From Saccharopolyspora rosea (lineage in GTDB: Bacteria; Actinomycetota; Actinomycetes; Mycobacteriales; Pseudonocardiaceae): a DNA stretch of 64,000 nucleotides. The position numbers and the translations under genes were made by a program. The stretch spans positions 6,200,001 through 6,264,000 of the forward strand of contig NZ_CP102826.1 of NCBI RefSeq assembly GCF_025643595.1, given 5' to 3'. Of the stretch, positions 1-64,000 are shown piece by piece (within the stretch, counting starts at the first letter, position 1; every line of letters begins with the position of its first letter). The notes beneath the pieces were generated by a model. It did not search any database and was not told the DNA's origin. It saw only the letters and a list, made by a program, of their open reading frames with translations.

Positions 1-59
1 AGGAAGGCGAGGGGGTCGGCGAAGGACTCCTCGTCCTCCACGATCAGCACCCTGGTCAC
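1..59 (-). CDS. regX3: Response regulator RegX3, N-terminal fragment
   Basis: Only the first 19-20 codons lie in the window; the gene continues past base 1. Reading from the GTG at 59 gives [20 protein letters not shown], the first beta strand and acidic pocket of a receiver domain. Its GTG start overlaps the TGA of the upstream senX3 gene (GTGA), so the two are almost certainly translationally coupled. With SenX3 it would form the phosphate-responsive two-component pair known from actinobacteria. The receiver start is seen directly; the RegX3 name rests on the partner kinase and this arrangement. Confidence 0.85.
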
Positions 60-1279
60 CGGACTCCTCCCGTTTCGACGGCTGTGACCCCGTCCGCACT
101 CTCGGACCGCACCGGCTCCGCGCGGTCCTGCCCGACGGCCGGTCGGCCGTCGTCGATGCCAGCGCCGTGCTTGGGCACCCGCAACGTGAAGGTGGAACCG
201 GTCCCCGGCCGGCTCCAGAGCTTGACCTCGCCCCCGTGGTTGGCGGCCACGTGCTTGACGATCGCCAGGCCCAGGCCGGTGCCCCCGGTGGCCCGCGAGC
301 GGGCCGGGTCGACGCGGAAGAACCGCTCGAAGACCCGCTGGTGGTACTCGGGTTCGATGCCGATGCCCCGGTCCGTCACGGCGATCTCCACGTAGTCGCC
401 GGACAGCCGTCGGCTGATCGAGACCGGGCTGCCGGGCGGCGAGTAGGAGATGGCGTTGTCGATGAGGTTGCTCAGCGCGGTGACCAGCAGCGTCTGGTCA
501 CCGTCGAGCAGGTAGCCGGTGGGGTCGTCGACGGCGATCTCGATGCCGGCCGATTCGGCGGCCAGCCGCGACCGGCCCAGCGCCTCCTCGACGACGGCGT
601 CGACGTCGACGGTGGTGAGCTCGGGCAGCCGCTCCGCGCCCTGCAACCGGGACAGCGCGATGAGCTCGGAGACGAGCGTGCCCAGCCGGGTCGACTCGTG
701 CAGGATCTTGGTGGAGAACCGGCGCACCTCGTCCGGGTCGTCCGCGGCGTCCAGCACCGCCTCGGCCAGCAGCGCGAGCGCTCCGACAGGCGTCTTGAGC
801 TCGTGGCTGACGTTGGCGACGAAGTCGCGCCGGGTGGCCTCCAGCCGGACGGCCTCGGACTCGTCGGCCGCGTCGATGACGGTGAAGCCGTCGCCCAGCG
901 GCCGGACCGCGCCGAGCACGGCGGCGGGTTCGCGGCCGGGCAGCGGGTTGCGGCCGAGCGGGGAGAGGTCGACGGGCACCGGTCGGCCGGTCGCCAGCGC
1001 CTGCTCGGCGGCCTTGCGGGCCCGCGGATCGGCCTGCTGGTCGTGGATGAGCCCGAGTTCGTCGGCGCGCGGGTTGTGCAGCACCACGTCGCCGAACTTG
1101 TTCAGCACGACCACGCCGCCGCCGCTGGTGTGCACGAACCGCTGGAGCAGCTCGGCGACGGTGGGTCCCGCGGAATTGGTGCGGCCGTAACGGCGGGTTC
1201 CCCGAGCGGCTGCGAAGCCGCCGGCCGCGCCGCACAGCAGCGCGACGATGATCAGGGCGGTGTAGCCCATTGCGGTCAC
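56..1279 (-). CDS. senX3: Sensor histidine kinase SenX3
   Basis: This is a membrane-bound histidine kinase that would phosphorylate RegX3, classically in response to phosphate limitation. The N-terminus has one hydrophobic segment ([18 protein letters not shown]) followed by a short PAS-like region with the [10 protein letters not shown] stretch. Next come an H-box ([15 protein letters not shown]), an N-box ([15 protein letters not shown]) and G-boxes ([21 protein letters not shown]). The frame stays open to 1321, but I prefer the GTG at 1279. A -10-like TACGAT lies at 1286-1291, seven bases upstream, which would make a leaderless message; ATG at 1270 is the alternative. The stop overlaps the regX3 start. 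Direct repeats of TTCACC upstream suggest control by its own regulator. Confidence 0.93.
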
Positions 1280-1363
1280 GTCAGCATCGTAAGCAGGGCC
1301 CGGTGGGGCGATGCCACCCAACGAGGGCGTTCCGTGATGCCCGTGACACGAAAACGCGGGTTC

Positions 1364-1408
1364 TTCACCTCGGCTTCACCCGGGCCTGTGCACCGGTTCA
1401 CCTTCACC
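1364..1408. promoter_or_regulatory. PHO-box-like direct repeats upstream of senX3-regX3
   Basis: TTCACC occurs at 1364, 1375, 1397 and 1403. The first three fit an 11-bp register in which the 1386 position is degenerate. Eleven-base direct repeats with a (G)TTCACC core are the known binding pattern of PhoP/RegX3-type regulators in actinomycetes. The block lies 73-117 bp upstream of the proposed -10 element of senX3, which suits activation and autoregulation. Binding itself is inferred. Confidence 0.6.
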
Positions 1409-1471
1409 GGGACAGGTGAGGCCGCGGCTCCGCGCGGAACCGCGACCACACCCGCAGGACCGGCGGCGAAG

Positions 1472-2215
1472 TCAGCGCCCCTGGTTCGCGACGGCCGCGG
1501 CGGCGGAGGCGGCGGCCTCCGGGTCGAGGTAGGTGCCGCCCGGCACGGTCGGCCGGAAGTCCTCGTCGAGGTCGTAGCGCAGCGGGATACCGGTGGGGAT
1601 GTTCAGCCCGGCGATGTCGCTGTCGGAGATCCCGTCGAGGTGCTTGACCAGCGCGCGCAGCGAGTTGCCGTGCGCGGCGACCAGCACGGTCCGCCCGGCC
1701 CGCAGGTCGGGCACGATCGCCGACTCCCAGTACGGCAGCAGCCGGGCCACGACGTCCTTCAGGCACTCGGTGCGCGGGACGTCCGCGCCCAGGTCGGCGT
1801 AGCGCGGGTCGGCGTCCTGGCTGTACTCGCTGCCGGTTTCGATCTCCGGCGGCGGGGTGTCGTAGGACCGGCGCCAGAGCATGAACTGCTCCTCGCCGTA
1901 GGCGTCCAGCGTCTGCTTCTTGTTCTTGCCCTGCAGCGCGCCGTAGTGGCGCTCGTTGAGCCGCCAGTCGCGGCGCACCGGGATCCAGTGCCGGTCGGCG
2001 ACGTCCAGGGCGATGTTCGCGGTGGAGATGGCGCGGCGCAGCAGCGAGGTGTGCACCACGTCCGGCAGCAGCCCGGTGTCGCGCAGCAGCTCGCCGCCGC
2101 GCCGGGCCTCGTTCTCACCCTTCTCCGACAGCGGGACGTCCACCCAGCCGGTGAACAGGTTCTCGGCGTTCCACGTGCTCTCACCGTGCCGCAGCAGCAC
2201 CAGGGTCGCAGTCAT
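1472..2215 (-). CDS. gpmA: 2,3-bisphosphoglycerate-dependent phosphoglycerate mutase
   Basis: This 247-residue cytoplasmic enzyme interconverts 3- and 2-phosphoglycerate in glycolysis and gluconeogenesis. The phosphohistidine motif [20 protein letters not shown] opens the protein. It is followed by the [28 protein letters not shown] and [17 protein letters not shown] motifs typical of the cofactor-dependent family, and the length is normal. It sits immediately upstream of senX3 in the same direction, separated by the PHO-box region. Gpm next to senX3-regX3 is a common actinobacterial arrangement. Confidence 0.96.
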
Positions 2216-2266
2216 GTCCCCAGGTTATTCCAGCCGCGGGAGGGCCTGGCCCGGCAGTGCGGCGCC

Positions 2267-2701
2267 TCACCGCTCCAGCGTGGCCTGCAGGCTGATGGCC
2301 GTCCCGGCGAGCGCCACGGACACCGGGCAGATCTCCTTCGCGCGGCGCGCGGCCTGCTGGAACTTGTCCTCGTCCAACCCCGGCACGCGGGCCCGCACGG
2401 TCAGTTCGATGCCGGTGATGGCGAAGCCGTCGCCGCGCGGGCCGAAGGACACCTGGGCGCTGGTGCCGATCGACTCCGGCGGGGTGCCCGCCGCGGTGAG
2501 CAGGCCGGACAGCTGCATCGAGTAGCAGGCGGAGTGGGCGGCGGCGATCAGTTCCTCCGGGCTGGTGCGCCCGTCCGGGCTCTCGGCGCGGGAGGCCCAC
2601 GTGACGGGGAAGTCGCCCGCCCCGGACGAGTCGAGCTTGACGGAGCCGGAGCCGGACTTGAGGTCTCCGGCCCACTGGGTGGTGGCGTTGCGGTCGGTCA
2701 T
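2267..2701 (-). CDS. osmC: OsmC family peroxiredoxin-like protein
   Basis: OsmC/Ohr proteins are small thiol peroxidases that reduce organic hydroperoxides. The 144-residue product has the family signature around its first cysteine (EELIAAAHSACYSMQLSGLL) and a second conserved cysteine in AKEICPVSVAL, so both redox cysteines are present. The frame stays open upstream to 2857, but that extension is arginine-rich and unlike the family. The ATG at 2701 gives MTDRNATTQWAGDL, the expected OsmC N-terminus. It follows gpmA on the same strand but need not share its transcript. Confidence 0.92.
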   Translation of the reverse strand: MTDRNATTQWAGDLKSGSGSVKLDSSGAGDFPVTWASRAESPDGRTSPEELIAAAHSACYSMQLSGLLTAAGTPPESIGTSAQVSFGPRGDGFAITGIELTVRARVPGLDEDKFQQAARRAKEICPVSVALAGTAISLQATLER

Positions 2702-3228
2702 CGCGGACTCCGTGTCGGTGCGGGGCACCCGCGCCCGGTCGGCGTGCACGAGTGCTCGTGACGCGCCCCCGGGGCGACTCCTCGGGCGTCGCTCGCGCCC
2801 CGTTCCCCCACCTTCCCGCAGCCCGCGCTGAGCCGCAGTTTTGGTTGTGGTCGTCACCTGAGAGTTATCTGATCACCGCGGCGCCGTGACACGAAAGTGG
2901 CGGCCGTCACTGTCGTTGACCAACAGAGGGGTTTTTGATTCCTGAGCGTTACTTTTCCTGCCAAACATCACACGAATGGAGCAATGTGGCGGCCTTGTGG
3001 CGGCCCGGAGACTCTGCGAAGTTTGGCAACGCTCTCCTTGATCGGCTCCCACGCACTCCCCGATCAACGAGAGCGCGAGCGCGGTTCGCTTTCCCCCATC
3101 GGGCCGCGCCCCGCCGGGCCCAGGGTGCCCCCCGCCCACGGCCCGTCAGGCGGGACCACCCGCGGGGCGGTTCGAGCTCGCGACTCCCCCTCTCTCCCGA
3201 GCCGCCCCGCGCGGGTCCCCGCGGACCG
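2702..3228. other. Intergenic region, 527 bp, no supported gene
   Basis: I see no convincing coding sequence here; the short frames lack family features or a good ribosome site. The stretch 2870-3010 is less GC-rich than its surroundings. An 8-bp inverted repeat, TTGATCGG at 3038-3045 and CCGATCAA at 3060-3067, could be an operator or weak hairpin. It probably carries the promoter region for the osmC gene on the minus strand. Confidence 0.4.
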
Positions 3229-3741
3229 CTAGGTCCGATCGTGCAGCGGCCGGACCGCGCCGTCGCGTTCCACCAGCCGGCGGAACGGCTCCAGGTTCGC
3301 CAGCGACTCACCGCGCGACTCGCGCCAGCCCCACTCCCGCCGGATGGCGGTGGCGAACCCGATTTCGAGCAGCGTGTTGAAGTCGCCGTCGGCGGCTTCC
3401 AGGACCTGGCCGAGGACGCGGTCGAGCTCCTCGGCGGTCACCGCGTGCTTGCCGATGCGCCCGACCAGGTAGATGTCGCCGTTGCCGTCGATCGTGTAGT
3501 GCACGCCGTACAGCCGCGCGTTGCGCCGCAGCAGGTACCGGTACACCTCCTCGTGCGCCTCGTCCGGCTGGCGGCACACGAAGGCCTCCACGACGAGCGC
3601 GTGCTCGGCCTCGATCAACCAGCAGTTGGTCTGCAACTTCCTGGTGCCGGGCAACGTGACGAAGAACCGCCCGGCGCCCTCGTCCCGGTATTCCAGGCCG
3701 CCGGCGTCCAGGGCGGACCTGATCACTGCGTCGAGGCTCAC
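3229..3741 (-). CDS. YbjN domain protein
   Basis: The 170-residue product starts [22 protein letters not shown] and matches the YbjN domain family (type III secretion chaperone-like fold), which is cytoplasmic and of unsettled function. Characteristic parts are the [26 protein letters not shown] core and the [17 protein letters not shown] helix-strand. The GTG start at 3741 overlaps the mshA TGA (GTGA), so it is translationally coupled to mycothiol biosynthesis. No catalytic residues are recognisable. A role in or near mycothiol metabolism is suggested only by the coupling. Confidence 0.88.
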
Positions 3742-5033
3742 GCCGTCACCTCCCGGATCGGCAACTGCGAGTGGAAGGCCATCTTCGCCTGCGCGTAGGT
3801 GTCGAGCAGCGCCTCGGTGGTGCGCTCCCACGAGAAGCGGTCGGCGTGCGCGGTGGTCGCCCCGGCCAGCCGGTCGCGCAGCGCCGGGTCCCGCACGATC
3901 GACGCGAGCGCGTCGGCCCACTGCCCGGTCTCGTGGCCGTGCACCAGCAGCCCCGACACGCCGTCGTCGACGGCCACCGGCAGACCGCCGACCGCCGCGG
4001 CCACCACCGGCGTGCCGCACGCCTGCGCCTCCAGCGCGACCAGCCCGAAGGACTCGTTGTAACTGGGCACCGCCACCGCGTCCGCCGCCCGGTACACCGC
4101 GGTCAACGCGTCACCGCCCTGCGGCGGGAGGAAGCGCACGACGTCGGTGATCCCCAGCCCGGCGGCCAGTTCCTGCAACGCGCGGGGACGTTCCAGTCCG
4201 CTGCCGGACGGCCCGCCGACGACCAGCACCACCAGCCGCTCGCGCAGCTCGGGATGGCGGGCGAGCAGTTCCGCGGTCGCCCGCAGCAGCACGTCCGGGG
4301 CCTTCAACGGCTGGATCCGCCCGACGAACGCCAGCACCACCGAGTCCGTCCGGAGCCCGAGCGACGCCCGCGCCCGCGCCCGGTCCCCGGGCGTGAACCG
4401 GTCCAGGTCGACACCGGGCGGGATGGTCGCCACCGCTTCCGGGTCGGCCCCGTAGCGCTCGACGAGCTCGCGCGCCTCGAACTCGGTGTTGGCCACCAGC
4501 CGGTCGGCCTGGGCCACCACCTGCTCCTCACCGATGACGCGGACGCGCGGTTCCGGCGCGTCGCCTTCGGCCAGCGCGGCGTTCTTGACCTTGGCGAGCG
4601 TGTGGGCGGTGTGCACCAGCGGAACCCCCCAGCGCTCCCGCGCCAACCACCCGACCTGCCCGGACAGCCAGTAGTGCGAGTGCACGATGTCGTAGTGGCC
4701 GGGCTCGTGCCGCGCCTCGACCCGCAGCGCTCCGGCGGAGAACGCGCACAGCTGCGACGGCAGGTCGTTCTTGTCGAGCCCCTCGAACGGCCCGGCGACG
4801 ACGTTGCGCACGATCACACCGGGCGCCAGCTCGGCGACCGGGGGGATGTCCGACGAGGTCGCGCGGGTGAAGATCTCCACTTCGGTGCCGAACTCGGCCA
4901 GCCGCCTGGCGGTCTGCGCGATGTAGACGTTCATCCCGCCGGCGTCACCGGTGCCGGGCTGTTCCAGCGGGGAGGTGTGCAACGAGAAGACGGCGGCGCG
5001 TCGCGGCCGCATCCGTAGTGTTCTGCGTGTCAT
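3738..5033 (-). CDS. mshA: D-inositol-3-phosphate glycosyltransferase (mycothiol step 1)
   Basis: MshA joins UDP-GlcNAc to 1L-myo-inositol-1-phosphate, the first committed step of mycothiol synthesis. The GT-B fold begins with [25 protein letters not shown], whose GGMNVY loop binds substrate. The C-terminal half has [25 protein letters not shown], containing the E-x7-E motif of GT4 enzymes. The frame is open to 5111. I start at the ATG at 5033 ([12 protein letters not shown]); ATG 5012 is also possible, and none has a strong ribosome site. The gene overlaps the downstream YbjN gene by four bases. Confidence 0.94.
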
Positions 5034-5289
5034 CTGCTGCCCATCGCAAGCGGTCCGGCGGCCCGAGCCTTTCGGGGCCGTCATCCCCGACAGCGAGCGG
5101 CGCGGAAACATTCCCGTTGCGGCGCGGTCACCGTCGAGGCGCCGCCGACGCTACCGCTCGCCCCCGGCCTGACCGGCGACTCCGAGCGCAGCAGGTGGTG
5201 CTACTCACACAGTGGTCAACAGCGGTGCCGACCGCGTCCCCGAGCACGCGGTCGGCACCACCACGCGGAACGAGTCCGCCGACCGGGCG

Positions 5290-6489
5290 CTAGGCAGCGG
5301 ACTTCTTGGTCCACTGGTCCCAGTTCAGCAGCCAGTCGTAGACGTCGTAGCCCGGGTCCATCGTGCTGGCCGAGCCGGTGACCTCGACCGGATCGCCGAT
5401 CAGGGCGCTGTCGTAGTACGCCTTGGCGTTCGCGGCGCTGAGGTTGATGCAGCCGTGCGAGTTGTTGACCTTGCCCAACGCCCAGGCGTTCTCCTGGTTC
5501 TCGTGGATGAACTCGCCGTGGTTGGAGATCCGCGCCGCCCACGTCTTGCGGACGTTGCGGTACCCGTAGCGCGGGTTGTCCATGATCTCCACGGGGTCCT
5601 TCTGCATCACGATGTAGGTCCCGTTGGGGGTGTTGCGCCCCGGGTCGTACTCCTCGCCGTAGCTGGCGGGGTAGGTGGCGACCTGCTTGCCGTCGCGTTC
5701 CACGACCAGCTGGTGCGTGCGCACGTCGGCCTTGACGACCTGCGCGCGTCCGATGTTGAACTCGGTGGTCAGGTCCGCCAGTCCGTACGCGCCGTCGCCG
5801 TAGGGCACGCCGTAGAGGTCGGCGCTGACCCGGACGTGGGTGTGCGCGGGCCAGTAGTTCTTCGGCCGCCAGTCGACCTGCTCGTCCGACAGCCACGCCC
5901 ACGCGCCCTCGACCGGGACGGACGTGTCGACCTTGAGCGCCCGCTGCACGGCGGCCTTGTCCTTGACCGGCTCGTCGAACTTGACGCTGATCGGCATGGC
6001 GATGCCGACCTCGGCGTTGTCGATGGGGTTGACCGTGGCGCGCACGGTCTGGTCCGGCTTGAGGGTGCTGAACTGCCCGCGCACCGGAACGCTCTTGCCG
6101 TCCTGCCCGGTGATCCGGCCGGACCAGGTGTAGGTCCCGCCGTAGCCGAGCGGCGTGCTGGCGTGCCAGGTCGTCCGGTCCGGGCTGAGCTCACCGGCGA
6201 CCTGCTTGCCGTCGGCGTTGGTCAACGCGATCTCGTCGAACCGGCCGCGCTGGGCGGTGGCCCGGATGGGGGCGGTCGGGTTGACGTCGCCGGCGCCGTT
6301 GCCCGGTTCCAGGGCGAGCCCGGCCACCGGGCCGGCGGGTTTTCCGGGGTCGGTGCCCGACGAGCCGCAGCCCGACAACAGCAGCACTACGGTCAACGCT
6401 CCCACCAGTGCGGTCCACCCCGGCCGCTGCCTCGAACCCCTCACCACTGTCTGACCTCGATCCCCTCGAAAAAACTGAACCGTATTCAT
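5290..6489 (-). CDS. L,D-transpeptidase lipoprotein with Ig-like domains
   Basis: This 399-residue envelope enzyme would form 3-3 cross-links in peptidoglycan. The N-terminus is a lipoprotein signal (hydrophobic ALVGALTVVLLLSG followed by lipobox LLSGC). Two immunoglobulin-like domains follow at roughly 45-250, as in mycobacterial LdtB, with the YkuD catalytic domain at about 255-385. The active site SHGCINLS places the nucleophile at Cys347, with the substrate loop HGEFIHENQENAW ahead of it. The start is well separated from the divergent short-chain dehydrogenase gene. Family assignment is secure; the exact paralogue is not. Confidence 0.93.
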   Translation of the reverse strand: MNTVQFFRGDRGQTVVRGSRQRPGWTALVGALTVVLLLSGCGSSGTDPGKPAGPVAGLALEPGNGAGDVNPTAPIRATAQRGRFDEIALTNADGKQVAGELSPDRTTWHASTPLGYGGTYTWSGRITGQDGKSVPVRGQFSTLKPDQTVRATVNPIDNAEVGIAMPISVKFDEPVKDKAAVQRALKVDTSVPVEGAWAWLSDEQVDWRPKNYWPAHTHVRVSADLYGVPYGDGAYGLADLTTEFNIGRAQVVKADVRTHQLVVERDGKQVATYPASYGEEYDPGRNTPNGTYIVMQKDPVEIMDNPRYGYRNVRKTWAARISNHGEFIHENQENAWALGKVNNSHGCINLSAANAKAYYDSALIGDPVEVTGSASTMDPGYDVYDWLLNWDQWTKKSAA

Positions 6490-6634
6490 AGACGTGCGAA
6501 GAACCGAAAAGATGTCCCGTCTGTCCAGTGTGTCGCGTCACACCACTCGGCCGACCGCGGGCCGCCCCGCCACCGGCACGCACCGGTACTGACAAAGTGA
6601 GGGACGAGAGCCGACTTCGCGAGAGGAGCCGAAC

Positions 6635-7417
6635 ATGGACCAGCCGCGCGCCGACGCCACCCGACGCAACGGCGACGGCCCCGGAGCGGGCCGCACCGCC
6701 GTGGTCACCGGGGCGAGCTCCGGCATCGGTGCGGCGACCGCGCGACGGCTCGCGGCCGAGGGGTTCCACGTGGTCGTGGGCGCACGCCGCACCGACCGGC
6801 TCACCGAGCTCGCGGCCGAAACCGGGGCCACCGCACTGCCGTTGGACGTCACCGAGCCGGACTCGGTGGACGCGTTCGTCGAGCGGATCCCGGAATGCCA
6901 CGTCCTGGTGAACAACGCGGGCGGCGCGAAGGGACTGGCCAAGGTCGTCGACGCGGTCGAGGACGACTGGCGCTGGATGTGGGAGACGAACGTGCTGGGC
7001 ACGTTGCGGCTCACCAAATCGCTGCTGCCCAAGCTGATCGCCTCCGGTGACGGGCACCTGGTCACGGTGACCTCGGTGGCGGCGTCGAACGTCTACGACA
7101 ACGGTTCCGGCTACACCTCGGCCAAGCACGCGCAGGCGGCGCTGCACCGGACGCTGCGCGGCGAACACCTCGGCGATCCGGTGCGGTTCACCGAGATCGC
7201 GCCGGGCCTGGTGGAAACCGAGTTCTCCGAGGTCCGCTTCGGCGGCGACACGGATCGGGCCGCCGCCGTCTACCACGGCTACACGCCGTTGACCAGTGAC
7301 GACGTCGCCGACGTCATCGCCTTCGCGGTGACCCGACCGTCCCATGTGGACCTCGACTTCATCGAGCTCAAACCACGCGACCAGGCGTCGCCCACCAGGG
7401 TTCACCGCGCCGAGTAG
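6635..7417 (+). CDS. SDR family NAD(P)-dependent oxidoreductase
   Basis: The product is a classical short-chain dehydrogenase of 260 residues. It has the cofactor motif TGASSGIG, an arginine-rich turn after strand 2 (GARRTDRL) that favours NADP, the LDVTEPDSVD region, NNAG, and catalytic Tyr and Lys in SGYTSAKHAQ. It belongs to the YdfG-like group acting on 3-hydroxy acids or serine, but the substrate is not readable from sequence. A ribosome site (GAGAGGAG) precedes the ATG. It is divergent from the L,D-transpeptidase. Confidence 0.92.
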   Translation: MDQPRADATRRNGDGPGAGRTAVVTGASSGIGAATARRLAAEGFHVVVGARRTDRLTELAAETGATALPLDVTEPDSVDAFVERIPECHVLVNNAGGAKGLAKVVDAVEDDWRWMWETNVLGTLRLTKSLLPKLIASGDGHLVTVTSVAASNVYDNGSGYTSAKHAQAALHRTLRGEHLGDPVRFTEIAPGLVETEFSEVRFGGDTDRAAAVYHGYTPLTSDDVADVIAFAVTRPSHVDLDFIELKPRDQASPTRVHRAE

Positions 7418-7476
7418 CGCAGCACCGCGCGTCGACCGGCTCGTCCGCACCGAGGGCTGGGATCTGTTTCACAAGC

Positions 7477-7575
7477 GGCGCGCAGCGCCTCCGTGGGGGG
7501 CGGTGGTCGGGTGACGGGCGGGCACCGCGGCGCGCAGCGCCTCCGTGGGGGGCGGTGGTCGGGTGACGGGCGGGC
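7477..7575. repeat. Family A repeat, two identical 47-bp copies
   Basis: Two identical 47-bp units at 7477-7523 and 7529-7575 are separated by five bases, giving a 52-bp period. The unit begins GGCGCGCAGCGCCTCCGT and ends GGTGGTCGGGTGACGGGC plus GGGC; its start contains the small inverted repeat GGCGC-GCA-GCGCC. Two further diverged copies lie 44 kb away at 51778-51825 and 51899-51946. The pair sits between convergent genes, so it may also affect transcription ends. Confidence 0.85.
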
Positions 7576-7582
7576 GGGCCGG

Positions 7583-8590
7583 TCACACGCGGATCCGCTG
7601 CGGTTCGGCGCACAGCTCGACGTCGAGTTCGGTGAGCACGTCGCCGATGGGGCTGGCGAAACCGACCGCGCCGTCGCGGGCACCGGCCACGTGCAGCCCG
7701 ACCACGCGACCGTCCGCGTCGAGCACGGCCGCACCGGCGTCCCCGGGACCGCAGAACCGCACATCGGACGCGGCGATGCGGATCTGCTCGCGCAGCACCC
7801 GCACGCCCAGGGCCTCCCCGTGGTCGATCCGCAGCGTCGCGTCGGTCGAGGTGACCACTCCCGAGGTCAACCCGGTGCCGAATCCGGACTTGTGCACCCG
7901 CTCACCGGGATAGGCGGTGCCGGCGCCGGTCACCGGACCGAAACCGTCGACCAGGCAACTCGCTTCCAGTCCGGTGGCGATGGTGACGGCCGCCGCGTCC
8001 ACCCGCCCGGACAGCGCGGCACGCGCCAGATCGGCCTGCACCCGCTCCTGACCGGGCTCGGCCATCCGGTCACCGACCGACCACGCGTCGTCCAGGCAGG
8101 CCACGTCGAACGTGGTGAGCCCCATCGTGACCACGGCGGGCGCGTTGCCGGTGACCAGCATTCCGAGCGTGCCCACGCGCCGGTACTCGCCCGCCACCGG
8201 AACATCCGGCGGCGCGAGCCGAACCCCGCGGCACGGGGAGATCCCGGAACCACCGCACACCATCCCGGAGCGGTCGCCGCGGCGCTGCCGGGGAGGCAGC
8301 GGATCCCGCGTGTCGCAGTGGATGTGCTGCAGGACCGGGTGCTCCTCGACGACGTCGGTCGGGATGCCTAAGACGTCGTCGGGAATCCGCACCTCGGACG
8401 GCAGATCGTCGGACGGTCGCTTCCGGACGACCGAGACGACGATGACTTGCTGGCCGGTCCGCCGTCCGGCACGGTGTTTTTCACCGATGTCGACCCCGGT
8501 GACCCCGGGCAGATCGAGCAGTTGGTCCTCGACCGCGCGCTTGATCGGGCGGATGACCGCTCGATCCCTCAGTTCCCTGATGCTCAGCAT
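7583..8590 (-). CDS. Trypsin-like-fold protein with lost catalytic residues
   Basis: The 335-residue product resembles bacterial chymotrypsin-fold peptidases of the type with a long N-terminal region (LPGVTGVDIGEKH) and a C-terminal GDSG motif. Here the motif reads GPGDAGAAVLDADGRVVGLHVAG, so the nucleophile position is Ala285. The usual VLTNNH catalytic-His segment reads VVTMGLTTFD, without histidine. It therefore keeps the fold but is unlikely to cleave peptides; a binding or scaffold role is possible. The ATG at 8590 has a good ribosome site (GGAGGG), better than the upstream GTG. There is no signal peptide. Confidence 0.75.
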   Translation of the reverse strand: MLSIRELRDRAVIRPIKRAVEDQLLDLPGVTGVDIGEKHRAGRRTGQQVIVVSVVRKRPSDDLPSEVRIPDDVLGIPTDVVEEHPVLQHIHCDTRDPLPPRQRRGDRSGMVCGGSGISPCRGVRLAPPDVPVAGEYRRVGTLGMLVTGNAPAVVTMGLTTFDVACLDDAWSVGDRMAEPGQERVQADLARAALSGRVDAAAVTIATGLEASCLVDGFGPVTGAGTAYPGERVHKSGFGTGLTSGVVTSTDATLRIDHGEALGVRVLREQIRIAASDVRFCGPGDAGAAVLDADGRVVGLHVAGARDGAVGFASPIGDVLTELDVELCAEPQRIRV

Positions 8591-8676
8591 GGTGGCCCCC
8601 TCCACCTACACCATTTAACACTCAGGGTTATGTTCCAGTCACGAAGAGTCACCCTTACGGCCGTTCAGCTCCCCGC

Positions 8677-9804
8677 TCACTGAAGCGAACAGTCCACCAA
8701 TACTGGCTCGGGTTCCAGTGACACGCCGAACGCCGCGCGGACCCCGTCGCGAACTTCACGCGCAAGAAGTAGCAGGTCGCGGGTGGTCGCGGCGCCCCGG
8801 TTGGTCAGCGCGAGGGTGTGCTTCGTGGACAGTCGCACCCGGCCGCCCGGTCCCGGGTAGCCCTTGCCGAACCCGGCGCGCTCGATGAGCCACGCCGCGG
8901 AGAGCTTGGTGCCGCCGTCCGCCGGGAACTGCGGGATCCGCTCGTCCGCGCCGACTCGTCCGGCGATCCGCCGCAGCACCTCGGGGAGTTCGCCGGCGGG
9001 CACGATCGGATTGGTGAAGAACGAACCCGCGCTCCAGGTGTCGTGGTCGTCCACATCGAGCACCATGCCCTTGCCCCGGCGCAGTCGCAGGACCGCCTCC
9101 CGCGCGGCGGCCACGTCGACCCGCTCGCCCGGCTCGACGCCGAGCACCCGGGCCAGTTCGCCGTACCGGATCGGCGCCGACCGCCCGCCGTCGTGCAGCA
9201 GGAACCGCACCCGCAGCACCACCGCGGCCTCGCTGCGCTTGAGGACGCTGCTGCGGTAGGTCAGGCCGAGTTCCTCGGCCGCGACGGTGCGGATCTGGCC
9301 GGTGCGGCGGTCCAGCAGGTCCACCGACACCAGCGGTTCGGACACCTCGATGCCGTAGGCCCCGACGTTCTGCACCGGAGTGGCGCCGGTCAGCCCGGGG
9401 ATGCCGGACAGGCACTCCAAGCCGCCGAGTCCCTGCCGGACGGTGTCCGCGACGACCTCGTCCCAGTCCTCCCCGGCCTCGACGGTGAGCTGCACCATCC
9501 CATCGCCGACGCTGTCGTAGTGCCGCCCGCGGGTGGCGATCCGCACCACGTGACCGGCGAAACCCTCGTCCGCGACGACGACGTTGGACCCGCCGCCGAG
9601 CACCAGCAGCCGGTGCCCGCCGGCGTCGGCCGCGCGCACCGCCGAGGCGAGCTGCTCGGAGCTCTCGGCCACGACCAGGCCGGTCGCCGGACCGCCCAGC
9701 CGCAGTGTGGTGTAGCCCGCCAGCGAGACGTCGCCACCGGCGTGTTCGCCGGGCAGCGGCGTGTCGCCGCGCATCTCTTCGGCACCGGACGTGGAGGGGT
9801 TCAC
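8677..9804 (-). CDS. murB: UDP-N-acetylenolpyruvoylglucosamine reductase
   Basis: MurB reduces UDP-GlcNAc-enolpyruvate to UDP-MurNAc in peptidoglycan synthesis, using FAD and NADPH. The product shows the FAD-binding LVLGGGSNVVVADEGF, the GLGGLECLSGIPGLTGATPVQNVGAYG core, catalytic Ser in AGSFFTNP and the SAAWLIERAGFGKGYPG segment. The GTG at 9804 (VNPSTSGAEEMRG) gives 375 residues, near the usual actinobacterial length. The frame is open further upstream but that part is antisense to the next gene. Only 25 bp separate it from the divergent DUF2505 gene, so the promoters must overlap or messages be leaderless. Confidence 0.95.
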   Translation of the reverse strand: MNPSTSGAEEMRGDTPLPGEHAGGDVSLAGYTTLRLGGPATGLVVAESSEQLASAVRAADAGGHRLLVLGGGSNVVVADEGFAGHVVRIATRGRHYDSVGDGMVQLTVEAGEDWDEVVADTVRQGLGGLECLSGIPGLTGATPVQNVGAYGIEVSEPLVSVDLLDRRTGQIRTVAAEELGLTYRSSVLKRSEAAVVLRVRFLLHDGGRSAPIRYGELARVLGVEPGERVDVAAAREAVLRLRRGKGMVLDVDDHDTWSAGSFFTNPIVPAGELPEVLRRIAGRVGADERIPQFPADGGTKLSAAWLIERAGFGKGYPGPGGRVRLSTKHTLALTNRGAATTRDLLLLAREVRDGVRAAFGVSLEPEPVLVDCSLQ

Positions 9805-9829
9805 GGTTGCCAAAGGTAACCTCCGCTGC

Positions 9830-10348
9830 ATGGCACGCCGCATCGAGCACCGCAGCACCTCCGAGTGGGCCGCCGCCCAGGTGTACGCGGCATTGGTCGA
9901 CGTCGACTTCCTGATCGACCGGCTCAACGAGCTCGGCGGTGCCAGCTCGGCGCTGGTGTCCCACGAGGAGACCGATGACGGCGTGCGGTTCCAGGTCCGG
10001 CACGGAGTGCCCTCCGACGAGCTGCCCGCCGTGGCGCGCACGGTCGTCGGCAGCGACCTGACCATCGACCGCAGCGAGTCGTGGCGGCAGGCCGAGGAAG
10101 GCCACTACAGCGGCGAGGTGGCCGCCGAGATCTCCGGGGCGCCGTGCAGCATCACCGGATCGATGTGGCTGCGCGACCTCGGTGACCCCGACACCTCCGC
10201 GGTCAGCGAGTTCGTCGTCTCCGGCGCGGTGCGGGTGTCCCTGCCGTTCCTCGGCGGCAAGCTTGAGGACATCGTGGCCGACCAGGTGCAGAAGCTCCTG
10301 GTCGCCGAGGAGCACTTCATGACCGAGTGGCTGGCCCGCCACGCATGA
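9830..10348 (+). CDS. DUF2505 family protein
   Basis: The 172-residue product (MARRIEHRSTSEWAAAQVYAA) matches the actinobacterial DUF2505 family, which has a START/Bet v 1-like helix-grip fold. Visible features are the N-terminal HRSTSEWAAAQVYAALVDVDFL helix and the C-terminal KLEDIVADQVQKLLVAEEHFMTEWL amphipathic helix. The function is unknown. The ATG at 9830 leaves a 25-bp divergent gap to murB. Its stop overlaps the start of the next gene (ATGA), so the two are coupled. Confidence 0.9.
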   Translation: MARRIEHRSTSEWAAAQVYAALVDVDFLIDRLNELGGASSALVSHEETDDGVRFQVRHGVPSDELPAVARTVVGSDLTIDRSESWRQAEEGHYSGEVAAEISGAPCSITGSMWLRDLGDPDTSAVSEFVVSGAVRVSLPFLGGKLEDIVADQVQKLLVAEEHFMTEWLARHA

Positions 10349-11196
10349 GTTCGGTCCCGAAGAAGCGCAATCCCCGGCTGGCCGCCGGACGCGCCCGCGC
10401 CCTGGGTGTGCCCACGAGGGGCACCACGAACCCGAACCGGCTGCGGCGCGTCGACCGGTGGATCACCGGCACGCCGTGGGTGCACCGCCCGGTCCGCGAC
10501 GCCGCGTGCCCGCTGGTGGTCGACCTGGGCTACGGCGCGACCCCGGTGACCACGGTGGAGCTCGCCACGCGGCTGCGACCGCTGCGGCCCGGGGTCCGCG
10601 TGGTCGGCCTGGAGATCGACCCGGACCGGGTCGCCGCGGGCAAGGCCGTGGCCGATCCCCCGGCGCTGGAGTTCCGCCGCGGCGGCTTCGAACTCGCCGG
10701 TCTGGCGGCCGGTGTCGCCGGGTCGGACGGCCCCTCGCTGGTGCGCGCGCTCAACGTGCTGCGCCAGTACACCGAACCGGAGGCGTGGCAGGCGTGGGAG
10801 GAGCTGTGCGCGCGGCTGGCCCCGGACGGCCTGCTCGTCGAGGGCACCTGCGACGAGATCGGCCGCCGGTGCTGCTGGGTGACGTTGGACCGCGCCGGGC
10901 CGCGCACCCTGACCCTGGCGTGCCGCCCCGCCGATCTCGACCGCCCGTCCGACCTGGCCGAACGCCTGCCGAAGACGCTGATCCACCGCAACGTGCCCGG
11001 AGAACGGGTGCACGCGATGCTGGCCGACCTCGACGCCTGCTGGGCGCAGGCCGCCCCGCTCTCCCCGTTCGGCCCGCGCACCCGGTGGGCGCACGCGATC
11101 CGCGCGTTCGCCGAGCGCGGCTGGCCGGTCCGCGACCGCGAGCGCCGCTGGCGCCTCGGTGAGGTCACCGTGGACTGGTCCGCGGTGGCACCGTGA
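10345..11196 (+). CDS. Class I SAM-dependent methyltransferase-like protein
   Basis: The 283-residue protein has motif I as VVDLGYGATPVTT and an acidic end of strand 2 (VVGLEIDPDRV). These fit a Rossmann-fold methyltransferase, although the substrate is unknown. The C-terminal half contains a Cys pair in EIGRRCCWVTLD and a LIHRNVPGERVHAMLADLD segment. The ATG at 10345 overlaps the upstream stop (ATGA), which decides the start. DUF2505 followed by this methyltransferase-like gene beside murB is probably a conserved actinobacterial neighbourhood, but I cannot check that here. Confidence 0.85.
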   Translation: MSSVPKKRNPRLAAGRARALGVPTRGTTNPNRLRRVDRWITGTPWVHRPVRDAACPLVVDLGYGATPVTTVELATRLRPLRPGVRVVGLEIDPDRVAAGKAVADPPALEFRRGGFELAGLAAGVAGSDGPSLVRALNVLRQYTEPEAWQAWEELCARLAPDGLLVEGTCDEIGRRCCWVTLDRAGPRTLTLACRPADLDRPSDLAERLPKTLIHRNVPGERVHAMLADLDACWAQAAPLSPFGPRTRWAHAIRAFAERGWPVRDRERRWRLGEVTVDWSAVAP

Positions 11197-11250
11197 GGAC
11201 GCCCCCGTCGAGCACCGCTGCTGCGTTGCGGCGGCTTCTACACTCCGGGC

Positions 11251-11991
11251 ATGGCCAGTGACTTCCACCACCGGGCGTTGAAGGAGCAGGCCGCGGCGTT
11301 GCGCACCGCCGCGCTGCAGGCCGGGCCGGACACGCTGGTGTCCACCTGTCCCGGCTGGGACGTGCGGAAGCTGGTGCAGCACGTGGCGCGGGTGTACGCG
11401 ATGGTCGCCTTGGCCCTGCGCACCGAGCCGAACGCCGCAGCGCCTTCCGCGCCGCGCCCGCCCGCGGACTTCGACGACGCGCTGATCTGGTTCGACGACC
11501 GCCTTTCCGAGGTGTTGACCGAACTGTCCACAGTGGATCCGGAGCGCCCGGTGTGGGCGTTCTTCCCGGGCGGCGACGCGCCCCGCTGGACCCGGCGGAT
11601 GGCGCACGAGACCGCGATCCACCGCCTCGACGCCGAACACGCCCTGGCCGGGCTCGGCCCGGACCACGTGCACGACCTGATCTTCGACCCCGAACTGGCC
11701 GCCGACGGCGTCGACGAGTTCCTCACCGTGATCCTGCCGCTCGGCGACTGGTCGCAGCGGGACGACTCCGGGTCGGTGCTCTACCACGCGGCGGACGCCG
11801 GACGGGCGTGGCTGGTCGAGTACCGCCCGGGGCGGGCGCCGCGGGTCGACGAGCGCGTCGACACCGGACTGGAGGCCGACGCGACGGTGGCGGGCACCGC
11901 CGACGCGGTCTACCGCCGGGTGTGGGGCCGACCGAGCACTGCGCTCGTGACCGGCGACACGGCGCTGGCCGCGTTGGCCTCCGGACGCTGA
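11251..11991 (+). CDS. Maleylpyruvate isomerase family, mycothiol-dependent enzyme
   Basis: The 246-residue product belongs to the MDMPI/DinB four-helix-bundle family. The N-terminal domain has STCPGWDVRKLVQHVARVY, where the histidine is a predicted metal ligand. A second histidine pair lies in RRMAHETAIHRLDAEHAL. The C-terminal MDMPI domain occupies roughly 165-246. Members use mycothiol in isomerisation or S-transfer; the presence of mshA in the window fits, but the substrate is unknown. The ATG at 11251 starts a clean reading frame 54 bp after the preceding gene. Confidence 0.9.
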   Translation: MASDFHHRALKEQAAALRTAALQAGPDTLVSTCPGWDVRKLVQHVARVYAMVALALRTEPNAAAPSAPRPPADFDDALIWFDDRLSEVLTELSTVDPERPVWAFFPGGDAPRWTRRMAHETAIHRLDAEHALAGLGPDHVHDLIFDPELAADGVDEFLTVILPLGDWSQRDDSGSVLYHAADAGRAWLVEYRPGRAPRVDERVDTGLEADATVAGTADAVYRRVWGRPSTALVTGDTALAALASGR

Positions 11992-12035
11992 CCAGCGCGC
12001 GGCGGAATCCGCGCTGCCTGCGACAATGACGGGCT

Positions 12036-12908
12036 GTGACCACTCCCGAGCGCCGCTTCGTCATCAGCTTCGGTTGTCCCGACCGCACCGGGATCGTCGC
12101 CCGCATCGCGACGTTCCTCGCCGAGCACGGCGGTTGGATCGTCGAGGCGGGTTACCACACCGATCCGGACACCGGCTGGTTCTTCACCCGCCAGGAAGTC
12201 CGGGCGGACTCGCTGCCGTTCGGCGTGGACGAACTGCGGCGCCGGTTCGCGGAAGTGGCCGCCGAACTCGACGGCCGCGCCGACTGGCGCGTGTGGGACA
12301 CCGGCGAGCGGCGCCGCGTGGTGATCCTGGTCTCCCGCGAGGGCCACTGCCTGCACGACCTGCTCGGCCGCATCCGCTCCGGCGAACTCGACGTCGACCT
12401 GTGCGCGGTCGTCGGCAACCACCCCGACCTCGGCCCGATCACCGAGGCGCACGGCGTGCCGTTCCACCACGTGCCGTTCGGCAAGGACCCGGCGGCCAAG
12501 GCCGAGGCGTTCGACGAGGTCCGGTCACTGGTCGACGCGCACGAGCCGAACGCCATCGTGCTGGCCCGGTTCATGCAGGTGCTGCCGCCCGAGCTGTGCG
12601 AGGCGTGGGCCGGGCGCGCGATCAACATCCACCACAGCTTCCTGCCCTCGTTCGCCGGAGCCCGGCCCTACCACCAGGCGTACGAACGCGGCGTCAAGCT
12701 CATCGGCGCGACCTGCCACTACGTGACCGCCGAGCTCGACGCGGGACCGATCATCGAGCAGGACGTCATCCGCGTCGACCACACCGACGCGGTCGGCGAC
12801 ATGGTCCGCAAGGGCCGTGACATCGAGAAGGTGGTGCTCGCCCGCGGGCTGCGCTCCCACCTGCAAGGCCGCGTCCTGGTGCACGGCCGCCGCACCGTGG
12901 TGTTCTGA
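12036..12908 (+). CDS. purU: Formyltetrahydrofolate deformylase
   Basis: PurU hydrolyses 10-formyl-THF to formate and THF, supplying formate and balancing the one-carbon pool. Residues 1-85 form an ACT-type regulatory domain (RFVISFGCPDRTGIVARIATFLAEHGG). The C-terminal formyltransferase-like domain carries RFMQVLPPELC, INIHHSFLPSFAGARPYHQA and ELDAGPIIEQDV, including the conserved Asn-His and Asp. At 290 residues the length is standard. The start is GTG at 12036, close behind the previous gene. Confidence 0.96.
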   Translation: MTTPERRFVISFGCPDRTGIVARIATFLAEHGGWIVEAGYHTDPDTGWFFTRQEVRADSLPFGVDELRRRFAEVAAELDGRADWRVWDTGERRRVVILVSREGHCLHDLLGRIRSGELDVDLCAVVGNHPDLGPITEAHGVPFHHVPFGKDPAAKAEAFDEVRSLVDAHEPNAIVLARFMQVLPPELCEAWAGRAINIHHSFLPSFAGARPYHQAYERGVKLIGATCHYVTAELDAGPIIEQDVIRVDHTDAVGDMVRKGRDIEKVVLARGLRSHLQGRVLVHGRRTVVF

Positions 12909-12926
12909 CGGCCCGCGGCAGGACCG

Positions 12927-13475
12927 TCACCGCCCCAGGCCGTCCGCGGTTTCGGCGCCCGGCAGCTCCGGCAGCGCGGAACCCGGCACGATCAGCTTGC
13001 TGCGCCGCAGACCGCTGCCGACGACGACGGCCGGGGCCTGCGCCACCGCCGGGTCGACGAGCACCGGCCAGTCCGCCGGCAGGCCGAACGGGGTGATCCC
13101 GCCGTACTCCATGCCGGTCAGCGCCACCGCGTCGGCCATGGGGGCGAAGGACGCCTTCCGGACGTCGAGCCGGCGCCGGACCACGCCGTTGACGTCGGCG
13201 CGGGTGGTCGCCAGCACGACGCACGCCGCGTAGCGCACCTCGCCGCCGCGCTTCCCGGCGACGACGACGCAGTTCGCGGACAGCTCCAGCGGCGAGCCGT
13301 ACTGCTCGCAGAACGCGGCGGTGTCGGCCAGTTCCGGATCGATCTCGGTGACCCCGATCCGGGGATCGTCGAGCGCGCGGACCGCGGCCGAGACCGGCTC
13401 GGCGAGCAAGTCGAGGCGATCCAACGCCGACGTGACTTCCAACGTCCCGGCCGCGACCGACCAATCAACACCCAT
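12927..13475 (-). CDS. YbaK/EbsC family aminoacyl-tRNA deacylase-like protein
   Basis: The 182-residue product has the YbaK/ProX fold features: an early helix ending RALDDPRIGV, the conserved lysine in VVAGKRGGEVRYA, and the GITPFGLPADWPVLVD segment. YbaK relatives hydrolyse mischarged tRNAs in trans; the exact specificity is not predictable. The ATG at 13475 gives MGVDWSVAAGTLEV. It is the last of a five-gene minus-strand run that starts with the XRE regulator at 15623, following the hydrolase by 13 bp. Confidence 0.88.
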   Translation of the reverse strand: MGVDWSVAAGTLEVTSALDRLDLLAEPVSAAVRALDDPRIGVTEIDPELADTAAFCEQYGSPLELSANCVVVAGKRGGEVRYAACVVLATTRADVNGVVRRRLDVRKASFAPMADAVALTGMEYGGITPFGLPADWPVLVDPAVAQAPAVVVGSGLRRSKLIVPGSALPELPGAETADGLGR

Positions 13476-13488
13476 GCCGCGAAGATAC

Positions 13489-14235
13489 TCAGCCCAGGAA
13501 ACCCGTGAGCAACGCCCGGAGCTCGCGGCGGTGGGTGAGCATCGGCGCCGCGGACGGCAGGACCTCCAGCCGGGCGCGCGGAAAGGCCGCCGCGGTCGTC
13601 TCGGCGACCTCGGTGGGGTGCATCGGGTCGCCCTCCGCGGCGATGACCAGGACATCGGAGCGCACCGGCGCCAGCACCGCGGCGTCGTCGAGCGGGCACC
13701 GCCGCGGCAGCGTCCGCAGCGCGTCCTCCAAGCGCAGCAACGCGCGGGCCCGGCGCTCGACGTGGTCGCCGACGTCCACACCGGGCGGCACGTCGGCCGC
13801 CAGGATCTCGCGCAGCTTCGCGCCGCCATCGCTCGCGGCCAGCGCCACCGCGTCGGCGAGGCGCTCGTACGCCCGGGTCGCGGTCGCGCCCCGGGGCTCG
13901 TCGAGGGCCGCTGGGAGCAGCAGCGCGAGGCGGTCGAACCGGTCCGGGTGCTCGGCGGCGATCCGGGTCAGCGCCCCGGCTCCGAGGGACACCCCGACCG
14001 CGCGGGTCGCCCCCGCCTCGTCGGCGGCGGACAGCACGTCGCGGGCGAGGGCCGCGTAGTCCCAGTAGTCCGGCGGAGCGTCGGGAGCGCTGCCGTGGCC
14101 GGGCAGGGTCAGCACGACCCGGGTTCCGGGCAGACCGGACGCGGGAATCCTGGCTTCCCCCTCCGTGGCGCCCAGTCCGTGCACCACCAGGGTCACCGGC
14201 GCACCGCGGCCGTAGGAGACCGGGCGCGCTACCAA
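13489..14235 (-). CDS. Alpha/beta hydrolase
   Basis: The protein is an alpha/beta hydrolase of about 248 residues: the oxyanion region LVVHGLGATEGEA, nucleophile elbow GVSLGAG, and a late EGDPMHP/MLTH pair supplying the acid and histidine. The substrate is unknown. The start is uncertain. TTG at 14235 (LVARPVSYGRG) overlaps the DUF2516 stop by seven bases and keeps the first beta strand. The gene lies tightly between DUF2516 and the YbaK gene, so it is probably cotranscribed with the hbhA locus. Confidence 0.85.
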   Translation of the reverse strand: MVARPVSYGRGAPVTLVVHGLGATEGEARIPASGLPGTRVVLTLPGHGSAPDAPPDYWDYAALARDVLSAADEAGATRAVGVSLGAGALTRIAAEHPDRFDRLALLLPAALDEPRGATATRAYERLADAVALAASDGGAKLREILAADVPPGVDVGDHVERRARALLRLEDALRTLPRRCPLDDAAVLAPVRSDVLVIAAEGDPMHPTEVAETTAAAFPRARLEVLPSAAPMLTHRRELRALLTGFLG

Positions 14236-14537
14236 GACTTGCCCTGCACGTCCTTGACCTTCGGCCGCACGTCCACGATGTAGACCAACGACGCGACCAG
14301 GGCGGCGATCCAGATGATCGTGAAGGGACCGTCCATCGCGAGCAGGAGCACCACCGCGGCGGCTCCGGTGATGCCCAGCCACGCGATCTTGGTCAGCTTG
14401 TCCACCGCGGTGAACGCCTCGGAGCGCTGCAACGCCGCGTGGACGAACGCGAACAGTCCCACCGGGATGCCCGCGAGCCAGATGATGCGCAGAATCCACA
14501 CGTACACGGGCATGTAGGCCCAGTTCAACGCCGCCAT
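14229..14537 (-). CDS. DUF2516 family membrane protein
   Basis: This 102-residue inner membrane protein has three to four hydrophobic segments (VWILRIIWLAGIPVGLFAFVHAA, ITGAAAVVLLLAMDG, FTIIWIAALVASLVYIVDV). It matches the DUF2516 family. In mycobacteria the equivalent gene lies directly after hbhA, as here. The ATG at 14537 gives MAALNWAYMPVYVW; the longer upstream reading is arginine-rich and unlikely. Function is unknown, but the conserved order suggests it works with the HbhA-like protein. Confidence 0.88.
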   Translation of the reverse strand: MAALNWAYMPVYVWILRIIWLAGIPVGLFAFVHAALQRSEAFTAVDKLTKIAWLGITGAAAVVLLLAMDGPFTIIWIAALVASLVYIVDVRPKVKDVQGKSW

Positions 14538-14577
14538 GGACACCACCCTACGTGTTCGCGTGTCCGAAAAGCACGAG

Positions 14578-15216
14578 TCACCCGTCCGACTTGGCCGCGG
14601 ACTTCTTCGAGCTCTTGCTCTTCGCGGCATCGGTTCGGGACGCGGTCTTGCGCGCCGTGCTGCGCGCGGTCGACGCGGCTTCCTCGCCCGCTTCCCGCGC
14701 GGTGTCGGCGGCGGACTCCGCCTTCTCGGCGGCCTTCTCCCCGGCCGAACGGGCGCTGCGGCTGACCTTGCCGAGCACGTCGTCGGCGATGTCGCCGGCC
14801 TGCTCGGCGGTCTCGGCGGCCTTGTCCTGGACCACGCCGACCTGGCTCCACGCGCGCTTGACCTGCGGCTGCGACTGGAGGCGCTGCCAGGTCTCCTCGC
14901 CCCGCTCGGCCAGGTAGTCGTAGAGCTGCCGGGCGGACTTGGCGTAGCCGTCGACCCGCTTGCGCAGTTCGGCCGGGTCGAGCCGCTCCCGCAGCTCGGC
15001 GAGGTCGGTCGGCAGGTCCTGGCGGGCGCCCTCGGCGCGCTCGTTGAGCTCGGTGCGCAGCTTGGTCAGCGCGTCGGTCACCGTCCGCGCGGCGAGGTCA
15101 CCGGCGCCGAGCGCGGCCAGCAGCGGGGTGCGGGCCTGCTCGACGGCCTCGCCGAAGGCGACCTGGGCCTGTTCGCGCACCTTGTTGACGTCGTCGGTCT
15201 TCGGGAAGGCCGGCAT
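14578..15216 (-). CDS. hbhA: HbhA-like helical surface protein
   Basis: The 212-residue product is almost entirely helical, with long heptad-rich stretches (KLRTELNERAEGARQDL, ETAEQAGDIADDVLGKV). It has an alanine-rich middle and a lysine/serine-rich tail ending KSSKKSAAKSDG. That matches heparin-binding hemagglutinin of mycobacteria, a coiled-coil protein with a lysine-rich C-terminus. The tail here is shorter and less lysine-dense, so heparin binding is not assured. The ATG at 15216 has a strong ribosome site (GAGGAG) that overlaps the stop of the XRE gene. Order XRE-hbhA-DUF2516 mirrors Rv0474-Rv0475-Rv0476. Confidence 0.88.
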   Translation of the reverse strand: MPAFPKTDDVNKVREQAQVAFGEAVEQARTPLLAALGAGDLAARTVTDALTKLRTELNERAEGARQDLPTDLAELRERLDPAELRKRVDGYAKSARQLYDYLAERGEETWQRLQSQPQVKRAWSQVGVVQDKAAETAEQAGDIADDVLGKVSRSARSAGEKAAEKAESAADTAREAGEEAASTARSTARKTASRTDAAKSKSSKKSAAKSDG

Positions 15217-15221
15217 GGCGA

Positions 15222-15623
15222 TCACTCCTCGGATTGCCGGGTGGCCTCGTCCGCGGTGTCGCGTTCCCGCCGGAACGAGGCGTAGATGTCCAGCAGCACT
15301 TGTTTCTGCCGCTCGCTGAGATCGGGGTCGGCGAGGACGGCGTCCACCACCGGACCGCCCTCGCGGCGTTCCAGGATCCCGGCCTGCACGTAGAGCGCCT
15401 CGGCGGAGATCCGCAGCGCCTTGGCGATCTGCTGCAGGATCTCCGCGCTCGGCTTGCGCAGGCCGCGCTCCACCTGGCTCAGGTACGGGTTGGACACGCC
15501 GGCGCGTTTGGCCAGCTGCCGCAACGAGATCTGAGCGTTGTTGCGTTGCGTCCGGATGTAGTCGCCGAGGTCGCTGACCGCTTGGTTCACGGCCTTGTTG
15601 ACGGTCTCGTCCACGCGTCCCAT
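15222..15623 (-). CDS. XRE family transcriptional regulator (Rv0474-like)
   Basis: The 133-residue protein has a Cro/C1-type helix-turn-helix (LRQLAKRAGVSNPYLSQVERGLRKPSAEIL). A C-terminal helical region (SERQKQVLLDIYASFRRER) may mediate dimerisation. It precedes hbhA with only a few bases between, so it probably regulates its own operon. A 19-bp perfect palindrome lies over its promoter. ATG at 15623 follows a GAGGTGA ribosome site. Confidence 0.93.
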   Translation of the reverse strand: MGRVDETVNKAVNQAVSDLGDYIRTQRNNAQISLRQLAKRAGVSNPYLSQVERGLRKPSAEILQQIAKALRISAEALYVQAGILERREGGPVVDAVLADPDLSERQKQVLLDIYASFRRERDTADEATRQSEE

Positions 15624-15644
15624 CGGCGATCACCTCTGCCGACC

Positions 15645-15687
15645 ACGATAACGACGAGCGCTAGCTATTGCAAGCACTGTGCTTGCA
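15645..15687 (-). promoter_or_regulatory. Promoter and palindromic operator of the XRE-hbhA operon
   Basis: On the minus strand a -35 TTGCAA (15673-15668) and a -10 TATCGT (15650-15645) are separated by exactly 17 bp, reading toward the XRE start at 15623. The -35 lies within a perfect palindrome, TGCAAGCAC-T-GTGCTTGCA (15669-15687). A dimeric repressor bound there would block polymerase, so autorepression by the XRE protein is the simplest reading. The elements are seen directly; the identity of the bound protein is inferred. Confidence 0.7.
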
Positions 15688-15701
15688 CCCGGGGCGGCAC
15701 C

Positions 15702-16085
15702 TCACTCCGGGTCGGCGCACATGCAGAACGGGTGCCCGGCCGGGTCGGCGTAGACGCGGAAGCGCGCGTCCTGCTGGTCCGGGGGCTGCGGCAGCCGGGT
15801 GGCCCCCGCCTCGACCGCCCGGCGGTCGCCCTCGTCCAGCGTGCCCACCCGCACGTCGAGGTGCATCATCTGCGGTGTCGCGCGGTCCGGCCAGGTCGGC
15901 GGCCGGTAGTCGGGGTCGCGCTGGAACGCCAGCGGGGCACCGCCTGCCGGATCGGCGAGCTCCACCCATTCCTCCTTGGACTGCGCCTCGTCGATCCGCC
16001 ATCCCAGCAAGCGCCCGTAGAACTCGGCGAGCGCACGGGGATCGGGGCAGTCGATCGCGAACGCGGCCAGTCGCAGTGCGGACAT
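15702..16085 (-). CDS. VOC/glyoxalase-like domain protein
   Basis: The product, about 127 residues, is a vicinal-oxygen-chelate fold protein with two beta-alpha-beta-beta-beta modules. The first contains AFAIDCPDPRALAEFYGRLLGW and the second QMMHLDVRVGTLDEGDRRA through YADPAGHPFCMC. The reaction is unknown; glyoxalase activity should not be assumed. The ATG at 16085 has a GGAGG ribosome site at correct spacing, better than the ATG two codons earlier. It is divergent from the CGNR zinc-finger gene, with a palindrome between. Confidence 0.88.
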   Translation of the reverse strand: MSALRLAAFAIDCPDPRALAEFYGRLLGWRIDEAQSKEEWVELADPAGGAPLAFQRDPDYRPPTWPDRATPQMMHLDVRVGTLDEGDRRAVEAGATRLPQPPDQQDARFRVYADPAGHPFCMCADPE

Positions 16086-16116
16086 GTCCATCCTCCAACC
16101 ACTGAAACGGTTTGAT

Positions 16117-16129
16117 CGGTTACTAACCG
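16117..16129. promoter_or_regulatory. Palindrome between VOC and CGNR genes
   Basis: CGGTTA-C-TAACCG is a perfect 13-bp palindrome, preceded eight bases earlier by another CGGTT. It lies in the 98-bp divergent gap and could be the operator of the CGNR regulator controlling both promoters. This is inferred from position alone. Confidence 0.4.
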
Positions 16130-16183
16130 GTGCCGGTATTTTGCTGGTTACGCAGGGCCAGAACAACCCCCTATTGACTTACG

Positions 16184-16726
16184 ATGGTGTTCGTGAACAG
16201 CAAAGCTGTCGCTCCGGAGGTAGAACGCTCCTCGGCCCTGGACGCGACCGGGCTGGAGATCGAACGCGACATCGAGCTGGTCCTGGCGTTCCTGAACACC
16301 TGCGACGCCGAGAAGGGAACCGAGGTCCTGGCGGACCCGGCGCAGTGGCGGCAGTGGTGCGCCGAACGCGAACTGGGCGAAGCGCCGGAGACGAGTGCGA
16401 CCCGCGAGGTCAGGGACGCGATGCGCGCCGCGGTGTCCTGCGGGACGAGACCGGAGGCGGTGCTCACCGACGCATGGCCGGTGACCGTCGCCCTGCACAC
16501 CGGCGTCCCCGTCCTCACCGGCACCGACGCGGTGGGCGCGATCCTGGTCGCGGCCACCCGCCTGGTGCACACCGGCCACTGGGACCGCGTCAAGATCTGC
16601 CCGGCCGAGGACTGCCTGTGGGCGTTCTACGACCGATCGCGCAACCGCTCGCGGACGTGGTGCTCGATGCGCGTCTGCGGCAACCGGGAGAAGGCGCGGT
16701 CCTGGCGAGAACGCCACACGGGTTAG
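16184..16726 (+). CDS. ABATE/CGNR zinc-finger regulator
   Basis: The 180-residue product has an N-terminal stress-response ABATE-like domain (LVLAFLNTCDAEKGTEVLADPAQW). It ends in a CGNR zinc finger: CPAEDCLWAFYDRSRNRSRTW then CSMRVCGNREKAR, with all four cysteines present. CGNR proteins are putative DNA-binding regulators of actinobacteria. ATG at 16184 is the most upstream good start. Its TAG overlaps the stop of the convergent DUF445 gene. Confidence 0.92.
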   Translation: MVFVNSKAVAPEVERSSALDATGLEIERDIELVLAFLNTCDAEKGTEVLADPAQWRQWCAERELGEAPETSATREVRDAMRAAVSCGTRPEAVLTDAWPVTVALHTGVPVLTGTDAVGAILVAATRLVHTGHWDRVKICPAEDCLWAFYDRSRNRSRTWCSMRVCGNREKARSWRERHTG

Positions 16727-17979
16727 AACACCAACTGGGTGAGGGTGTAGATCAACAGGCCGGCGAGGGCGCCGACGACGGTGCCGTTGATGCGGATGAA
16801 CTGGAGGTCGCGACCCACCTGGAGTTCGATCTTGCGGGACGTCTCCTCGGCGTCCCAGCGCTCCACGGTGTCGGTGATCAGCGTGGTCAGCTCGGCCCGG
16901 TAGTTGGACACCACGTACACCGCGGCGCCCTCCACCCAGCCGTCCACCTTGGATCGCAGGTCTGGTTCGCCGACGAGCCTGCGGCCGAGCGAACGCAGGC
17001 CGTCGCGCACCCGGACGCGCAGCTCGCTGGACGGGTCCTCGGCCGCGTCGAGCAGCATCTTCTTCGCCGTCTCCCAGGTCGAGGAGATGACGTTGCGCAC
17101 CTCGGGGTGGGCGAGCACCTGCTGCTTGATCTGCTCGGCCCGGGCCATCGTCTTCGGGTCGTGCTGCAGGTCGTCGGCGAACTCGACGAGGAAGCGATCG
17201 ACGGCCTTGCGCATCTGGTGCTCCGGGTCGGTCTTGACCGCCCAGGCGAACGACAGGACCTCGGTGTAGATCTTGTCCGCGACGATCGCGTCGAAGAACT
17301 TCGGCGACCACGACGGGGCGCGCTGGCTGACCACCCGCAGCACCGTCTCGTGGTTGTCCCGCACCCAGTCGTAGGCGCGGTCGCAGACGAGGTCGACGAG
17401 CTTGTGGTGCGAGCCGTCCGCGAACACCTGGGCCAGGACGCGTCCCAGCGGCGGCCCCCAGGGCTGGGCCAGCACCCGGCGCACCACGGCCTGTTCCACG
17501 ACGGCCTGCACGTCCTCGTCGCGCAGCACCTGGACGGCACCGCGCACCGCCGCGGCCAGCGCCGTGGTCACGCGCTCGGCGTGGTCCGGATCGTCGAGCC
17601 AGCCCCCGAGCCGCTCGCTGACCCCGGCGCGCCGCAGCTTGTCGCGGACGACCTCCTCGGACAGGAAGTTGGTGCCCACGAAGTCGCCCAGGCTGCGGCC
17701 GAGCAGGTCCTTGCGGGTGGGGATGATCGCCGTGTGCGGGATGGGCAGGCCCAGCGGATGCCGGAACAACGCCGTGACCGCGAACCAGTCCGCCAGCGCG
17801 CCGACCATGCCCGCCTCGGCCGAAGCCCGCACGTAGCCCGCCCACACCGCACCGGCGCTCTCCTGCCAGCGGGCCAAGACGTAGACCAGGGTGGCGAACA
17901 GCAGCAGCCCGCCGGCGACCGCCTTCATCCGCCGCAGGGCGCGTCGCCTGTCGCTGTCGGTGACCGGTGTCTGCTGCAC
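16723..17979 (-). CDS. DUF445 family membrane protein
   Basis: The 418-residue product has a hydrophobic N-terminal segment (AVAGGLLLFATLVYVLARW) and the DUF445 signature AEAGMVGALADWFAVTALFRHPLGLPIPHTAIIP. A long helical region follows, and a C-terminal hydrophobic segment (INGTVVGALAGLLIYTLTQLVF) ends the protein. The family (YheB-like) is of unknown function, anchored at both ends. The GTG at 17979 (VQQTPVTDSDRRR) is chosen because the frame further upstream becomes arginine-rich and non-conserved in appearance. Convergent with CGNR and divergent from the aminotransferase. Confidence 0.9.
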   Translation of the reverse strand: MQQTPVTDSDRRRALRRMKAVAGGLLLFATLVYVLARWQESAGAVWAGYVRASAEAGMVGALADWFAVTALFRHPLGLPIPHTAIIPTRKDLLGRSLGDFVGTNFLSEEVVRDKLRRAGVSERLGGWLDDPDHAERVTTALAAAVRGAVQVLRDEDVQAVVEQAVVRRVLAQPWGPPLGRVLAQVFADGSHHKLVDLVCDRAYDWVRDNHETVLRVVSQRAPSWSPKFFDAIVADKIYTEVLSFAWAVKTDPEHQMRKAVDRFLVEFADDLQHDPKTMARAEQIKQQVLAHPEVRNVISSTWETAKKMLLDAAEDPSSELRVRVRDGLRSLGRRLVGEPDLRSKVDGWVEGAAVYVVSNYRAELTTLITDTVERWDAEETSRKIELQVGRDLQFIRINGTVVGALAGLLIYTLTQLVF

Positions 17980-18067
17980 AGTCCGATTGTGGCAGCGTCG
18001 CGCCGGACGACGGCGGCGCGAGCGCGCAGGTACTGCTGCCCGCCGTTGTCGACTACCCTGCCCAACC

Positions 18068-19237
18068 GTGCGTACTCCTGCCCTCACCTCCCGATTGCGC
18101 CCGTTCACCTCCACGATCTTCGCGGAGATCACCGAACTCGCCCGCCGCACGGGCGCGGTCAACCTGGGGCAGGGTTTCCCGGACACCGACGGTCCCGAAG
18201 GCATGCTGCGCGCCGCGCAGGAGGCCATCGCCAACGGCGTCAACCAGTACCCGCCCGGGGCCGGCGAGCCCGAGCTGCGCGCGGCCATCTCCGAACACCG
18301 CCGCAACCGCTACGGCATCGAGCACGCACCGGACGGCGAAGTGCTGGTCACGGTCGGTGCGACCGAGGCGCTGACGGCGTCGATGCTGGCGCTGGTGGAA
18401 CCGGGCGACGAGGTCGTGCTGATCGAGCCGTACTACGACTCCTACCCCGTCGCCGTCTCGATGGCGGGCGGAGTGCGCCGCACCGTCCCGCTCCGGCAGG
18501 GTCCGGACCACCGCTTCCGCCTGGACCTGGACGCGCTCCGCGCCGCCGTCGGACCGCAGACCCGCGCACTGGTGCTGAACTCGCCGCACAACCCGACCGG
18601 CACGGTGTTCACCGACGACGAGCTCGCCGCGATCGCCCAGGTCTGCCGCGACAACGACGTGGTCGCCATCACCGACGAGGTCTACGAGCACCTGCTGTAC
18701 GACGGCCGCGAGCACCACCCGCTGGCCACGCTGCCGGGCATGGCCGAACGGACCCTCTCGATCTCCAGCGTCGGCAAGAGCTTCAGCGCCACCGGCTGGA
18801 AGATCGGCTGGGTGTGCGGCCCGTCCGAACTGGTCTCCGCGGTCCGCGCCGCCAAGCAGTTCATGACCTTCGTCGGAGGAGCGCCGTTCCAGCCCGCGGT
18901 CGCCCACGCGCTGCGCAACGAGCTCGGCTGGGTCGAGGCCCTGCGCACCGGGTTGCAGCGCAAGCGCGACCGGCTCAGCGAGGGTCTCGCCGAGGCGGGG
19001 TTCGACGTGCTCGCCAGCGAAGGCACCTATTTCGTCTGCGCCGACGTGCGCCCGCTCGGCTTCGACGACGGCGCCGAACTGTGCCGGTCGCTGCCCGAAC
19101 GGATCGGGCTGGCCGCGATCCCGGTGCAGGTCTTCTGCGACAACCCCGAGGCGACCAAGCACCTCGTGCGCTTCGCCTTCTGCAAGCGCGATGAGGTCCT
19201 CGACGAGGCGATCCGGCGGCTGCACAAGCTGAAGTGA
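18068..19237 (+). CDS. dapC: PLP-dependent aminotransferase, DapC type
   Basis: This fold-type I class I/II aminotransferase of 389 residues starts VRTPALTSRLRPFTSTIFAEI. Motifs are NLGQGFPDTDGP, NSPHNPTGTVF, ITDEVYEHLLYD and the Schiff-base lysine in SSVGKSFSATGWKIGW (Lys237). Close relatives include the mycobacterial N-succinyldiaminopimelate aminotransferase (lysine/peptidoglycan pathway) and kynurenine/methionine aminotransferases, so the exact amino donor is not certain. GTG at 18068 follows a TACCCT element by a few bases, suggesting a short or absent leader. Confidence 0.88.
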   Translation: MRTPALTSRLRPFTSTIFAEITELARRTGAVNLGQGFPDTDGPEGMLRAAQEAIANGVNQYPPGAGEPELRAAISEHRRNRYGIEHAPDGEVLVTVGATEALTASMLALVEPGDEVVLIEPYYDSYPVAVSMAGGVRRTVPLRQGPDHRFRLDLDALRAAVGPQTRALVLNSPHNPTGTVFTDDELAAIAQVCRDNDVVAITDEVYEHLLYDGREHHPLATLPGMAERTLSISSVGKSFSATGWKIGWVCGPSELVSAVRAAKQFMTFVGGAPFQPAVAHALRNELGWVEALRTGLQRKRDRLSEGLAEAGFDVLASEGTYFVCADVRPLGFDDGAELCRSLPERIGLAAIPVQVFCDNPEATKHLVRFAFCKRDEVLDEAIRRLHKLK

Positions 19238-19342
19238 CCGCCCCGGCCGCGAACCGCGGCACGTCCCCCTGTAGAGCGGGCGGCCCCCCAACACCGGGGC
19301 CTCACACGTCCCCGCCCGCGGCGAGACCGGGTCCTTCTCAGA

Positions 19343-21988
19343 TCATCCGTCGGCCTCACCTCCGTACCCGAGGCAGACGAAACCCGACTCGCCGTGCGCG
19401 GCCTGGGCCTCGGCGAGCGCGGTCGCAGGCGCTCGGCCCTCGCGCAGCGCGGTGTGCAGCGCGAGCATCACGCGCGCGGTGCGTTCGTCCGGCACCGGCA
19501 CGACGCTGGCGATCACGGTCGCTGTTCCCCGCCCCAGGAGCGTGGCGGCCAGGCCGCTGAGCTGGTCACCGCGGTGCACCGCCGACCGGCCGACCTCGCA
19601 CGCGGACAGCACCACCGTTGTCGGGCCGCGGTGCAGGCGGTCCAGGTCGTAGGTGTACAACGGCCCGTCCGCGAGGTCCAGGCAGGACAACAGCGGCTGG
19701 TCGTCCCGGAACCGGCCGTGCGCAGCGATGTGCGCCGTCGCCGCTCCGTCCACAGTGTCCAGAACGCGTTCCGCTGTCGCGTTCGGACCGGTCAGCAGCC
19801 GCCCGCCGGCCATGTCGTGCAGGGACGCGACCTCGTCCTCGGCGTGCTCCAGACCGGGTCCGGAGATCCACACCTGCCGATCGCCCACCGACTCGCGCGC
19901 GTCCCGCGCACCCCGCAGCCAGCACCGCAGCGACGGGCTCACGGTGACCCCGCGACCTCGGCACGCAGGGAGTTCCGCCCACGGCAGCACGTGCAGGCGC
20001 CCGGTCGGCACCACGACGAGCGGACGCCCCTCCGCCAACGCCGGGAGAACCGGCCGGAGCAGCTGTTCCTGCAACACCTCGGCGGCACTGCCCGCTGCCT
20101 GGGCGAACGCCGGTACCGCGCGTGGCGAGGCGCTCTGCGCTCGACGCGCCAGGAAATGCCGCAGCCGCCCCGCCTGCGCCTCGGCGGTCGACTCCGGACC
20201 GAGCGCGTGCAACCGCGCCCTTCCCTCCACAATGGACACCGCGAGCAGTCGTCCGCCTTGGGAGAACAGGCTCAGCAGCACGGCATCGCCGAGCTCGGCG
20301 GCCACGTCGTCGATCCCCCACGCCGCGCGAAGTCCGCTTGTGCCGCCGCGGACCAGCATCGCGCGGTGCCGCACCCGGTCTTCCAGCTCGGCCACCGCCG
20401 CCACGGCGTCCGCCGGGCTCCGGCTCTCCCGCATCGCGAGCACCGCCGAGCGCAGCTCGGCGAGCGACTCCCGGAGTCCGGGCTCCGACGGTGGTCGCAG
20501 AGCCCGCCGGTGCAACGCGCTGGCCCGCGCCCGCTCGCTCCAACGCAGCACCAACCTCGGGTCGCCGGTCCGCAGCGCGGCCCGGACCGCCGTCTCGGCA
20601 AGCTCGTCGGCCAGGCCGAACGCGGACACGCGCAGTTCGAAGGCGGCCATGGTGGCCGCATGGCACTCCACCGCCTGCAATCCACCCCGGCACGCCTCGA
20701 ACAGGCGGGCCAGGTCGCCGTCCTGCTCGGCGAGCAGGGCATCGGCCAGCCACCCGAGGGCCCGCTGGTGCGCCGAAACCCGCGCATCCCCCTTCGACTC
20801 CGCGGCCCGGGCCAGCAGCTTCCGGGCTGTCGCGGCCAGCCCGGCGCGTTGCGCACACCGGCCGGCCGTCAACCGCAGCTCAGCCGCGGGCCCGATCCAG
20901 CCGTAACCCTCGCACGTCGCCGCTGTCCGCCGCGCGGCGGACAGGGAGTGCCGGGAACACTGGCCCGCCTTCAACCTCGCCTGCCACGCGGCGGCCGATG
21001 CCAGCGCCGCCCACGCGGGACGGTGCTGCGCGCGGAACAGCCGCCGAGCCGTGGTCGCGTCCTCCAGGGCGGCGGCCGTGTCGCCGTCCCGGAGAGCGCA
21101 TCCGGCCGCGGCGAGCCGCGTCTCCGCGAGCCGCCCGTCCCTGCCGTGCGCGGCCAGCAGCGACGCCGCCCGGTCCAGCACCTCGCGCGCTTCGCGGTTG
21201 AGCCCGGCGGCGGCCATCGCCTCCGCCCGGTCGACCAGGACCTCCGGATTGGACTGCGGATCGAGTCCCGCTGCCGCCGCCTGCTCGAACAGCCGCAGCG
21301 CCTTCGGCAGATCCCCGGCCAGGAACGCCACGCAGCCCCGGTTGTGCCGACAGGCGGCCGCGCGTCCGGTCCGCCGGTCGCCGGCGAACGTCCGCTCCGC
21401 CGCGGCGAGGTCCGCTTCGGCCTCCGCCGGGGAGTTCGTGTACATGTGCGCGAGGCCGCGTCCGAGCAGCGCGTTCGCCACCCACCGGCGGTCGTCGCCG
21501 ACGGTGAGTCGGCGCAACGCCTCGTCGAGCTCGGTGATCGCGTCGCGGTACTGGCCTGCCCGGCACCGCAGCAGACCGCGCAGGCAGCCCGCTCGCGCGC
21601 GGTCGGGTTCGGGCAGGTTCGCCTCCGCCGCGACGAGGTGCTCCCAGCTCGTGCTGGTCTCGCCCCGGTCCAGCTCGACCCACGCGAGCGTCAGCCGGAG
21701 CTGGGCCTCCCGCTGCGGAAACCCGGACCGCCGGGCCGCACCGATACCCAGCCGGGCATGGCGCTTGGCGTCGCGCATCCGGCCGCGCTCCACCGCGGCC
21801 AGCGCGGCGAGATGCCTGGCCAGAACCCGCAGTTCCGCGCCGGAACGCGGATCGGCGAGCCATTCAGCCGCCTGCCGCGCCGCGGATTCCGGCGCCGCGC
21901 TGGCGTGGTCGAGCCACCGCAGCGCGGTGTCCACGAGCGACTCCTCCGGCGGGCGCACCGCCACCCCGGCGCTCAACAGACCAGCCAA
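19343..21988 (-). CDS. TPR-CHAT caspase-like protease
   Basis: The 881-residue cytoplasmic protein has about 480 residues of TPR-like helical repeats (for example ANALLGRGLAHMYTNSPAEAEADLAAAE, NRGCVAFLAGDLPKALRLFEQA). A C-terminal CHAT domain spans about 570-881. The catalytic dyad is intact: His757 in TAHIAAHGRF and Cys797 in VVLSACEVGRS, 40 residues apart as expected. CHAT proteases of this layout act in signalling and cell-death or defence circuits; Csx29 of type III-E CRISPR is the best-known TPR-CHAT. The gene overlaps its upstream neighbour by 16 bp and ends a sigma-factor operon. Its trigger and substrate are unknown. A later GTG near 21960 is an alternative start. Confidence 0.93.
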   Translation of the reverse strand: MAGLLSAGVAVRPPEESLVDTALRWLDHASAAPESAARQAAEWLADPRSGAELRVLARHLAALAAVERGRMRDAKRHARLGIGAARRSGFPQREAQLRLTLAWVELDRGETSTSWEHLVAAEANLPEPDRARAGCLRGLLRCRAGQYRDAITELDEALRRLTVGDDRRWVANALLGRGLAHMYTNSPAEAEADLAAAERTFAGDRRTGRAAACRHNRGCVAFLAGDLPKALRLFEQAAAAGLDPQSNPEVLVDRAEAMAAAGLNREAREVLDRAASLLAAHGRDGRLAETRLAAAGCALRDGDTAAALEDATTARRLFRAQHRPAWAALASAAAWQARLKAGQCSRHSLSAARRTAATCEGYGWIGPAAELRLTAGRCAQRAGLAATARKLLARAAESKGDARVSAHQRALGWLADALLAEQDGDLARLFEACRGGLQAVECHAATMAAFELRVSAFGLADELAETAVRAALRTGDPRLVLRWSERARASALHRRALRPPSEPGLRESLAELRSAVLAMRESRSPADAVAAVAELEDRVRHRAMLVRGGTSGLRAAWGIDDVAAELGDAVLLSLFSQGGRLLAVSIVEGRARLHALGPESTAEAQAGRLRHFLARRAQSASPRAVPAFAQAAGSAAEVLQEQLLRPVLPALAEGRPLVVVPTGRLHVLPWAELPACRGRGVTVSPSLRCWLRGARDARESVGDRQVWISGPGLEHAEDEVASLHDMAGGRLLTGPNATAERVLDTVDGAATAHIAAHGRFRDDQPLLSCLDLADGPLYTYDLDRLHRGPTTVVLSACEVGRSAVHRGDQLSGLAATLLGRGTATVIASVVPVPDERTARVMLALHTALREGRAPATALAEAQAAHGESGFVCLGYGGEADG

Positions 21989-22446
21989 TCCGCGATGGCC
22001 GGCGCCGACCGCAGCGGCCGGTACACCACGCTGAGCGGACCGCGCGGCACGTCCTCCACGCGGAACGCCCCGTGCGCGTCGAGCTCACCGGCGCTGTGCC
22101 CGGCCGAATGCCGCAGCACGACGTCACCGGTGGGCGGGGTGTGCCCGGCGCGGTTGACGACCATGCCGGAGGCCCGGCACATGCCCTGGACCGTGGGAAC
22201 CAGGTCCATCTCCAGGATCCGGCCCGGCATCAGGAACGTCAGCACCCGAGGTTCCGGTCCCGCCGCCGACCGCACCGTCGTGGTCGCCTCGGCCGAGTCA
22301 CCGACCAGTTCGAGAACGGCCTGGTCGGACACGTCCCAGCGCCGCCCGACCGCCGAATAGGCCGCGTCGAGCACGTGCTCCGGCACCGGATCGCAGTTCT
22401 GGAACAGGTCCCGCAAGCCGTGCAGCTCGGAAGGCAGCCAGCTCAT
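21973..22446 (-). CDS. 157-aa protein of sigma/CHAT operon, unknown function
   Basis: I do not recognise a named family. The first 50 residues are helical and carry DPVPEHVLDAAYSAVGRRWD followed by VSDQAVLELVGDS, a pattern that looks like a short sigma-binding or adaptor segment. The second half is beta-rich (LDAHGAFRVEDVPRGPLSVVYRPL), suggesting a small Ig- or carboxypeptidase-regulatory-like sandwich. There is no signal peptide or membrane segment. Its ATG overlaps the sigma factor stop (ATGA) and its 3' end overlaps the CHAT gene, so all three are coupled. An anti-sigma factor or CHAT substrate is the working guess, not shown. Confidence 0.85.
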   Translation of the reverse strand: MSWLPSELHGLRDLFQNCDPVPEHVLDAAYSAVGRRWDVSDQAVLELVGDSAEATTTVRSAAGPEPRVLTFLMPGRILEMDLVPTVQGMCRASGMVVNRAGHTPPTGDVVLRHSAGHSAGELDAHGAFRVEDVPRGPLSVVYRPLRSAPAIADWLVC

Positions 22447-23027
22447 CCCGCCGCCTCCTCCGGGACCTCGGTGGCGAGCAGCTGCTTGCGCAGCTCCGCC
22501 AGGCACCGCCCCCGCTTGGGGCCGATGCTGCCGCGCGGCATGCCCAGGGCCTGGCTCACCTGCGCGTAGCTGGCTTCGGGCGCCACCGACAGCACCCGCA
22601 ACAACTGCTGGCAACTCTGGGAGAGCCGCGAGAACGCCTGCCACAGCCGGGAGTTCGCCATCGAGCGGAGCACCTTCCGCTCCGGATCGTCGCCGTGGCC
22701 GGGGCGGTCCAGCAGGGGCGAGCCCAGCCCCGCGGGCGTCTCCCGGCGCCGCGCCTTGGTCAACCGGATCGACTCCCGGCGGGCCGTCGTGACCAACCAC
22801 GACGTGAGCGATTCCGGCTCGCGCAACCGGTCCAGGTTCTCCGCCAGCAGCAACCACGTCGCCTGGCAGACGTCCTCGGCGTCGGCGCTGTTCGCGGTGA
22901 ACGCCCTGGAAACGCCCCACACCACGGACTCGTTGCGGTCGACCAGCTCGCGCCAGGCCAACTGGTCACCGTCCGCGGCACGACGCACCAGAACCGCCGT
23001 ACCGCCTGCCGCCGCGACCTCATGCAT
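22443..23027 (-). CDS. ECF-like RNA polymerase sigma factor
   Basis: The 194-residue product has sigma region 2 (WRELVDRNESVVWGVSRAFTANSADAEDVCQATWLLLAENLDRL) ending in SLTSWLVTTARRESIRLTKARRRE. Region 4 contains a helix-turn-helix (SYAQVSQALGMPRGSIGPKRGRCLAELRK). Regions 1 and 3 are absent, as in ECF factors. The ATG at 23027 has GGGAGG eight bases upstream; the GTG three codons earlier overlaps that site and is unlikely. It is followed, with 4-bp overlap, by the 157-residue gene and then TPR-CHAT. No zinc-binding anti-sigma gene is adjacent. Confidence 0.94.
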   Translation of the reverse strand: MHEVAAAGGTAVLVRRAADGDQLAWRELVDRNESVVWGVSRAFTANSADAEDVCQATWLLLAENLDRLREPESLTSWLVTTARRESIRLTKARRRETPAGLGSPLLDRPGHGDDPERKVLRSMANSRLWQAFSRLSQSCQQLLRVLSVAPEASYAQVSQALGMPRGSIGPKRGRCLAELRKQLLATEVPEEAAG

Positions 23028-23064
23028 GTTCCGCACCTCCCTGCACCCGGGTCGGCTTTTCCGG

Positions 23065-23100
23065 GTTTAAGAGGAACGGGAAGCCGCGAAAGATTCACCT
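23065..23100 (-). promoter_or_regulatory. Possible autoregulated promoter of the sigma operon
   Basis: Reading toward the sigma gene, AGGTGAATCT (23100-23091) and CTCTTAAAC (23073-23065) are separated by 17 bp. They do not resemble a housekeeping promoter and fit the -35/-10 spacing of ECF promoters. They lie in the 81-bp gap after the subtilisin gene. Autoregulation is an inference. Confidence 0.35.
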
Positions 23101-23108
23101 CACGCCGA

Positions 23109-24248
23109 TTACCGCTCGAACGGGTAACGCCGGCACGCCGCGGCGCGCGCCTCCCGGAGGTCGCCGGTCTTGTGCAGAGCGCTCGCCGCCTCGGCCGCGA
23201 CCTGCGGCGCGGCGAACGAAGTACCGCTCCAGCGCGCGAATCCGTAGGTCCGCCGGCCGCCGGGAGCCATCCGCACGTAGCTGCTCGTCACGTCCACCCC
23301 CGGTGCCGCCGCGTCGACCCAGTCCCCGCGGTTCGAGAACGGCGCGAGCGCTCCGCCGCTCCCGGTCGCAGCCACCGCCACCACGGACGACAGCGCGGCG
23401 GGCCAGAACGGGCGGGACCGCGCGTGGTTGCCCGCCGCCGCGACGACCGCGGTCTGCGACCAGTGCTCCAACTCGTCCTCCAGGACCGGCGGGCAGGTGT
23501 CGTCAGCCGTGTGGCACCCGGAGGACAACACCGCGATCCCGATGCGCTCGCCCCGGGCTGCGGCCTCCCGGCGCAGCGCGCGCAGCCCCGACGCGACCGT
23601 GATGTCGTCGGTGAACCCGAGCGACGACAGCACGCGACGCGGTCGGACGACGACACCGGGAGCGTGCTGCAACAGCACCCCGCTGACGAACGTCCCGTGA
23701 CCCGCCTGCCGGTCCTGGCCGGAGTCGTCGTCGGCGTCGAGCACTTCGGCGACCGGTTCGAACCAGGAACGCGACCGGAACCACGGGTGCGGATCGCAAC
23801 CGGTGTCGAGCACCCCGGCCACCACGGGCGGGTCCCAGCTCGGCGCGGGCGGTTCCGGAACCGGCGCGGCAACGTGCGGTTCGGCCCCGATGCCGAACAT
23901 GATCGGCGTTCCGAACATCACCGGAGAGCCGACGTGGACGTGGTTGGCGGCGACCCCGGTCGCGCGCGCCCCGGCCTCCCGCGCGATGTCGATGCAGCGG
24001 TCCCGCTCGCGTTCACGCAGCCGCACGCGCGCCACCAGCAGGTCCTCCTCGTGCTGCACGGAGTCGACCCACCTGCGGAACCGGTCCAGGACCGGGTCCA
24101 GGGCCGGCGCAGTGGTGATCAGCTCGCCGCGGCGGACCAGGCACTCGCGGTCACCGCCCGGATCGTGCAGCAGGAAATCGTGGCCGTAGGACGCCCAGAA
24201 CTGTTGCAGTTCACCGAAACTGAAGTGATTGCCCCATTCGCGATCCAC
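23109..24248 (-). CDS. Cytoplasmic S8 (subtilisin-like) serine peptidase
   Basis: The catalytic triad is complete: Asp148 in GVLDTGCDP, His184 in AGHGTFVSG and Ser344 in WSGTSFAAPQ, with the oxyanion Asn in VVAAAGNHARS. An N-terminal region of about 140 residues (HFSFGELQQFWASYGHDFLL onward) has no signal peptide or propeptide cleavage pattern, so the enzyme should remain in the cytoplasm. I place the start at GTG 24248; GTG 24257 is equally possible. The gene runs in the same direction as the sigma-CHAT genes, 81 bp upstream, and probably belongs to the same system. Confidence 0.9.
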   Translation of the reverse strand: MDREWGNHFSFGELQQFWASYGHDFLLHDPGGDRECLVRRGELITTAPALDPVLDRFRRWVDSVQHEEDLLVARVRLRERERDRCIDIAREAGARATGVAANHVHVGSPVMFGTPIMFGIGAEPHVAAPVPEPPAPSWDPPVVAGVLDTGCDPHPWFRSRSWFEPVAEVLDADDDSGQDRQAGHGTFVSGVLLQHAPGVVVRPRRVLSSLGFTDDITVASGLRALRREAAARGERIGIAVLSSGCHTADDTCPPVLEDELEHWSQTAVVAAAGNHARSRPFWPAALSSVVAVAATGSGGALAPFSNRGDWVDAAAPGVDVTSSYVRMAPGGRRTYGFARWSGTSFAAPQVAAEAASALHKTGDLREARAAACRRYPFER

Positions 24249-24342
24249 GCCGGACACTCTGCCGAGCAGCACGACCGTCCACAGCGGACACGCCGCGGCA
24301 TGTCGTCCCCTCACCCGTCCGGCCCCGGCCGGGTTCCCCCGA

Positions 24343-24357
24343 CCGCGTGTCACGCGG
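24343..24357. promoter_or_regulatory. 15-bp palindrome upstream of the S8 peptidase
   Basis: CCGCGTG-T-CACGCGG is a perfect palindrome about 95 bp upstream of the proposed S8 start, in the divergent gap to the proline-rich gene. A dimeric regulator could bind here. Nothing identifies that regulator. Confidence 0.3.
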
Positions 24358-24503
24358 GCGATTCGCGTACTCGGACGCGATCAGGAGTCCAACAACGCGG
24401 CCTCGGGTGGTTGAATACCCCGCACGGTGTCAATCATGCTGACGCTGGCGAACGCTGGAGCCGCGCCGGGCGGCGCGGCCCCGACCGACAGGCGGTGGTG
24501 GCG

Positions 24504-25247
24504 GTGACCGGAACCTGCGCGGAGCGCGGTGACTGGTCGCTGCTCTGCGCGTGGGCCCTCCGGCTCGCATTCGTCTGCACCGTCGCAGCGGTCGGCTGGC
24601 TGAGCGGTCACGCGATCGCCTCGGCGGAGACCGGCCCGTCCGACGAGTACGGCATCGAGGTCGACAAACCGGACGTCAAACCGGTCCAGCGGCCGTCGGT
24701 GCACGTGCCCGAGGTCGCCCACCCCCGGATCGCCAAGCCGGAGATCTCGGTCGACGTACCGGCCGAGCGCCCGAAGATCAACCCGCCGGCGACGCGTCCG
24801 GTGGAGACCGAACCGCCGGAAGTCACCGTCCCGACCGAGGAAGAGGCCGCACCGGCGCCGAAACCGCGTCTGGCGCCGCCCGCGCCCCGCACCGCGCCGC
24901 ACACCGCCCCGGTACCCCAGCGGGCCGCGGAACCGGTGGTGCGGGTCGTGCAGTCGTACCCGCGGCACCAGCACGTCCACCCTCCGCACGCCCCGGCGCC
25001 GGTCGCGGCGCCGAACAAGCCGCTCCACGTCGCGCCGCTGCTGCCGTCGTCGCCGGACCGGCTTCCGCCCGCGCCGACGGCGTCGGCCGCCGTGATGGCC
25101 GGCCCCGGTGGCGAGATGCGCGGGGCGCTGGCGATCCTCCCCGGCGATCCCGGGACGACGTCAGCTGCGCGCGCCGAGATCCCGCGCGCGGACGAACCGC
25201 CGGTGTCCTCGCTGCTGTCCTTCGAACCGTCGGCTTCGCCCGACTGA
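24504..25247 (+). CDS. Proline-rich exported or membrane-anchored protein, unknown
   Basis: The 247-residue product has a hydrophobic N-terminal segment (WALRLAFVCTVAAVGWLSGHAIASA), either a signal peptide or an anchor. An extended Pro/Ala/Glu/Lys-rich sequence follows (DVPAERPKINPPATRPVETEPPEVTVP) and it ends LLSFEPSASPD. No catalytic domain is visible. Such proline-rich stretches commonly span the wall or act as linkers. GTG starts are possible at 24495, 24498 and 24504. It is divergent from the S8 peptidase and ends before two strong hairpins. Confidence 0.7.
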   Translation: MTGTCAERGDWSLLCAWALRLAFVCTVAAVGWLSGHAIASAETGPSDEYGIEVDKPDVKPVQRPSVHVPEVAHPRIAKPEISVDVPAERPKINPPATRPVETEPPEVTVPTEEEAAPAPKPRLAPPAPRTAPHTAPVPQRAAEPVVRVVQSYPRHQHVHPPHAPAPVAAPNKPLHVAPLLPSSPDRLPPAPTASAAVMAGPGGEMRGALAILPGDPGTTSAARAEIPRADEPPVSSLLSFEPSASPD

Positions 25248-25399
25248 CGCTGCGCGTCCGCACCGCAGCCGAGACCCTGGTCAGCACCACTCGGCTCCGA
25301 GTCGGTCGTCTGCGCCCGGCCGACTCGGGATCGGGGCTCCACCAGCCTGTTCCCGGCGCCATCCGCGATCGCCGGGCACGTCGAGCTCTGGTGCCCCGG

Positions 25400-25432
25400 C
25401 CCCGGTGCCGCACTGCCCCTGCGGCACCGGGG
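25400..25432. terminator. Hairpin after the proline-rich gene
   Basis: CCCCGGTGCCGC (25400-25411) pairs with GCGGCACCGGGG (25421-25432) across a 9-base loop. There is no T-run. It lies between convergent genes and may end transcription from either side. Confidence 0.6.
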
Positions 25433-25447
25433 TGCACCCCGGTCGAC

Positions 25448-25486
25448 TCACCCGCCGGCACGACGAGGGGCCGTGCCGGCGGGTGA
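25448..25486. terminator. Second hairpin between convergent genes
   Basis: A 15-bp stem, TCACCCGCCGGCACG pairing with CGTGCCGGCGGGTGA, encloses a 9-base loop. It ends seven bases before the stop of the YczR-like gene, so on the minus strand it would terminate that transcript. It is the second strong hairpin within 90 bp. Confidence 0.65.
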
Positions 25487-25492
25487 TCGCCG

Positions 25493-26929
25493 TCAGGCGA
25501 CCGGGCCGTGCCACCCGTCGGCCTCCGACCGCTCCGGCAGCGCCGCGGCTGCCGCCGCGAGCCGCCGCACCGCCTCCGCGAGCTGTGGTCCGGGCAACGT
25601 GAACGGCAGGCGGATCCGGCGTTCGAGCGCACCGAACACGGAGAACCGCGCGCCGGGGGCGATCCGCACCCCGTGCTGTTCGGCGACCACGGCGAGGCGG
25701 CTGCTCACCGGAGCGCCGATGTCGCACCACAGCGACAGACCTCCGTCCGGAAGCCGGAACGTCCAGTGCGGCAGGTGCTCCGCCACGGCCGCGACGAGGT
25801 CGTCCCGGCGCGCGGCGGTCTCCTCCCTCCTGCGCCGCAGCACGGCGGGCGCGTCGCCCAGCAGCTCGTGCAGCAGGAGTTGTTCCAGGACCGGGCTGCC
25901 CAGGTCCACCGCCGCCCGTCCGGCGACCGCGCGCTGCACGAACTCCTCGGAGGCCCGGATCCACCCGAGCCGCAGGCCGCCCCAGAACGACTTGCTCGCC
26001 GATCCGACCGTGATCACCCGATCGCTCAGGGCGCCCATCGGAGGCGGCGGCTCCTCGTCCGTGAGGTCGATGTCGACGAGCGTCTCGTCGACGACCGCGG
26101 TCGTGCACGTGCGGCGCAGCGCGTGCGCGAGCCGGTGCCGCCCCTCGGTGTCGAGCCGGAAACCGGTCGGGTTCTGGAAGTCCGGGATGAGGAAGGCCAG
26201 CCGCGGCGCGGCCTGGCGCAGCGTCGCGGCCAGCTGTTCGACGTCCCAGCCGGTGGCGACCATCGGGACCGCCACCGGTGTGATGTTGAGACTTCGCAGC
26301 GCCTCCAAGGTGTTCGGGTAGGTGGGGTGCTCGACGAGCACCCGTTCGCCCGGCGACACCAGCATCCGGAGGACCAGGGCGAAGGCGTGGTGCCCGCCGT
26401 TGGTGACCAGGATCTGGTCCGGAGTCGTGGGCAGACCCCGGCGGGAGTAGGTCTCGGCGATCGCCGCCCGCAGGCCCGGCAGTCCCATCGGCTGGTAACC
26501 GTGGTCCGACACGTGCTCGACGAGCCGCACCCGGGCCCGGTCCGCGGCAGGCCCCAGCTCCGGCGGGGCGCCGGGCGTGGCCACTGCGAGGTTGACCAGT
26601 TCCGGATCCGGATACCAACCGCCGTGCCCGTCGCCGGCGCTGGACCGCGGGAGGCGCACCCAGGAGCCCGCGCCCCGACGGCTGGCCACGAAGTTCTCCT
26701 CGCGGAGCTGGTCGAGTGCGCGGGCGATCAACGTCCGACTCACCGAGAGCGCGTCGGCGAGGTCGCGTTCGGCCGGGAGTCTGGTGCCGGGCGGGAGGCG
26801 TCCGTCGAGCACGAGCTGCCGCAGCGTCCCGGCGAGGACCCGGGACGAGGGACGGCCCGAAGCCCGCCAGGCCCCGAGCAACTCCGCCAGCTTGCCACCG
26901 GGTATGCGGCCGGACGGAGTGAACACCAT
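25493..26929 (-). CDS. yczR: MocR/PdxR family regulator (YczR type)
   Basis: The product fuses a GntR winged-helix (LRQLVLDGRLPPGTRLPAERDLADALSVSRTLIARALDQL, about 30-85) to a fold-type I aminotransferase-like domain. The PLP-binding segment is VGSASKSFWGGLRLGW, and the substrate-pocket NPTGF is present. MocR proteins of this subgroup control yczE, the membrane gene that lies divergently here, so the pairing supports the call. The start is probably ATG 26929 (MVFTPSGRIPGG); the frame extends to 26971 without a better start. CCAAT/ATTGG repeats fill the shared promoter region. Confidence 0.87.
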   Translation of the reverse strand: MVFTPSGRIPGGKLAELLGAWRASGRPSSRVLAGTLRQLVLDGRLPPGTRLPAERDLADALSVSRTLIARALDQLREENFVASRRGAGSWVRLPRSSAGDGHGGWYPDPELVNLAVATPGAPPELGPAADRARVRLVEHVSDHGYQPMGLPGLRAAIAETYSRRGLPTTPDQILVTNGGHHAFALVLRMLVSPGERVLVEHPTYPNTLEALRSLNITPVAVPMVATGWDVEQLAATLRQAAPRLAFLIPDFQNPTGFRLDTEGRHRLAHALRRTCTTAVVDETLVDIDLTDEEPPPPMGALSDRVITVGSASKSFWGGLRLGWIRASEEFVQRAVAGRAAVDLGSPVLEQLLLHELLGDAPAVLRRRREETAARRDDLVAAVAEHLPHWTFRLPDGGLSLWCDIGAPVSSRLAVVAEQHGVRIAPGARFSVFGALERRIRLPFTLPGPQLAEAVRRLAAAAAALPERSEADGWHGPVA

Positions 26930-26934
26930 GAAGA

Positions 26935-26972
26935 CCAATGTATGCCGATTGGCTCTCGTTTTGAAGTCCAAT
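26935..26972. promoter_or_regulatory. Candidate YczR operator
   Basis: CCAAT (26935-26939), ATTGG (26948-26952) and CCAAT (26968-26972) lie in the 61-bp gap between the divergent yczR and yczE genes. CTCGTTT (26955-26961) and AAACGAG (26982-26988) form a further inverted repeat. MocR regulators bind short repeats with mixed orientation in such gaps, so this is a plausible target. Confidence 0.5.
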
Positions 26973-26990
26973 CCGCCTTAGAAACGAGTC

Positions 26991-27632
26991 ATGGCTCCAC
27001 GCACCATCGACCTCTCACCGCTCCCGATCGTCGATCGCCCGCTGTCACGGCTGGCCCAGCTGTTCGTCGGGCTGGCGCTCTACGGAACCAGCATGGGCCT
27101 CATGGTTCGCGCCCAGCTGGGCCTCGCCCCGTGGGACGTCCTGAACCAGGGCCTCGTGCGACACCTCGGGTGGAGCTTCGGCGCCGTCACCGTGCTGACC
27201 GGGGTGGTCGTCCTCGCCGCCTGGGCCCCCTTGCGACAGCGCCCCGGTATCGGCACGGTCGCCAACGTCGTCGTGCTCGCGGTCTCGGTGGACACGACCT
27301 TGGCGGTCGTGCCGCCGCTGGTGGGACTGCCCGGCCGGATCGCGCTGCTGGTCTCGGCGATCGTGCTCAACGGGTTCGCGACCGCGGTGTACGTCGGCGC
27401 GCGGTTGGGTCCGGGGCCGCGGGACGGGCTGATGACCGGTCTGCACGCCCGCACCGGTTGGTCGGTGCGCGTGGTGCGCACCACGATCGAAGCCTGCGTG
27501 CTGGTCACCGGCTGGGTGCTGGGTGGCACGGCCGGAGTCGGCACGGTGCTGTACGCCCTGGGCATCGGCCCGTTGGCCCAGCTCTTCCTCCGGTTCACGA
27601 CGATTCGTTCGAAAAAAGATCTCTGCCCCTAG
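26991..27632 (+). CDS. yczE: YczE/YyaS/YitT-type membrane protein
   Basis: This 213-residue inner membrane protein has five hydrophobic segments. They include LFVGLALYGTSMGLMVRAQLGLAPWDVLNQG and the related second copy NGFATAVYVGARLGPGPRDGLMTGL, reflecting the internal repeat of the family. Function is unproven; family members are proposed transporters linked to their MocR regulator. ATG at 26991 follows directly on the operator region. It is divergent from yczR with a 61-bp gap. Confidence 0.88.
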   Translation: MAPRTIDLSPLPIVDRPLSRLAQLFVGLALYGTSMGLMVRAQLGLAPWDVLNQGLVRHLGWSFGAVTVLTGVVVLAAWAPLRQRPGIGTVANVVVLAVSVDTTLAVVPPLVGLPGRIALLVSAIVLNGFATAVYVGARLGPGPRDGLMTGLHARTGWSVRVVRTTIEACVLVTGWVLGGTAGVGTVLYALGIGPLAQLFLRFTTIRSKKDLCP

Positions 27633-27696
27633 AGACATTTGGCGTACCACGAAGTAACATGGTTGGCGTCCACCTGACCCCCAGGGGTGGACCTCG

Positions 27697-27750
27697 ACGC
27701 CCCCGCACTCCCGGTGACCCCCAGGCCGGTTGAGCGCGGGGGCGTCTTCT
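27697..27750 (+). terminator. Possible terminator after yczE
   Basis: GACGCCCCCGC (27697-27707) can pair with GCGGGGGCGTC (27737-27747), followed by TTC. The 29-base loop is long, so folding is less certain than for the other hairpins. Confidence 0.4.
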
Positions 27751-27811
27751 ACTCCACGATCAGCATGGCAGGCGACACCGACAACGAGCCGAAACCAGGG
27801 GCCGAAATGCG

Positions 27812-27839
27812 AAAAACCCCCGGTGGTTCACCGGGGGTT
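27812..27839 (-). terminator. Intrinsic terminator of the tRNA array
   Basis: On the minus strand AACCCCCGGTG (27839-27829) and CACCGGGGGTT (27825-27815) form an 11-bp stem with a 3-base loop, followed by a T-run read from the A-run at 27812-27816. It lies 21 bases beyond tRNA-Phe, where the array should end. Confidence 0.88.
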
Positions 27840-27859
27840 GTGCTGCAAGTCTCTCGACG

Positions 27860-27933
27860 TGGCCAGGGGCGGGGTCGAACCGCCGACCTTCCGCTTTTCA
27901 GGCGGACGCTCGTACCAACTGAGCTACCTGGCC
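27860..27933 (-). tRNA. tRNA-Phe (GAA)
   Basis: The minus strand gives acceptor GGCCAGG/CCTGGCC with discriminator A, D-arm AGCTCAGTTGGTACGAGC, anticodon loop CTGAAAA (GAA) and T-loop TTCGACC. All stems pair. The 3' CCA is not encoded. It is the last gene of the Glu-Asp-Phe array. Confidence 0.95.
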
Positions 27934-27961
27934 GTTAGCGTCCGGCTCGTGCCGTTCGCCT

Positions 27962-28038
27962 TGGCGACCCAGACGGGACTCGAACCCGCGACCTCCGCCG
28001 TGACAGGGCGGCGCGCTAACCAACTGCGCCACTGGGCC
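27962..28038 (-). tRNA. tRNA-Asp (GTC)
   Basis: The minus strand gives acceptor GGCCCAG/CTGGGTC, anticodon loop CTGTCAC (GTC), T-loop TTCGAGT and discriminator G followed by an encoded CCA. The cloverleaf is complete. It lies in the middle of the Glu-Asp-Phe array. Confidence 0.95.
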
Positions 28039-28063
28039 ATACTTGCGATCTTCAGTTGTCGCG

Positions 28064-28136
28064 TACCCCCAACGGGATTCGAACCCGCGCTACCGCCTTG
28101 AAAGGGCGGCGTCCTAGGCCGCTAGACGATGGGGGC
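28064..28136 (-). tRNA. tRNA-Glu (TTC)
   Basis: The minus strand gives acceptor GCCCCCA/TGGGGGT (one G-U pair), anticodon loop CTTTCAA (TTC) and T-loop TTCGAAT. The discriminator is A and no CCA is encoded. It is the first gene of the three-tRNA array. Confidence 0.95.
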
Positions 28137-28453
28137 TTGGCCGATTCGCAACCGACCCGGCCTTGCCTCCAACCGGCTTGCCCTTTCCGGGGCGCCCCGT
28201 TGGGAGCAATGAAGACTTTACGGCATGCCTTCCGGCGCCCGAAACAGGGGGGTCGCTTTTGGCGCGAGCCCGCCGCGCGAGCCTGCTCCCGTCGGCTCAC
28301 GCCCGGTCCATGATAGCGCTTTGACCAGTGGTTTCGGCCGATCTTCGGGACGAGTGGCCGGAGTGGCCCCGGGGACCGACGGGGTCGACGGGAGAGCTCG
28401 CCAGGGATCGAGAAGGGACAAAACAGGCAGGGCTGATTTTTGTGATCCAGGAC
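28137..28453. other. Intergenic region upstream of the tRNA array, 317 bp
   Basis: No gene is supported here. On the minus strand TATCAT near 28311-28316 (GCGCTATCATGG) could be the -10 of the tRNA promoter, without a clear -35. The region also carries the 3' flank of the TetR gene. Confidence 0.4.
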
Positions 28454-29011
28454 TCACATCCGGGCGGGTTTCGCGCCGGCGAGGACCACTCGCCATATCT
28501 CGGCCACGTGGTCGGCGAGCCCTTCGACGCTCATGGCGCACGCGCCCAGGAGGGCGGCGTGGACCACGCGGGCGGTCGCGGCAGGGTCGGCGTCCGCGCG
28601 CAGGAGGCGGCCGTGGACCGCACTGGTGAGCAGCTCGGCGAGCGATCGGCGCCAGGCGTCGACCTCCTCGGGCCGGCGGTGCGCCAGCCACATGCCCGCG
28701 CGGGTCATGACGTCGCGCTCCAGCTCCGCCGCCAGCTCGGCGGTCAGCCCGGTGGCCACCGACAGCGCGTCGTCGCCGGGCGTCGACCAGCGGTGCCGGA
28801 GACCGGCCAGGCGCTGCCGGTAGTGGGCCACCAACTCCTCGGCCACCGCTTCCTTGGACGGGAAGTGGAAGTAGAAGGCGCCCTTGGTGATGCCGCTGCG
28901 GCGCAACACGGCGTTGAGCGTGGTGCCGTCGTAACCCGTGGTGTCGAACTCCTCGGCCGCGGCGGCGAGGATCGCGCGGCGGGTCAGCTGGGCCCGGCGC
29001 TGCTGGGGCAT
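28454..29011 (-). CDS. TetR family regulator, ScbR/ArpA-like
   Basis: The 185-residue protein starts MPQQRRAQLTRRAILAAAAEEFDTTG. Its helix-turn-helix is AVLRRSGITKGAFYFHFPSKEAVAEELV. The FDTTGYDGTTL...GAFYFHFPSKE pattern is closest to the gamma-butyrolactone receptor-like (ScbR/ArpA) branch of TetR, and a conserved-looking tryptophan follows in LRHRWSTP. Ligand is unknown and no butyrolactone synthase is nearby, so it may be a pseudo-receptor. The ATG at 29011 is chosen over the long non-conserved upstream frame. A perfect palindrome lies 70 bp upstream. Confidence 0.88.
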   Translation of the reverse strand: MPQQRRAQLTRRAILAAAAEEFDTTGYDGTTLNAVLRRSGITKGAFYFHFPSKEAVAEELVAHYRQRLAGLRHRWSTPGDDALSVATGLTAELAAELERDVMTRAGMWLAHRRPEEVDAWRRSLAELLTSAVHGRLLRADADPAATARVVHAALLGACAMSVEGLADHVAEIWRVVLAGAKPARM

Positions 29012-29080
29012 GGACGGCTCCGGTGGATTCGTCGATCGTGACCCGCTCGACCGAGCGACGGAGTCCACGAACGGATGATC

Positions 29081-29099
29081 AACTTCGCCACGCGAAGTT
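29081..29099. promoter_or_regulatory. TetR operator candidate
   Basis: AACTTCGC-CAC-GCGAAGTT is a perfect inverted repeat with 8-bp arms, 70 bp upstream of the TetR start. TetR proteins typically repress themselves from such sites, so this is the likely autoregulatory element. Confidence 0.6.
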
Positions 29100-29230
29100 A
29101 CCGGGCTGAGCCCTCGCGCGCCCATGCCGTTCCGGGGCCGGGTCGATCTCGAAAAGCGACCGGAAGGTAGGTTTCGACCGGGTCCGCGAACCGCACCACC
29201 GGGGGTGTGCGGTTCGCGGACCACTTCGCC

Positions 29231-29470
29231 TCAGCGAGCGACCGGCGGCTGCCCGTCGTCATCGGGCACGAGGCCCAGCATGTCCAGCAGCAGACGGCAG
29301 TCCTCGGCATTCGCCGCTCCGCGTGCCACCGCCATCCGAGCTCGGTGCACCTGCTCCGACGAGATCCGCGCGGGCTCGCCGGAGCGTTGCGCGGGCACCG
29401 AGGAGGACGGGCGGGAGAGCCCCTCTTCCTGCTGCCACAAGAACTTCCGCACGTCGAGTGACCCGTACAT
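29231..29470 (-). CDS. Small hypothetical protein
   Basis: The 79-residue product begins MYGSLDVRKFLWQQEEGL and contains the helical segment ISSEQVHRARMAVARGAANAEDCRLLLDMLGLVPDD. ATG at 29470 follows a strong GGGAGG ribosome site. No domain is recognised and it lacks membrane segments or cysteine motifs beyond one Cys. Its compact, charged composition and ribosome site support a real gene rather than a chance frame. Confidence 0.72.
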   Translation of the reverse strand: MYGSLDVRKFLWQQEEGLSRPSSSVPAQRSGEPARISSEQVHRARMAVARGAANAEDCRLLLDMLGLVPDDDGQPPVAR

Positions 29471-30056
29471 GACGCCTCCCCGGCTCGGGTTCGCAGGCCG
29501 CAGGCTATCCACAGCCTCACAACCCCCACAGCCCCCCAGAGAGTGATTCGGGTTCAACGCAGAGTAATCGATCGGCGGGACGTCGATCCACATCGGATAC
29601 CGCGTCGCCCACCCTTCGGGCACCGCCCCGCCGAGAGAAGTCCACAGTAGACGCGAAGCTCCGCGGGCCGTGCGGGTTGCGACAGGCAGTCTGCACGAAC
29701 CCAACACGTCGAGCACCCAGACGGTCACCATCCGTGGCGCGGAACACGTCCAGCGGGCTATCCGCGCGGGGCATCCGGGACTGCACCACCCGGCGGGTCG
29801 GGTGCCGCGCTTCGGGGCAGCGCGCCCAGGGAACCGATTACCGGCCCGAACCTGTTCGAAGAGACTCCCCAAAGCCGGTTCGCCGTGTCAGAATCAGGTC
29901 GCTGACACACCCCCGGTCAGCACCTGTGGAGATCCCCTCCGGCCCCCGCGTTCCTCCCCCTGGCGCGGGGGCCCTCCGCTGTCCGCGGCACCCCCCGCGG
30001 CGGTGAGCGCGATCACAGCCACTCGCGCGCCGCAATCGAACCGTTATCGTGTCCGC
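29471..30056. other. Long intergenic region, 586 bp
   Basis: No frame here looks coding. A 10-bp stem GGCCCCCGCG (29941-29950) pairing with CGCGGGGGCC (29964-29973) could be a terminator, although no annotated gene ends beside it. GTGTCAG and CTGACAC form an inverted repeat near 29889-29912. The right end holds TTATCG, a -10-like element just upstream of the GTG at 30057. An unannotated small RNA is possible. Confidence 0.4.
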
Positions 30057-30533
30057 GTGGCTCTAGGACGAACGAAGAACAGTCGCCGGCAGAAGGCGGA
30101 ACCGCCGCCTGCCGAGCCGGCCGAACCGGATCACGAGCTGGAGTCGTACCTCGCGGCTCTCGCGCCCGAGGAGAGCGTCGAGACGACGGGATCCGGGCGT
30201 CGCTTCGGCGGGTCCGAGGTCTACCAGCTGCGACTGCCCCTGATGGCCAACGAGCGGCTCAAGGAGCTCGCGGCCAAGCAGGGCACCTCGCCCGCGGCGT
30301 TGGCGCGCGACTGGGTGCTGCAGCACCTCGCGGACGACCACCCGTCGAGCGCCGCCGCCGAGCCGAGCGCGCCCGCGGAACCGGACATCCCAGCCTGGCC
30401 CGGCCAGGAGACCCGGGACTTCTCGCCGGTGAACCAGCAGCAGTACGCCGGTGAGCTCTACGGATCGTCCGAGTACGGCGACGTCGAGCAGACCGAGGAG
30501 ATCACCGTGCCGCACAAGCGGTTCGGCCGGTGA
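30057..30533 (+). CDS. Ribbon-helix-helix-like protein
   Basis: The 158-residue product starts VALGRTKNSRRQKAEPPP. A central segment, VYQLRLPLMANERLKELAAKQGTSPAALARDWVLQHLAD, matches the strand-helix-helix pattern of CopG/Arc (RHH) DNA-binding domains. Disordered acidic flanks surround it and the end is basic (TVPHKRFGR). A -10-like TTATCG ends about ten bases before the GTG, suggesting a leaderless message. It could be a small regulator; no toxin or partner is adjacent. Confidence 0.75.
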   Translation: MALGRTKNSRRQKAEPPPAEPAEPDHELESYLAALAPEESVETTGSGRRFGGSEVYQLRLPLMANERLKELAAKQGTSPAALARDWVLQHLADDHPSSAAAEPSAPAEPDIPAWPGQETRDFSPVNQQQYAGELYGSSEYGDVEQTEEITVPHKRFGR

Positions 30534-30583
30534 TCGCCGTCATCCCCGTCCCGAGGAACTCCGACCACCCCGACCACGACCAC

Positions 30584-30620
30584 GGCCGGTGAAGGCGCCC
30601 CCCGACCGCCTTCACCGGCC
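30584..30620. terminator. Bidirectional terminator, 14-bp stem
   Basis: GGCCGGTGAAGGCG (30584-30597) pairs perfectly with CGCCTTCACCGGCC (30607-30620) across nine bases. It separates the convergent RHH-like and acyl-CoA dehydrogenase genes; the stop codon of the latter lies inside the stem. Confidence 0.8.
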
Positions 30621-31793
30621 GCTCAGGCCCAGCTCGCGGCTGATCAGCATGCGCTGGACCTCGCTGGTGCCCTCGCCGATCTCCAGGATCTTGGCGTCCC
30701 GGTAGAAGCGGCCGACGGGCGTCTCGTTCATGAAGCCGTAGCCACCGAAGATCTGGGTGGCGTCGCGGGCGTTGTCCATGGCCGCGTTCGACGAGGCCAG
30801 CTTGGCGATCGCCGCCTGCTTGCGGTACGGCTCACCGCGCAGCATGCGCGAGGCCGCGTCGTAGTACGCCAGCCGTGCGGTGTGCGCACGCAGTTCCATG
30901 TCGGCGATCTTGAACTGGATGGCCTGGTACTCGCCGATCTTGCGGCCGAACGCCTCGCGTTCGGCCACGTACCGCAGGCACTCGTCGACGCAGCCCTGGG
31001 CCAGGCCGACACCGAGCGCGGCGATCGCGACCCGGCCCTCGGTGAGCGTGGCGAGGAACTGGGCGTAGCCGCGACCGCGTTCGCCGAGCAGGTTGGCCTC
31101 GGGCACCCGGCAGCCGTCGAACGCCAGCTCGTGGGTGTCCGAGGCGTTCCAGCCGACCTTCGAGTACTTCTTGGCCACGGTGAAGCCCGGGGTGCCCGCG
31201 GGCACGATGATCGCCGAGATCTCCTTGCCGCCGTCCGGTTTCCGGCCGGTCACCGCGGTGACCGTGACGAAGCCGGTGATGTCGGTGCCGGAGTTGGTGA
31301 TGAACGCCTTCGAGCCGTTGATGACCCACTCGGCCCCGCCTCCGGGGGTGCTCCGCTCGTCGAGGACGGCGGCCGTGCGGGTGGCGCCCGCGTCCGAGCC
31401 GCCGTCCGGCTCGGTCAGGCCGAACGCGCCCAGCACCTCGCCGGTCGCCAGCCGCGGCAGCCAGGTCCGCTTCTGCTCCTCGGTGCCGAACCGGAAGATC
31501 GGCATGATGCCGAGCGAGACCCCGGCCTCCAGGGTGATCGCCACCGACGAGTCGACGCGCGCCAGCTCCTCCAGCGCCAGGCACAGCGCGAAGTAGTCGC
31601 CGCCCATGCCGCCGTACTCCTCCGGGAGGGGCAGGCCGAACAGGCCCATCCGGCCCATCGCCGCGACCAGCGGGTACGGGAACTCGCCGCGTTCGTAGTA
31701 GTCGCCGATGACCGGCGCGACCTCCTTGCGGGCGAAGGTCTGCACGCTTTCGCGCAGCGCCTCGTGCTCCTCGCTGAGCCGGTGGTCCACCAT
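30612..31793 (-). CDS. acdH: Acyl-CoA dehydrogenase, branched-chain type
   Basis: This 393-residue flavoenzyme introduces the alpha,beta double bond into acyl-CoA. FAD and substrate motifs are GAFGLTEPDGGSDAGATRT and FITNSGTDITGFVTV. The catalytic base is Glu374 in LEIGEGTSEVQR, the MCAD-like position rather than the isovaleryl-CoA dehydrogenase position. It ends an operon with biotin carboxylase and carboxyltransferase subunits, pointing to leucine/isoleucine-derived acyl-CoAs (FadE19-like). ATG follows the upstream TAG directly, with GAGGAGG as ribosome site inside the previous gene. Confidence 0.93.
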   Translation of the reverse strand: MVDHRLSEEHEALRESVQTFARKEVAPVIGDYYERGEFPYPLVAAMGRMGLFGLPLPEEYGGMGGDYFALCLALEELARVDSSVAITLEAGVSLGIMPIFRFGTEEQKRTWLPRLATGEVLGAFGLTEPDGGSDAGATRTAAVLDERSTPGGGAEWVINGSKAFITNSGTDITGFVTVTAVTGRKPDGGKEISAIIVPAGTPGFTVAKKYSKVGWNASDTHELAFDGCRVPEANLLGERGRGYAQFLATLTEGRVAIAALGVGLAQGCVDECLRYVAEREAFGRKIGEYQAIQFKIADMELRAHTARLAYYDAASRMLRGEPYRKQAAIAKLASSNAAMDNARDATQIFGGYGFMNETPVGRFYRDAKILEIGEGTSEVQRMLISRELGLSGR

Positions 31794-33809
31794 CTAGCCC
31801 TCCTCGTGGGGGGTGAGGACAGCCAGCGGCTGGTCCAGCCCGACCGACTGTCCTGTTCGGACATGAACTTCGGCGACCACGCCGTCGACCGGGGAGGTGA
31901 CGGTGTGTTCCATCTTCATCGCCTCGACGACGAACAGTTTCTGTCCACTTCGGACTTCCTGGCCGGGACTCGCCTCGGCGGCCAGCACGGTGCCCGGCAT
32001 CGGGCTGGCCACCACGCCGTCGGAGCGGGCGCTGCGCGCGCCGCGGTCGGCGAGCAGCCGGTGTTCGGCCAGGGACCAGGTGCGCCCGTCGGCGGCCAGC
32101 CAGGTGGTGCCGTCGACGTGCGCGACGCGGTAGCGGCGGGTGCGGCCGCGGAACGTGACCACCAGGGCGTCGTCGCGGGCGTGCGCGGCGGCCGGTTCGG
32201 GTGCGGCGTCCGGTTTCAGCGACACCTCGGCGTCGGCCGCGCGGCCGCGCACCCGCACCCGGACCTCGTCGCCGTCCGGGGCGGCGAAGCGCCAGGTGCT
32301 CCACGCCGGTTCGCCGAGGCGCCAGCCGCTGGGCACCTCCCACGGGTCCACCACCGGGCCGGTGGGTTCGGCGGCGAGCAGGCGCTCCAGGGCGGCGGCG
32401 ACGTGGACCTCCTCGGGGACGTCGGTGCTGACGAAGGAGTCCAGGTGGCGCTCGACCAGGCCGGTGTCCAGGCGTCCGGCACGGACGTCGGGGTGGGCGA
32501 GCAGGGCGCGCAGGAACGAGACGTTGGTGCCCAGGCCGAGGATCGCGGTGTCGGCGAGCGCGGCGTCGAGGCGCCGCAGGGCGTCGGCGCGGTCCGGGCC
32601 CCAGGCGACGACCTTGGCCAGCATCGGGTCGTAGTCCGAGCCGACGCGCATGCCGGTGCGCACGCCGGAGTCCACGCGCACCCCGGACGGCTCGTGGACG
32701 GCGAGGATCTCGCCGCCGGTGGGCAGGAAGCCGCGCGCCGGGTCCTCGGCGTAGACGCGGGCCTCGATCGCGTGGCCGTCCAGGCCGAGGTCGTCCTGCG
32801 ACCACGGCAGGGCTTCGCCCGCCGCCACGCGGACCTGCTGCTCGACCAGGTCGACCGCCCGGGCCTGGCCGACGGTCGTCACCAGCTCGGTGACCGGGTG
32901 CTCGACTTGCAGCCGGGTGTTCATCTCCATGAAGAAGAACTCGTCCGGGCGGTCGGCGGAGACGATGAACTCGACCGTTCCGGCGCCGACGTAGCCGACC
33001 GCGCGGGCCGCGTCGACCGCGGCCGCGCCGATGCGGGCCCGGGTCGCCGCGTCCAGCAGCGGGGACGGCGCCTCCTCGACGATCTTCTGGTGCCTGCGTT
33101 GCAGGCTGCACTCGCGTTCGCCCAGGTGGACGACGTTGCCGCGGGTGTCGGCGAGGACCTGGACCTCGATGTGCCGGGGGTTGGTGACGAAGCGCTCGAC
33201 GAACAGGGTGTCGTCGCCGAACGCCGCTCGGGCCTCGCGGCGGGCGGAGGCGATCCGGTCGGCCAGCTCGGTGTCGTCGTGCAGCAGGCGCATGCCCTTG
33301 CCTCCGCCTCCGGCCGACGGTTTGAGCAGCACCGGGAACCCGACCTCGGCGACGGCGCGGGCGAGGTCCTCGTCGGTCATGCCGGGGTCCGACCGGCCGG
33401 GCACGACCGGGACGCCCGCGGCGGAGACCGTGGCCTTGGCGCGGATCTTGTCGCCCATGGCCTCGATGGCGGCGGCGGGCGGGCCGATGAACGCGATGCC
33501 CGCCTCGGCGCACGCCTCGGCGAAGGCGGCGTTCTCCGAGAGGAACCCGTAGCCGGGGTGGATCGCCTGGGCCCCGGTGGCGCGGGCGGCGTCCAGGACG
33601 CGCTTGACGTCGAGGTAGCTGCGGGTGGCCGCGCTCGGTCCGATGTGGACCGCCGTGTCGGCCTCGGCGACGTGTCGGGCGGCGCGGTCGGCGTCGCTGT
33701 AGACCGCGACCGACCGGATGCCCAGGCGCCGCAGCGTCCGGATCACCCGCACGGCGATCTCGCCCCGGTTGGCCACGAGCACCACGTCGAAGTGCTGCAC
33801 TGCGCTCAT
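31794..33809 (-). CDS. accA1: Biotin carboxylase/BCCP alpha subunit, methylcrotonyl-CoA carboxylase type
   Basis: The 671-residue protein carries biotin carboxylase ([24 protein letters not shown]-grasp [28 protein letters not shown]) and a C-terminal biotinyl domain. The biotin lysine is Lys632 in [10 protein letters not shown]. With AccD1 it would carboxylate 3-methylcrotonyl-CoA in leucine breakdown, as the mycobacterial AccA1/AccD1 pair does. ATG at 33809 lies in the short gap after accD1. The stop abuts the acyl-CoA dehydrogenase start. Confidence 0.95.
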
Positions 33810-33847
33810 CCCTTCACCTCTTCGGACGGGTCCCCGGGGAACCCGCC

Positions 33848-35461
33848 TCACATCCGGAAGACGCCGTAGGAGACCGGGTCCAGTGGCGCGTTGGCCGCCG
33901 TGGACAGGGCCAGGCCCAGGACCGTGCGGGTCTGCTTGGGGTCGATGACGCCGTCGTCCCAGAGGCGGGCGGTGGCGTAGTAGGGGTGGCCCTGGTGCTC
34001 GTACTGGTCGCGGATGGGCTGCTTGAACGCCTCCTCGTCCTCGACCGACCAGTGCTCGCCGCGGGCTTCGAGCTGGTCCCGGCGGACGGTGGCCAGCACC
34101 GAGGCCGCCTGCTCCCCGCCCATCACCGAGATCCGCGCGTTCGGCCACATCCACAGGAATCGCGGCGAGTACGCCCGCCCGCACATCGAGTAGTTGCCCG
34201 CGCCGAACGAACCCCCGATGACGACGGTGAACTTCGGCACCCGGGCGCAGGCGACCGCGGTGACCATCTTGGCGCCGTGCTTGGCGATGCCACCCGCCTC
34301 GTACTCCTTGCCGACCATGAAGCCGGAGATGTTCTGCAGGAACACCAGCGGGATCGACCGCTTGTCGCAGAGCTGGATGAAGTGCGCGCCCTTGAGCGCC
34401 GACTCGCCGAACAGGATCCCGTTGTTCGCCACGATCCCGACCGGGTGGCCGTGGATGCGGGCGAAACCGGTGACCAGCGTGGTGCCGTACTCCTGCTTGA
34501 ACTCGGCGAACCGGCTGCCGTCGACGGTGCGCGCGATCACCTCCCGCACGTCGTAGGGCGTGCGGCTGTCCGTCGGGACCGCGCCGTAGAGGTCGCCGGG
34601 GTCCACCACCGGCTCCTCGACCGGGGCGACGTCCCACGGCCGCGGCGCGCGCGGGCCGAGCGCGCCGATGATCGACCGGACCTTGCGCAGCGCGTCGGCG
34701 TCGTCGACGGCCAGGTGGTCGGTGACCCCGGAGATGCGGGAGTGCAGCTCGCCGCCGCCCAGCTCCTCCGCGCTGACCTCGGCGCCGGTGGCCGCCTTCA
34801 CCAGCGGTGGCCCGCCCAGGAAGATGGTGCCCTGCTCGCGGACGATCACCGCCTCGTCGCTCATGGCGGGTACGTAGGCGCCGCCCGCGGTGCACGAACC
34901 GAGCACCGCGGCCACCTGCGGGATGCCGCGGGCGGACATCGTCGCCTGGTTGTAGAAGATCCGGCCGAAGTGCTCGCGGTCCGGGAACACCTCGTCCTGC
35001 CTGGGCAGGAAAGCGCCGCCGGAGTCGACGAGGTAGACGCACGGCAGGTTGTTGTGCAGCGCGACCTCCTGGGCGCGCAGGTGCTTCTTGACGGTCACCG
35101 GGTAGTAGGTGCCGCCCTTGACCGTGGCGTCGTTGGCCACGACCACGCACTCGCGGCCGGCGATCCGGCCGACGCCGGTGATGATCCCCGCCGACGGGGC
35201 CTCGTCGTCGTAGAGGCCGAAAGCGGCCAGCGGGGAGAGCTCCAGGAACGGCGAACCCCGGTCCAGCAGCGCGTCGACCCGGTCGCGGGGCAGCAGCTTG
35301 CCGCGTTCGACGTGCCGGGCGCGGGCCTTCTCCGGGCCGCCGAGGCGCACCCGGTCGAGCTGGGCGTTGAGGTCCTCGACGAGCTCGGCGTGTTCCCGCG
35401 CGCGCCGGGCGTACTCCTCCGACGCGGGGTCCACGGCCGTGGGCAGGACGGGGGCATCCAT
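33848..35461 (-). CDS. accD1: Carboxyltransferase beta subunit, methylcrotonyl-CoA carboxylase type
   Basis: The 537-residue carboxyltransferase shows the crotonase-fold N- and C-domains: [36 protein letters not shown], and [27 protein letters not shown]. The [18 protein letters not shown] region is typical of the methylcrotonyl-CoA carboxylase branch. ATG at 35461 ([12 protein letters not shown]) follows GGGAGG; the frame extends 11 codons further. It is the first gene of the operon and divergent from the TetR gene across the 32-bp palindrome. Confidence 0.95.
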
Positions 35462-35485
35462 CGGTGTTCGGCACCTCCCGGGCGA

Positions 35486-35517
35486 GTTAGTCATCGTTAA
35501 CGTTAACGCTGACTAAC
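35486..35517. promoter_or_regulatory. 32-bp near-perfect palindromic operator
   Basis: GTTAGTCA and TGACTAAC arms flank T-CGTTAACGTTAACG-C, so the whole 32 bp is palindromic except for one T/C pair. It lies in the 79-bp divergent gap between accD1 and the TetR gene. Repressors of leucine/branched-chain operons bind such sites; repression of both promoters is the natural reading. Confidence 0.82.
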
Positions 35518-35540
35518 GGGTCTCGTCTAGTATCTGGCAG

Positions 35541-36113
35541 GTGGCCGAGGAAGCGATCGCCCCCAAACCGACCCGCCGCGAGCAGATCCTGTCCGCCGCG
35601 GCCGAGCTGTTCGCGCGCTACGGCTTCCACGGCGTCGGCATCGACGACATCGGCGCCGCCGTGGGCATCTCCGGCCCCGCGCTGTACCGGCACTTCCGCA
35701 GCAAGGACGCGATGCTCGCGGAGATGCTCACCGGCATCAGCGAACGCCTGCTGGTGGGCGGTCGGCAGCGCGCCACCACCGGCGATCCGCGGCGGACCCT
35801 GGACCGGCTGGTGCGCTGGCACGTCGAGTTCGCGCTGACCAACCCGTCGTTGATCACCGTCCAGCTGCGCGACCTCGACAGCGTGGCCGAGCCCGAGCGC
35901 CGGAAGGTGCGGGAGTTGCAGCGCAGCTACGTCGAGGTCTGGGTCGACGCGCTCCGCCAGCTGCGCCCCGGCCTGGACCGCGCCACCGCGCGGGCCGCCG
36001 TGCACGCGGCGTTCGGGTTGATCAACTCGACCCCGTACAGCGCCCACCTGGACGGCGAGGCGATGTCCGCGCTGCTGCGGCGGATGGCGCTGGGGGCGAT
36101 GGAACAGGCGTGA
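35541..36113 (+). CDS. TetR family regulator of the acyl-CoA operon
   Basis: The 190-residue protein has an N-terminal helix-turn-helix (DDIGAAVGISGPALYRHFRSKDAMLAEML) and an all-helical ligand domain. It is divergent from accD1 with the palindrome between, so it probably senses an acyl-CoA of the pathway. The same gene arrangement is known from Streptomyces and mycobacterial leucine catabolic loci. The start is GTG at 35541 (VAEEAIAPKPTRREQILSAA). Confidence 0.92.
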   Translation: MAEEAIAPKPTRREQILSAAAELFARYGFHGVGIDDIGAAVGISGPALYRHFRSKDAMLAEMLTGISERLLVGGRQRATTGDPRRTLDRLVRWHVEFALTNPSLITVQLRDLDSVAEPERRKVRELQRSYVEVWVDALRQLRPGLDRATARAAVHAAFGLINSTPYSAHLDGEAMSALLRRMALGAMEQA

Positions 36114-36145
36114 CGGCCCGCGGGGGCCGCTGCGCACCGAGGCGC

Positions 36146-36946
36146 TCAGTCGATGAGGTCGCCGTCGACGTAGGTCTGGACGCCCTCGGCGTGGAAGCAC
36201 AGGTGCGCGGCGATGGCGCGGGCGCCGTCCAGCGGGTCCGGGTAGCTCCAGGCCGCGTCGCGGATGACGCGGTCGCCGATCCGGACGGTGTGGTAGGTGG
36301 CCGTGCCCTTGTACGGGCAGGCGGTGTGCGTGGCGCTGGGTTCGAGCAGGTCCGGCGGGACGTCCTCGGCGGGCACGTAGAAGCGGTTCGGCAGCCCGGT
36401 CTCGGACAGCAGCTTCGCCCGGCGGGTCTCGACGACCACCGCGTCGGCCACCACGACCCGCACCTGCCGCGTGGTGGCGCGCACGTCGACGCGGTGGAAC
36501 GGGTCGCGCAGGTGGCCGAAGACCTCCTCGTCCTCGTCGAACCACGCGTCCATCCGCTCCCAGTACGCGGCCAGGTGCCCCGACAGCCAGCCGACCTCGG
36601 GTTTCGGGTCCGGGTAGTGCCAGAGGGCGTTCTCCGCGACCCGGTCGCCGACGCGCACCGAGAAGTACCCGGCGTCGCCCTTGAACGGGCAGTGCGTGCG
36701 GTGCGCGGTCGGCTCCAGCAGGTCCTCGCGGACGTCCTCGCGCGGGACGTACAGCTGCGGCAGCAGGTTGCTCTCGTGCAGCAGCTTGGCGTTGCGGGAG
36801 TCGAGCACCACCTCGTCTGCGAGCAGGGCGCGCACCCGGCGCGGGAAGTCCTGCCAGAACAGCCGGTGCCGGGGTCCCTCCAGGTGGTAGTTGACCTCCA
36901 CCGGCGACCGGGACGACAGCGGGCCACCACCGAGGGTCAGGCTCAT
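36146..36946 (-). CDS. DUF427 protein with two tandem domains
   Basis: The 266-residue product contains two DUF427 copies. Each has a strand-rich core and a cysteine segment (THCPFKGDAGYFSVRVGDR near 110 and TACPYKGTATYHTVRIGDR near 225), followed by a WHYPDP or WSYPDP end. DUF427 domains are small beta-tent proteins of unknown biochemical role. The internal duplication is clear. ATG at 36946 follows GGGAGG. It is convergent with the TetR gene and divergent from ctaD. Confidence 0.9.
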   Translation of the reverse strand: MSLTLGGGPLSSRSPVEVNYHLEGPRHRLFWQDFPRRVRALLADEVVLDSRNAKLLHESNLLPQLYVPREDVREDLLEPTAHRTHCPFKGDAGYFSVRVGDRVAENALWHYPDPKPEVGWLSGHLAAYWERMDAWFDEDEEVFGHLRDPFHRVDVRATTRQVRVVVADAVVVETRRAKLLSETGLPNRFYVPAEDVPPDLLEPSATHTACPYKGTATYHTVRIGDRVIRDAAWSYPDPLDGARAIAAHLCFHAEGVQTYVDGDLID

Positions 36947-37077
36947 CGGGACCTCCCTGCGTGCGTTCTCCCCCGGGGTACCCGGGGTGCGGTGCATCAC
37001 CCGTCAGGTTTGCGGGGGCTTGACCACGGGTCAAGACTGGGGGAACGGCCGTCTCCCCCGCGATCCAGGAGGCAGGC

Positions 37078-38781
37078 ATGGCGACGGTGCGATCCCGACC
37101 GATCCCGACCCGGGCGTTCACCGCGAGGCGTCCGCTCAAAGGGCAGAAATTCCTGTACTGGTTGCGGACCACCGACCCCAAGGAGATCGGCAAGCTCTAC
37201 CTGGCCACCGCGTTCGCGTTCTTCCTCGCCGGGGGCGCGATGGCGCTGCTGATCCGCGGGGAGCTCGCGTACCCGGGGCTGCAGTTCCTGTCGCAGGAGC
37301 AGTACAACCAGCTGTTCACCATGCACGGCACGGTCATGCTGCTGCTGTTCGCGACGCCGATCGTGTTCGGCTTCGCCAACGTGGTGCTGCCGTTGCAGAT
37401 CGGGGCGCCGGACGTGGCGTTCCCGCGGTTGAACGCGTTCTCCTACTGGCTGTTCCTGTTCGGCGGGCTGATCGTGATGAGCGGGTTCGTGATGCCCGGC
37501 GGCGCGGCCGACTTCGGGTGGACGGCGTACACCCCGCTGTCGCGGTCGATGTTCACCCAGGGCTTCGGCGGGGACGTGTGGATCACCGGCCTGATCGTCA
37601 GCGGGCTCGGGACCATCCTCGGCGCGGTCAACATGATCACCACGCTGGTCTGCCTGCGCTGCCCCGGCATGACGATGTGGCGGATGCCGATCTTCTGCTG
37701 GAACATCCTGGTCACCAGCGTTCTGGTGCTGATCGCGTTCCCGATCCTGACCGCCGCGCTGTTCGGGCTGCTGGCCGACCGGCACCTCGGCTCGCACGTG
37801 TTCGACCCGGCCAACGGCGGGGCGATCCTCTACCAGCACCTGTTCTGGTTCTTCGGGCATCCCGAGGTCTACATCGTGGCGCTGCCGTTCTTCGGGATCG
37901 TCACCGAGGTCTTCCCGGTGTTCAGCCGCAAACCGCTGTTCGGCTACACCGGCCTGGTGTTCGCCACCCTGATGATCGGCGGGTTGTCGGTGGTGGTGTG
38001 GGCGCACCACATGTTCGCCACCGGAGCGGTGCTGCTGCCGTTCTTCTCATTCACCACGTTCCTGATCGCGGTGCCGACCGGGATCAAGTTCTTCAACTGG
38101 ATCGGCACGATGTGGCGGGGGCACCTGACCTTCGAGACGCCGATGATGTTCGCGCTCGGGTTCCTGGTGACGTTCCTGCTCGGCGGGCTGACCGGGGTGC
38201 TGCTGGCGTCGCCGCCGCTGGACTTCCACATCACGGACACCTACTTCGTCGTGGCGCACTTCCACTACGTGCTGTTCGGCACGATCGTGTTCGCGGTGTT
38301 CGCCGGGATGTACTTCTGGTTCCCGAAGATCACCGGCCGGATGATGGACGAGCGGCTCGGCAAGCTGCACTTCTGGCTGACCTTCATCGGCTTCCACACC
38401 ACGTTCCTGGTGCAGCACTGGCTCGGGGACATGGGGATGCCGCGCCGGTACGCCGACTACCTGGCCAGTGACGGGTTCACCACGCTGAACATCGTGTCCA
38501 CCATCGGCGCGTTCATCCTCGGCGGGTCGATGCTGCCGTTCCTGTACAACGTGTTCACCAGCTACCGGTACGGCGTCATCGCCAACGTGGACGACCCGTG
38601 GGGGCACGCGAACTCGCTGGAGTGGGCCACCTCCTGCCCGCCGCCGCGGCACAACTTCACCGAGCTGCCCCGCATCCGGTCCATCCGGCCGGCGTTCGAG
38701 CTGCACTACCCGCACATGGCCGAACGCCTGGAGCTGGAGGCGCACGCCACGACCTTCGGTCGGCGCGGCGGGCAGGGCTGA
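37078..38781 (+). CDS. ctaD: Cytochrome c oxidase subunit I
   Basis: This 567-residue integral membrane protein with twelve helices is the heme-copper oxidase core of the aa3 terminal oxidase. Heme and copper ligands are visible: [21 protein letters not shown] (the His-Tyr cross-link) and [10 protein letters not shown], followed by [13 protein letters not shown]. The start has a perfect ribosome site (AGGAGG). No other cytochrome oxidase subunit lies nearby, so it is likely a second copy, separate from the main cta operon. A terminator follows the stop. Confidence 0.96.
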
Positions 38782-38785
38782 GCTG

Positions 38786-38819
38786 AGCGCACAACCCCGT
38801 CGGGGTCCGGTTGTGCGCT
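38786..38819 (+). terminator. Terminator after ctaD
   Basis: AGCGCACAACC (38786-38796) pairs with GGTTGTGCGCT (38809-38819) across a 12-base loop, beginning five bases after the ctaD stop. Confidence 0.75.
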
Positions 38820-39081
38820 GTGCACGGACGACTGTCCACAGTGGTATTTCGCGGTTCCGCCGGGTCTGGACCGAACGTGTGAGACGCGAGTGGTGCGGTT
38901 CATATCCGTTTCCGGAACACGCCGACCGGTGACTACTGTTGGAGACGCACAGAGGGCGCCGCTGTCCGTCGTCTTCCTTCTCCCCGGGTAAACGCCACCA
39001 CGAGAAACGTGGTCCGCACCGTCGCGCCCCGGGGATCACAGACCGCAACTGTCCGACACGCAGTGTTCAGGGGAGACTTTC
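38820..39081. other. Intergenic region before the MFS gene
   Basis: About 260 bp without a gene. The right half contains GACTACTGTTGG, a weak -10-like stretch, and the ribosome site for the MFS gene (GGGGAGAC) lies at the end. No palindrome stands out. Confidence 0.3.
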
Positions 39082-40290
39082 GTGCCCATTGCCCTGTTAG
39101 CGCTGGCCATCGCGGCCTTCGGCATCGGGACCACCGAGTTCGTCATGATGGGGCTGCTGCCCGACGTGGCCTCCGACCTGCACGTCTCCATCCCCGACGC
39201 CGGCGGGTACATCTCGCTGTACGCGCTCGGCGTCGTCATCGGCGCCCCGGTGCTGACGATCCTCGGCATGCGGATGCGCCGGAAGACGATGTTGCTCAGC
39301 ATGCTCGTGCTGTTCACCGCCGGGAACCTGTGCTCGGCCTTCGCGCCCACCCACGCGCTGCTGCTCGGCGCGCGGTTCGTGTCCGGCCTGCCGCACGGCG
39401 CCTTCTTCGGCGTCGGGGCGGTGGTCGCCGCCGGGTTGGTCAAGCAGGACAAGCGGGCGCAGGCCATCTCGATGATGTTCATCGGCCTGACCGTCGCCAA
39501 CATCGTGGGCGTGCCGGTCGGCACCCTGCTCGGCCAGGCGCTCGGCTGGCGCTGGGCGTTCGGCATGGTGGCCGTGATCGGCGTGGTCGCGCTCGCGGCC
39601 GTGGCCGCGCTGGTGCCGCGGCAGCCCAAGCCGACCGACGTCAGCCTGCGCGGCGAGCTGCGCGCGTTCCGCCGCCCGCAGGTGTGGCTGGCGTTCGCCG
39701 TCGTGGTGTTCGGCTTCGCCGCCACGTTCTCCTTCTACAGCTACATCAAGCCGGTGCTCACCGACGTGACCGGCTACACCCCGACCGCCGTCACCGTGCT
39801 GCTGTCGCTGTTCGGCGCGGGCATGACGGTGGGGACGGCGGTCGGCGGCCGGCTGGCCGACCGGGCCCCGATGCGGACGCTGTACGCCTTCCTGACCGCG
39901 TTGGCCGCCGCGTTGACGCTGTTCGTGTTCACCTCGCACAGCATGGTGCTGGCGCCGGTCACGGTGTTCCTGATCGGCGCGACCGGGTTCGCGGCCATCC
40001 CGAGCATCCAGGCCCGGATCCTCGACCAGGCCCGGGAGGCGCCGGCGCTGGGCTCGGCCAGCATCCAGTCCACGTTCAACATCGCCAACTCGCTGGGCGC
40101 CTACCTGGGCGGTGTGGTGATCGCCGCCGGGATGGGGCTGACCGCGCCCAGCTGGGTCGGGGCGCTGCTGGCCCTGACCGGTCTCGGGTTCGCCCTGGTG
40201 TCCGGATGGCTGGACCGCCGACCGCTGCGGTCCGAGGTGGTGGCCTCGCACCGCGCCGACCGGCAGGACGCCGAGGCGGAGGTGCGCTGA
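39082..40290 (+). CDS. MFS transporter, DHA1 (AraJ/Cml-like) family
   Basis: The 402-residue transporter has twelve hydrophobic segments and the drug:H+ antiporter-1 signatures: FGIGTTEFVMMGLLPDVA in helix 1, MRMRRKTML between helices 2 and 3, and VPVGTLLGQALGWRWAFG in helix 5. Members export sugars, chloramphenicol or other small molecules; the substrate cannot be named. The GTG start at 39082 follows a GGGGAGAC ribosome site. No regulator is adjacent. Confidence 0.9.
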   Translation: MPIALLALAIAAFGIGTTEFVMMGLLPDVASDLHVSIPDAGGYISLYALGVVIGAPVLTILGMRMRRKTMLLSMLVLFTAGNLCSAFAPTHALLLGARFVSGLPHGAFFGVGAVVAAGLVKQDKRAQAISMMFIGLTVANIVGVPVGTLLGQALGWRWAFGMVAVIGVVALAAVAALVPRQPKPTDVSLRGELRAFRRPQVWLAFAVVVFGFAATFSFYSYIKPVLTDVTGYTPTAVTVLLSLFGAGMTVGTAVGGRLADRAPMRTLYAFLTALAAALTLFVFTSHSMVLAPVTVFLIGATGFAAIPSIQARILDQAREAPALGSASIQSTFNIANSLGAYLGGVVIAAGMGLTAPSWVGALLALTGLGFALVSGWLDRRPLRSEVVASHRADRQDAEAEVR

Positions 40291-40406
40291 ACCTGGCGGG
40301 CCCTCGCCCGGGAGTGATGTGATGGACACGGCCGAGCCGGAATCCGCGCTGAACCGATCCGGTTGAACCAGCCGAAGCATCCGACCTCGTGGAGGAAAGC
40401 ACACAC

Positions 40407-41237
40407 ATGACCCAGGTTCCGAACATCACGCTGAACACCGGTGCGCAGCTGCCGCAGCTCGGTTACGGCGTCTTCCAGGTCCCGGCCGACGGTGTCGTGG
40501 AGCCGGTGCTGGCGGCGCTCCAGGCGGGCTACCGCAGCATCGACACGGCCGCGGTGTACGGCAACGAGGAGGGTGTCGGCAGGGCCATCGCCGAGTCCGG
40601 CCTCAAGCGTGCGGACCTGTTCGTGACCACCAAGCTCTGGAACGACCGCCAGGGCTACGACAGCACGTTGCAGGCGTTCGACGAGAGCCTGGACCGGCTC
40701 GGGCTCGACTACGTCGACCTGTACCTGATCCACTGGCCGGTGCCCGCTCAGGACCGGTACGTGGAGACCTGGAAGGCGTTCGAGAAGCTGCACGCCGACG
40801 GCCGCGCCAAGGCGATCGGCGTGTCGAACTTCCAGATCGCGCACCTGCGCCGGTTGTTCGAGGAGACCGACGTGGTGCCCGCGCTGAACCAGATCGAGCT
40901 GCACCCGAACCTGCAACAGCCCGAGCTGCGCGCGTTCCACGCCGAGCACGGGATCGCGACCGAGGCGTGGAGCCCGCTGGGCCGCAACAACGGTCTGCTC
41001 GACGACCCGGTGCTGACCTCGCTGGCGGAGAAGTACGGCAAGACGCCCGCGCAGATCGTGCTGCGCTGGCACGTCCAGCTGGGCAACGTCACCATCCCGA
41101 AGTCGGTGACGCCGTCCCGGATCCGGGAGAACATCGAGGTCTTCGACTTCGAGCTGGCCGACGACGACATGAAGGCCATCGAGGGCCTGGAGACGGGCGA
41201 GCGCGTCGGCCCGAACCCCGACGAGTTCGGCGCCTGA
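40407..41237 (+). CDS. Aldo/keto reductase
   Basis: The 276-residue (beta/alpha)8 reductase has the full catalytic tetrad: Asp and Tyr in SIDTAAVYGNEEGVG, Lys in VTTKLWND and His in LIHWPVP. The NADPH site IPKSVTPSRIRENIEVFDF is present. It resembles 2,5-diketo-D-gluconate reductases (AKR5C), which reduce many carbonyls. ATG at 40407 has GGAGGA upstream; an earlier in-frame start at 40389 is less likely. A terminator follows. Confidence 0.94.
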   Translation: MTQVPNITLNTGAQLPQLGYGVFQVPADGVVEPVLAALQAGYRSIDTAAVYGNEEGVGRAIAESGLKRADLFVTTKLWNDRQGYDSTLQAFDESLDRLGLDYVDLYLIHWPVPAQDRYVETWKAFEKLHADGRAKAIGVSNFQIAHLRRLFEETDVVPALNQIELHPNLQQPELRAFHAEHGIATEAWSPLGRNNGLLDDPVLTSLAEKYGKTPAQIVLRWHVQLGNVTIPKSVTPSRIRENIEVFDFELADDDMKAIEGLETGERVGPNPDEFGA

Positions 41238-41251
41238 GCCGACCTGGTCCC

Positions 41252-41287
41252 ACGACGCCCGTCCCGCCCGCGCGGGGCGGGCGTCGT
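41252..41287. terminator. Bidirectional terminator
   Basis: ACGACGCCC (41252-41260) pairs with GGGCGTCGT (41279-41287), with further GC pairing inside. It lies between the convergent aldo/keto reductase and FAD monooxygenase genes. Confidence 0.75.
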
Positions 41288-41299
41288 CGTGTCCGGGGG

Positions 41300-42451
41300 T
41301 CAGGCGGGTGCCGGGGTGGGGTGGGCGAGGCCGTGCAGGACGTTGCTGCCCGCTCGCAGGGTGGCGACCTGGGTGTGGGTGGCCAGCCAGCCCGGGAAGC
41401 GGGCCAGGCGTTGCAGGGGCGTGTTGCGCTGCACCGACGTCAGGGCTGCCGTCCGGGAGACCTTGGCCGCGCGGGGTCGGCGGTGGCGCTCGTAGGCGCG
41501 CAGCACCGGCTCGGGATCACCGCCCACTCCGGTCAGGAAGCGGGTGAGCAGCCAGGCGTCCTCCAGGGTCTGGTTGGCCGCCTGGGCGACGGCGGGCGGC
41601 ATGGCGTGCGCCGCGTCGCCGAGCAGCGTGGTGCGCGGGCCGCCCCACACCCGGGGAACCCGGTGCCGGATGTGCGGGAAGAAGCCGAGATCGTCGTCGG
41701 TGACCGAGTCCAGCAGCGCCTCGACCGGTTCCGGCCAGCCGCGGAACGCCCGGCGCAGCTGCGCCACCGACAGGACCGGATCGCCCTCCCGCCACGGCAT
41801 GTCGAACCACCAGTGCAGGAGGCCGCCGCCGGTGGGGATCAGCCCGCAGTGCGCGTGACGCCCGGCGATGTTGAGCGTCCGGTGGCCGTGCGCGACCGGC
41901 AGGTCGCTGGTGGTGAGGCCCTGCCAGCTCGCCCAGCCGGTCGGCCGGGCCGGGCCGCCGCCGAGCACCGCGCGGCGCACCGCCGAACGCTGCCCGTCCG
42001 CGCCGATCACCACGTCACCGGCGACCCGCTCGCCGTCGGCGAACTCCAGCTCCACGCGGTCCGGGTGCTCGATGACGCCGGTGACCTGGCGGCCGAAGTG
42101 GAGCACGCCGTCCGGCAGCGCCGCGGCGAGCCGGGCGGTCAGCACGCGGCGGGGGATCTGCACCGTCGGGGAACCGAGGCGTTCGGTGACCGCGCCGAGG
42201 TCGGCCTCCCACAGCGTGCGGCCGGAGCGGGTCAGCGAGCGCAGGCTGCGCAGGACGCGTCCGGAGTCCTCGACCCCAGCGACACCGAGTTCACGGAGAG
42301 CAGCGGTTCCGTTACTCCAAACGGTGATACCTGCACCGGTCGTGCGAAGCGCATCAGCGTGCTCGAAGATCGCCACCCGGTGTCCGGCGCCGATCAGCCC
42401 GTTGGCGACGGCGAGTCCTCCGATACCGGCTCCGACCACGAGAACCCGCAT
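41300..42451 (-). CDS. FAD-dependent monooxygenase, PHBH type
   Basis: The 383-residue class A flavoprotein monooxygenase shows the dinucleotide fold VLVVGAGIGGLAVANGL, the NAD(P)H/FAD motif VVIGADGQRSAVR and the second FAD motif TTLLGDAAHAMPPAVAQAANQTLEDAW. It would hydroxylate an aromatic or polyketide-like substrate, unknown. ATG at 42451 is followed immediately by the GxGxxG motif, which fixes the start. It is divergent from the MetE-like gene. Confidence 0.92.
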   Translation of the reverse strand: MRVLVVGAGIGGLAVANGLIGAGHRVAIFEHADALRTTGAGITVWSNGTAALRELGVAGVEDSGRVLRSLRSLTRSGRTLWEADLGAVTERLGSPTVQIPRRVLTARLAAALPDGVLHFGRQVTGVIEHPDRVELEFADGERVAGDVVIGADGQRSAVRRAVLGGGPARPTGWASWQGLTTSDLPVAHGHRTLNIAGRHAHCGLIPTGGGLLHWWFDMPWREGDPVLSVAQLRRAFRGWPEPVEALLDSVTDDDLGFFPHIRHRVPRVWGGPRTTLLGDAAHAMPPAVAQAANQTLEDAWLLTRFLTGVGGDPEPVLRAYERHRRPRAAKVSRTAALTSVQRNTPLQRLARFPGWLATHTQVATLRAGSNVLHGLAHPTPAPA

Positions 42452-42618
42452 TCGTCTCCATCCGTCCGGCCGACGTCGACACCGTCGTCGAGTCTATCCG
42501 CGGGGCCGGGCGGACCGAATTGTCCTTCGTCACACCCCGTGAACACCGATCACCGTTCTTGATTGGACGAATGAGAGACGGGCTATGCATGGGAATACCG
42601 GCGAACTAGTTTCGCGGT

Positions 42619-43740
42619 ATGAGCCCTCGTGTCACACCACCGTTCCGCGCCGACCACGTCGGCAGCCTCCTGCGACCCCGAAAACTGCTCGACGCCCGCG
42701 AGGAGCACGCGGCGGGCCGGATCGACGACGACGCGCTGCACCGCGTCGAGGACGAGGCGATCGCCGAGGTCGTCGCCATGCAGGAGGAGGTGGGGCTGTC
42801 CAGCGCCACCGACGGCGAGTTCCGCCGCGCCTCCTGGCACATGGACTTCCTCTACCAGCTCGACGGGGTCAGCAAGGTCACCGACTCCGAGATGACGGTC
42901 GAGTTCCACAACGCCGAGGGCGACGTGGAGTTCCACACGCCGCAGCTGCGGGTGGACGGCAAGATCGGTCTGAGCCGGACGATCTTCGCCGACGCGTTCG
43001 AGTACCTGGCCAAGCAGGTCACGCGGAACACGCCGAAGCTGACCATCCCCTCGCCGGGCATGCTGCACTACCGGGGCGGCCGGTCGGCGATCGACCGGGA
43101 CGTCTACCCCGACCTGGCGGAGTTCCGCGCCGACCTGGCCGCCGCCTACCGCGCCGAGGTGCGGGCGCTGGCCGACATGGGCTGCCACTACCTCCAGCTG
43201 GACGACACCAGCCTGGCGTACCTGAACGACCCGAAGCAGCGGGAGACGATCGCCGCCCGCGGCGAGGACGCCGAGCACGCGCACGAGCAGACCATCCGGT
43301 TGATCAACTCCGCGCTGGAGGGACGTCCGGACACGCTGTCGGTGACCACCCACATGTGCCGCGGGAACTACCGCTCGTCGTGGGTGGCCGAGGGCGGCTA
43401 CGACTTCGTGGCCGAGGCGCTGTTCAACGAGTTGGCCGTGGACGGGTTCTTCCTGGAGTTCGACGACGAGCGCTCCGGCACGTTCGCGCCGCTGCGGTTC
43501 GTGCCCAAGGGCAAGGTCGTGGTGCTCGGCCTGGTCACCACCAAGCGCGGCGAGCTGGAGTCCAAGGACGCCCTCAAGCGGCGCATCGACGAGGCCGCCC
43601 GGTACATCGATCCGGACCAGCTGTGCCTGTCACCGCAGTGCGGCTTCGCGTCGACGGAGGAGGGCAACGCGCTGAGCTACGACCAGCAGGTCGCCAAGCT
43701 CCGCCTCGTCGTCGAGACGGCCGCCGAGATCTGGGGCTAG
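42619..43740 (+). CDS. MetE C-terminal-like methyltransferase
   Basis: The 373-residue protein matches the catalytic half of cobalamin-independent methionine synthase and stand-alone YxjG/YxjH-like enzymes. Likely zinc ligands are His/Cys in TTHMCRGN and Cys in SPQCGFAS, and DGEFRRASWHMDFLY fits the family substrate loop. Stand-alone members transfer methyl groups to thiols or use alternative donors, so methionine synthesis is possible but not assured. It begins ATGAGCCCTCGTGTC at 42619 and ends before a strong hairpin. Confidence 0.87.
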   Translation: MSPRVTPPFRADHVGSLLRPRKLLDAREEHAAGRIDDDALHRVEDEAIAEVVAMQEEVGLSSATDGEFRRASWHMDFLYQLDGVSKVTDSEMTVEFHNAEGDVEFHTPQLRVDGKIGLSRTIFADAFEYLAKQVTRNTPKLTIPSPGMLHYRGGRSAIDRDVYPDLAEFRADLAAAYRAEVRALADMGCHYLQLDDTSLAYLNDPKQRETIAARGEDAEHAHEQTIRLINSALEGRPDTLSVTTHMCRGNYRSSWVAEGGYDFVAEALFNELAVDGFFLEFDDERSGTFAPLRFVPKGKVVVLGLVTTKRGELESKDALKRRIDEAARYIDPDQLCLSPQCGFASTEEGNALSYDQQVAKLRLVVETAAEIWG

Positions 43741-43760
43741 CGAGTGCTCCGGAAGCGCTC

Positions 43761-43815
43761 CGCGTGGCGGTGCCGGCCGCGAGACCACTCACCGAAAGCG
43801 GCTGCCGCCGCCCGT
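43761..43815 (-). repeat. Family B repeat, copy 3
   Basis: On the minus strand this reads GGCGGCAGCCGCTTTCGGTG then AGTGGTCTCGCGGCCGGCAC. It matches the copies at 51585-51639 and 51702-51757 with a small internal deletion. Confidence 0.7.
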
Positions 43816-43837
43816 GGAAGGCCCTAGGGCTCGGACC

Positions 43838-43867
43838 GAGGCCCAATTTCCGCCGAAATTGGGCCTC
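43838..43867. terminator. Terminator with 13-bp perfect stem
   Basis: GAGGCCCAATTTC (43838-43850) and GAAATTGGGCCTC (43855-43867) form a perfect stem with loop CGCC. It separates the convergent MetE-like gene and the small SH3-like gene. Confidence 0.85.
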
Positions 43868-43886
43868 ATACCGACACCGGGCGAGC

Positions 43887-44087
43887 TCAGGCGGCCTGTT
43901 CGAGGAACCGGCCCGCGACGAGGCCGGGTTCTTCGTCGCCGTCGAAGCGCACCCACAGCACTGGGCCGTCGAACACCTCGGGCAAGCCGGTGGCCGCCTC
44001 GACCACGGTCCCGACCTGGTCGCGGAACCGGCCGAAGGTCGCACGCACCCGCGTCCCTGGTTCAAACGGGCTCGTTGACTGCTCCAT
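43887..44087 (-). CDS. Small SH3/KOW-like protein
   Basis: The 66-residue product starts MEQSTSPFEPGTRVRATFGRF and has a beta-rich core (GTVVEAATGLPEVFDGPVLWVRFDGDEEPGLV) resembling KOW/SH3-like small barrels. No partner or function is known. The ATG at 44087 is chosen because upstream residues are non-conserved in appearance. It ends 19 bp before the strong hairpin, which supports it as a real unit. Confidence 0.72.
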   Translation of the reverse strand: MEQSTSPFEPGTRVRATFGRFRDQVGTVVEAATGLPEVFDGPVLWVRFDGDEEPGLVAGRFLEQAA

Positions 44088-44248
44088 GAGAGCCGACGTT
44101 ACGTGTCCAGGCCCCCCGAGCGGAAATCGCGTCCCCGTGATGCTCGCATCACCGCGCTGACCTGCACCGACGATGCGGTGGGAAGATGGGTGGCGAGAAC
44201 GACGGCGGCACAAGGGGCCGTGACCGGCATCACGCGGAAGAGGAGTCG

Positions 44249-44866
44249 ATGCGGACGATCAGGCGTTCCGGCGAGCACGAGATCGAGATCAGGAAGTCGC
44301 GGTTCCTGTGCGCGCTGGCCCGCGTCGGCACCGAGGAGGAGGCGCGGGAGTTCGTCCGGGAGCGCCGGCGCTTGCACCACGAGGCGCGGCACCACTGCTC
44401 GGCGTTCGTGCTCGGCGACGACGGGCGGATCCAGAAGTCCAGCGACGACGGCGAACCCGCCGGGACCGCCGGGGTCCCGATGCTGGAGGTGCTGCGCCGC
44501 AACGAGGTGACCAACGCGGTCGCGGTGGTGTCCCGGTACTTCGGCGGCGTGCTGCTGGGCGCGGGCGGGCTGGTGCGCGCCTACGGCGGCGCGGTGTCGG
44601 CGGCGCTGGACGAGTTGGGCCTGGTGGAGCGGCGGCCGATGCGGGTGGTGCGCACCACGGTGGACCACGCGGCGGCGGGCCGGTTGGAGAACGACCTGCG
44701 TTCGGCGGGCCACCGCGTCGCCGACGTCGACTACCGCGACGTGGTGCGCATCCGCGTGCACGTCCCGGAGTCCGATGTGGACGAGTTCCGGGCGTGGCTG
44801 GCGGAGACCACCGGCGGCGCGGCCGCCGTCGAGCTGGGCGAGGTGGTGCACGCCGAAGTCGGGTAG
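44249..44866 (+). CDS. yigZ: YigZ/IMPACT family protein
   Basis: The 205-residue product has the UPF0029 N-terminal domain. It contains EIEIRKSRFLCALARVGTEEEA, the signature HHCSAFVLGDDGRIQKSSDDGEPAGTAGVPML, and VVSRYFGGVLLGAGGLVRAYGGAVSAAL. A ferredoxin-like C-terminal domain (DUF1949) occupies 140-205. Members are thought to bind RNA or translation factors; the eukaryotic IMPACT controls GCN1. ATG at 44249 has a GAGGAG ribosome site. Confidence 0.93.
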   Translation: MRTIRRSGEHEIEIRKSRFLCALARVGTEEEAREFVRERRRLHHEARHHCSAFVLGDDGRIQKSSDDGEPAGTAGVPMLEVLRRNEVTNAVAVVSRYFGGVLLGAGGLVRAYGGAVSAALDELGLVERRPMRVVRTTVDHAAAGRLENDLRSAGHRVADVDYRDVVRIRVHVPESDVDEFRAWLAETTGGAAAVELGEVVHAEVG

Positions 44867-45194
44867 GCGGGCAGTTCCGCCGCTGCCCGCAGCAGGGAGC
44901 GGCTGGCGCCGCTCGTGCCCGGCGCGGGAGCAGCGGTCGGTCGAGGTGGTCGTGATCACGACGCCGTCGGGGCGCCGGCAGGTCCGGTGAGGGGGCGTCG
45001 GGCAGGGGGCACGCCTCGCGCACCGCACGTCGCGGTCGGCCGGGAGGTCGCCCGGCTCCTGGGCGGCCCCGGCGCCGTCGCGGCGCGCAGCCGAACGCTC
45101 GCTCGGTCGGTGGACGCATTGTCGGCCCCGTTCGGGGGTACCTCGGGCGTGGGCGTGCCGAGGGGGTCGGCACCGCCGCACCGGGAGGTGGCCG
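44867..45194. other. Intergenic region before the sugar operon, with palindrome
   Basis: No gene is supported in these 328 bp. GTCGTGATCACGAC (44949-44962) is a perfect 14-bp palindrome that could be the operator of a LacI- or GntR-type regulator for the downstream sugar operon. No such regulator gene is adjacent. The ribosome site of the transporter (GGGAGGTGGCC) is at the right end. Confidence 0.45.
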
Positions 45195-46583
45195 ATGGCG
45201 ACGTCCACAACCGGGGTCACCACGAGGCGGGTCTACGCACTGGGGTCCCTGGCCGCGATCCTGTTCGGCTACGACAACGGGATCATCTCCGCGGCGATCC
45301 TGTTCATCCCGCACGAGCTGCCGCTGACGCCGCTGCTCAAGGGCACGGTGGTGAGCGCGACCGTGGTGGGCGCGATGGTCGGCGCGGTGGGCAGCGGCCC
45401 GGTCGCCGACCGGCAGGGACGGCGGCGGGTGCTGCTCGCCGCCGGGGTGGTGTTCACCGTCGGCGCGCTCGGCGCCGGGCTGGCGCCGAACGTGGCGACC
45501 CTCGTGCTGTTCCGCTTCATCATCGGGCTGGGGATCGGCATCTCCTCGGTGATGGTGCCGCTGTACCTGGCCGAGATGGCGCCCGCGGACGCGCGGGGCG
45601 TGGTCACCTCGCTCAACCAGTACATGATCATCATCGGCACGGCGGTGGCCGCGGCCACCGGGTACGGGCTGGCGTTCGCCGCCTCGTGGCGGTGGATGGT
45701 GCTCATCGGCGTCTTCCCCGGCATCGCGCTGGTCCTCGGCCTGCTGACGGTGCCGGACACGCCCCGCTCGCTGGTTCGGCGCGGCCACTCCGACCAGGCG
45801 CGCGCGGTGCTGACGAGCCTGCGCCGCGACCGGGACGCGGCCGGGCGCGAACTCGACGAGATCGTCGAGCTGGAACGGCAGCAGGCCGACGCCCGGCTCG
45901 GCGCCCGGATGTCCGCGCCGTGGGTGCGCAGGTTGCTCGTGCTCGGCGCGCTGCTGGCGGTCTTCCAGCAGATCACCGGGGTCAACACGATCGTCTACTA
46001 CGCGCCGACGGTGCTGACCGGCTTCGGCGTCTCCGACGTGACCGCGCTGCTGTTCACGTTCCTCAACGGGCTGGTCAACATCGCCACCATCGCGATCGTG
46101 GTGCGGGCCAGGGTGGTGGACCGGCGCGGCCGCAAACCCGTGCTGCTCGCCGGGCTGGTGGGCATGTCGCTGAGCCTGTTCGCGGTCGGCGCGGCGGCCA
46201 TCGTGCTGCCGCCCACCTCCCCCGCGCTGTTCGGCATCGCCGTCGCCGCGTTCGTGGTGTTCACCAACAGCTTCTCGGCGACCTGGGGGCCGGTGCTGTG
46301 GGTGGTGCTGGCCGAGATCTTCCCGCTGGCGATCCGGGGCGCGGCGATGGCGGTCGCGACGCTGTTCAACTGGCTCACCGACTTCTTCGTCTCGCTCACC
46401 TTCCCGACCTTCACCTCGCTGGTGGGCGCGGGCGTGGTGTTCCTCGCCTACGGCGCCGCCGGGGTGCTCGTCTTCCCGATCGTCTGGTGGGCCGTGCCGG
46501 AGACCAAGCAGCGCAGCCTCGAATCGCTGGAGACGTGGTTCCGCCGGGGCAGCTGGTCCCGACCCGCAGGAGGTACCGCATGA
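45195..46583 (+). CDS. Sugar porter (MFS SP family)
   Basis: The 462-residue transporter has twelve hydrophobic segments and hallmark motifs: LAAILFGYDNGIISAA, VADRQGRRRVLL, RFIIGLGIGISSVMVPLYLAEMAP, FQQITGVNTIVYYAPTV and the PETKQRSLESLE end. It resembles sugar/H+ symporters such as XylE and GlcP-type. Its TGA overlaps the ATG of the GH172 gene (ATGA), so transport and hydrolysis are coupled genetically. The sugar is probably the monosaccharide released by the downstream hydrolases. Confidence 0.93.
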   Translation: MATSTTGVTTRRVYALGSLAAILFGYDNGIISAAILFIPHELPLTPLLKGTVVSATVVGAMVGAVGSGPVADRQGRRRVLLAAGVVFTVGALGAGLAPNVATLVLFRFIIGLGIGISSVMVPLYLAEMAPADARGVVTSLNQYMIIIGTAVAAATGYGLAFAASWRWMVLIGVFPGIALVLGLLTVPDTPRSLVRRGHSDQARAVLTSLRRDRDAAGRELDEIVELERQQADARLGARMSAPWVRRLLVLGALLAVFQQITGVNTIVYYAPTVLTGFGVSDVTALLFTFLNGLVNIATIAIVVRARVVDRRGRKPVLLAGLVGMSLSLFAVGAAAIVLPPTSPALFGIAVAAFVVFTNSFSATWGPVLWVVLAEIFPLAIRGAAMAVATLFNWLTDFFVSLTFPTFTSLVGAGVVFLAYGAAGVLVFPIVWWAVPETKQRSLESLETWFRRGSWSRPAGGTA

Positions 46584-47662
46584 CCGACTACGGCAACTAC
46601 GGATCGAGCCTGCGCGACCTGCCCCGGCTGCGCGCCGGGCGGCGGGGCCGCGCGTCGAGCTGGGACCGGCGCGGGGGCAACGACGACCGCGTCACCCTCC
46701 CGCCCGGCCGCACCGCCACCCTCGCCGAGCTCACCGGCGCGGGGTGCGTCGAGCACATCTGGATCACCGCCGCCAACGAGCACATGGTCCGCAACCCCTG
46801 GATGCGCGAGACCGACTACCTGCGCAAGCTCGTGCTGCGCGCGTACTGGGACGGCGAACGGGAACCGAGCGTCGCCGTGCCGCTGGGCGACTTCTTCGGC
46901 GTCGGCCACGGGCGCACCGCGAACTTCGTGTCCGCGCCGCTGCAGATGAGCCCGCAGGACGGCAAAGCGTTCAACTGCTGGTTCCCGATGCCGTTCGGCG
47001 ACGGCGCGCGGCTGGAGGTCGTCAGCGAACTCGTCCACGAGCGGGTGTTCCTCTACTACTACGTCGACTACGAGCTGTTCGACGAGCTCGGCGAGGACCT
47101 GGGCCGGTTCCACGCGCAGTGGCGGCGCGCCGACCCCTGCCCCGGGGTCGAGCAGGGCCGCCAGACCAACGACGAGTTCCTGTTCACCGGCACCAACCTG
47201 GACGGCGCGGACAACTACACGATCCTGGAGGCGTCCGGTCGCGGGCAGTACGTCGGCTGCGTGCTCAACATCCACAACCTGCGCGCGACCACCGAGTGGA
47301 ACTGGTACGGCGAGGGCGACGACATGATCTTCGTCGACGGCGACCGGTGGCCGCCCACGCTGCACGGCACCGGCACCGAGGACTACTTCGACACCGCGTG
47401 GTGCCCCGACCAGACCTACCACGCGCCGTACCACGGCATCACGCTGCCGGGCGGGGACAACTGGTCCGGGCAGATCAGCCTGTACCGCTTCCACATCGAG
47501 GACCCGGTGCCGTTCCAGCGGTCGATCCGGGTGAGCATCGAGCACGGGCACGCGAACAAGCGCTCGGACGACTACTCGTCGGTGGCCTACTGGTACCAGG
47601 CCGAACCGCACGCGCCGTTCGCCCTCGCCCCCGTCGAGCAGCGGCTGCCGCGGAGCCTGTGA
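46580..47662 (+). CDS. GH172 (DUF2961) glycoside hydrolase
   Basis: The 360-residue product matches DUF2961, now GH172, whose members are difructose-anhydride hydrolases and exo-alpha-D-arabinofuranosidases. Diagnostic segments are CVEHIWITAANEHM, the ADNYTILEASGRGQYVGCVLNIH core, EGDDMIFVDGDRWPP and the GTGTEDYFDTAWC catalytic region. No signal peptide is present, so it acts inside the cell. The ATG at 46580 overlaps the transporter stop and has a perfect AGGAGG. Six- to seven-mer assembly is typical of the family but cannot be seen here. Confidence 0.93.
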   Translation: MTDYGNYGSSLRDLPRLRAGRRGRASSWDRRGGNDDRVTLPPGRTATLAELTGAGCVEHIWITAANEHMVRNPWMRETDYLRKLVLRAYWDGEREPSVAVPLGDFFGVGHGRTANFVSAPLQMSPQDGKAFNCWFPMPFGDGARLEVVSELVHERVFLYYYVDYELFDELGEDLGRFHAQWRRADPCPGVEQGRQTNDEFLFTGTNLDGADNYTILEASGRGQYVGCVLNIHNLRATTEWNWYGEGDDMIFVDGDRWPPTLHGTGTEDYFDTAWCPDQTYHAPYHGITLPGGDNWSGQISLYRFHIEDPVPFQRSIRVSIEHGHANKRSDDYSSVAYWYQAEPHAPFALAPVEQRLPRSL

Positions 47663-49414
47663 ATGGTCCTCGACCGGCGGCGGTTCCTCGCGTTCTCCCT
47701 GGCCGGGGTGGGTTCCCTGGCGGTGGTCCCGCGCGCCCGGGCCCAGCTGCCGGGTCCGTTCTTCGCGACCGCGACCACCGAGTACGCCGCCGCGTTCACC
47801 ACCGCCAGCAACGGCGACCTGTGGCCGTCGTGCTGGGCCGACGACGACGAGCTGTACGCCGCCAACGGCGACGGGCAGGGCTTCGGCGAGGAACCGATGG
47901 CCGACATCGTGGTCAACCGGATCTCCGGGACGCCCGAGACCGGGCTCAGCGGGCAGCGGTTGGCCACCGGGGACGCGATCTGCCGGGTGTACGCCGATTC
48001 CGCGCGGTACAACCGGAAACCGACCGGGATGCTCGCCGTGGACGGCAACGGCGACGGTCGCGACGAGCTGTACCTGGCCGTCCAGGACCTGCGCAAGTCC
48101 CCCTCGGACAAGGCTTTCGACGACGCGCCGAACGCCACGGTGGTCCGCTCCGACGACTACGGGCGCACCTGGCACGCCCCCGCGCAGCCGATGTTCTCCG
48201 ACCACGTCTTCACCACGATCATGTTCCTGGACTTCGGGCGCAGCCAGGAGAACGCGCGGGTGCTCGGCCCCGAGGACGCCGGTTTCGCCTACGCCTACGG
48301 CCTGGACCACAACTGGCGGCAGTCCTACAGCGGCACCGTTCCCTCACCGACCGCCCTGCACCTGGCCCGGGTGCCGCGCGCAGCGGTGCAGGACCGGAGC
48401 GCGTGGCGGTTCTACGCCGGGACCGGTCCCGACGGCGCCCCCCGGTGGAGCCCGGCCGTCGAGGACCGCGTTCCGGTGCTGCGCGACGAACGACGGCTCT
48501 ACACCGACCTCATCGGGCAGGGCCGCAAGAACCTGACGGTGATCTCGCAGGGCGGCGTCGTCTACAACGCGCCGCTGCGCCGGTTCATCTACACCTCGTG
48601 GAGCGAGTACACCTTCGAGTTCTACGAGGCGCCGACGCCGTGGGGCCCGTGGCGGTGGTTCCTGAGCAAGGACTTCGGCGCGCAGCCGTGGTTCGGCGGT
48701 CCCGGCCGGGTGCACTACGAGCCCACCCCCAGCGGGCACGAAGTGCCCAAAGTGGACCGCGCGCCGCAGGCCGCCGGGTGCCCCGGTCCGAAGAACGGCG
48801 GCTACGCCTGCACCGCGCCATCGAAGTTCGTCTCCGCCGACGGGACGCGGATGTGGTTGCAGTCCAACTGGTTCCTCGGAGTCGCCTGCGGTGCGCCGAA
48901 CTACGGCTTCTCGGTGCGCCGCTTCGACGTCGCACCCCGCGCGCTCGGCTTCGCCGGAGCGCCGACGCCGCCCGACAACCTCGCCCGCGCCCCCGGGGCC
49001 GTCGTGATCGAGAAGAGCGCGCACTTCGGGCGCGGCGACTACCTCAACAACGGCGTCCGGCAGGAGAGCGAGGACAGCTTCGACGGTTCCCGCAAGCCCC
49101 TCGACTTCTGGGGGTACCTGTGGGACCGGGCGTACGTGGTGGGCCGCGTGGTCTACACGACCGGCCGGATGTTCACCGACGGCGGCTGGTTCGCCGCCGA
49201 CCTGACCGTCCAGGTGCGGCAGGGCGGCCGGTGGGTACCGGTCGCCGGGCAGACCGTGGCCCCCGCCTACCCGTACACCGCGAGCGCCGGGGAGCACCGG
49301 TCGTACACGTTCACCTTCGAGCCGGTCCGCGCGGACGGCGTCCGCATCGTCGGCGTGCCAGGCGGCACGGCGACCTTCACCTCCATCGCCGAGCTGGAGG
49401 TCTACTCCGGCTGA
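47663..49414 (+). CDS. Tat-exported beta-propeller-like protein with carbohydrate-binding end
   Basis: The 583-residue product starts with a Tat signal (DRRRFLAFSLAGVGSLAVV, cleavage near ARAQLP). The body resembles DUF4185-type five-bladed propeller proteins of glycoside-hydrolase-like fold (WADDDELYAANGDGQGF, VYNAPLRRFIYTSWSEYTFEFY, SKFVSADGTRMWLQSNWF). The last 160 residues look like a discoidin/F5-8C carbohydrate-binding module (SFDGSRKPLDFWGYLWDRAY, RIVGVPGGTATFTSIAELEVYS). The ATG follows the GH172 stop with no gap. It likely attacks or binds the extracellular polymer whose products enter through the sugar porter. Confidence 0.85.
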   Translation: MVLDRRRFLAFSLAGVGSLAVVPRARAQLPGPFFATATTEYAAAFTTASNGDLWPSCWADDDELYAANGDGQGFGEEPMADIVVNRISGTPETGLSGQRLATGDAICRVYADSARYNRKPTGMLAVDGNGDGRDELYLAVQDLRKSPSDKAFDDAPNATVVRSDDYGRTWHAPAQPMFSDHVFTTIMFLDFGRSQENARVLGPEDAGFAYAYGLDHNWRQSYSGTVPSPTALHLARVPRAAVQDRSAWRFYAGTGPDGAPRWSPAVEDRVPVLRDERRLYTDLIGQGRKNLTVISQGGVVYNAPLRRFIYTSWSEYTFEFYEAPTPWGPWRWFLSKDFGAQPWFGGPGRVHYEPTPSGHEVPKVDRAPQAAGCPGPKNGGYACTAPSKFVSADGTRMWLQSNWFLGVACGAPNYGFSVRRFDVAPRALGFAGAPTPPDNLARAPGAVVIEKSAHFGRGDYLNNGVRQESEDSFDGSRKPLDFWGYLWDRAYVVGRVVYTTGRMFTDGGWFAADLTVQVRQGGRWVPVAGQTVAPAYPYTASAGEHRSYTFTFEPVRADGVRIVGVPGGTATFTSIAELEVYSG

Positions 49415-50196
49415 CGCCCGGCGAGCCGGGCGAGCTCGGCGGCCGAGGGGCTGCCCGGCTCCGCCGTGCACACGACGATCCGCAGGTCGTGGCCGGGCAC
49501 CGCCAGCAGGTGGCAGTCCACGTCGACCGCGCCGAGCTCGGGGTGGTGGATGCGCTTGCGCAGCACCGGCCTCGACCGCACGTCGTGGCTGCGCCAGCCG
49601 TCCGCGAACGCCGGGTCGACGGCGGCCATCGCGCGGGCCAGCACGGCGGGTTCGGGGTCGTCGGGGTGGCGGACCGCCGCGCGGCGCAGGTCGGACGCGG
49701 CCTGCCGCGCGAAGTCGCCGTCCGGCGAGGAGCACACCCCGGTGCGCATCGCCAGCCGGAGCGCGTTGCGGTCCGGGGCGCGGGAGAAGTCGGTGATCAG
49801 CCGCGCGGCCAGCTCGTTCCACGCGACGACGTCGTGCTTGGCGTCGAGCGCGTAGGCGGGCTCGCCGAGCCGGTCGAGCAGGATCCGGACCTCGTCCGGG
49901 ACCGGTTCCTCCGGTGGTGCCGCCAGGTGCCCGGCGAGCCGCGCGAGGTGCTCGCGCTCGACCGCCGAGAGCCGCAGCGCGCCGGCGAGCGCGTCGGCGA
50001 CCTGCGGGGACGGCCGCGGTGCGCGGGCCTGTTCGAGGCGCTCGTAGTAGTTCACCGACACCCCGGCCAGCAGCGCCACCTCCTCCCGGCGCAGTCCGGG
50101 GGTGCGGCGGCGGCTTCCGCCGGGCAGGCCGACCTCGGCGGGCAGCAACGACTCCCGGCGTCCGCGCAGGAAGGCTGCCAACTCGCGGTTGTCCAC
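49402..50196 (-). CDS. XRE regulator with MmyB-like ligand domain
   Basis: The 264-residue protein has an N-terminal XRE helix-turn-helix (RRTPGLRREEVALLAGVSVNYYERLEQ). A PAS-like MmyB ligand-binding domain (LLDRLGEPAYALDAKHDVVAWNELAARL) fills the rest. Such proteins regulate adjacent oxidoreductase genes in actinomycetes. The divergent SnoaL/NmrA pair is therefore its likely target. GTG at 50196 (VDNRELAAFLRGRR) is preferred. It converges with and overlaps the end of the secreted protein gene by 13 bp. Confidence 0.92.
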   Translation of the reverse strand: MDNRELAAFLRGRRESLLPAEVGLPGGSRRRTPGLRREEVALLAGVSVNYYERLEQARAPRPSPQVADALAGALRLSAVEREHLARLAGHLAAPPEEPVPDEVRILLDRLGEPAYALDAKHDVVAWNELAARLITDFSRAPDRNALRLAMRTGVCSSPDGDFARQAASDLRRAAVRHPDDPEPAVLARAMAAVDPAFADGWRSHDVRSRPVLRKRIHHPELGAVDVDCHLLAVPGHDLRIVVCTAEPGSPSAAELARLAGRQPE

Positions 50197-50297
50197 CGGC
50201 CCAGCATTCCACGGGGCCGCGAGCCCATCCACGGACCGCTGGTCCGGGGCTCACGCGGACCTGCCCGCCGGGCGTCGCGACGACGATCGTGGCTGGC

Positions 50298-50723
50298 GTG
50301 GAAACAGAACGACTCTTCCGACGCGGGCTCGACCTGCTGCTGGCCAAGGACGTGGACGGGTTCGTCGACCTGTTCACCCCGGACTGCACCGTCGAGTTCC
50401 CGTTCGCCACCGCCGGCGCTCCCCGCGAACTGCACGGCCGGGAGGCCCTGCGCGAATACCTCGCCGACTACCCGCAGCAGGTCGACATCGCGGAGTTCCC
50501 GTCCGTGGTCGTGCACCGGAGCACCGATCCCGGCCTGGTCATCGTGGAGTTCACCGCGCGCGGCCGGACGGTGCGCACCGGTGCGCCCTACGAGATGCGC
50601 TACGTCGTCGTGGTCACCGCGAACGAGCACGGCATCGTCGGCTACCGCGACTACTGGAGCCCGGTCATGGCCGCCGCGGCGTTCGGGACGCTGCCCGAGT
50701 TCCTGGCGGCGGTGGGCGCATGA
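50298..50723 (+). CDS. SnoaL-like/NTF2-fold protein
   Basis: The 141-residue product starts VETERLFRRGLDLLLAKDVDGFVDLFTPDCTVEFPF, the alpha-plus-beta cone opening of the SnoaL-like family. It ends with the family's last strands (YVVVVTANEHGIVGYRDYWSPV). It may be a small isomerase, cyclase or ligand-binding protein. The GTG at 50298 lies opposite the XRE gene. Its stop overlaps the next start (ATGA), so it is coupled to the NmrA-like gene. Confidence 0.88.
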   Translation: METERLFRRGLDLLLAKDVDGFVDLFTPDCTVEFPFATAGAPRELHGREALREYLADYPQQVDIAEFPSVVVHRSTDPGLVIVEFTARGRTVRTGAPYEMRYVVVVTANEHGIVGYRDYWSPVMAAAAFGTLPEFLAAVGA

Positions 50724-51523
50724 CCGTTCTCGTCATCGGTGGCACCGGCACCACCGGCCGCCCGCTCGTCGAACTGCTGCGCGGGCGAGGAACGCCGGTG
50801 CGAGTGGGCAGCCGGCACCCGAACGGCCCCGACCACGTGCGCTTCGACTGGGCGGACCCGGACTCGCACCGGGCCGCGCTGGACGGCGCGGACCGCGTCT
50901 ACCTGGTGCCACCCGTCGGCGTGCTGGACCCGATGCCGCTGGTCGGACCGTTCCTGGAGCGGGCCGCCGGGCGGCGGGTGGTGCTGCTGAGCTCCTCCCT
51001 GGAGGTGCCCGACGCACCGGGACTGCTGGAGTTGCGGGACCGGGTGGCGCGGACCGACGGCGGTGCGGTGCTGCGACCTTCCGGGTTCATGCAGAACTTC
51101 ACCGGTGAGCACCCGGTCGCGGTGGGTGTCCGGGGCGGGGAGATCGTGACCTCCACCGGCTCGGGCCGGATCGGCTGGATCGACGCCGCCGACATCGCGG
51201 CCGTGGCGGCGCGACTGCTGACCGAGCGGCACGACGTCACCGGTGAGCACGTGCTGACCGGCCCGGACGCGCTGAGCTACGCGGACGCCGCGCGGATCGT
51301 CACCGAGGTCACCGGGCGTCCGGTGCGGCACCGCTCCATCGGCGTCGACGAGCTGGCGCGCGCGCTGACCGCGGCCCTCCCGGCGGACTTCGCCGCGGCC
51401 CTGGCAGCGGCCGACGCGCTCATCCGGGATGGCGCCGAGGACCGCACGACCTCGGCCGTCGCGGACCTCACCGGCCGCCCGCCGCGGGACTTCCGCGACT
51501 TCGTCCGGTCCGAGCTCCGGTGA
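50720..51523 (+). CDS. NmrA-like NAD(P)-binding protein
   Basis: The 267-residue extended-SDR protein begins TVLVIGGTGTTGRPLVELLRG, an NmrA/SDR_a5-type cofactor motif. It continues VLRPSGFMQNFTGEHPVAV, GRIGWIDAADIAAVAARLL and the late NmrA segment VTGRPVRHRSIGVDELARAL. The classical SDR Tyr/Lys pair is absent, as in azoreductase-like and NmrA members. With the SnoaL protein it may detoxify an aromatic or quinone compound under control of the MmyB-like regulator. A terminator follows. Confidence 0.9.
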   Translation: MTVLVIGGTGTTGRPLVELLRGRGTPVRVGSRHPNGPDHVRFDWADPDSHRAALDGADRVYLVPPVGVLDPMPLVGPFLERAAGRRVVLLSSSLEVPDAPGLLELRDRVARTDGGAVLRPSGFMQNFTGEHPVAVGVRGGEIVTSTGSGRIGWIDAADIAAVAARLLTERHDVTGEHVLTGPDALSYADAARIVTEVTGRPVRHRSIGVDELARALTAALPADFAAALAAADALIRDGAEDRTTSAVADLTGRPPRDFRDFVRSELR

Positions 51524-51528
51524 CACGA

Positions 51529-51562
51529 CGAAGGGCCTGCCGGAGCACCGGCAGGCCCTTCG
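51529..51562 (+). terminator. Terminator after the NmrA-like gene
   Basis: A 15-bp stem, CGAAGGGCCTGCCGG with CCGGCAGGCCCTTCG, has loop AGCA and begins six bases after the stop at 51523. Confidence 0.85.
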
Positions 51563-51584
51563 GACGGGATTCAGTGGTTTCGGC

Positions 51585-51639
51585 AAGCGGCGGAGGCTTT
51601 CTCTTTCGGCGAGCGGTCTCGCAGCCGGCACCGCCACGC
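51585..51639 (+). repeat. Family B repeat, copy 1
   Basis: AAGCGGCGGAGGCTTTCTCT followed by TTCGGCGAGCGGTCTCGC and AGCCGGCACCGCCACG closely matches the copy at 51702-51757. It lies just outside the MITE-like element. Confidence 0.75.
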
Positions 51640-51701
51640 GAAAGGACCCCAAGGCGACCTTTCAGAGCCTGTCTTTGAGCTTGGTTCCGACGGGTCGTGG
51701 T

Positions 51702-51757
51702 AAGCGGCGGAGCCGCTTTCTCTTTCGGTGAGTGGTCTCGCCGCTGGCACCGCCGCG
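51702..51757 (+). repeat. Family B repeat, copy 2
   Basis: AAGCGGCGGAGCCGCTTTCT then CTTTCGGTGAGTGGTCTCGC and CGCTGGCACCGCCGCG. Its first half, AAGCGGCGGAGCCGCTT, is itself an inverted repeat. It lies inside the MITE-like element. Confidence 0.75.
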
Positions 51758-51777
51758 GGTTCTCCGACAAGCACAGG

Positions 51778-51825
51778 GGCGCGTCAGCGCCTCCGTGGGG
51801 GGTGGTGGTCGGGCGACGGGCGGGC
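51778..51825 (+). repeat. Family A repeat, copy 3
   Basis: GGCGCGTCAGCGCCTCCGTG through GGTGGTGGTCGGGCGACGGG plus CGGGC matches the 7.5-kb copies with a few changes. Confidence 0.8.
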
Positions 51826-51898
51826 GTCTCGCGAGGACAGCACCGACGCCGTGTATCGGACATACATCAGGAGGGGCTTCCGCAGTCGATGTGACTGT

Positions 51899-51946
51899 GG
51901 CGCGTCAGCGCCTCGTTGGGGGGCGGTGGTCGGGCGACGGGCGGGC
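51899..51946 (+). repeat. Family A repeat, copy 4
   Basis: GGCGCGTCAGCGCCTCGTTG through GGCGGTGGTCGGGCGACGGG plus CGGGC is the fourth copy of the family. It lies in the right half of the MITE-like element. Confidence 0.8.
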
Positions 51947-52000
51947 CGCTGAGGTTCCGCCACCGGCACCGCCACCCCAAACGAGTCCAAAGACAGGCTC

Positions 52001-52618
52001 TCAGCCTTCGACGCGCGGGATCTGCATGGTCGGGGACTCGGACGCGGGCACGGGCTCCGGTTCCCGCCGGGCGAGGAACGCCCGCAGCGCCGCGGTCACC
52101 AGCGCCGCGACCACGGCGCCGACGAGGTAGCCGACCAGCACGTCGTGCGGGTAGTGGACGCCGACGAACACCCGCGAGAAGCCCTCCAGGAGGGCGACCA
52201 GCACCACCAGCGCGGTGATGCGCCGCCACACGATCGCCAGCGAGACGGCGAAGCCGGCGGCGATCGTCGCGTGGTTGCTGGGGAACGACCAGTCACCGGG
52301 TGCCGGGCAGGTCGCGATGGTGGCGCCGACGTGGGCGACGGCGCGACATGGTCGCTCCTCCTGCACCAGGTCCTTGACCATGTCATTGGCGCCGTAGGCC
52401 ACGCCGGCGGCCACCAGCGGCACCGCGGCGCCCAGCATCCGCCACAGACCGCCATCGCGGACGCGCCACCAGACCACGGCGGTCAGCGCCACGAAGACCA
52501 ACAGCATCGCCTGGGTGAGGACCAGGGCGACGCCGTGCACCCAGCCCGGGGTGGAGGCCCCCCACTGGGCGATGTCGCGGTACACGTCCGAGCTGATCTC
52601 GGGAACATCGGCATTCAC
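52001..52618 (-). CDS. PAP2 family phosphatase
   Basis: The 205-residue membrane phosphatase has five hydrophobic segments and the three PAP2 motifs: KDLVQEERP, PSNHA in DWSFPSNHATIAAG, and SRVFVGVHYPHDV. The order and spacing are intact. It would dephosphorylate a lipid pyrophosphate such as undecaprenyl-PP or a phosphatidate. The stop codon coincides with the 3-bp direct repeat at the edge of the MITE-like element, so its tail (MQIPRVEG) may have been created by the insertion. It is divergent from the GH84 gene. Confidence 0.92.
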   Translation of the reverse strand: MNADVPEISSDVYRDIAQWGASTPGWVHGVALVLTQAMLLVFVALTAVVWWRVRDGGLWRMLGAAVPLVAAGVAYGANDMVKDLVQEERPCRAVAHVGATIATCPAPGDWSFPSNHATIAAGFAVSLAIVWRRITALVVLVALLEGFSRVFVGVHYPHDVLVGYLVGAVVAALVTAALRAFLARREPEPVPASESPTMQIPRVEG

Positions 52619-52767
52619 GCCCCTGACGATACGGAGCCCGCCCGGTCCGCGCGGACGGCGGTGCGCTCGGCAAAACCGCGGGTAAAGACGATCTCATCGG
52701 GCCCCCAACCGCCATTCGGCGCAGTGCGGACGACTCCGCACCGATCTTGACAGCGCCTGTCGAGCCG

Positions 52768-52783
52768 ACTTGTCTAGACCTAT
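52768..52783. promoter_or_regulatory. DasR (dre)-like operator
   Basis: ACTTGTCTAGACCTAT matches the core GTCTAGAC of the DasR responsive element, whose consensus is near ACTGGTCTAGACCACT. It ends 23 bp upstream of the GH84 start, where a bound repressor would block transcription. DasR controls N-acetylglucosamine and chitin genes in actinomycetes, so the link to an N-acetylglucosaminidase fits. A TTGACA at 52747-52752 may be the -35. Confidence 0.62.
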
Positions 52784-52805
52784 TCGCGACACATCGGGAG
52801 GCGCC

Positions 52806-54710
52806 GTGTTCCGCTCCGCTCTCGTGCTCGCCACCGCAGCGCTGCTCGCCACCGCGGCACCAGCGGTCGCCGCACCACCAGACCCGCTCCCACCGCTCAC
52901 CCCGCAGCCCCAGCAGATCAGCCGGCTCGGCCCCGACGTGCGCGTGCCCGGCGAGGCCGCGGTCGTCGCCGACCGGCAGGTCGACCGCCCCACCCGCGAC
53001 CTGCTGGTCCGGGTGCTGCGCTCGGCGGGCGCCCGGGACGTCGAGGTCGTCGAGGCGGGCGCCCCGGTGAGCGCTCCGCTCGTGGTCCGCGTCGGCGACG
53101 TCCGCGACGACGACGTCGCCCGCGGGCTGCGCGAGGCGGGCGTCGACGTGCCGGCCGAGCTGCCCGCCGAGGGCTACGCGCTCGCCGCGACCGGCGACCG
53201 CGTCGTGCTGGGCGGCGCCGACCCGGACGGCGTCTACTACTCCGCGCAGACGCTGCGGCAGCTGGTCCGCCACCGCGGCATCGCCGGGGCGGGCGTCGTC
53301 GACCACCCGCTCATGCCGCTGCGCGGGGCGATCGAGGGCTTCTACGGCAGCCCGTGGACCCACGCCGAACGGCTCGACCAGCTCGCCTTCTACGGCGACG
53401 TCAAGCTCAACACCTACGTCTACGCCCCCAAGGACGACCCCTACCACCGGGAGAAGTGGCGCGAGCCGTACCCGGCCGACGAGCTCGCCGAGTTGCAGGA
53501 CCTGGTCGAGGCGGCCACCGCGCACCACGTCCGGTTCACCTTCGCGCTGTCCCCCGGGCTGTCCATCTGCTACAGCGACGAGCAGGACTGGAAGGCGCTG
53601 ATCGGCAAGCTCCAGTCGCTGTACGACCTCGGCGTGCGCGCCTTCTCGCTGCCGCTGGACGACATCGACTACACGCGGTGGAACTGCGCCGGGGACCAGG
53701 CGAAGTACGGCGCGCCGTCGCAGGCCGCCGCCGGGCGGGCCCAGGTGGACCTGCTCAACCGGGTGCAGCGGGAGTTCATCGCCACCCACGACGGCGCCCG
53801 GCCGTTGCAGACGGTGCCCACCGAGTACTCCGACACCGCCGACAGCCCGTACAAGCGGACGATCCGCGAACAGCTCGACCCGGCCGTGGTGGTGATGTGG
53901 ACGGGCGTCGGCGTGGTGCCGCCGGAGATCACCGTGCCGCAGGCCGAGGACGCGGCGGCGGTGTGGGGCCGCAAGGTCTTCGTCTGGGACAACTACCCGG
54001 TCAACGACTTCAACGCCTCGGCGGGACGTCTGCTGCTCGCCCCGTACGCCGAACGGCAACCGGGGCTGCACGCCCAGCTCGACGGCATCGTGCTCAACCC
54101 GATGAACCAGGCGTCGGCGAGCAAGGTCGCCGAGTTCGGCGCCGCCGACTTCGCCTGGAACGACACCGCCTACGACGCCGACCGCGCCTGGCACCGCGCG
54201 GCCGCGTACCTCGCCGGAGGGGATCGGCGCACCGCCGAGGCGCTGCTGGCGTTCTTCGACCTCGAACACCTCGCCCCGACCGGCGACGGCACTCCGTGGC
54301 AACCGCAGGCCCCGGAACTGGCCCGCCGCCTGGCCGACTTCCACCAGCGGTGGCAGCACGACCGGGCGGGCGCCCTGGCCGACTTGAGGCCCTACGCGGA
54401 ACTCGTCGCCGCCGCGCCGGAACGCATCCGCCACGGCGTCGCGGACCCGGCCTTCGCGGCGGACGCCGCACCGTGGCTGGACGCCACCGACCTGTGGGGC
54501 GCCGCGTTCGTGACCACTGTGGACGCTCTGAAGTCCCGTGTGGACGGTGATGAGCAGGCGGCGCAGCGCGGTTTCGACCGCGCGGCGGACCTCGCGAAGC
54601 GGGCCGGCGACATCCACACCATCCCGGGCGAAACCCGGCCCCAGGGCCCGGTCGAGGTCGGCGACGGCGTCCTCGACAGCTTCCTCGCCGAAGCCCGCGA
54701 CCTCCGCTGA
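52806..54710 (+). CDS. Secreted GH84 beta-N-acetylglucosaminidase
   Basis: The 634-residue enzyme starts with a signal peptide (FRSALVLATAALLATAAPAVA). It has a GH20b-like N-domain to about residue 165, then the GH84 barrel: GAIEGFYGSPWTHAERLDQ, LNTYVYAPKDDPYHREKWRE and the catalytic aspartate pair Asp285-Asp286 in FSLPLDDIDY. A helical C-terminal domain follows. GH84 enzymes remove terminal GlcNAc from glycans or hyaluronan by substrate-assisted hydrolysis. GTG at 52806 has GGGAGG directly upstream. The DasR-like operator implies induction by aminosugars. Confidence 0.95.
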   Translation: MFRSALVLATAALLATAAPAVAAPPDPLPPLTPQPQQISRLGPDVRVPGEAAVVADRQVDRPTRDLLVRVLRSAGARDVEVVEAGAPVSAPLVVRVGDVRDDDVARGLREAGVDVPAELPAEGYALAATGDRVVLGGADPDGVYYSAQTLRQLVRHRGIAGAGVVDHPLMPLRGAIEGFYGSPWTHAERLDQLAFYGDVKLNTYVYAPKDDPYHREKWREPYPADELAELQDLVEAATAHHVRFTFALSPGLSICYSDEQDWKALIGKLQSLYDLGVRAFSLPLDDIDYTRWNCAGDQAKYGAPSQAAAGRAQVDLLNRVQREFIATHDGARPLQTVPTEYSDTADSPYKRTIREQLDPAVVVMWTGVGVVPPEITVPQAEDAAAVWGRKVFVWDNYPVNDFNASAGRLLLAPYAERQPGLHAQLDGIVLNPMNQASASKVAEFGAADFAWNDTAYDADRAWHRAAAYLAGGDRRTAEALLAFFDLEHLAPTGDGTPWQPQAPELARRLADFHQRWQHDRAGALADLRPYAELVAAAPERIRHGVADPAFAADAAPWLDATDLWGAAFVTTVDALKSRVDGDEQAAQRGFDRAADLAKRAGDIHTIPGETRPQGPVEVGDGVLDSFLAEARDLR

Positions 54711-54841
54711 CCCGAGGCGGAGCGCCGGGCCGCGGCGGCGTTGCCCCGGGCGCTCTCGCCCGCAGCGGGTGGGCGACGAGTTCTGCCGGGGCGCGCGGAG
54801 TCGTATGGTGCTCGGGTTGGTCCCCGCGTGAGGAGGTCGTC

Positions 54842-55408
54842 GTGCGGTTGCGTTGGGTCGGTGGTGTGGTGGCCGTCATCGTCGCCGGTGGGGTGGCCGC
54901 CGGGGTTCCGGCATCCGCCGCGCGGGCGGAGTCGTTGGATCCGCTGGTGCGGTCCGCGGCCGAGCGGGTGGCGACCTCCGACCAGGTGGCCGCCGCGAAG
55001 TGGGGCACCGGGCAACCGATCGACGACCCGGCCCGCGAGCAGCAGGTGCTCGACGGCGTGGCGCGCCGGTCCGTCGAGCTGGGGCTGGACCCCGAGGAGA
55101 CCGAACGGGTGTTCCGGGACCAGATCGAGGCCAGCAAGCTCGTGCAGCGCGGGCTGCAGGAGTACTGGGCCGCGCACCCGGACCGGCAGCCGACCGAACG
55201 CCCCGACCTCGGCCGGGTGCGGCCGGAGATCGACCGGCTGAACGACGAGCTGCTCACCGAACTCCGCGACACCGAGCAGGTCCGCGAGCACGCGTCCTGC
55301 GGCGGGCGGCTGCTGGCCGCCTACCGGCACGTCGACGCCGACATGCGCCTCGACGCGCTGCACCGGGCCGGGCTGGGCCGGGCACTGCCGTCGGTGTGCG
55401 GGGGATGA
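54842..55408 (+). CDS. Secreted chorismate mutase (AroQ-gamma)
   Basis: The 188-residue product has a signal peptide (WVGGVVAVIVAGGVAAGVPASA). Its all-helical AroQ domain has LVRSAAERVATSDQVAAAKWGTGQPIDDPAREQQVL and VFRDQIEASKLVQRGL, supplying Arg, Lys and Glu/Gln active-site residues. Two cysteines near the end (REHASCGG and PSVCGG) are placed for a disulfide. Exported chorismate mutases are known from mycobacteria (Rv1885c); their biological role is unsettled. GTG at 54842 follows GAGGAGG. Confidence 0.94.
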   Translation: MRLRWVGGVVAVIVAGGVAAGVPASAARAESLDPLVRSAAERVATSDQVAAAKWGTGQPIDDPAREQQVLDGVARRSVELGLDPEETERVFRDQIEASKLVQRGLQEYWAAHPDRQPTERPDLGRVRPEIDRLNDELLTELRDTEQVREHASCGGRLLAAYRHVDADMRLDALHRAGLGRALPSVCGG

Positions 55409-55437
55409 GCGGCGCAACGCCCTCGGCTGGACGTCGT

Positions 55438-55461
55438 CCCGGCCCGGCTCTCCGGGCCGGG
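55438..55461 (+). terminator. Terminator after chorismate mutase
   Basis: CCCGGCCCGG and CCGGGCCGGG pair around loop CTCT, 30 bp beyond the stop codon. Confidence 0.7.
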
Positions 55462-55627
55462 CGGCGGGCCCGGGGTGCGGCGCGGTGTTCGCGTGCCGCA
55501 GCTCGCCTGCCGGTTCGGTGAGCTCAGCCTGCCGCGAACTCGTGGCGAACGGGGCGGGCCGACTGGCATGCTCGTTCGCCGGAGGCGACCCGCCGATGCG
55601 ACGAACCCCGCACGACAAGGGAATCCA

Positions 55628-55840
55628 GTGACTCCTCGCGCCAGACCCGTCGCCCACGTCTGCATCGCCACGGCCGCGTTGGGAATCGCGCTGTTGGTGG
55701 GGGCGGTCGTCGAGCGCACCGTGCTGCGCTCCTCGGGCGACGACGTCGCCGCCGACGTCGCCGCGCTGTTCGGGCTGTTCCTGCTGTTCGTCTCGACCGG
55801 GCTCGGGATCGCGCTCTACGCGTCCCGCAAGGACCGGTGA
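55628..55840 (+). CDS. Small two-TM membrane protein
   Basis: The 70-residue product has two hydrophobic segments (HVCIATAALGIALLVGAVV and VAALFGLFLLFVSTGLGIALYA) joined by a short acidic loop, with a basic end (SRKDR). GTG at 55628 follows AAGGGAA. No family is recognised. It converges with the monooxygenase gene with only six bases between. Confidence 0.68.
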   Translation: MTPRARPVAHVCIATAALGIALLVGAVVERTVLRSSGDDVAADVAALFGLFLLFVSTGLGIALYASRKDR

Positions 55841-55846
55841 TCGCGA

Positions 55847-56134
55847 CTAGAACACCGCCCCGCCGTCGTCCGCCTCGTACTTGCGCATGTGGTCCTCGAC
55901 GATCTCCACCCCGGGATCGGGTGCGTTCGCCTGGGCCCGCCACGCGGCCAACGCCTCGGCCGACTCCCACACCTCGGCGTTGTTGACGCGACGCGGATCG
56001 ACGGGATCCGCCGTGATCGCCAGGTGAACGCAGCCGGGGAAGTCCCGCGCCCGCCGGACCAGGTCCCGGAACGCCTCGACGACGGTGGACCGGTCCGCCT
56101 CGTCCACCACCAGATGCCCCACGATGACGATCAC
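55847..56134 (-). CDS. ABM (antibiotic biosynthesis monooxygenase) domain protein
   Basis: The 95-residue dimeric alpha/beta barrel protein begins VIVIVGHLVVDEADRSTVVEAFRDLVRRAR. It has the CVHLAITADPVDPRRVNNAEVWESAEALAAW core, a characteristic ABM/YgiN-like fold with the ExW motif. Members oxidise quinols or aromatic substrates without a cofactor, or act as small stress proteins. GTG at 56134 follows GGGAG; the longer frame upstream is not conserved in style. Confidence 0.88.
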   Translation of the reverse strand: MIVIVGHLVVDEADRSTVVEAFRDLVRRARDFPGCVHLAITADPVDPRRVNNAEVWESAEALAAWRAQANAPDPGVEIVEDHMRKYEADDGGAVF

Positions 56135-56320
56135 AGTGCCGACTCCCTTCGAGCTGGATGCCAGTGCCACTCGTACCGACCAGCACCGGCCGCGGAAGTC
56201 ATCGGCGAGCCGGGACCGGCTCCGCCACCACCCGGACCAGGCGCGCCGCCACCAACAGCTCAAGCGCCCCGGACCGACTGTCCACAACGGATTCGCTGCC
56301 GCGCCGCTCCGGATCTTCGG

Positions 56321-57760
56321 TCAGCAGCAGTTGGTGCTGTTCATGTGGCCGAGGCTCGAACCGTAGCCGCCCGCGCCGCGGTCCCCGCCAGTGCCGCCGC
56401 CGCTCTTGCCGCTGCTGCCGCCGCAGGGCGAACATCCTCCCTGCTGGCCCGTGCTGCCGTTGGAGTTCTCGTTCCCGCCGGTGTTGGGCGGGGTCTGGTT
56501 CCCGCCGCCGCTGTTGGAGTTCTGGTTCCCGGTGCCGTTGCCCTGGTTCCCGCCAGTGCTGTTGGAATCCTGACTCCCACCCTGGTTGGCGCCGTTGGGC
56601 GAGTTCTGGTTGCCACTGCCGCCGTTGGAGTTCTGGTTCCCGGAGGTGCCGTTCTGGTTCCCACCAGTGCCGTTGGAATACTGGTTCCCACCCGTGTCGG
56701 CGCCGTTGGGCGAGTTCTGGTTCCCACCGCCGCTGGAGTTCTGATTGCCGTTGGTGTCGCTGTTGTTGGGCGGGTTCGGGTTCCCGTTGTCGCCCGGTCC
56801 CGGGCCGGGTACCGGCGGGGCTTGCACGGCGGGCGGGTTCGGCGGCGGCGCGGCGGGGGCGTTGAGGGCGTCCCACACGTGGGAGGCGAACGTCGCGGTG
56901 CCCGCCGCGAGCAGGATCGTGATCAGGACTTCCCAGCCTCCGATCAAGCGGGCCACCCAGCCGACGGCGGTGGCCACGCCCCGGACGCAGCTCCCGAGCA
57001 ATCCCATCGTCCGGAGCATGACGTTGCCGCAGGTGACTTGGACGCTCGCCCACATGCCCGCCACGAGCCCGGCATCGGATGCGACCACGGGCTCCGCGGA
57101 GGTGGCGACGGGCTCGACGGCCACGACGGCGGGCTCTGCGGCGGTGGCGTCGGTCGCCGCGACGCTCTTGAGGTTGTCCGCCGCACCCGCCGCGGCGGGC
57201 TCGTCCGCAGCCGCACCCTGCACGGCGTCGGCACCCGCACCCGGCCGGTCCGGCGCCTGGGCAGGTGGCGGCGCCGTCACGTCATCGATGCCGGCGGGCC
57301 TCGCGCTGGGGATTCGGCGGTTCTGCTCGACGGAAGCCCACGCACCCCGCATCCACTTGGGATCGCTGCGGAGCTTGGCGTAGAACTCGGTATCCGCCGA
57401 AGAATACTTCTTCAGCGAACTCCAGTACTTCTCGTACGACAAGTCATCGCGGTACGGGTCGCCTTCCAAGCTGTTGTACTTGAGGAACCAGTCGCGCAGC
57501 TCGTCGACCCGAGCGTTCCAGGAGGCGGCAGGCTTGGCCTCCAGCGCCCGGAGCTCTTCCAGCGACTGCTCGGACGTCGAAACCCATTTTTGGAGGTCGT
57601 CCTTCTCCCACTGGTAGTACTCCGGTCCTTCCGGGTGGTTCTCGGGCGTCATCTGCTCGTGGAACGCTCGTTGGAACACCTTCCCGGCCTCCAGCCTCTG
57701 CAACTCCATGTTGATCGCGTTGTGCAGCGCCTGACCGAGCAGTTCCCCTTCGCTCGCCAT
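56321..57760 (-). CDS. Membrane protein with Asn/Gln-Gly repeats and Cys-rich end, unknown
   Basis: The 479-residue protein is unlike any family I know. Residues 1-130 are charged and helical (QRLEAGKVFQRAFHEQMTPE, WNARVDELRDWFLKYNSLEG). An Ala/Pro linker follows, then one or two hydrophobic segments (GSCVRGVATAVGWVARLIGG, WEVLITILLAAGTATFASHV). From about 320 on, short GNQNS-type repeats rich in Asn, Gln, Gly and Ser run for over 100 residues, ending in a Cys-containing tail (GGCSPCGGSSGKSGGG, HMNSTNCC). ATG at 57760 is preferred. The tail resembles prion-like or adhesive sequences. Confidence 0.82.
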   Translation of the reverse strand: MASEGELLGQALHNAINMELQRLEAGKVFQRAFHEQMTPENHPEGPEYYQWEKDDLQKWVSTSEQSLEELRALEAKPAASWNARVDELRDWFLKYNSLEGDPYRDDLSYEKYWSSLKKYSSADTEFYAKLRSDPKWMRGAWASVEQNRRIPSARPAGIDDVTAPPPAQAPDRPGAGADAVQGAAADEPAAAGAADNLKSVAATDATAAEPAVVAVEPVATSAEPVVASDAGLVAGMWASVQVTCGNVMLRTMGLLGSCVRGVATAVGWVARLIGGWEVLITILLAAGTATFASHVWDALNAPAAPPPNPPAVQAPPVPGPGPGDNGNPNPPNNSDTNGNQNSSGGGNQNSPNGADTGGNQYSNGTGGNQNGTSGNQNSNGGSGNQNSPNGANQGGSQDSNSTGGNQGNGTGNQNSNSGGGNQTPPNTGGNENSNGSTGQQGGCSPCGGSSGKSGGGTGGDRGAGGYGSSLGHMNSTNCC

Positions 57761-58023
57761 CGTCGCGCCTCCCACCACGGGAGTCGGTCGCCCTACCGGG
57801 ATTCACACGCTGGTCCGCGAGTTCCGCCGCACCGGCCGGTCGACGATCATCCGCCGGCAGTCCCCCTCGCGGAGTCCTGCCCCCAGCACACTCGCCCTGG
57901 CCTGGCCCGCCAGGGCCGGAAGTCACCTCCGGCGCGGCACCGTGCCGCGCGTCGGTTCGGGGCAGTTCGCCCCTGGCGGGTTCCGCCGCGCAGGCCCAGT
58001 GTCCGCCGCAGGAGGTGGGACCC

Positions 58024-58236
58024 ATGTCGACCGTGGTGGTGACGTTGCTCGTCGTCGTGGCAGGGGCCGCCATCGGCCTCGTCGTCGGACTGGTTTCGCC
58101 CTGGATGCGAGTGCGGGAGACCGGGCGGGAGAAGGCCCTCTCGGGGCCCGGACCACTCGCCGGAATCGGTGCGGCCGTGGCCGGACTGACCTGGACTGCC
58201 TTCCACCTCTTCCCCCAGTCCCTTCCGTTCAGGTGA
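58024..58236 (+). CDS. Small two-TM membrane protein
   Basis: The 70-residue product starts MSTVVVTLLVVVAGAAIGLVVGLVSPW and has a second hydrophobic stretch (PLAGIGAAVAGLTWTAFHLF). ATG at 58024 follows GGAGGTG at ideal spacing. No family is recognised. It is divergent from the N/Q-rich protein gene. Confidence 0.7.
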   Translation: MSTVVVTLLVVVAGAAIGLVVGLVSPWMRVRETGREKALSGPGPLAGIGAAVAGLTWTAFHLFPQSLPFR

Positions 58237-58365
58237 TGGCGCAGGGGTTCAGGTGATGGCGCAGGGCCGTTGTGCGGTGGCCCGACGGCTGACCGCCGAT
58301 CGCCGTCGACGCCCGAGGCCGGGAACGTGACGTCGAACCCCGGGCTTCGGGGTGCGGACGGCTGA

Positions 58366-58908
58366 TCAGCGGCGGACGAGGCGGCTGCCATCCCAGCTGT
58401 AGGTCTGGACGTCGTGGGAGCTGGGGCAGCAGTGCGGGTCGTCAGGTCCGTAGACGGCCTGGATCACCTGCACCGCGCCGTCGCGGACCCGCACACCGAA
58501 GTCGAGGCCCTCGTAGTGGAAGACCTGCCGGAGGCGGCCGTCCCGAACCGCGTACGCGTAGGCGGCCATCAGTCCGCCGCTACCGCCGGAGTCCACCGGC
58601 ACCAGGACGTCGTCCTGCTCGTCCCCGGTGACGTCGGCGTAGACGGGATTGGCCAGTCCGCACGCCCCGCAAGCCTCCAGGGTCCGCTTGACCGACTCCG
58701 ACACACCCGGGTCGGCGAGCAGGGTGCGCCGCAGATCCACGTTGTGGATGTTCGCCAACTGGTCAGGCCGCAATCCGTTCGCCGACAGCGGGTCCGGCCC
58801 GGGACTCGGCGCGGGCCCCTCGATCCGCAGCGCGGGCCCGCCGCACCCGGCGAGGGCCAGGGCGACCACCACCGCTGACAGGGTTCGTGCGGGGTTCCGC
58901 GCGCGCAC
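58366..58908 (-). CDS. Lipoprotein with calcium-loop-like motif
   Basis: The 180-residue product has a lipobox (TLSAVVVALALAGCGG). Its mature part contains VYADVTGDEQDDVLVPVDSG, which resembles the Asp-rich loop of FG-GAP/VCBS-like repeats, and two cysteine pairs (EACGACGLAN and DPHCCPSS). GTG at 58908 has GGGAGG upstream. Function is unknown; it is likely anchored on the outer face of the membrane. It is codirectional with the secreted protein gene behind it. Confidence 0.8.
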   Translation of the reverse strand: MRARNPARTLSAVVVALALAGCGGPALRIEGPAPSPGPDPLSANGLRPDQLANIHNVDLRRTLLADPGVSESVKRTLEACGACGLANPVYADVTGDEQDDVLVPVDSGGSGGLMAAYAYAVRDGRLRQVFHYEGLDFGVRVRDGAVQVIQAVYGPDDPHCCPSSHDVQTYSWDGSRLVRR

Positions 58909-58975
58909 CGCCGCTGCCTCCCACCACGCTCGTCCGGGAGGGCCCGGCCGAGGCGATCGGCCGGGCCGCTCGCTG

Positions 58976-59416
58976 TCAGCCCTCGTCGGCACCCGGCACC
59001 TCGGCGGGCAGGTCCCGCAGCTGCGCCGCCTTCTCCGGCGGCAGGTCGGGCGCGGTGATCGTGTACCGGCTGTAGTACTCCCCGTCCGCGGTGTGGCGCA
59101 CCTGGTCGACCGTGATCGTGGCATCGCGGTACAGCTCCCGCGGGGCGGTGGCGCAGTCCGGCTCGCACGGGTTCAGAACCAGGGTCCCGCGGCCCACGGC
59201 CCGGCTTTCGCCCCACTGGGACCAGGTCAGGTCCTGGATGCCGTCGTGCCAGGTCACGGCGACGTCACTCGGCCGCTCCTGAGGGGTGTGCCGCAGATCC
59301 ATCAACTTCACCTCCTGCTGGGGAGCCGGGGTCGGCGCCTGCCCCGCCCAGGCCATGCCGCCCAGACCGCTGACGGCGGCCCCCACCGCGGCCGCCACCC
59401 AGATCGTCTTGCGCAT
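58976..59416 (-). CDS. Small secreted protein, unknown
   Basis: The 146-residue product has a signal peptide (MRKTIWVAAAVGAAVSGLGGMAWA). The mature domain is beta-rich with a WSQWGES turn and one cysteine pair (LNPCEPDCATAP). ATG at 59416 follows GGAGAA. No family is recognised. It precedes the lipoprotein gene with a 67-bp gap and may be cotranscribed; it is divergent from the two-component system that follows. Confidence 0.78.
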   Translation of the reverse strand: MRKTIWVAAAVGAAVSGLGGMAWAGQAPTPAPQQEVKLMDLRHTPQERPSDVAVTWHDGIQDLTWSQWGESRAVGRGTLVLNPCEPDCATAPRELYRDATITVDQVRHTADGEYYSRYTITAPDLPPEKAAQLRDLPAEVPGADEG

Positions 59417-59702
59417 CGATGTTCTCCGTTCCTCGCAGCTGTCCAGCCGCGTTCGGCGACTGCGACGACCAAGGTGCGGGCGGTTCTTCGCGGTGACCGC
59501 ACGATGACGTAACAGCCGTTCATCGAGCCGCGACGGATCGCCCCCCGGCATCCGTATCGCGAGATCATCGCACCGCATGGGCGGAATGCTGATGCGCACC
59601 GCGATTCAGCAGAATCGGCCGGGCAACCACCACGGGCCGCGGCACGTCCTGCATCGGTGCGGTTGTTGGCAGACCTGGCCGAGATCGGAAAGTGAGGAAC
59701 GG

Positions 59703-60389
59703 GTGCGAGAGGAGAGCACGCGAGTCCTGCTCGTCGAGGACGACGCGGTGATCCGGGAGACGACCCAGCTCGCGCTGCAGCGCTACGGCCACCAGGTCAC
59801 GTCGTGCGCCGACGGCTTGGCGGGACTGGCCGCGTTCGAAGAGCACGCGCCGGACGTGACGTTGCTGGACGTGATGCTGCCGCGGATGGACGGCATCGAG
59901 GTGTGCCGTCGCATCCGGCGGAGCAGCCAACTCGCGGTGCTGATGCTCTCGGCCCGCACCGACCCGCTCGACGTCGTGCACGGCTTGGAAGCCGGCGCCG
60001 ACGACTACGTGACCAAGCCGTTCGACACCGCCGTGCTCGTCGCCCGCATCCGCGCGGTCCTGCGCCGCTGCGCAGCGGACCGGCAGGCATCGGAACCGAC
60101 GACGGGGACGGTGGTCTTCGGCGACCTGCGGGTCGACCTGGCGTCCCTGGACGTGCACCGCGACGGCCGACTGCTGCCGCTGACGCCGACGGAGCGACGG
60201 CTGCTGCTGGAGTTCACCGCCCACCCCGGCCAGGTGCTGTCCCGCAACGTGCTGTTGGAACGCGTCTGGGACTACGCCTGGGGCGGCGACACCCGGGTGG
60301 TCGACGTCCACGTGCAGCGGCTCCGCGCCAAGATCGGCAAGGACCGCATCGAAACGGTGCGCGGCTTCGGTTACAAACTGCGGTGCTGA
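59703..60389 (+). CDS. OmpR-family response regulator
   Basis: The 228-residue regulator has a receiver domain (VLLVEDDAVIRE, phosphoacceptor in DVTLLDVMLPRMDG, conserved Lys in DYVTKPFD). A winged-helix DNA-binding domain follows (LTPTERRLLLEFTAHPGQVLSRNVLLERVWD). GTG at 59703 follows GAGGAACG. Its stop lies inside the kinase start region, a 7-bp overlap, so the pair is coupled. Targets are unknown; the adjacent secreted genes are natural candidates. Confidence 0.94.
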   Translation: MREESTRVLLVEDDAVIRETTQLALQRYGHQVTSCADGLAGLAAFEEHAPDVTLLDVMLPRMDGIEVCRRIRRSSQLAVLMLSARTDPLDVVHGLEAGADDYVTKPFDTAVLVARIRAVLRRCAADRQASEPTTGTVVFGDLRVDLASLDVHRDGRLLPLTPTERRLLLEFTAHPGQVLSRNVLLERVWDYAWGGDTRVVDVHVQRLRAKIGKDRIETVRGFGYKLRC

Positions 60390-61663
60390 TCCCGGTGCGG
60401 CTGCGGACGAAGCTCTCGCTGGCCATCGCCGCCGTCGTCGCCGTGACCGGCACGACGCTCGGGTTCGCGGTGCACGAGGTCACCCTGCACAACCGCCTGG
60501 ACCAGACGCGATCCGAGGTCGACGCCCGGCTGACCGTCGCCGCCCGCTCGTACCTGGACACCGGGACCCCGACGGTGGACAGTGCGCTCGACGACCCCGC
60601 CGTGCCCGCTCCGCTGGACGCCGCTGCCCGCGCCGGGCAGCGCGCCACCTTCCTCGACATGTCGACGTCGACGGTGTGGGCAGCCACCAGCGTCGGCGGC
60701 CGGACGCTGTCCGTGCACGACTCGCTCGCCGCGACGTTCGCCGCCGTCGACGGACTGGACCGCACGCTGCTGGTCGCCGGGGTGGGCGCGGTCGCGGGCA
60801 GCAGCGTGCTCGGCGTGGTCGTGGCCAACGGGCTGTCCCGGCGGCTGCGTCGCACCGCCGACATCGCCCGAGCCGTGGCCGCGGGCGATCTGGACGCCCG
60901 GGTCGGCGACCCCGCAGCCCACCGCTGGCGCGGTGGTCGGGGCGACGGCAGCACCGAACGCGACCGCGGTCGGATCTTCCGCCGCCGCGACGAAGCCGCC
61001 GAGCTCGCCGGCGCGCTGGACGGCATGGCCGCCGCCTTGCAGGACCGCCTCGAAGCCGAGCGGCGGGTTGCCGCCGACGTGGCGCACGAGCTGCGCACCC
61101 CGGTCGCCGGGCTGGTCACCGCCGCCGAACTGCTCCCCGACGAACGGGCCGTTGAGCTGGTCCGCGACCGGGTGAGCCTGCTGCGCGGCCTGGTCGAAGA
61201 CCTCCTGGAGGTATCCCGGCTGGACGCCGCGGCCGAGACCGCCGAGCTGGACGTCATCGACGTCGGCGAACTCGCCCGCCACTGCCTGCGCGGGGTCGCC
61301 GACGTCACCGTGCACGGCTCTCCGGAGGACGCCGTTGCGGTTCTCACCGACCCGCGGCGGGTGGAACGCATCGTGTCCAACCTGGTCGCCAACAGCCGGA
61401 TCCACGGCCATCCGCCGATCGAACTGCACATCCAGGGCCGCAGCCTGATCGTCCGCGACCACGGGCCCGGCTACCCCGAGTTCCTGTTGTCCGAAGGGCC
61501 GCGCCGGTTCCGCACCGGCGACCCCGAACGCGGCCACGGCCACGGGCTGGGCCTGACCATCGCCAGCGGCCAGGCCGCTGTCCTCGGCGCCGACCTCACC
61601 TTCGCCAACGCCGCCGACGGCGGAGCCCAGGCGACACTGACCCTGCCACCGGCGGAGTTCTGA
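60383..61663 (+). CDS. Sensor histidine kinase
   Basis: The 426-residue kinase has two membrane segments (LSLAIAAVVAVTGTTLGFAV and TLLVAGVGAVAGSSVLGVVV) around a short extracellular sensor of about 95 residues. HAMP and H-box (VAADVAHELRTPVAGL) follow, then a degenerate N-box (SNLVANSRIHG) and G-box (GHGHGLGLTIASGQ). GTG at 60383 overlaps the regulator's 3' end. The ligand is unknown. ATP-lid motifs are slightly divergent but all catalytic parts seem present. Confidence 0.92.
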   Translation: MLIPVRLRTKLSLAIAAVVAVTGTTLGFAVHEVTLHNRLDQTRSEVDARLTVAARSYLDTGTPTVDSALDDPAVPAPLDAAARAGQRATFLDMSTSTVWAATSVGGRTLSVHDSLAATFAAVDGLDRTLLVAGVGAVAGSSVLGVVVANGLSRRLRRTADIARAVAAGDLDARVGDPAAHRWRGGRGDGSTERDRGRIFRRRDEAAELAGALDGMAAALQDRLEAERRVAADVAHELRTPVAGLVTAAELLPDERAVELVRDRVSLLRGLVEDLLEVSRLDAAAETAELDVIDVGELARHCLRGVADVTVHGSPEDAVAVLTDPRRVERIVSNLVANSRIHGHPPIELHIQGRSLIVRDHGPGYPEFLLSEGPRRFRTGDPERGHGHGLGLTIASGQAAVLGADLTFANAADGGAQATLTLPPAEF

Positions 61664-61664
61664 A

Positions 61665-62072
61665 TCACCGAACGACCTCGCGGAGTCGGACGTCCTGCCG
61701 CTGGTGTCCCGGCACCTGACCTGCCACACCGTCCTGGGTGATCAGCTGCTCGGTACGCGCATACGCCGCCAGCTGCAACGCCACATCGGCGTGCACACCG
61801 GAGCGGGTGGTCTTCAGATCCAGCAGGACGCGTTCGCCCTCGATCCGGCACACCGCGTCGAAACTCCCGGCATAGCCGAACCGATCCGACCACACCGTCT
61901 GCTACACCCACTCCCACTCCGGGTGGTAGCGATCGAGGAAATCCCGCAGATGCGCGGCATACGACTCAAGGTCCGGGTGCACCCGGCCCACCCGCTCACC
62001 CCGAGCCATGCGCTCGAACAGATCATGCACCGCCGTGCCGTAGACCCAGACCCGCAGACGTGAGCACGCCTT
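61665..62072 (-). pseudogene. PD-(D/E)XK nuclease remnant with in-frame stop
   Basis: In one frame the sequence reads VHDLFERMARGERVGRVHPD, then AHLRDFLDRYHPEWEWV, a TAG at 61904-61902, then VWSDRFGYAGSFDAVCRIEG and VLLDLKTTRSGVHADVALQL. GSFDAV and LLDLKTT are the D and E/D-x-K elements of the RecB/Cas4-like nuclease core common in actinophages. The stop falls just before the catalytic half, and the 5' end has no recognisable start. It is therefore a broken mobile-element gene. The domain call is from motif only. Confidence 0.65.
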
Positions 62073-62285
62073 CTGGGGCCCGTGAGATGGCCGGCGATGC
62101 TTCTCCGCGCTGTGGTCACCACATCGACCGCCTCTCGCCTTTACAGCGGCGCGCGAGGTCTCATGAAGCGACACCCTTACGGGGGACGAGATAACACGCA
62201 TCACGACTCGTATCAATAAATACTGGCACAGTTCGAGTAGATCTACGCAGGACTCCAAAATCGCCGACACAATACTCTCCGAGAC
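62073..62285. promoter_or_regulatory. AT-richer leader of the secreted-protein pair
   Basis: This 213-bp gap is clearly less GC-rich than the rest of the window, with CGTATCAATAAATACTGG near 62204-62226. It probably carries the promoter of the next gene. No precise -35/-10 pair is assigned. Confidence 0.4.
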
Positions 62286-62714
62286 ATGCGAAAGATCATT
62301 TTGTCCGCTTCGATCCCGATCGCTATGGCGACATTGGCCATGAGTGCAGGAACGGCAAACGCCGGAGGAATCGTGATCGACGACATCCAACGCGGCACCA
62401 AGCAGCCCAACGCCATTGCCGAGTGCGCCGCCGGTCCCGGCGCGACCTGCCAGATCGGCCAGGGCAAGACCATCGGATCCACAATATCCGGGGAAACCGG
62501 GGTCGACTTCGGAACTCTCAATGCCTCGTTGGGCGGCTCATACCAGGAGACCTACACGGTCACGAACAACTGCACGTCTCCACCGTTGCAGCGCGGCCAG
62601 GTGTGGGTGATGTTCCCGCGGGGAGACTTCGTTTTCTTCCACGACGCGGCTGGTCAGAAGGGAACAGCCTTCCTGCCTACTGGCGTATTCTGCGAAGTGC
62701 ACAGCGACTGGTGA
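62286..62714 (+). CDS. Small secreted beta-rich protein
   Basis: The 142-residue product has a signal peptide (MRKIILSASIPIAMATLAMS). Its mature Ser/Thr/Gly-rich domain runs TCQIGQGKTIGSTISGETGV, SLGGSYQETYTVTNNC and GQVWVMFPRGDFVFF. The alternating Thr/Ser strands followed by a GQVW segment resemble secreted actinomycete proteins with an aerolysin-like insertion-loop pattern, but I cannot assign a family. Two pairs of cysteines may form disulfides. Its sequence is less GC-rich than most neighbours, suggesting acquisition. Confidence 0.8.
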   Translation: MRKIILSASIPIAMATLAMSAGTANAGGIVIDDIQRGTKQPNAIAECAAGPGATCQIGQGKTIGSTISGETGVDFGTLNASLGGSYQETYTVTNNCTSPPLQRGQVWVMFPRGDFVFFHDAAGQKGTAFLPTGVFCEVHSDW

Positions 62715-62728
62715 CGGAGGAGACCTCG

Positions 62729-63184
62729 ATGACGGGCAAGGGCGCGGCTCTCGCAATCTTGATGCTGGCGACGACGGCCGTGGTGTCGTCGTGTCAGGGT
62801 GAGCAACCTTCACACGGGAACGCTGCGCCTGCACCCCCCACGGCCCCCTCACCGCACACCCGGGCTGCGACGGACCCGATCCTCGGAGTCTCGGGGCCGG
62901 CCGGCGGTCCGCCTCCGGAATGCGTCGAATCCGTGGTACAGCGCAAGCAGTACGTGCCCACCGCTGAGTTCAACGTCAAAGGACAGCAAGGCGACACCAT
63001 CTCCTACGAAGTCCTCAAAAAGGACGGCAGCACATCCGGTGCCTCCAGCGGTGTATTCGGACCTGGCCAGCAGGGAGCGTACTTCGCCACCGGAGTGCCC
63101 AACGACGAGATCCAACGCATCACGATCTCGGCCCAAGGCCAGGTCGGCGTACCCGGGCAATGCGTCATCACCACGATCCAGTAA
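62729..63184 (+). CDS. Small lipoprotein, unknown
   Basis: The 151-residue product has a lipobox (LMLATTAVVSSC) and a Pro-rich linker. The C-terminal domain is beta-rich (TAEFNVKGQQGDTISYEVLK to ITISAQGQVGVPGQCVITTI) with one cysteine pair. ATG at 62729 follows GGAGGAG, 14 bp after the previous stop, so the two genes form an operon. No function is recognised; presence next to the secreted protein suggests a partner or immunity-like role, unproven. Confidence 0.78.
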   Translation: MTGKGAALAILMLATTAVVSSCQGEQPSHGNAAPAPPTAPSPHTRAATDPILGVSGPAGGPPPECVESVVQRKQYVPTAEFNVKGQQGDTISYEVLKKDGSTSGASSGVFGPGQQGAYFATGVPNDEIQRITISAQGQVGVPGQCVITTIQ

Positions 63185-63338
63185 GCACACCAACCAGCCC
63201 ACCGGACAGGGAGACGTGGTCCCGCACCACGTCTCCCCGCCGCGCATCACGCCAGAGTGGGCCTGATGGCCGACCAGCACCCCTCACCCGTCACCGGGCG
63301 TCCTCCTGTCGCTGGGCCGACTGCACCAAACCGCGTGG

Positions 63339-63461
63339 TCACGCCGGTCTCAGCAGCAACACTGCGGCGGCTGAGACCGGCTCGGGAACCTCGACGCCGT
63401 ACCGGGAGGAGATCCAGGCCGCGATCGTCCCAGCCGCACCCGCCAATGCACCCGCCGTCAC
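63339..63461 (-). CDS. Tiny hydrophobic protein, holin-like
   Basis: GTG at 63461 overlaps the TGA of the upstream frame (GTGA) and gives a 40-residue peptide, MTAGALAGAAGTIAAWISSR then YGVEVPEPVSAAAVLLLRPA, with one clear hydrophobic segment. The style recalls small phage holins or membrane peptides. Its 3' part lies in a strong hairpin (63343-63381). It is short, so the call is tentative. Confidence 0.45.
   Translation of the reverse strand: MTAGALAGAAGTIAAWISSRYGVEVPEPVSAAAVLLLRPA
63343..63381 (-). terminator. Hairpin at the end of the minus-strand phage-like genes
   Basis: GCCGGTCTCAGC (63343-63354) pairs with GCTGAGACCGGC (63370-63381) around 15 bases. It overlaps the last codons of the hydrophobic gene and may end that transcript. 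Confidence 0.6.
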
Positions 63462-63903
63462 GGCGGCACCGGCGTGGTTTCGTTCCAGGGCGCTTCGGGA
63501 GTAGGTGAAGGCAACGGCGCGGGATCGGGTGCCGGTGCGGTGTCGACAGGTTCGGGCACCGGCGGCACTGGTTCCGGTTGCGGTGCAAGCCGTAGTAGGT
63601 GACCGACTCCGGTCCCGGTGTCGAAGCAGGGAGCACAATCGGCAGCTCATACCGCCGTTGGGAGAGGTTGGCCCGCACCAGATCAACCATGAGTCCCTGC
63701 ACCGTCAGATCACGCAGGACCAAGTTCTCGGACGGGTCGGTGATGGCCGTATGGCCGTCCGGGTTGCGCACGATCCGCCGATCGAACGCCGCGGCGATGC
63801 CGCCCGGACCCGGTGGGACACGGTCCGGCGGGCCCTGACGCAGTCGGTGCCGACGGCGGACGGCGACCTGCCGGTGCCGGAGTCTGCCCCACATCTGCCC
63901 CAC
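63458..63903 (-). pseudogene. Frameshifted proline-rich phage-like gene
   Basis: Minus-strand codons read AFDRRIVRNPDGHTAITDPS, NLVLRDLTVQGLMVDLVRAN and SQRRYELPIVLPASTPGPES, ending VTYYGL. Adding one base there (TTG-GCA instead of TTGCA) restores PQPEPVPPVPEPVDTAPAPD and PTPEAPWNETTPVPP with a stop at 63460-63458 that overlaps the next start. A one-base deletion has therefore broken the gene, or the sequence has an error. The true 5' end is not clear. Confidence 0.5.
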
Positions 63904-63976
63904 GCGGGGGGACCGCAGGAGGGAGCCGAGGTGATCGTTCTCGACTCCCGTCGCAGGTCGGCCGGGTAGGCCGGGG

Positions 63977-64000
63977 TGGTGGGCCGCCAGGGGATCGAAC
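63977..64000 (-). tRNA. tRNA 3' end (probably tRNA-Lys), truncated by the window
   Basis: On the minus strand the window edge reads G, T-loop TTCGATC, T-stem CCCTG, acceptor GCGGCCC, discriminator A and an encoded CCA. This is the 3' third of a tRNA whose 5' acceptor would be GGGCCGC, the pattern of actinobacterial tRNA-Lys. The anticodon lies outside the window, so the identity is a guess. Such tRNA 3' ends are favoured attachment sites, which fits the degraded mobile genes just before it. Confidence 0.72.

Follow-up and report, generated by a model that had tools for sequence, protein, structure and literature searches.

Several bacterial gene sets have been described in which the activity of a sigma factor is tied to a protease. 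One is the type III-E CRISPR system Craspase, with its Csx29/Csx30/CASP-sigma set (PMC10028731). In CalpL/CalpT/CalpS, a set of type III CRISPR, a protease cuts a soluble anti-sigma factor that holds an ECF sigma factor (PMC11417357). From what is described in these two papers, both sets may be taken as precedents for a protease-released sigma factor. Gene neighbourhoods with an EACC2-caspase, an ECF sigma factor and TPRs have also been reported, and a transcriptional output was predicted for them (PMC8195603). Closest in gene content is the sigma factor group ECF54. As treated in PMC8999054, where Casas-Pastor 2021 and Huang 2015 are cited for it, ECF54 has a neighbourhood in which genes for subtilase, CHAT and 'carboxypeptidase' domains are conserved, with no canonical anti-sigma factor in that account, and it is placed among the sigma factors under proteolytic control without an anti-sigma factor.

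The window analysed here is a stretch of 64,000 nt of Saccharopolyspora rosea (NZ_CP102826.1, positions 6,200,001 to 6,264,000), in which the locus occupies 19343..24248. The first-pass annotation had described a four-gene minus-strand cluster of an S8 peptidase, an ECF-like sigma factor, a 157-aa protein (here P3) and a TPR-CHAT protease, and a check of the ORFs and their translations confirmed all four in place. The features are as follows.

23109..24248, minus strand: S8 (subtilisin-family) peptidase, 379 aa, GTG start (PF00082, 2.4e-21)
23070..23097, minus strand: promoter-like element TGAATC-N18-CTCT immediately upstream of the sigma gene, conserved in close loci
22443..23027, minus strand: ECF-type sigma factor, 194 aa, regions 2 and 4 (TIGR02937, 2e-21; Sigma70_r2)
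21973..22446, minus strand: P3, 157 aa, proposed sigma partner and CHAT substrate, sigma neighbour in most loci
22270..22272, minus strand: P3 Arg59 codon, proposed P1 residue or CHAT contact, associated with CHAT presence
19343..21988, minus strand: TPR-CHAT protease, 881 aa, TTG start, CHAT domain at about residues 635-863 (PF12770, 2.7e-32)
19718..19720, minus strand: catalytic His757 codon of CHAT, conserved across aligned rows
19598..19600, minus strand: catalytic Cys797 codon of CHAT, conserved across aligned rows

The annotated overlap of 4 bp between the sigma and P3 ORFs holds, while that of 16 bp between P3 and CHAT is contingent on the TTG start chosen, as an alternative TTG four codons on gives 4 bp; conservation does not decide between the two because P3 is coded in the other frame there. 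In the sigma factor, TIGR02937 (sigma70-ECF, NCBIfam) covers residues 24-183, Pfam matches Sigma70_r2 at 1.3e-13, and the region-4 motif in the family alignment reads GSIGP-R-RCL. Pfam also finds TPRs beside the CHAT domain of the 881-aa protein. Both proteases keep their catalytic residues, as had been claimed: CHAT His757 and Cys797 are present in 44/44 rows, window included, and S8 Asp148/His184/Ser344 in 36/37, the remaining row being a truncated ORF. Likewise in line with the annotation, conservation of the S8 N-termini in an alignment of 19 rows, one of them the window's, sets in near the GTG start, and inspection by eye revealed no obvious signal peptide.

The four-gene arrangement recurs far beyond chance. 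The co-conservation check proposed with the annotation was strongly positive, both inside the class and in the wider phylum, whether loci were selected by P3 or by CHAT. Sigma directly precedes P3 in 39/40 and 34/40 distant loci of two P3-selected sets, and both genes accompany CHAT in 19/20 CHAT-selected loci; gene order and orientation vary among these loci. In pattern searches of genome contigs, the CHAT protein, with overly strict patterns, gave no relatives, and the P3 alignment gave 19 loci, all close. P3 keeps sigma company even where CHAT sits elsewhere or was not found, and it is a near-constant partner of sigma. The sigma-P3 pair, often with CHAT, is carried by many actinobacteria. 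Of the partners, the S8 peptidase has the loosest link to the set and is most often missing from the stretch: it is present at 18/19 named near loci and at 18/40, 19/40 and 8/20 distant ones. These occurrences, the intact triad and the finding that in eight family-22 genomes S8 and CHAT form a divergent pair apart from sigma-P3 would fit S8 as the protease that cuts P3, with a separate role for CHAT. Such a role for S8 is improbable given how often S8 is missing, and given genome G069, where no S8 match was found at 1e-5 yet CHAT is present and Arg59 of P3 is kept.

P3 consists of a conserved N-terminal DPxP part, a variable linker and a CarboxypepD_reg-like C-terminal part. The window P3 has no Pfam match. 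With E<=1 as the limit, 28/40 members of the family match CarboxypepD_reg (PF13620) weakly, 1.4e-5 being the best value and the window member not among them; no Pfam anti-sigma match was found for P3. Against PDB sequences, no solved chain falls below E 0.02, the best (0.021) being a NOMO beta-sandwich. Moreover, a profile of the 40 P3 proteins matched no Csx30-named chain at E<=10 among the solved chains, which presumably include one. P3 therefore appears, at the level of sequence comparison, to be no detectable relative of Csx30. The CHAT protein, on the other hand, distantly matches a chain named Csx29 (7y9x_B, 6.9e-4) and matches chains 8d9f, 8d9g and 7x8a, which we take to be Craspase entries, with E-values near 2e-6 across roughly 100 residues. 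The likeness to type III-E drawn in the first-pass annotation stands for the sigma factor and for the TPR-CHAT protein with its His/Cys dyad; homology of P3 to Csx30 is not supported.

One residue of the P3 linker follows the presence of CHAT. In the main alignment, site 59 is Arg in 107/107 rows of CHAT-bearing genomes and in 0/12 of CHAT-less ones, a contrast in which CHAT status changed independently no more than three times (sign test p = 0.25) and which leaves out G933 (590 contigs), where Arg59 is kept and no CHAT was found. Three other alignments place Arg59 in 106-107/107 CHAT-bearing rows, L247 being missed in one of them, and in 1/12 CHAT-less rows. The latter is L104, whose genome G034 has a partial CHAT-domain match (9e-23); its loss of Arg59 is unsure, so that independent losses number two or three. 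An alignment-free check found the motif [VAILTCM]R[SGATC] 7-16 residues before F71 in 104/107 CHAT-bearing P3s vs 0/12, and some Arg occurs in the stretch in 3/12 CHAT-less P3s (L101, L104, L236). Unlike Arg59, the other conserved P3 residues are mostly kept without CHAT. R67 is missing in 19 rows, of which 18 have CHAT in the stretch; its loss therefore does not follow that of CHAT. The conservation of Arg59 with CHAT is as would be expected if P3 were a CHAT substrate, and a cut site, a binding contact or a pseudosubstrate would all yield it. An argument for arginine specificity from the CHAT S1 pocket was considered and has been dropped.

The same pattern bears on where the proteases act. 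They may degrade sigma directly and keep its level low, P3 being an adaptor or scaffold, and the listing of ECF54 as proteolysis-controlled without an anti-sigma factor in PMC8999054 points that way. Against this, the residue that follows CHAT sits in P3; the scan covered P3 residues and is to that extent less than a full test. Direct degradation is considered unlikely. Slightly better placed, and still unlikely, is the explanation in which CHAT is the output: sigma would raise CHAT and P3, and P3 would be an inhibitor or pseudosubstrate with its Arg linker in the CHAT active site, possibly with feedback on sigma. The link of Arg59 to CHAT fits a pseudosubstrate equally, and the operon order sigma-P3-CHAT stands behind one autoregulation-like element for which no other recurrent target was seen in close loci or genus genomes. 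However, P3 stays beside sigma even in genomes that yielded no full-length CHAT of the family, which would not be expected of a pure CHAT inhibitor, and CHAT lies outside the fetched stretch in 21/107 CHAT-bearing rows, although only about 6 kb off in G402.

This element, TGAATC and CTCT with a spacer of 18, precedes sigma in 30/30 close loci, window included (29 exact, one with one mismatch), and is a putative autoregulated ECF promoter. The 22 genus genomes hold 46 exact matches, 21 at the sigma promoter and 25 elsewhere, vs 2 for the reversed pattern; as that pattern differs in composition, it tells little about the 25. When a regulon was sought in the own genome, 28 matches with at most one mismatch were found vs 22 for the reversed pattern, which is no clear excess. 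Farther away, the exact element was not found in distant loci L080-L131 or in the family-22 CHAT-S8 regions, it was not found in 5/10 g38 loci with one mismatch allowed, and the aligned family-22 upstream regions show no clear counterpart by eye. A single element common to the whole phylum is therefore not claimed.

The observed gene set, its linkage, the catalytic residues, the conserved element and the association of Arg59 with CHAT lead us to propose, tentatively and with a probability of about 0.47, a CRISPR-free protease-operated sigma switch, encoded in many actinobacterial chromosomes, in which sigma is held by P3 until CHAT acts near Arg59 of P3, whereupon sigma re-drives the operon. 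P3 would probably keep sigma inactive by binding it through the conserved N-terminal part. A signal would activate the TPR-CHAT protease, which would cut or engage the P3 linker around Arg59. Freed sigma would recognise TGAATC-N18-CTCT and transcribe the sigma-P3-CHAT operon, and this may yield more protease and amplify the response. The S8 peptidase would be an accessory or upstream protease. A bolder version is doubtful: a phylum-wide, CRISPR-independent 'bacterial caspase cascade' for transcription, in which a CHAT cut directly behind the one conserved arginine of P3, Arg59, releases sigma, and the one recurrent target of sigma in Saccharopolyspora and close genera is its own operon, giving a self-amplifying commitment at one arginine.

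In line with the first-pass annotation, no CRISPR-like, regularly spaced array was seen in the 64-kb window, and Pfam found no Cas protein among 10 flanking proteins. The phage-response role that it had also considered found no support. At 1e-5, tblastn with the window P3 matches none of 50,697 phage and 72,556 plasmid records. PADLOC-DB 2.0.0 assigns the four locus proteins to no system; sigma and P3 are unmatched, CHAT weakly matches BovA, S8 matches 'subtilase' (2e-9) and weakly IetS, and 21 CHAT proteins match BovA models only. That the locus is a mobile module against phages, related to type III-E but without CRISPR, has the analogy to Csx29/Csx30/CASP-sigma in its favour and is nevertheless very improbable, since these searches gave neither a phage or plasmid match nor a system, neighbours at annotated loci are ordinary chromosomal genes and no Csx30 relative was found.

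If the proposed switch is true, cleavage of a sigma inhibitor by CHAT, the logic of Craspase, would serve actinobacteria generally as a means of signalling. It would then not be special to CRISPR, and type III-E would appear as one user of such a part. The analysis names P3 as the candidate substrate, Arg59 as the residue, Cys797 as the enzyme position to mutate and TGAATC-N18-CTCT as the reporter element, and the control of ECF54-like sigma factors is therefore reducible to simple tests.

Among the known systems, the type III-E Craspase as described shares with the locus a TPR-CHAT protein, an ECF-like sigma factor and a candidate cut inhibitor, and differs in that the locus has no CRISPR array in the window, a 157-aa P3 without a firm solved-chain match and an extra S8 peptidase. 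With CalpL, the likeness lies in a protease and a soluble sigma-holding partner, roles proposed here for CHAT and P3; CalpL, however, is Lon-type, activated by cyclic tetra-adenylate and CRISPR-dependent in the account given, whereas the locus has a CHAT protease and no CRISPR array was seen in the window. The EACC2 neighbourhoods likewise tie a caspase-fold protease to an ECF sigma factor, but the caspase and partner domains reported are others, and no CHAT-P3 set is among them. A word search of PMC7159879 (Kaur 2020) found neither CHAT nor sigma-factor mentioned, and no experimental study of the S8/sigma/P3/CHAT set was recognised in the open-licence literature. ECF54 shares with the locus an ECF sigma factor (regions 2 and 4), a subtilase and CHAT; the carboxypeptidase-type match is weak and confined to family members, and the locus is grouped with ECF54 by its genetic context. 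Through that CarboxypepD_reg match, the ECF54 'carboxypeptidase' may be the P3 family. In the ECF54 account of PMC8999054, the proteases act on sigma and no partner protein is named, whereas P3 is proposed here. The gene neighbourhood is thus already in print for ECF54 and proteolysis already proposed there; the element and Arg59 results are new.

Four adjacent genes on the minus strand make up the gene set, and the positions, strand and protein names assigned to them by the first-pass annotation are borne out, with Pfam and NCBIfam concurring on the names.

Genes of the set in the window, as placed by the earlier reader
24248-23109, minus strand, S8 (subtilisin-family) peptidase
23027-22443, minus strand, ECF-type sigma factor
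22446-21973, minus strand, P3, protein of 157 aa
21988-19343, minus strand, TPR-CHAT protease (CHAT)

The catalytic residues were likewise rightly described as intact: all 44 CHAT rows, the window's among them, conserve His757/Cys797, and 36/37 S8 rows conserve the triad, the remaining row being truncated. CHAT and P3 overlap by 16 or 4 bp, depending on which of two possible CHAT start codons is taken. P3 itself has no firm match in Pfam and NCBIfam and a single match in its own genome (6.56 Mb, one contig). Elsewhere in the window lie three clustered tRNA genes (27860-28136, minus strand), two perfect 49-nt direct copies with starts 52 bases apart (7475-7575), and two 43-nt copies, 88% alike, with starts 119 bases apart (51596-51757).

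The gene set is real, widespread and linked, and its neighbourhood is already known in outline. Among the 30 top-ranked P3 loci from 297 genomes of the family (tblastn; the window's own included), sigma, P3 and CHAT occur together in all 30 and S8 in 29. P3 was detected in 76/297 family genomes (one query sequence, E<=1e-3), 50/394 class genomes (1e-3) and 44/396 phylum genomes (1e-5), in searches that score only a few candidates per genome. In two sets of 40 distant P3 loci, hand-picked from these hit lists, a sigma gene in the same orientation immediately precedes P3, no more than 400 bp away, in 39/40 and 34/40, counts that are unchanged with best domains only; it stands 409-433 bp upstream, beyond this limit, in L242-L244, and is absent beside P3 in L094, L210, L215 and L246. 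CHAT falls within the stretch in 24/40 and 22/40 of these loci, and S8 in 18/40 and 19/40. An independent linkage test used 20 hand-chosen CHAT loci from genomes without a P3 hit in the single-sequence family search; sigma and P3 are present in 19, the exception being L204, and S8 in 8. That P3 lies beside 19/20 CHAT genes of nominally negative genomes reflects the few candidates scored per genome. The co-conservation on which the earlier proposal depended is thus found. Moreover, gene order and strand differ between loci, so the linkage is more than an ancestral operon that has stayed intact; CHAT and S8 form a divergent pair apart from sigma-P3 in the eight family-22 genomes examined.

Several loci depart from the usual arrangement. 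P3 is directly preceded by an S8 peptidase at L094:4144-6000, a stretch that yields no match to sigma, and the P3-CHAT-S8 set occurs twice in tandem at L223:5749-16254, with a sigma match for only one. The 11-kb stretch of L204 holds CHAT and S8 (4170-7948), sigma and P3 matches both being absent, while at L211:7064-10596 the CHAT matches that precede sigma-P3 are divided among several ORFs, which may mean a gene that is broken or duplicated, or else errors in the sequence. An aminotransferase gene adjoins the locus in the window, L101 and L104; at its position L061, L064, L072 and L079 carry an unannotated gene of similar size on the same strand, and thymidine kinase adjoins the locus in L080 and L094.

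The working of the gene set is directly testable through residue-level and promoter evidence. The best reading is that P3 would restrain sigma, that a signal of unspecified nature would activate CHAT, which would then act on P3 at Arg59 (numbered as in the window's P3), and that sigma, once released, would drive sigma-P3-CHAT. The S8 peptidase would be accessory, because genome G069 keeps CHAT and Arg59 with no S8 match at 1e-5. The P3 alignment comprises 120 rows (119/120 loci, L204 lacking P3, and the second copy in L223), of which 108 carry Arg59; the 12 others all come from stretches without CHAT and S8. CHAT was then sought genome-wide, its status being known beforehand for 17 genomes and, apart from G117 and the window's own genome, predicted on record before the search for the others. 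Among genomes lacking Arg59, family CHAT has no match at 1e-5 in G117, G134 and G165, the search in G1034 is without match, and G177, G150, G097, G038, G072, G188 and G199 give TPR-type partial matches only; G034 lacks a full-length match but has a single partial one to the CHAT domain (9e-23, profile 696-851). Where Arg59 is kept and the stretch holds no CHAT, family CHAT is found elsewhere in 21/22 genomes (11/11 of known status and 10/11 predicted first; weakest best E 3e-51), with partial or split matches in G968, G976 and G836. The remaining genome, G933 (590 contigs), keeps Arg59 with CHAT not found and is omitted from the resulting count, in which Arg59 occurs in 107/107 rows with CHAT versus 0/12 without.

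The CHAT-less P3s keep most of the other conserved residues: P22, R67, G94, G126, F128 and G136 are present in 12/12, D41 in only 5/12 and P134 in 8/12. Three further alignments place Arg59 in 107, 106 and 107 of 107 rows with CHAT versus 1/12 without, the lone row being L104 of G034. Independently of the site alignment, [VAILTCM]R[SGATC] occurs 7-16 residues before F71 in 104/107 versus 0/12, and any Arg in 107/107 versus 3/12. In a FastTree phylogeny of 115 sigma rows (some branches long, including L104 and L245), CHAT status and Arg59 each change three times, together in 3/3 independent pairs (sign test p = 0.25); of the three, L104 is unsure. From these comparisons, a role of Arg59 in serving CHAT is well supported, and its being the CHAT cut site is no more than suggested. 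In the main rival reading the direction is turned round: CHAT would be the output, and P3 would inhibit it as a pseudosubstrate. That sigma-P3 survives without CHAT counts against this rival. In genus g38 (L100-L102, L230-L236), ten genomes without detected full-length family CHAT carry the sigma-P3 pair; Arg59 of their P3 is lost by alignment and the rest is mostly conserved, so the pair may function without the protease.

Immediately upstream of sigma, TGAATC-N18-CTCT is exact in 29/30 close loci from several genera (window included), with one mismatch in the thirtieth. Across the 19 named loci from a P3-alignment scan limited to close relatives (18 Saccharopolyspora and one Halopolyspora; 350,807 bases), a spacer of 18 accounts for 19 hits, against 1 in total for spacers 10-17 and 19-25. 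The 22 genus genomes contain 46 exact copies, 21 of them at the sigma promoter in 21 genomes; in the list of the other 25, contexts unread, four are identical within one genome and no recurrent second site is seen. The reversed pattern, a control differing in composition, has 2 hits. The pattern is consistent with autoregulation through an ECF promoter that, at the stringency used, has few if any further targets, and we infer that the sigma of this set reads the element. In the ten g38 loci it is exact in two, has one mismatch in three and is not found in five. Genome G000 has its sole other exact copy at G000:C1:516239-516266, with a one-mismatch copy 1.5 kb away at 517765.

Within P3, a conserved D-P-x-P marks the N-terminal part, which a variable-length linker separates from the C-terminal half (borders from sequence alignment). 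CarboxypepD_reg is matched by 28/40 members at E<=1 (best 1.4e-5), with no match for the window P3, and the P3 profile weakly matches a NOMO2 chain (E 0.021). A TTR-like beta-sandwich is therefore the probable fold of the C-terminal half, and what is listed next to ECF54 (ECF sigma group 54) as a 'carboxypeptidase' may be P3 rather than an enzyme. Nothing here supports the phage response that had been thought plausible: the gene set matches no PADLOC anti-phage system, the window P3 has no match at 1e-5 in the phages or plasmids searched, and neither P3 nor CHAT matches a PHROG.

The ECF54 neighbourhood is already published, and PMC8999054 offers a rival proposal in which proteolysis hits sigma itself; P3 as partner, Arg59 and the element were not found in open-licence literature. 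The earlier view that the same parts occur without CRISPR stands for the window, which holds no CRISPR-like array; seven imperfect 41-nt copies at 56454-56767 are irregularly spaced (21-84 bases) and not CRISPR-like. Since, additionally, no Csx30 relative was found and similarity to the Csx29-named chain is only distant, the set is not a Craspase member by the features tested; among solved CHAT chains, a profile comparison ranks 8rot_B nearest (E 2.4e-12). In its proposed mechanism, the gene set would nevertheless work like Craspase and CalpL/T/S, as these are described in PMC10028731 and PMC11417357, respectively.
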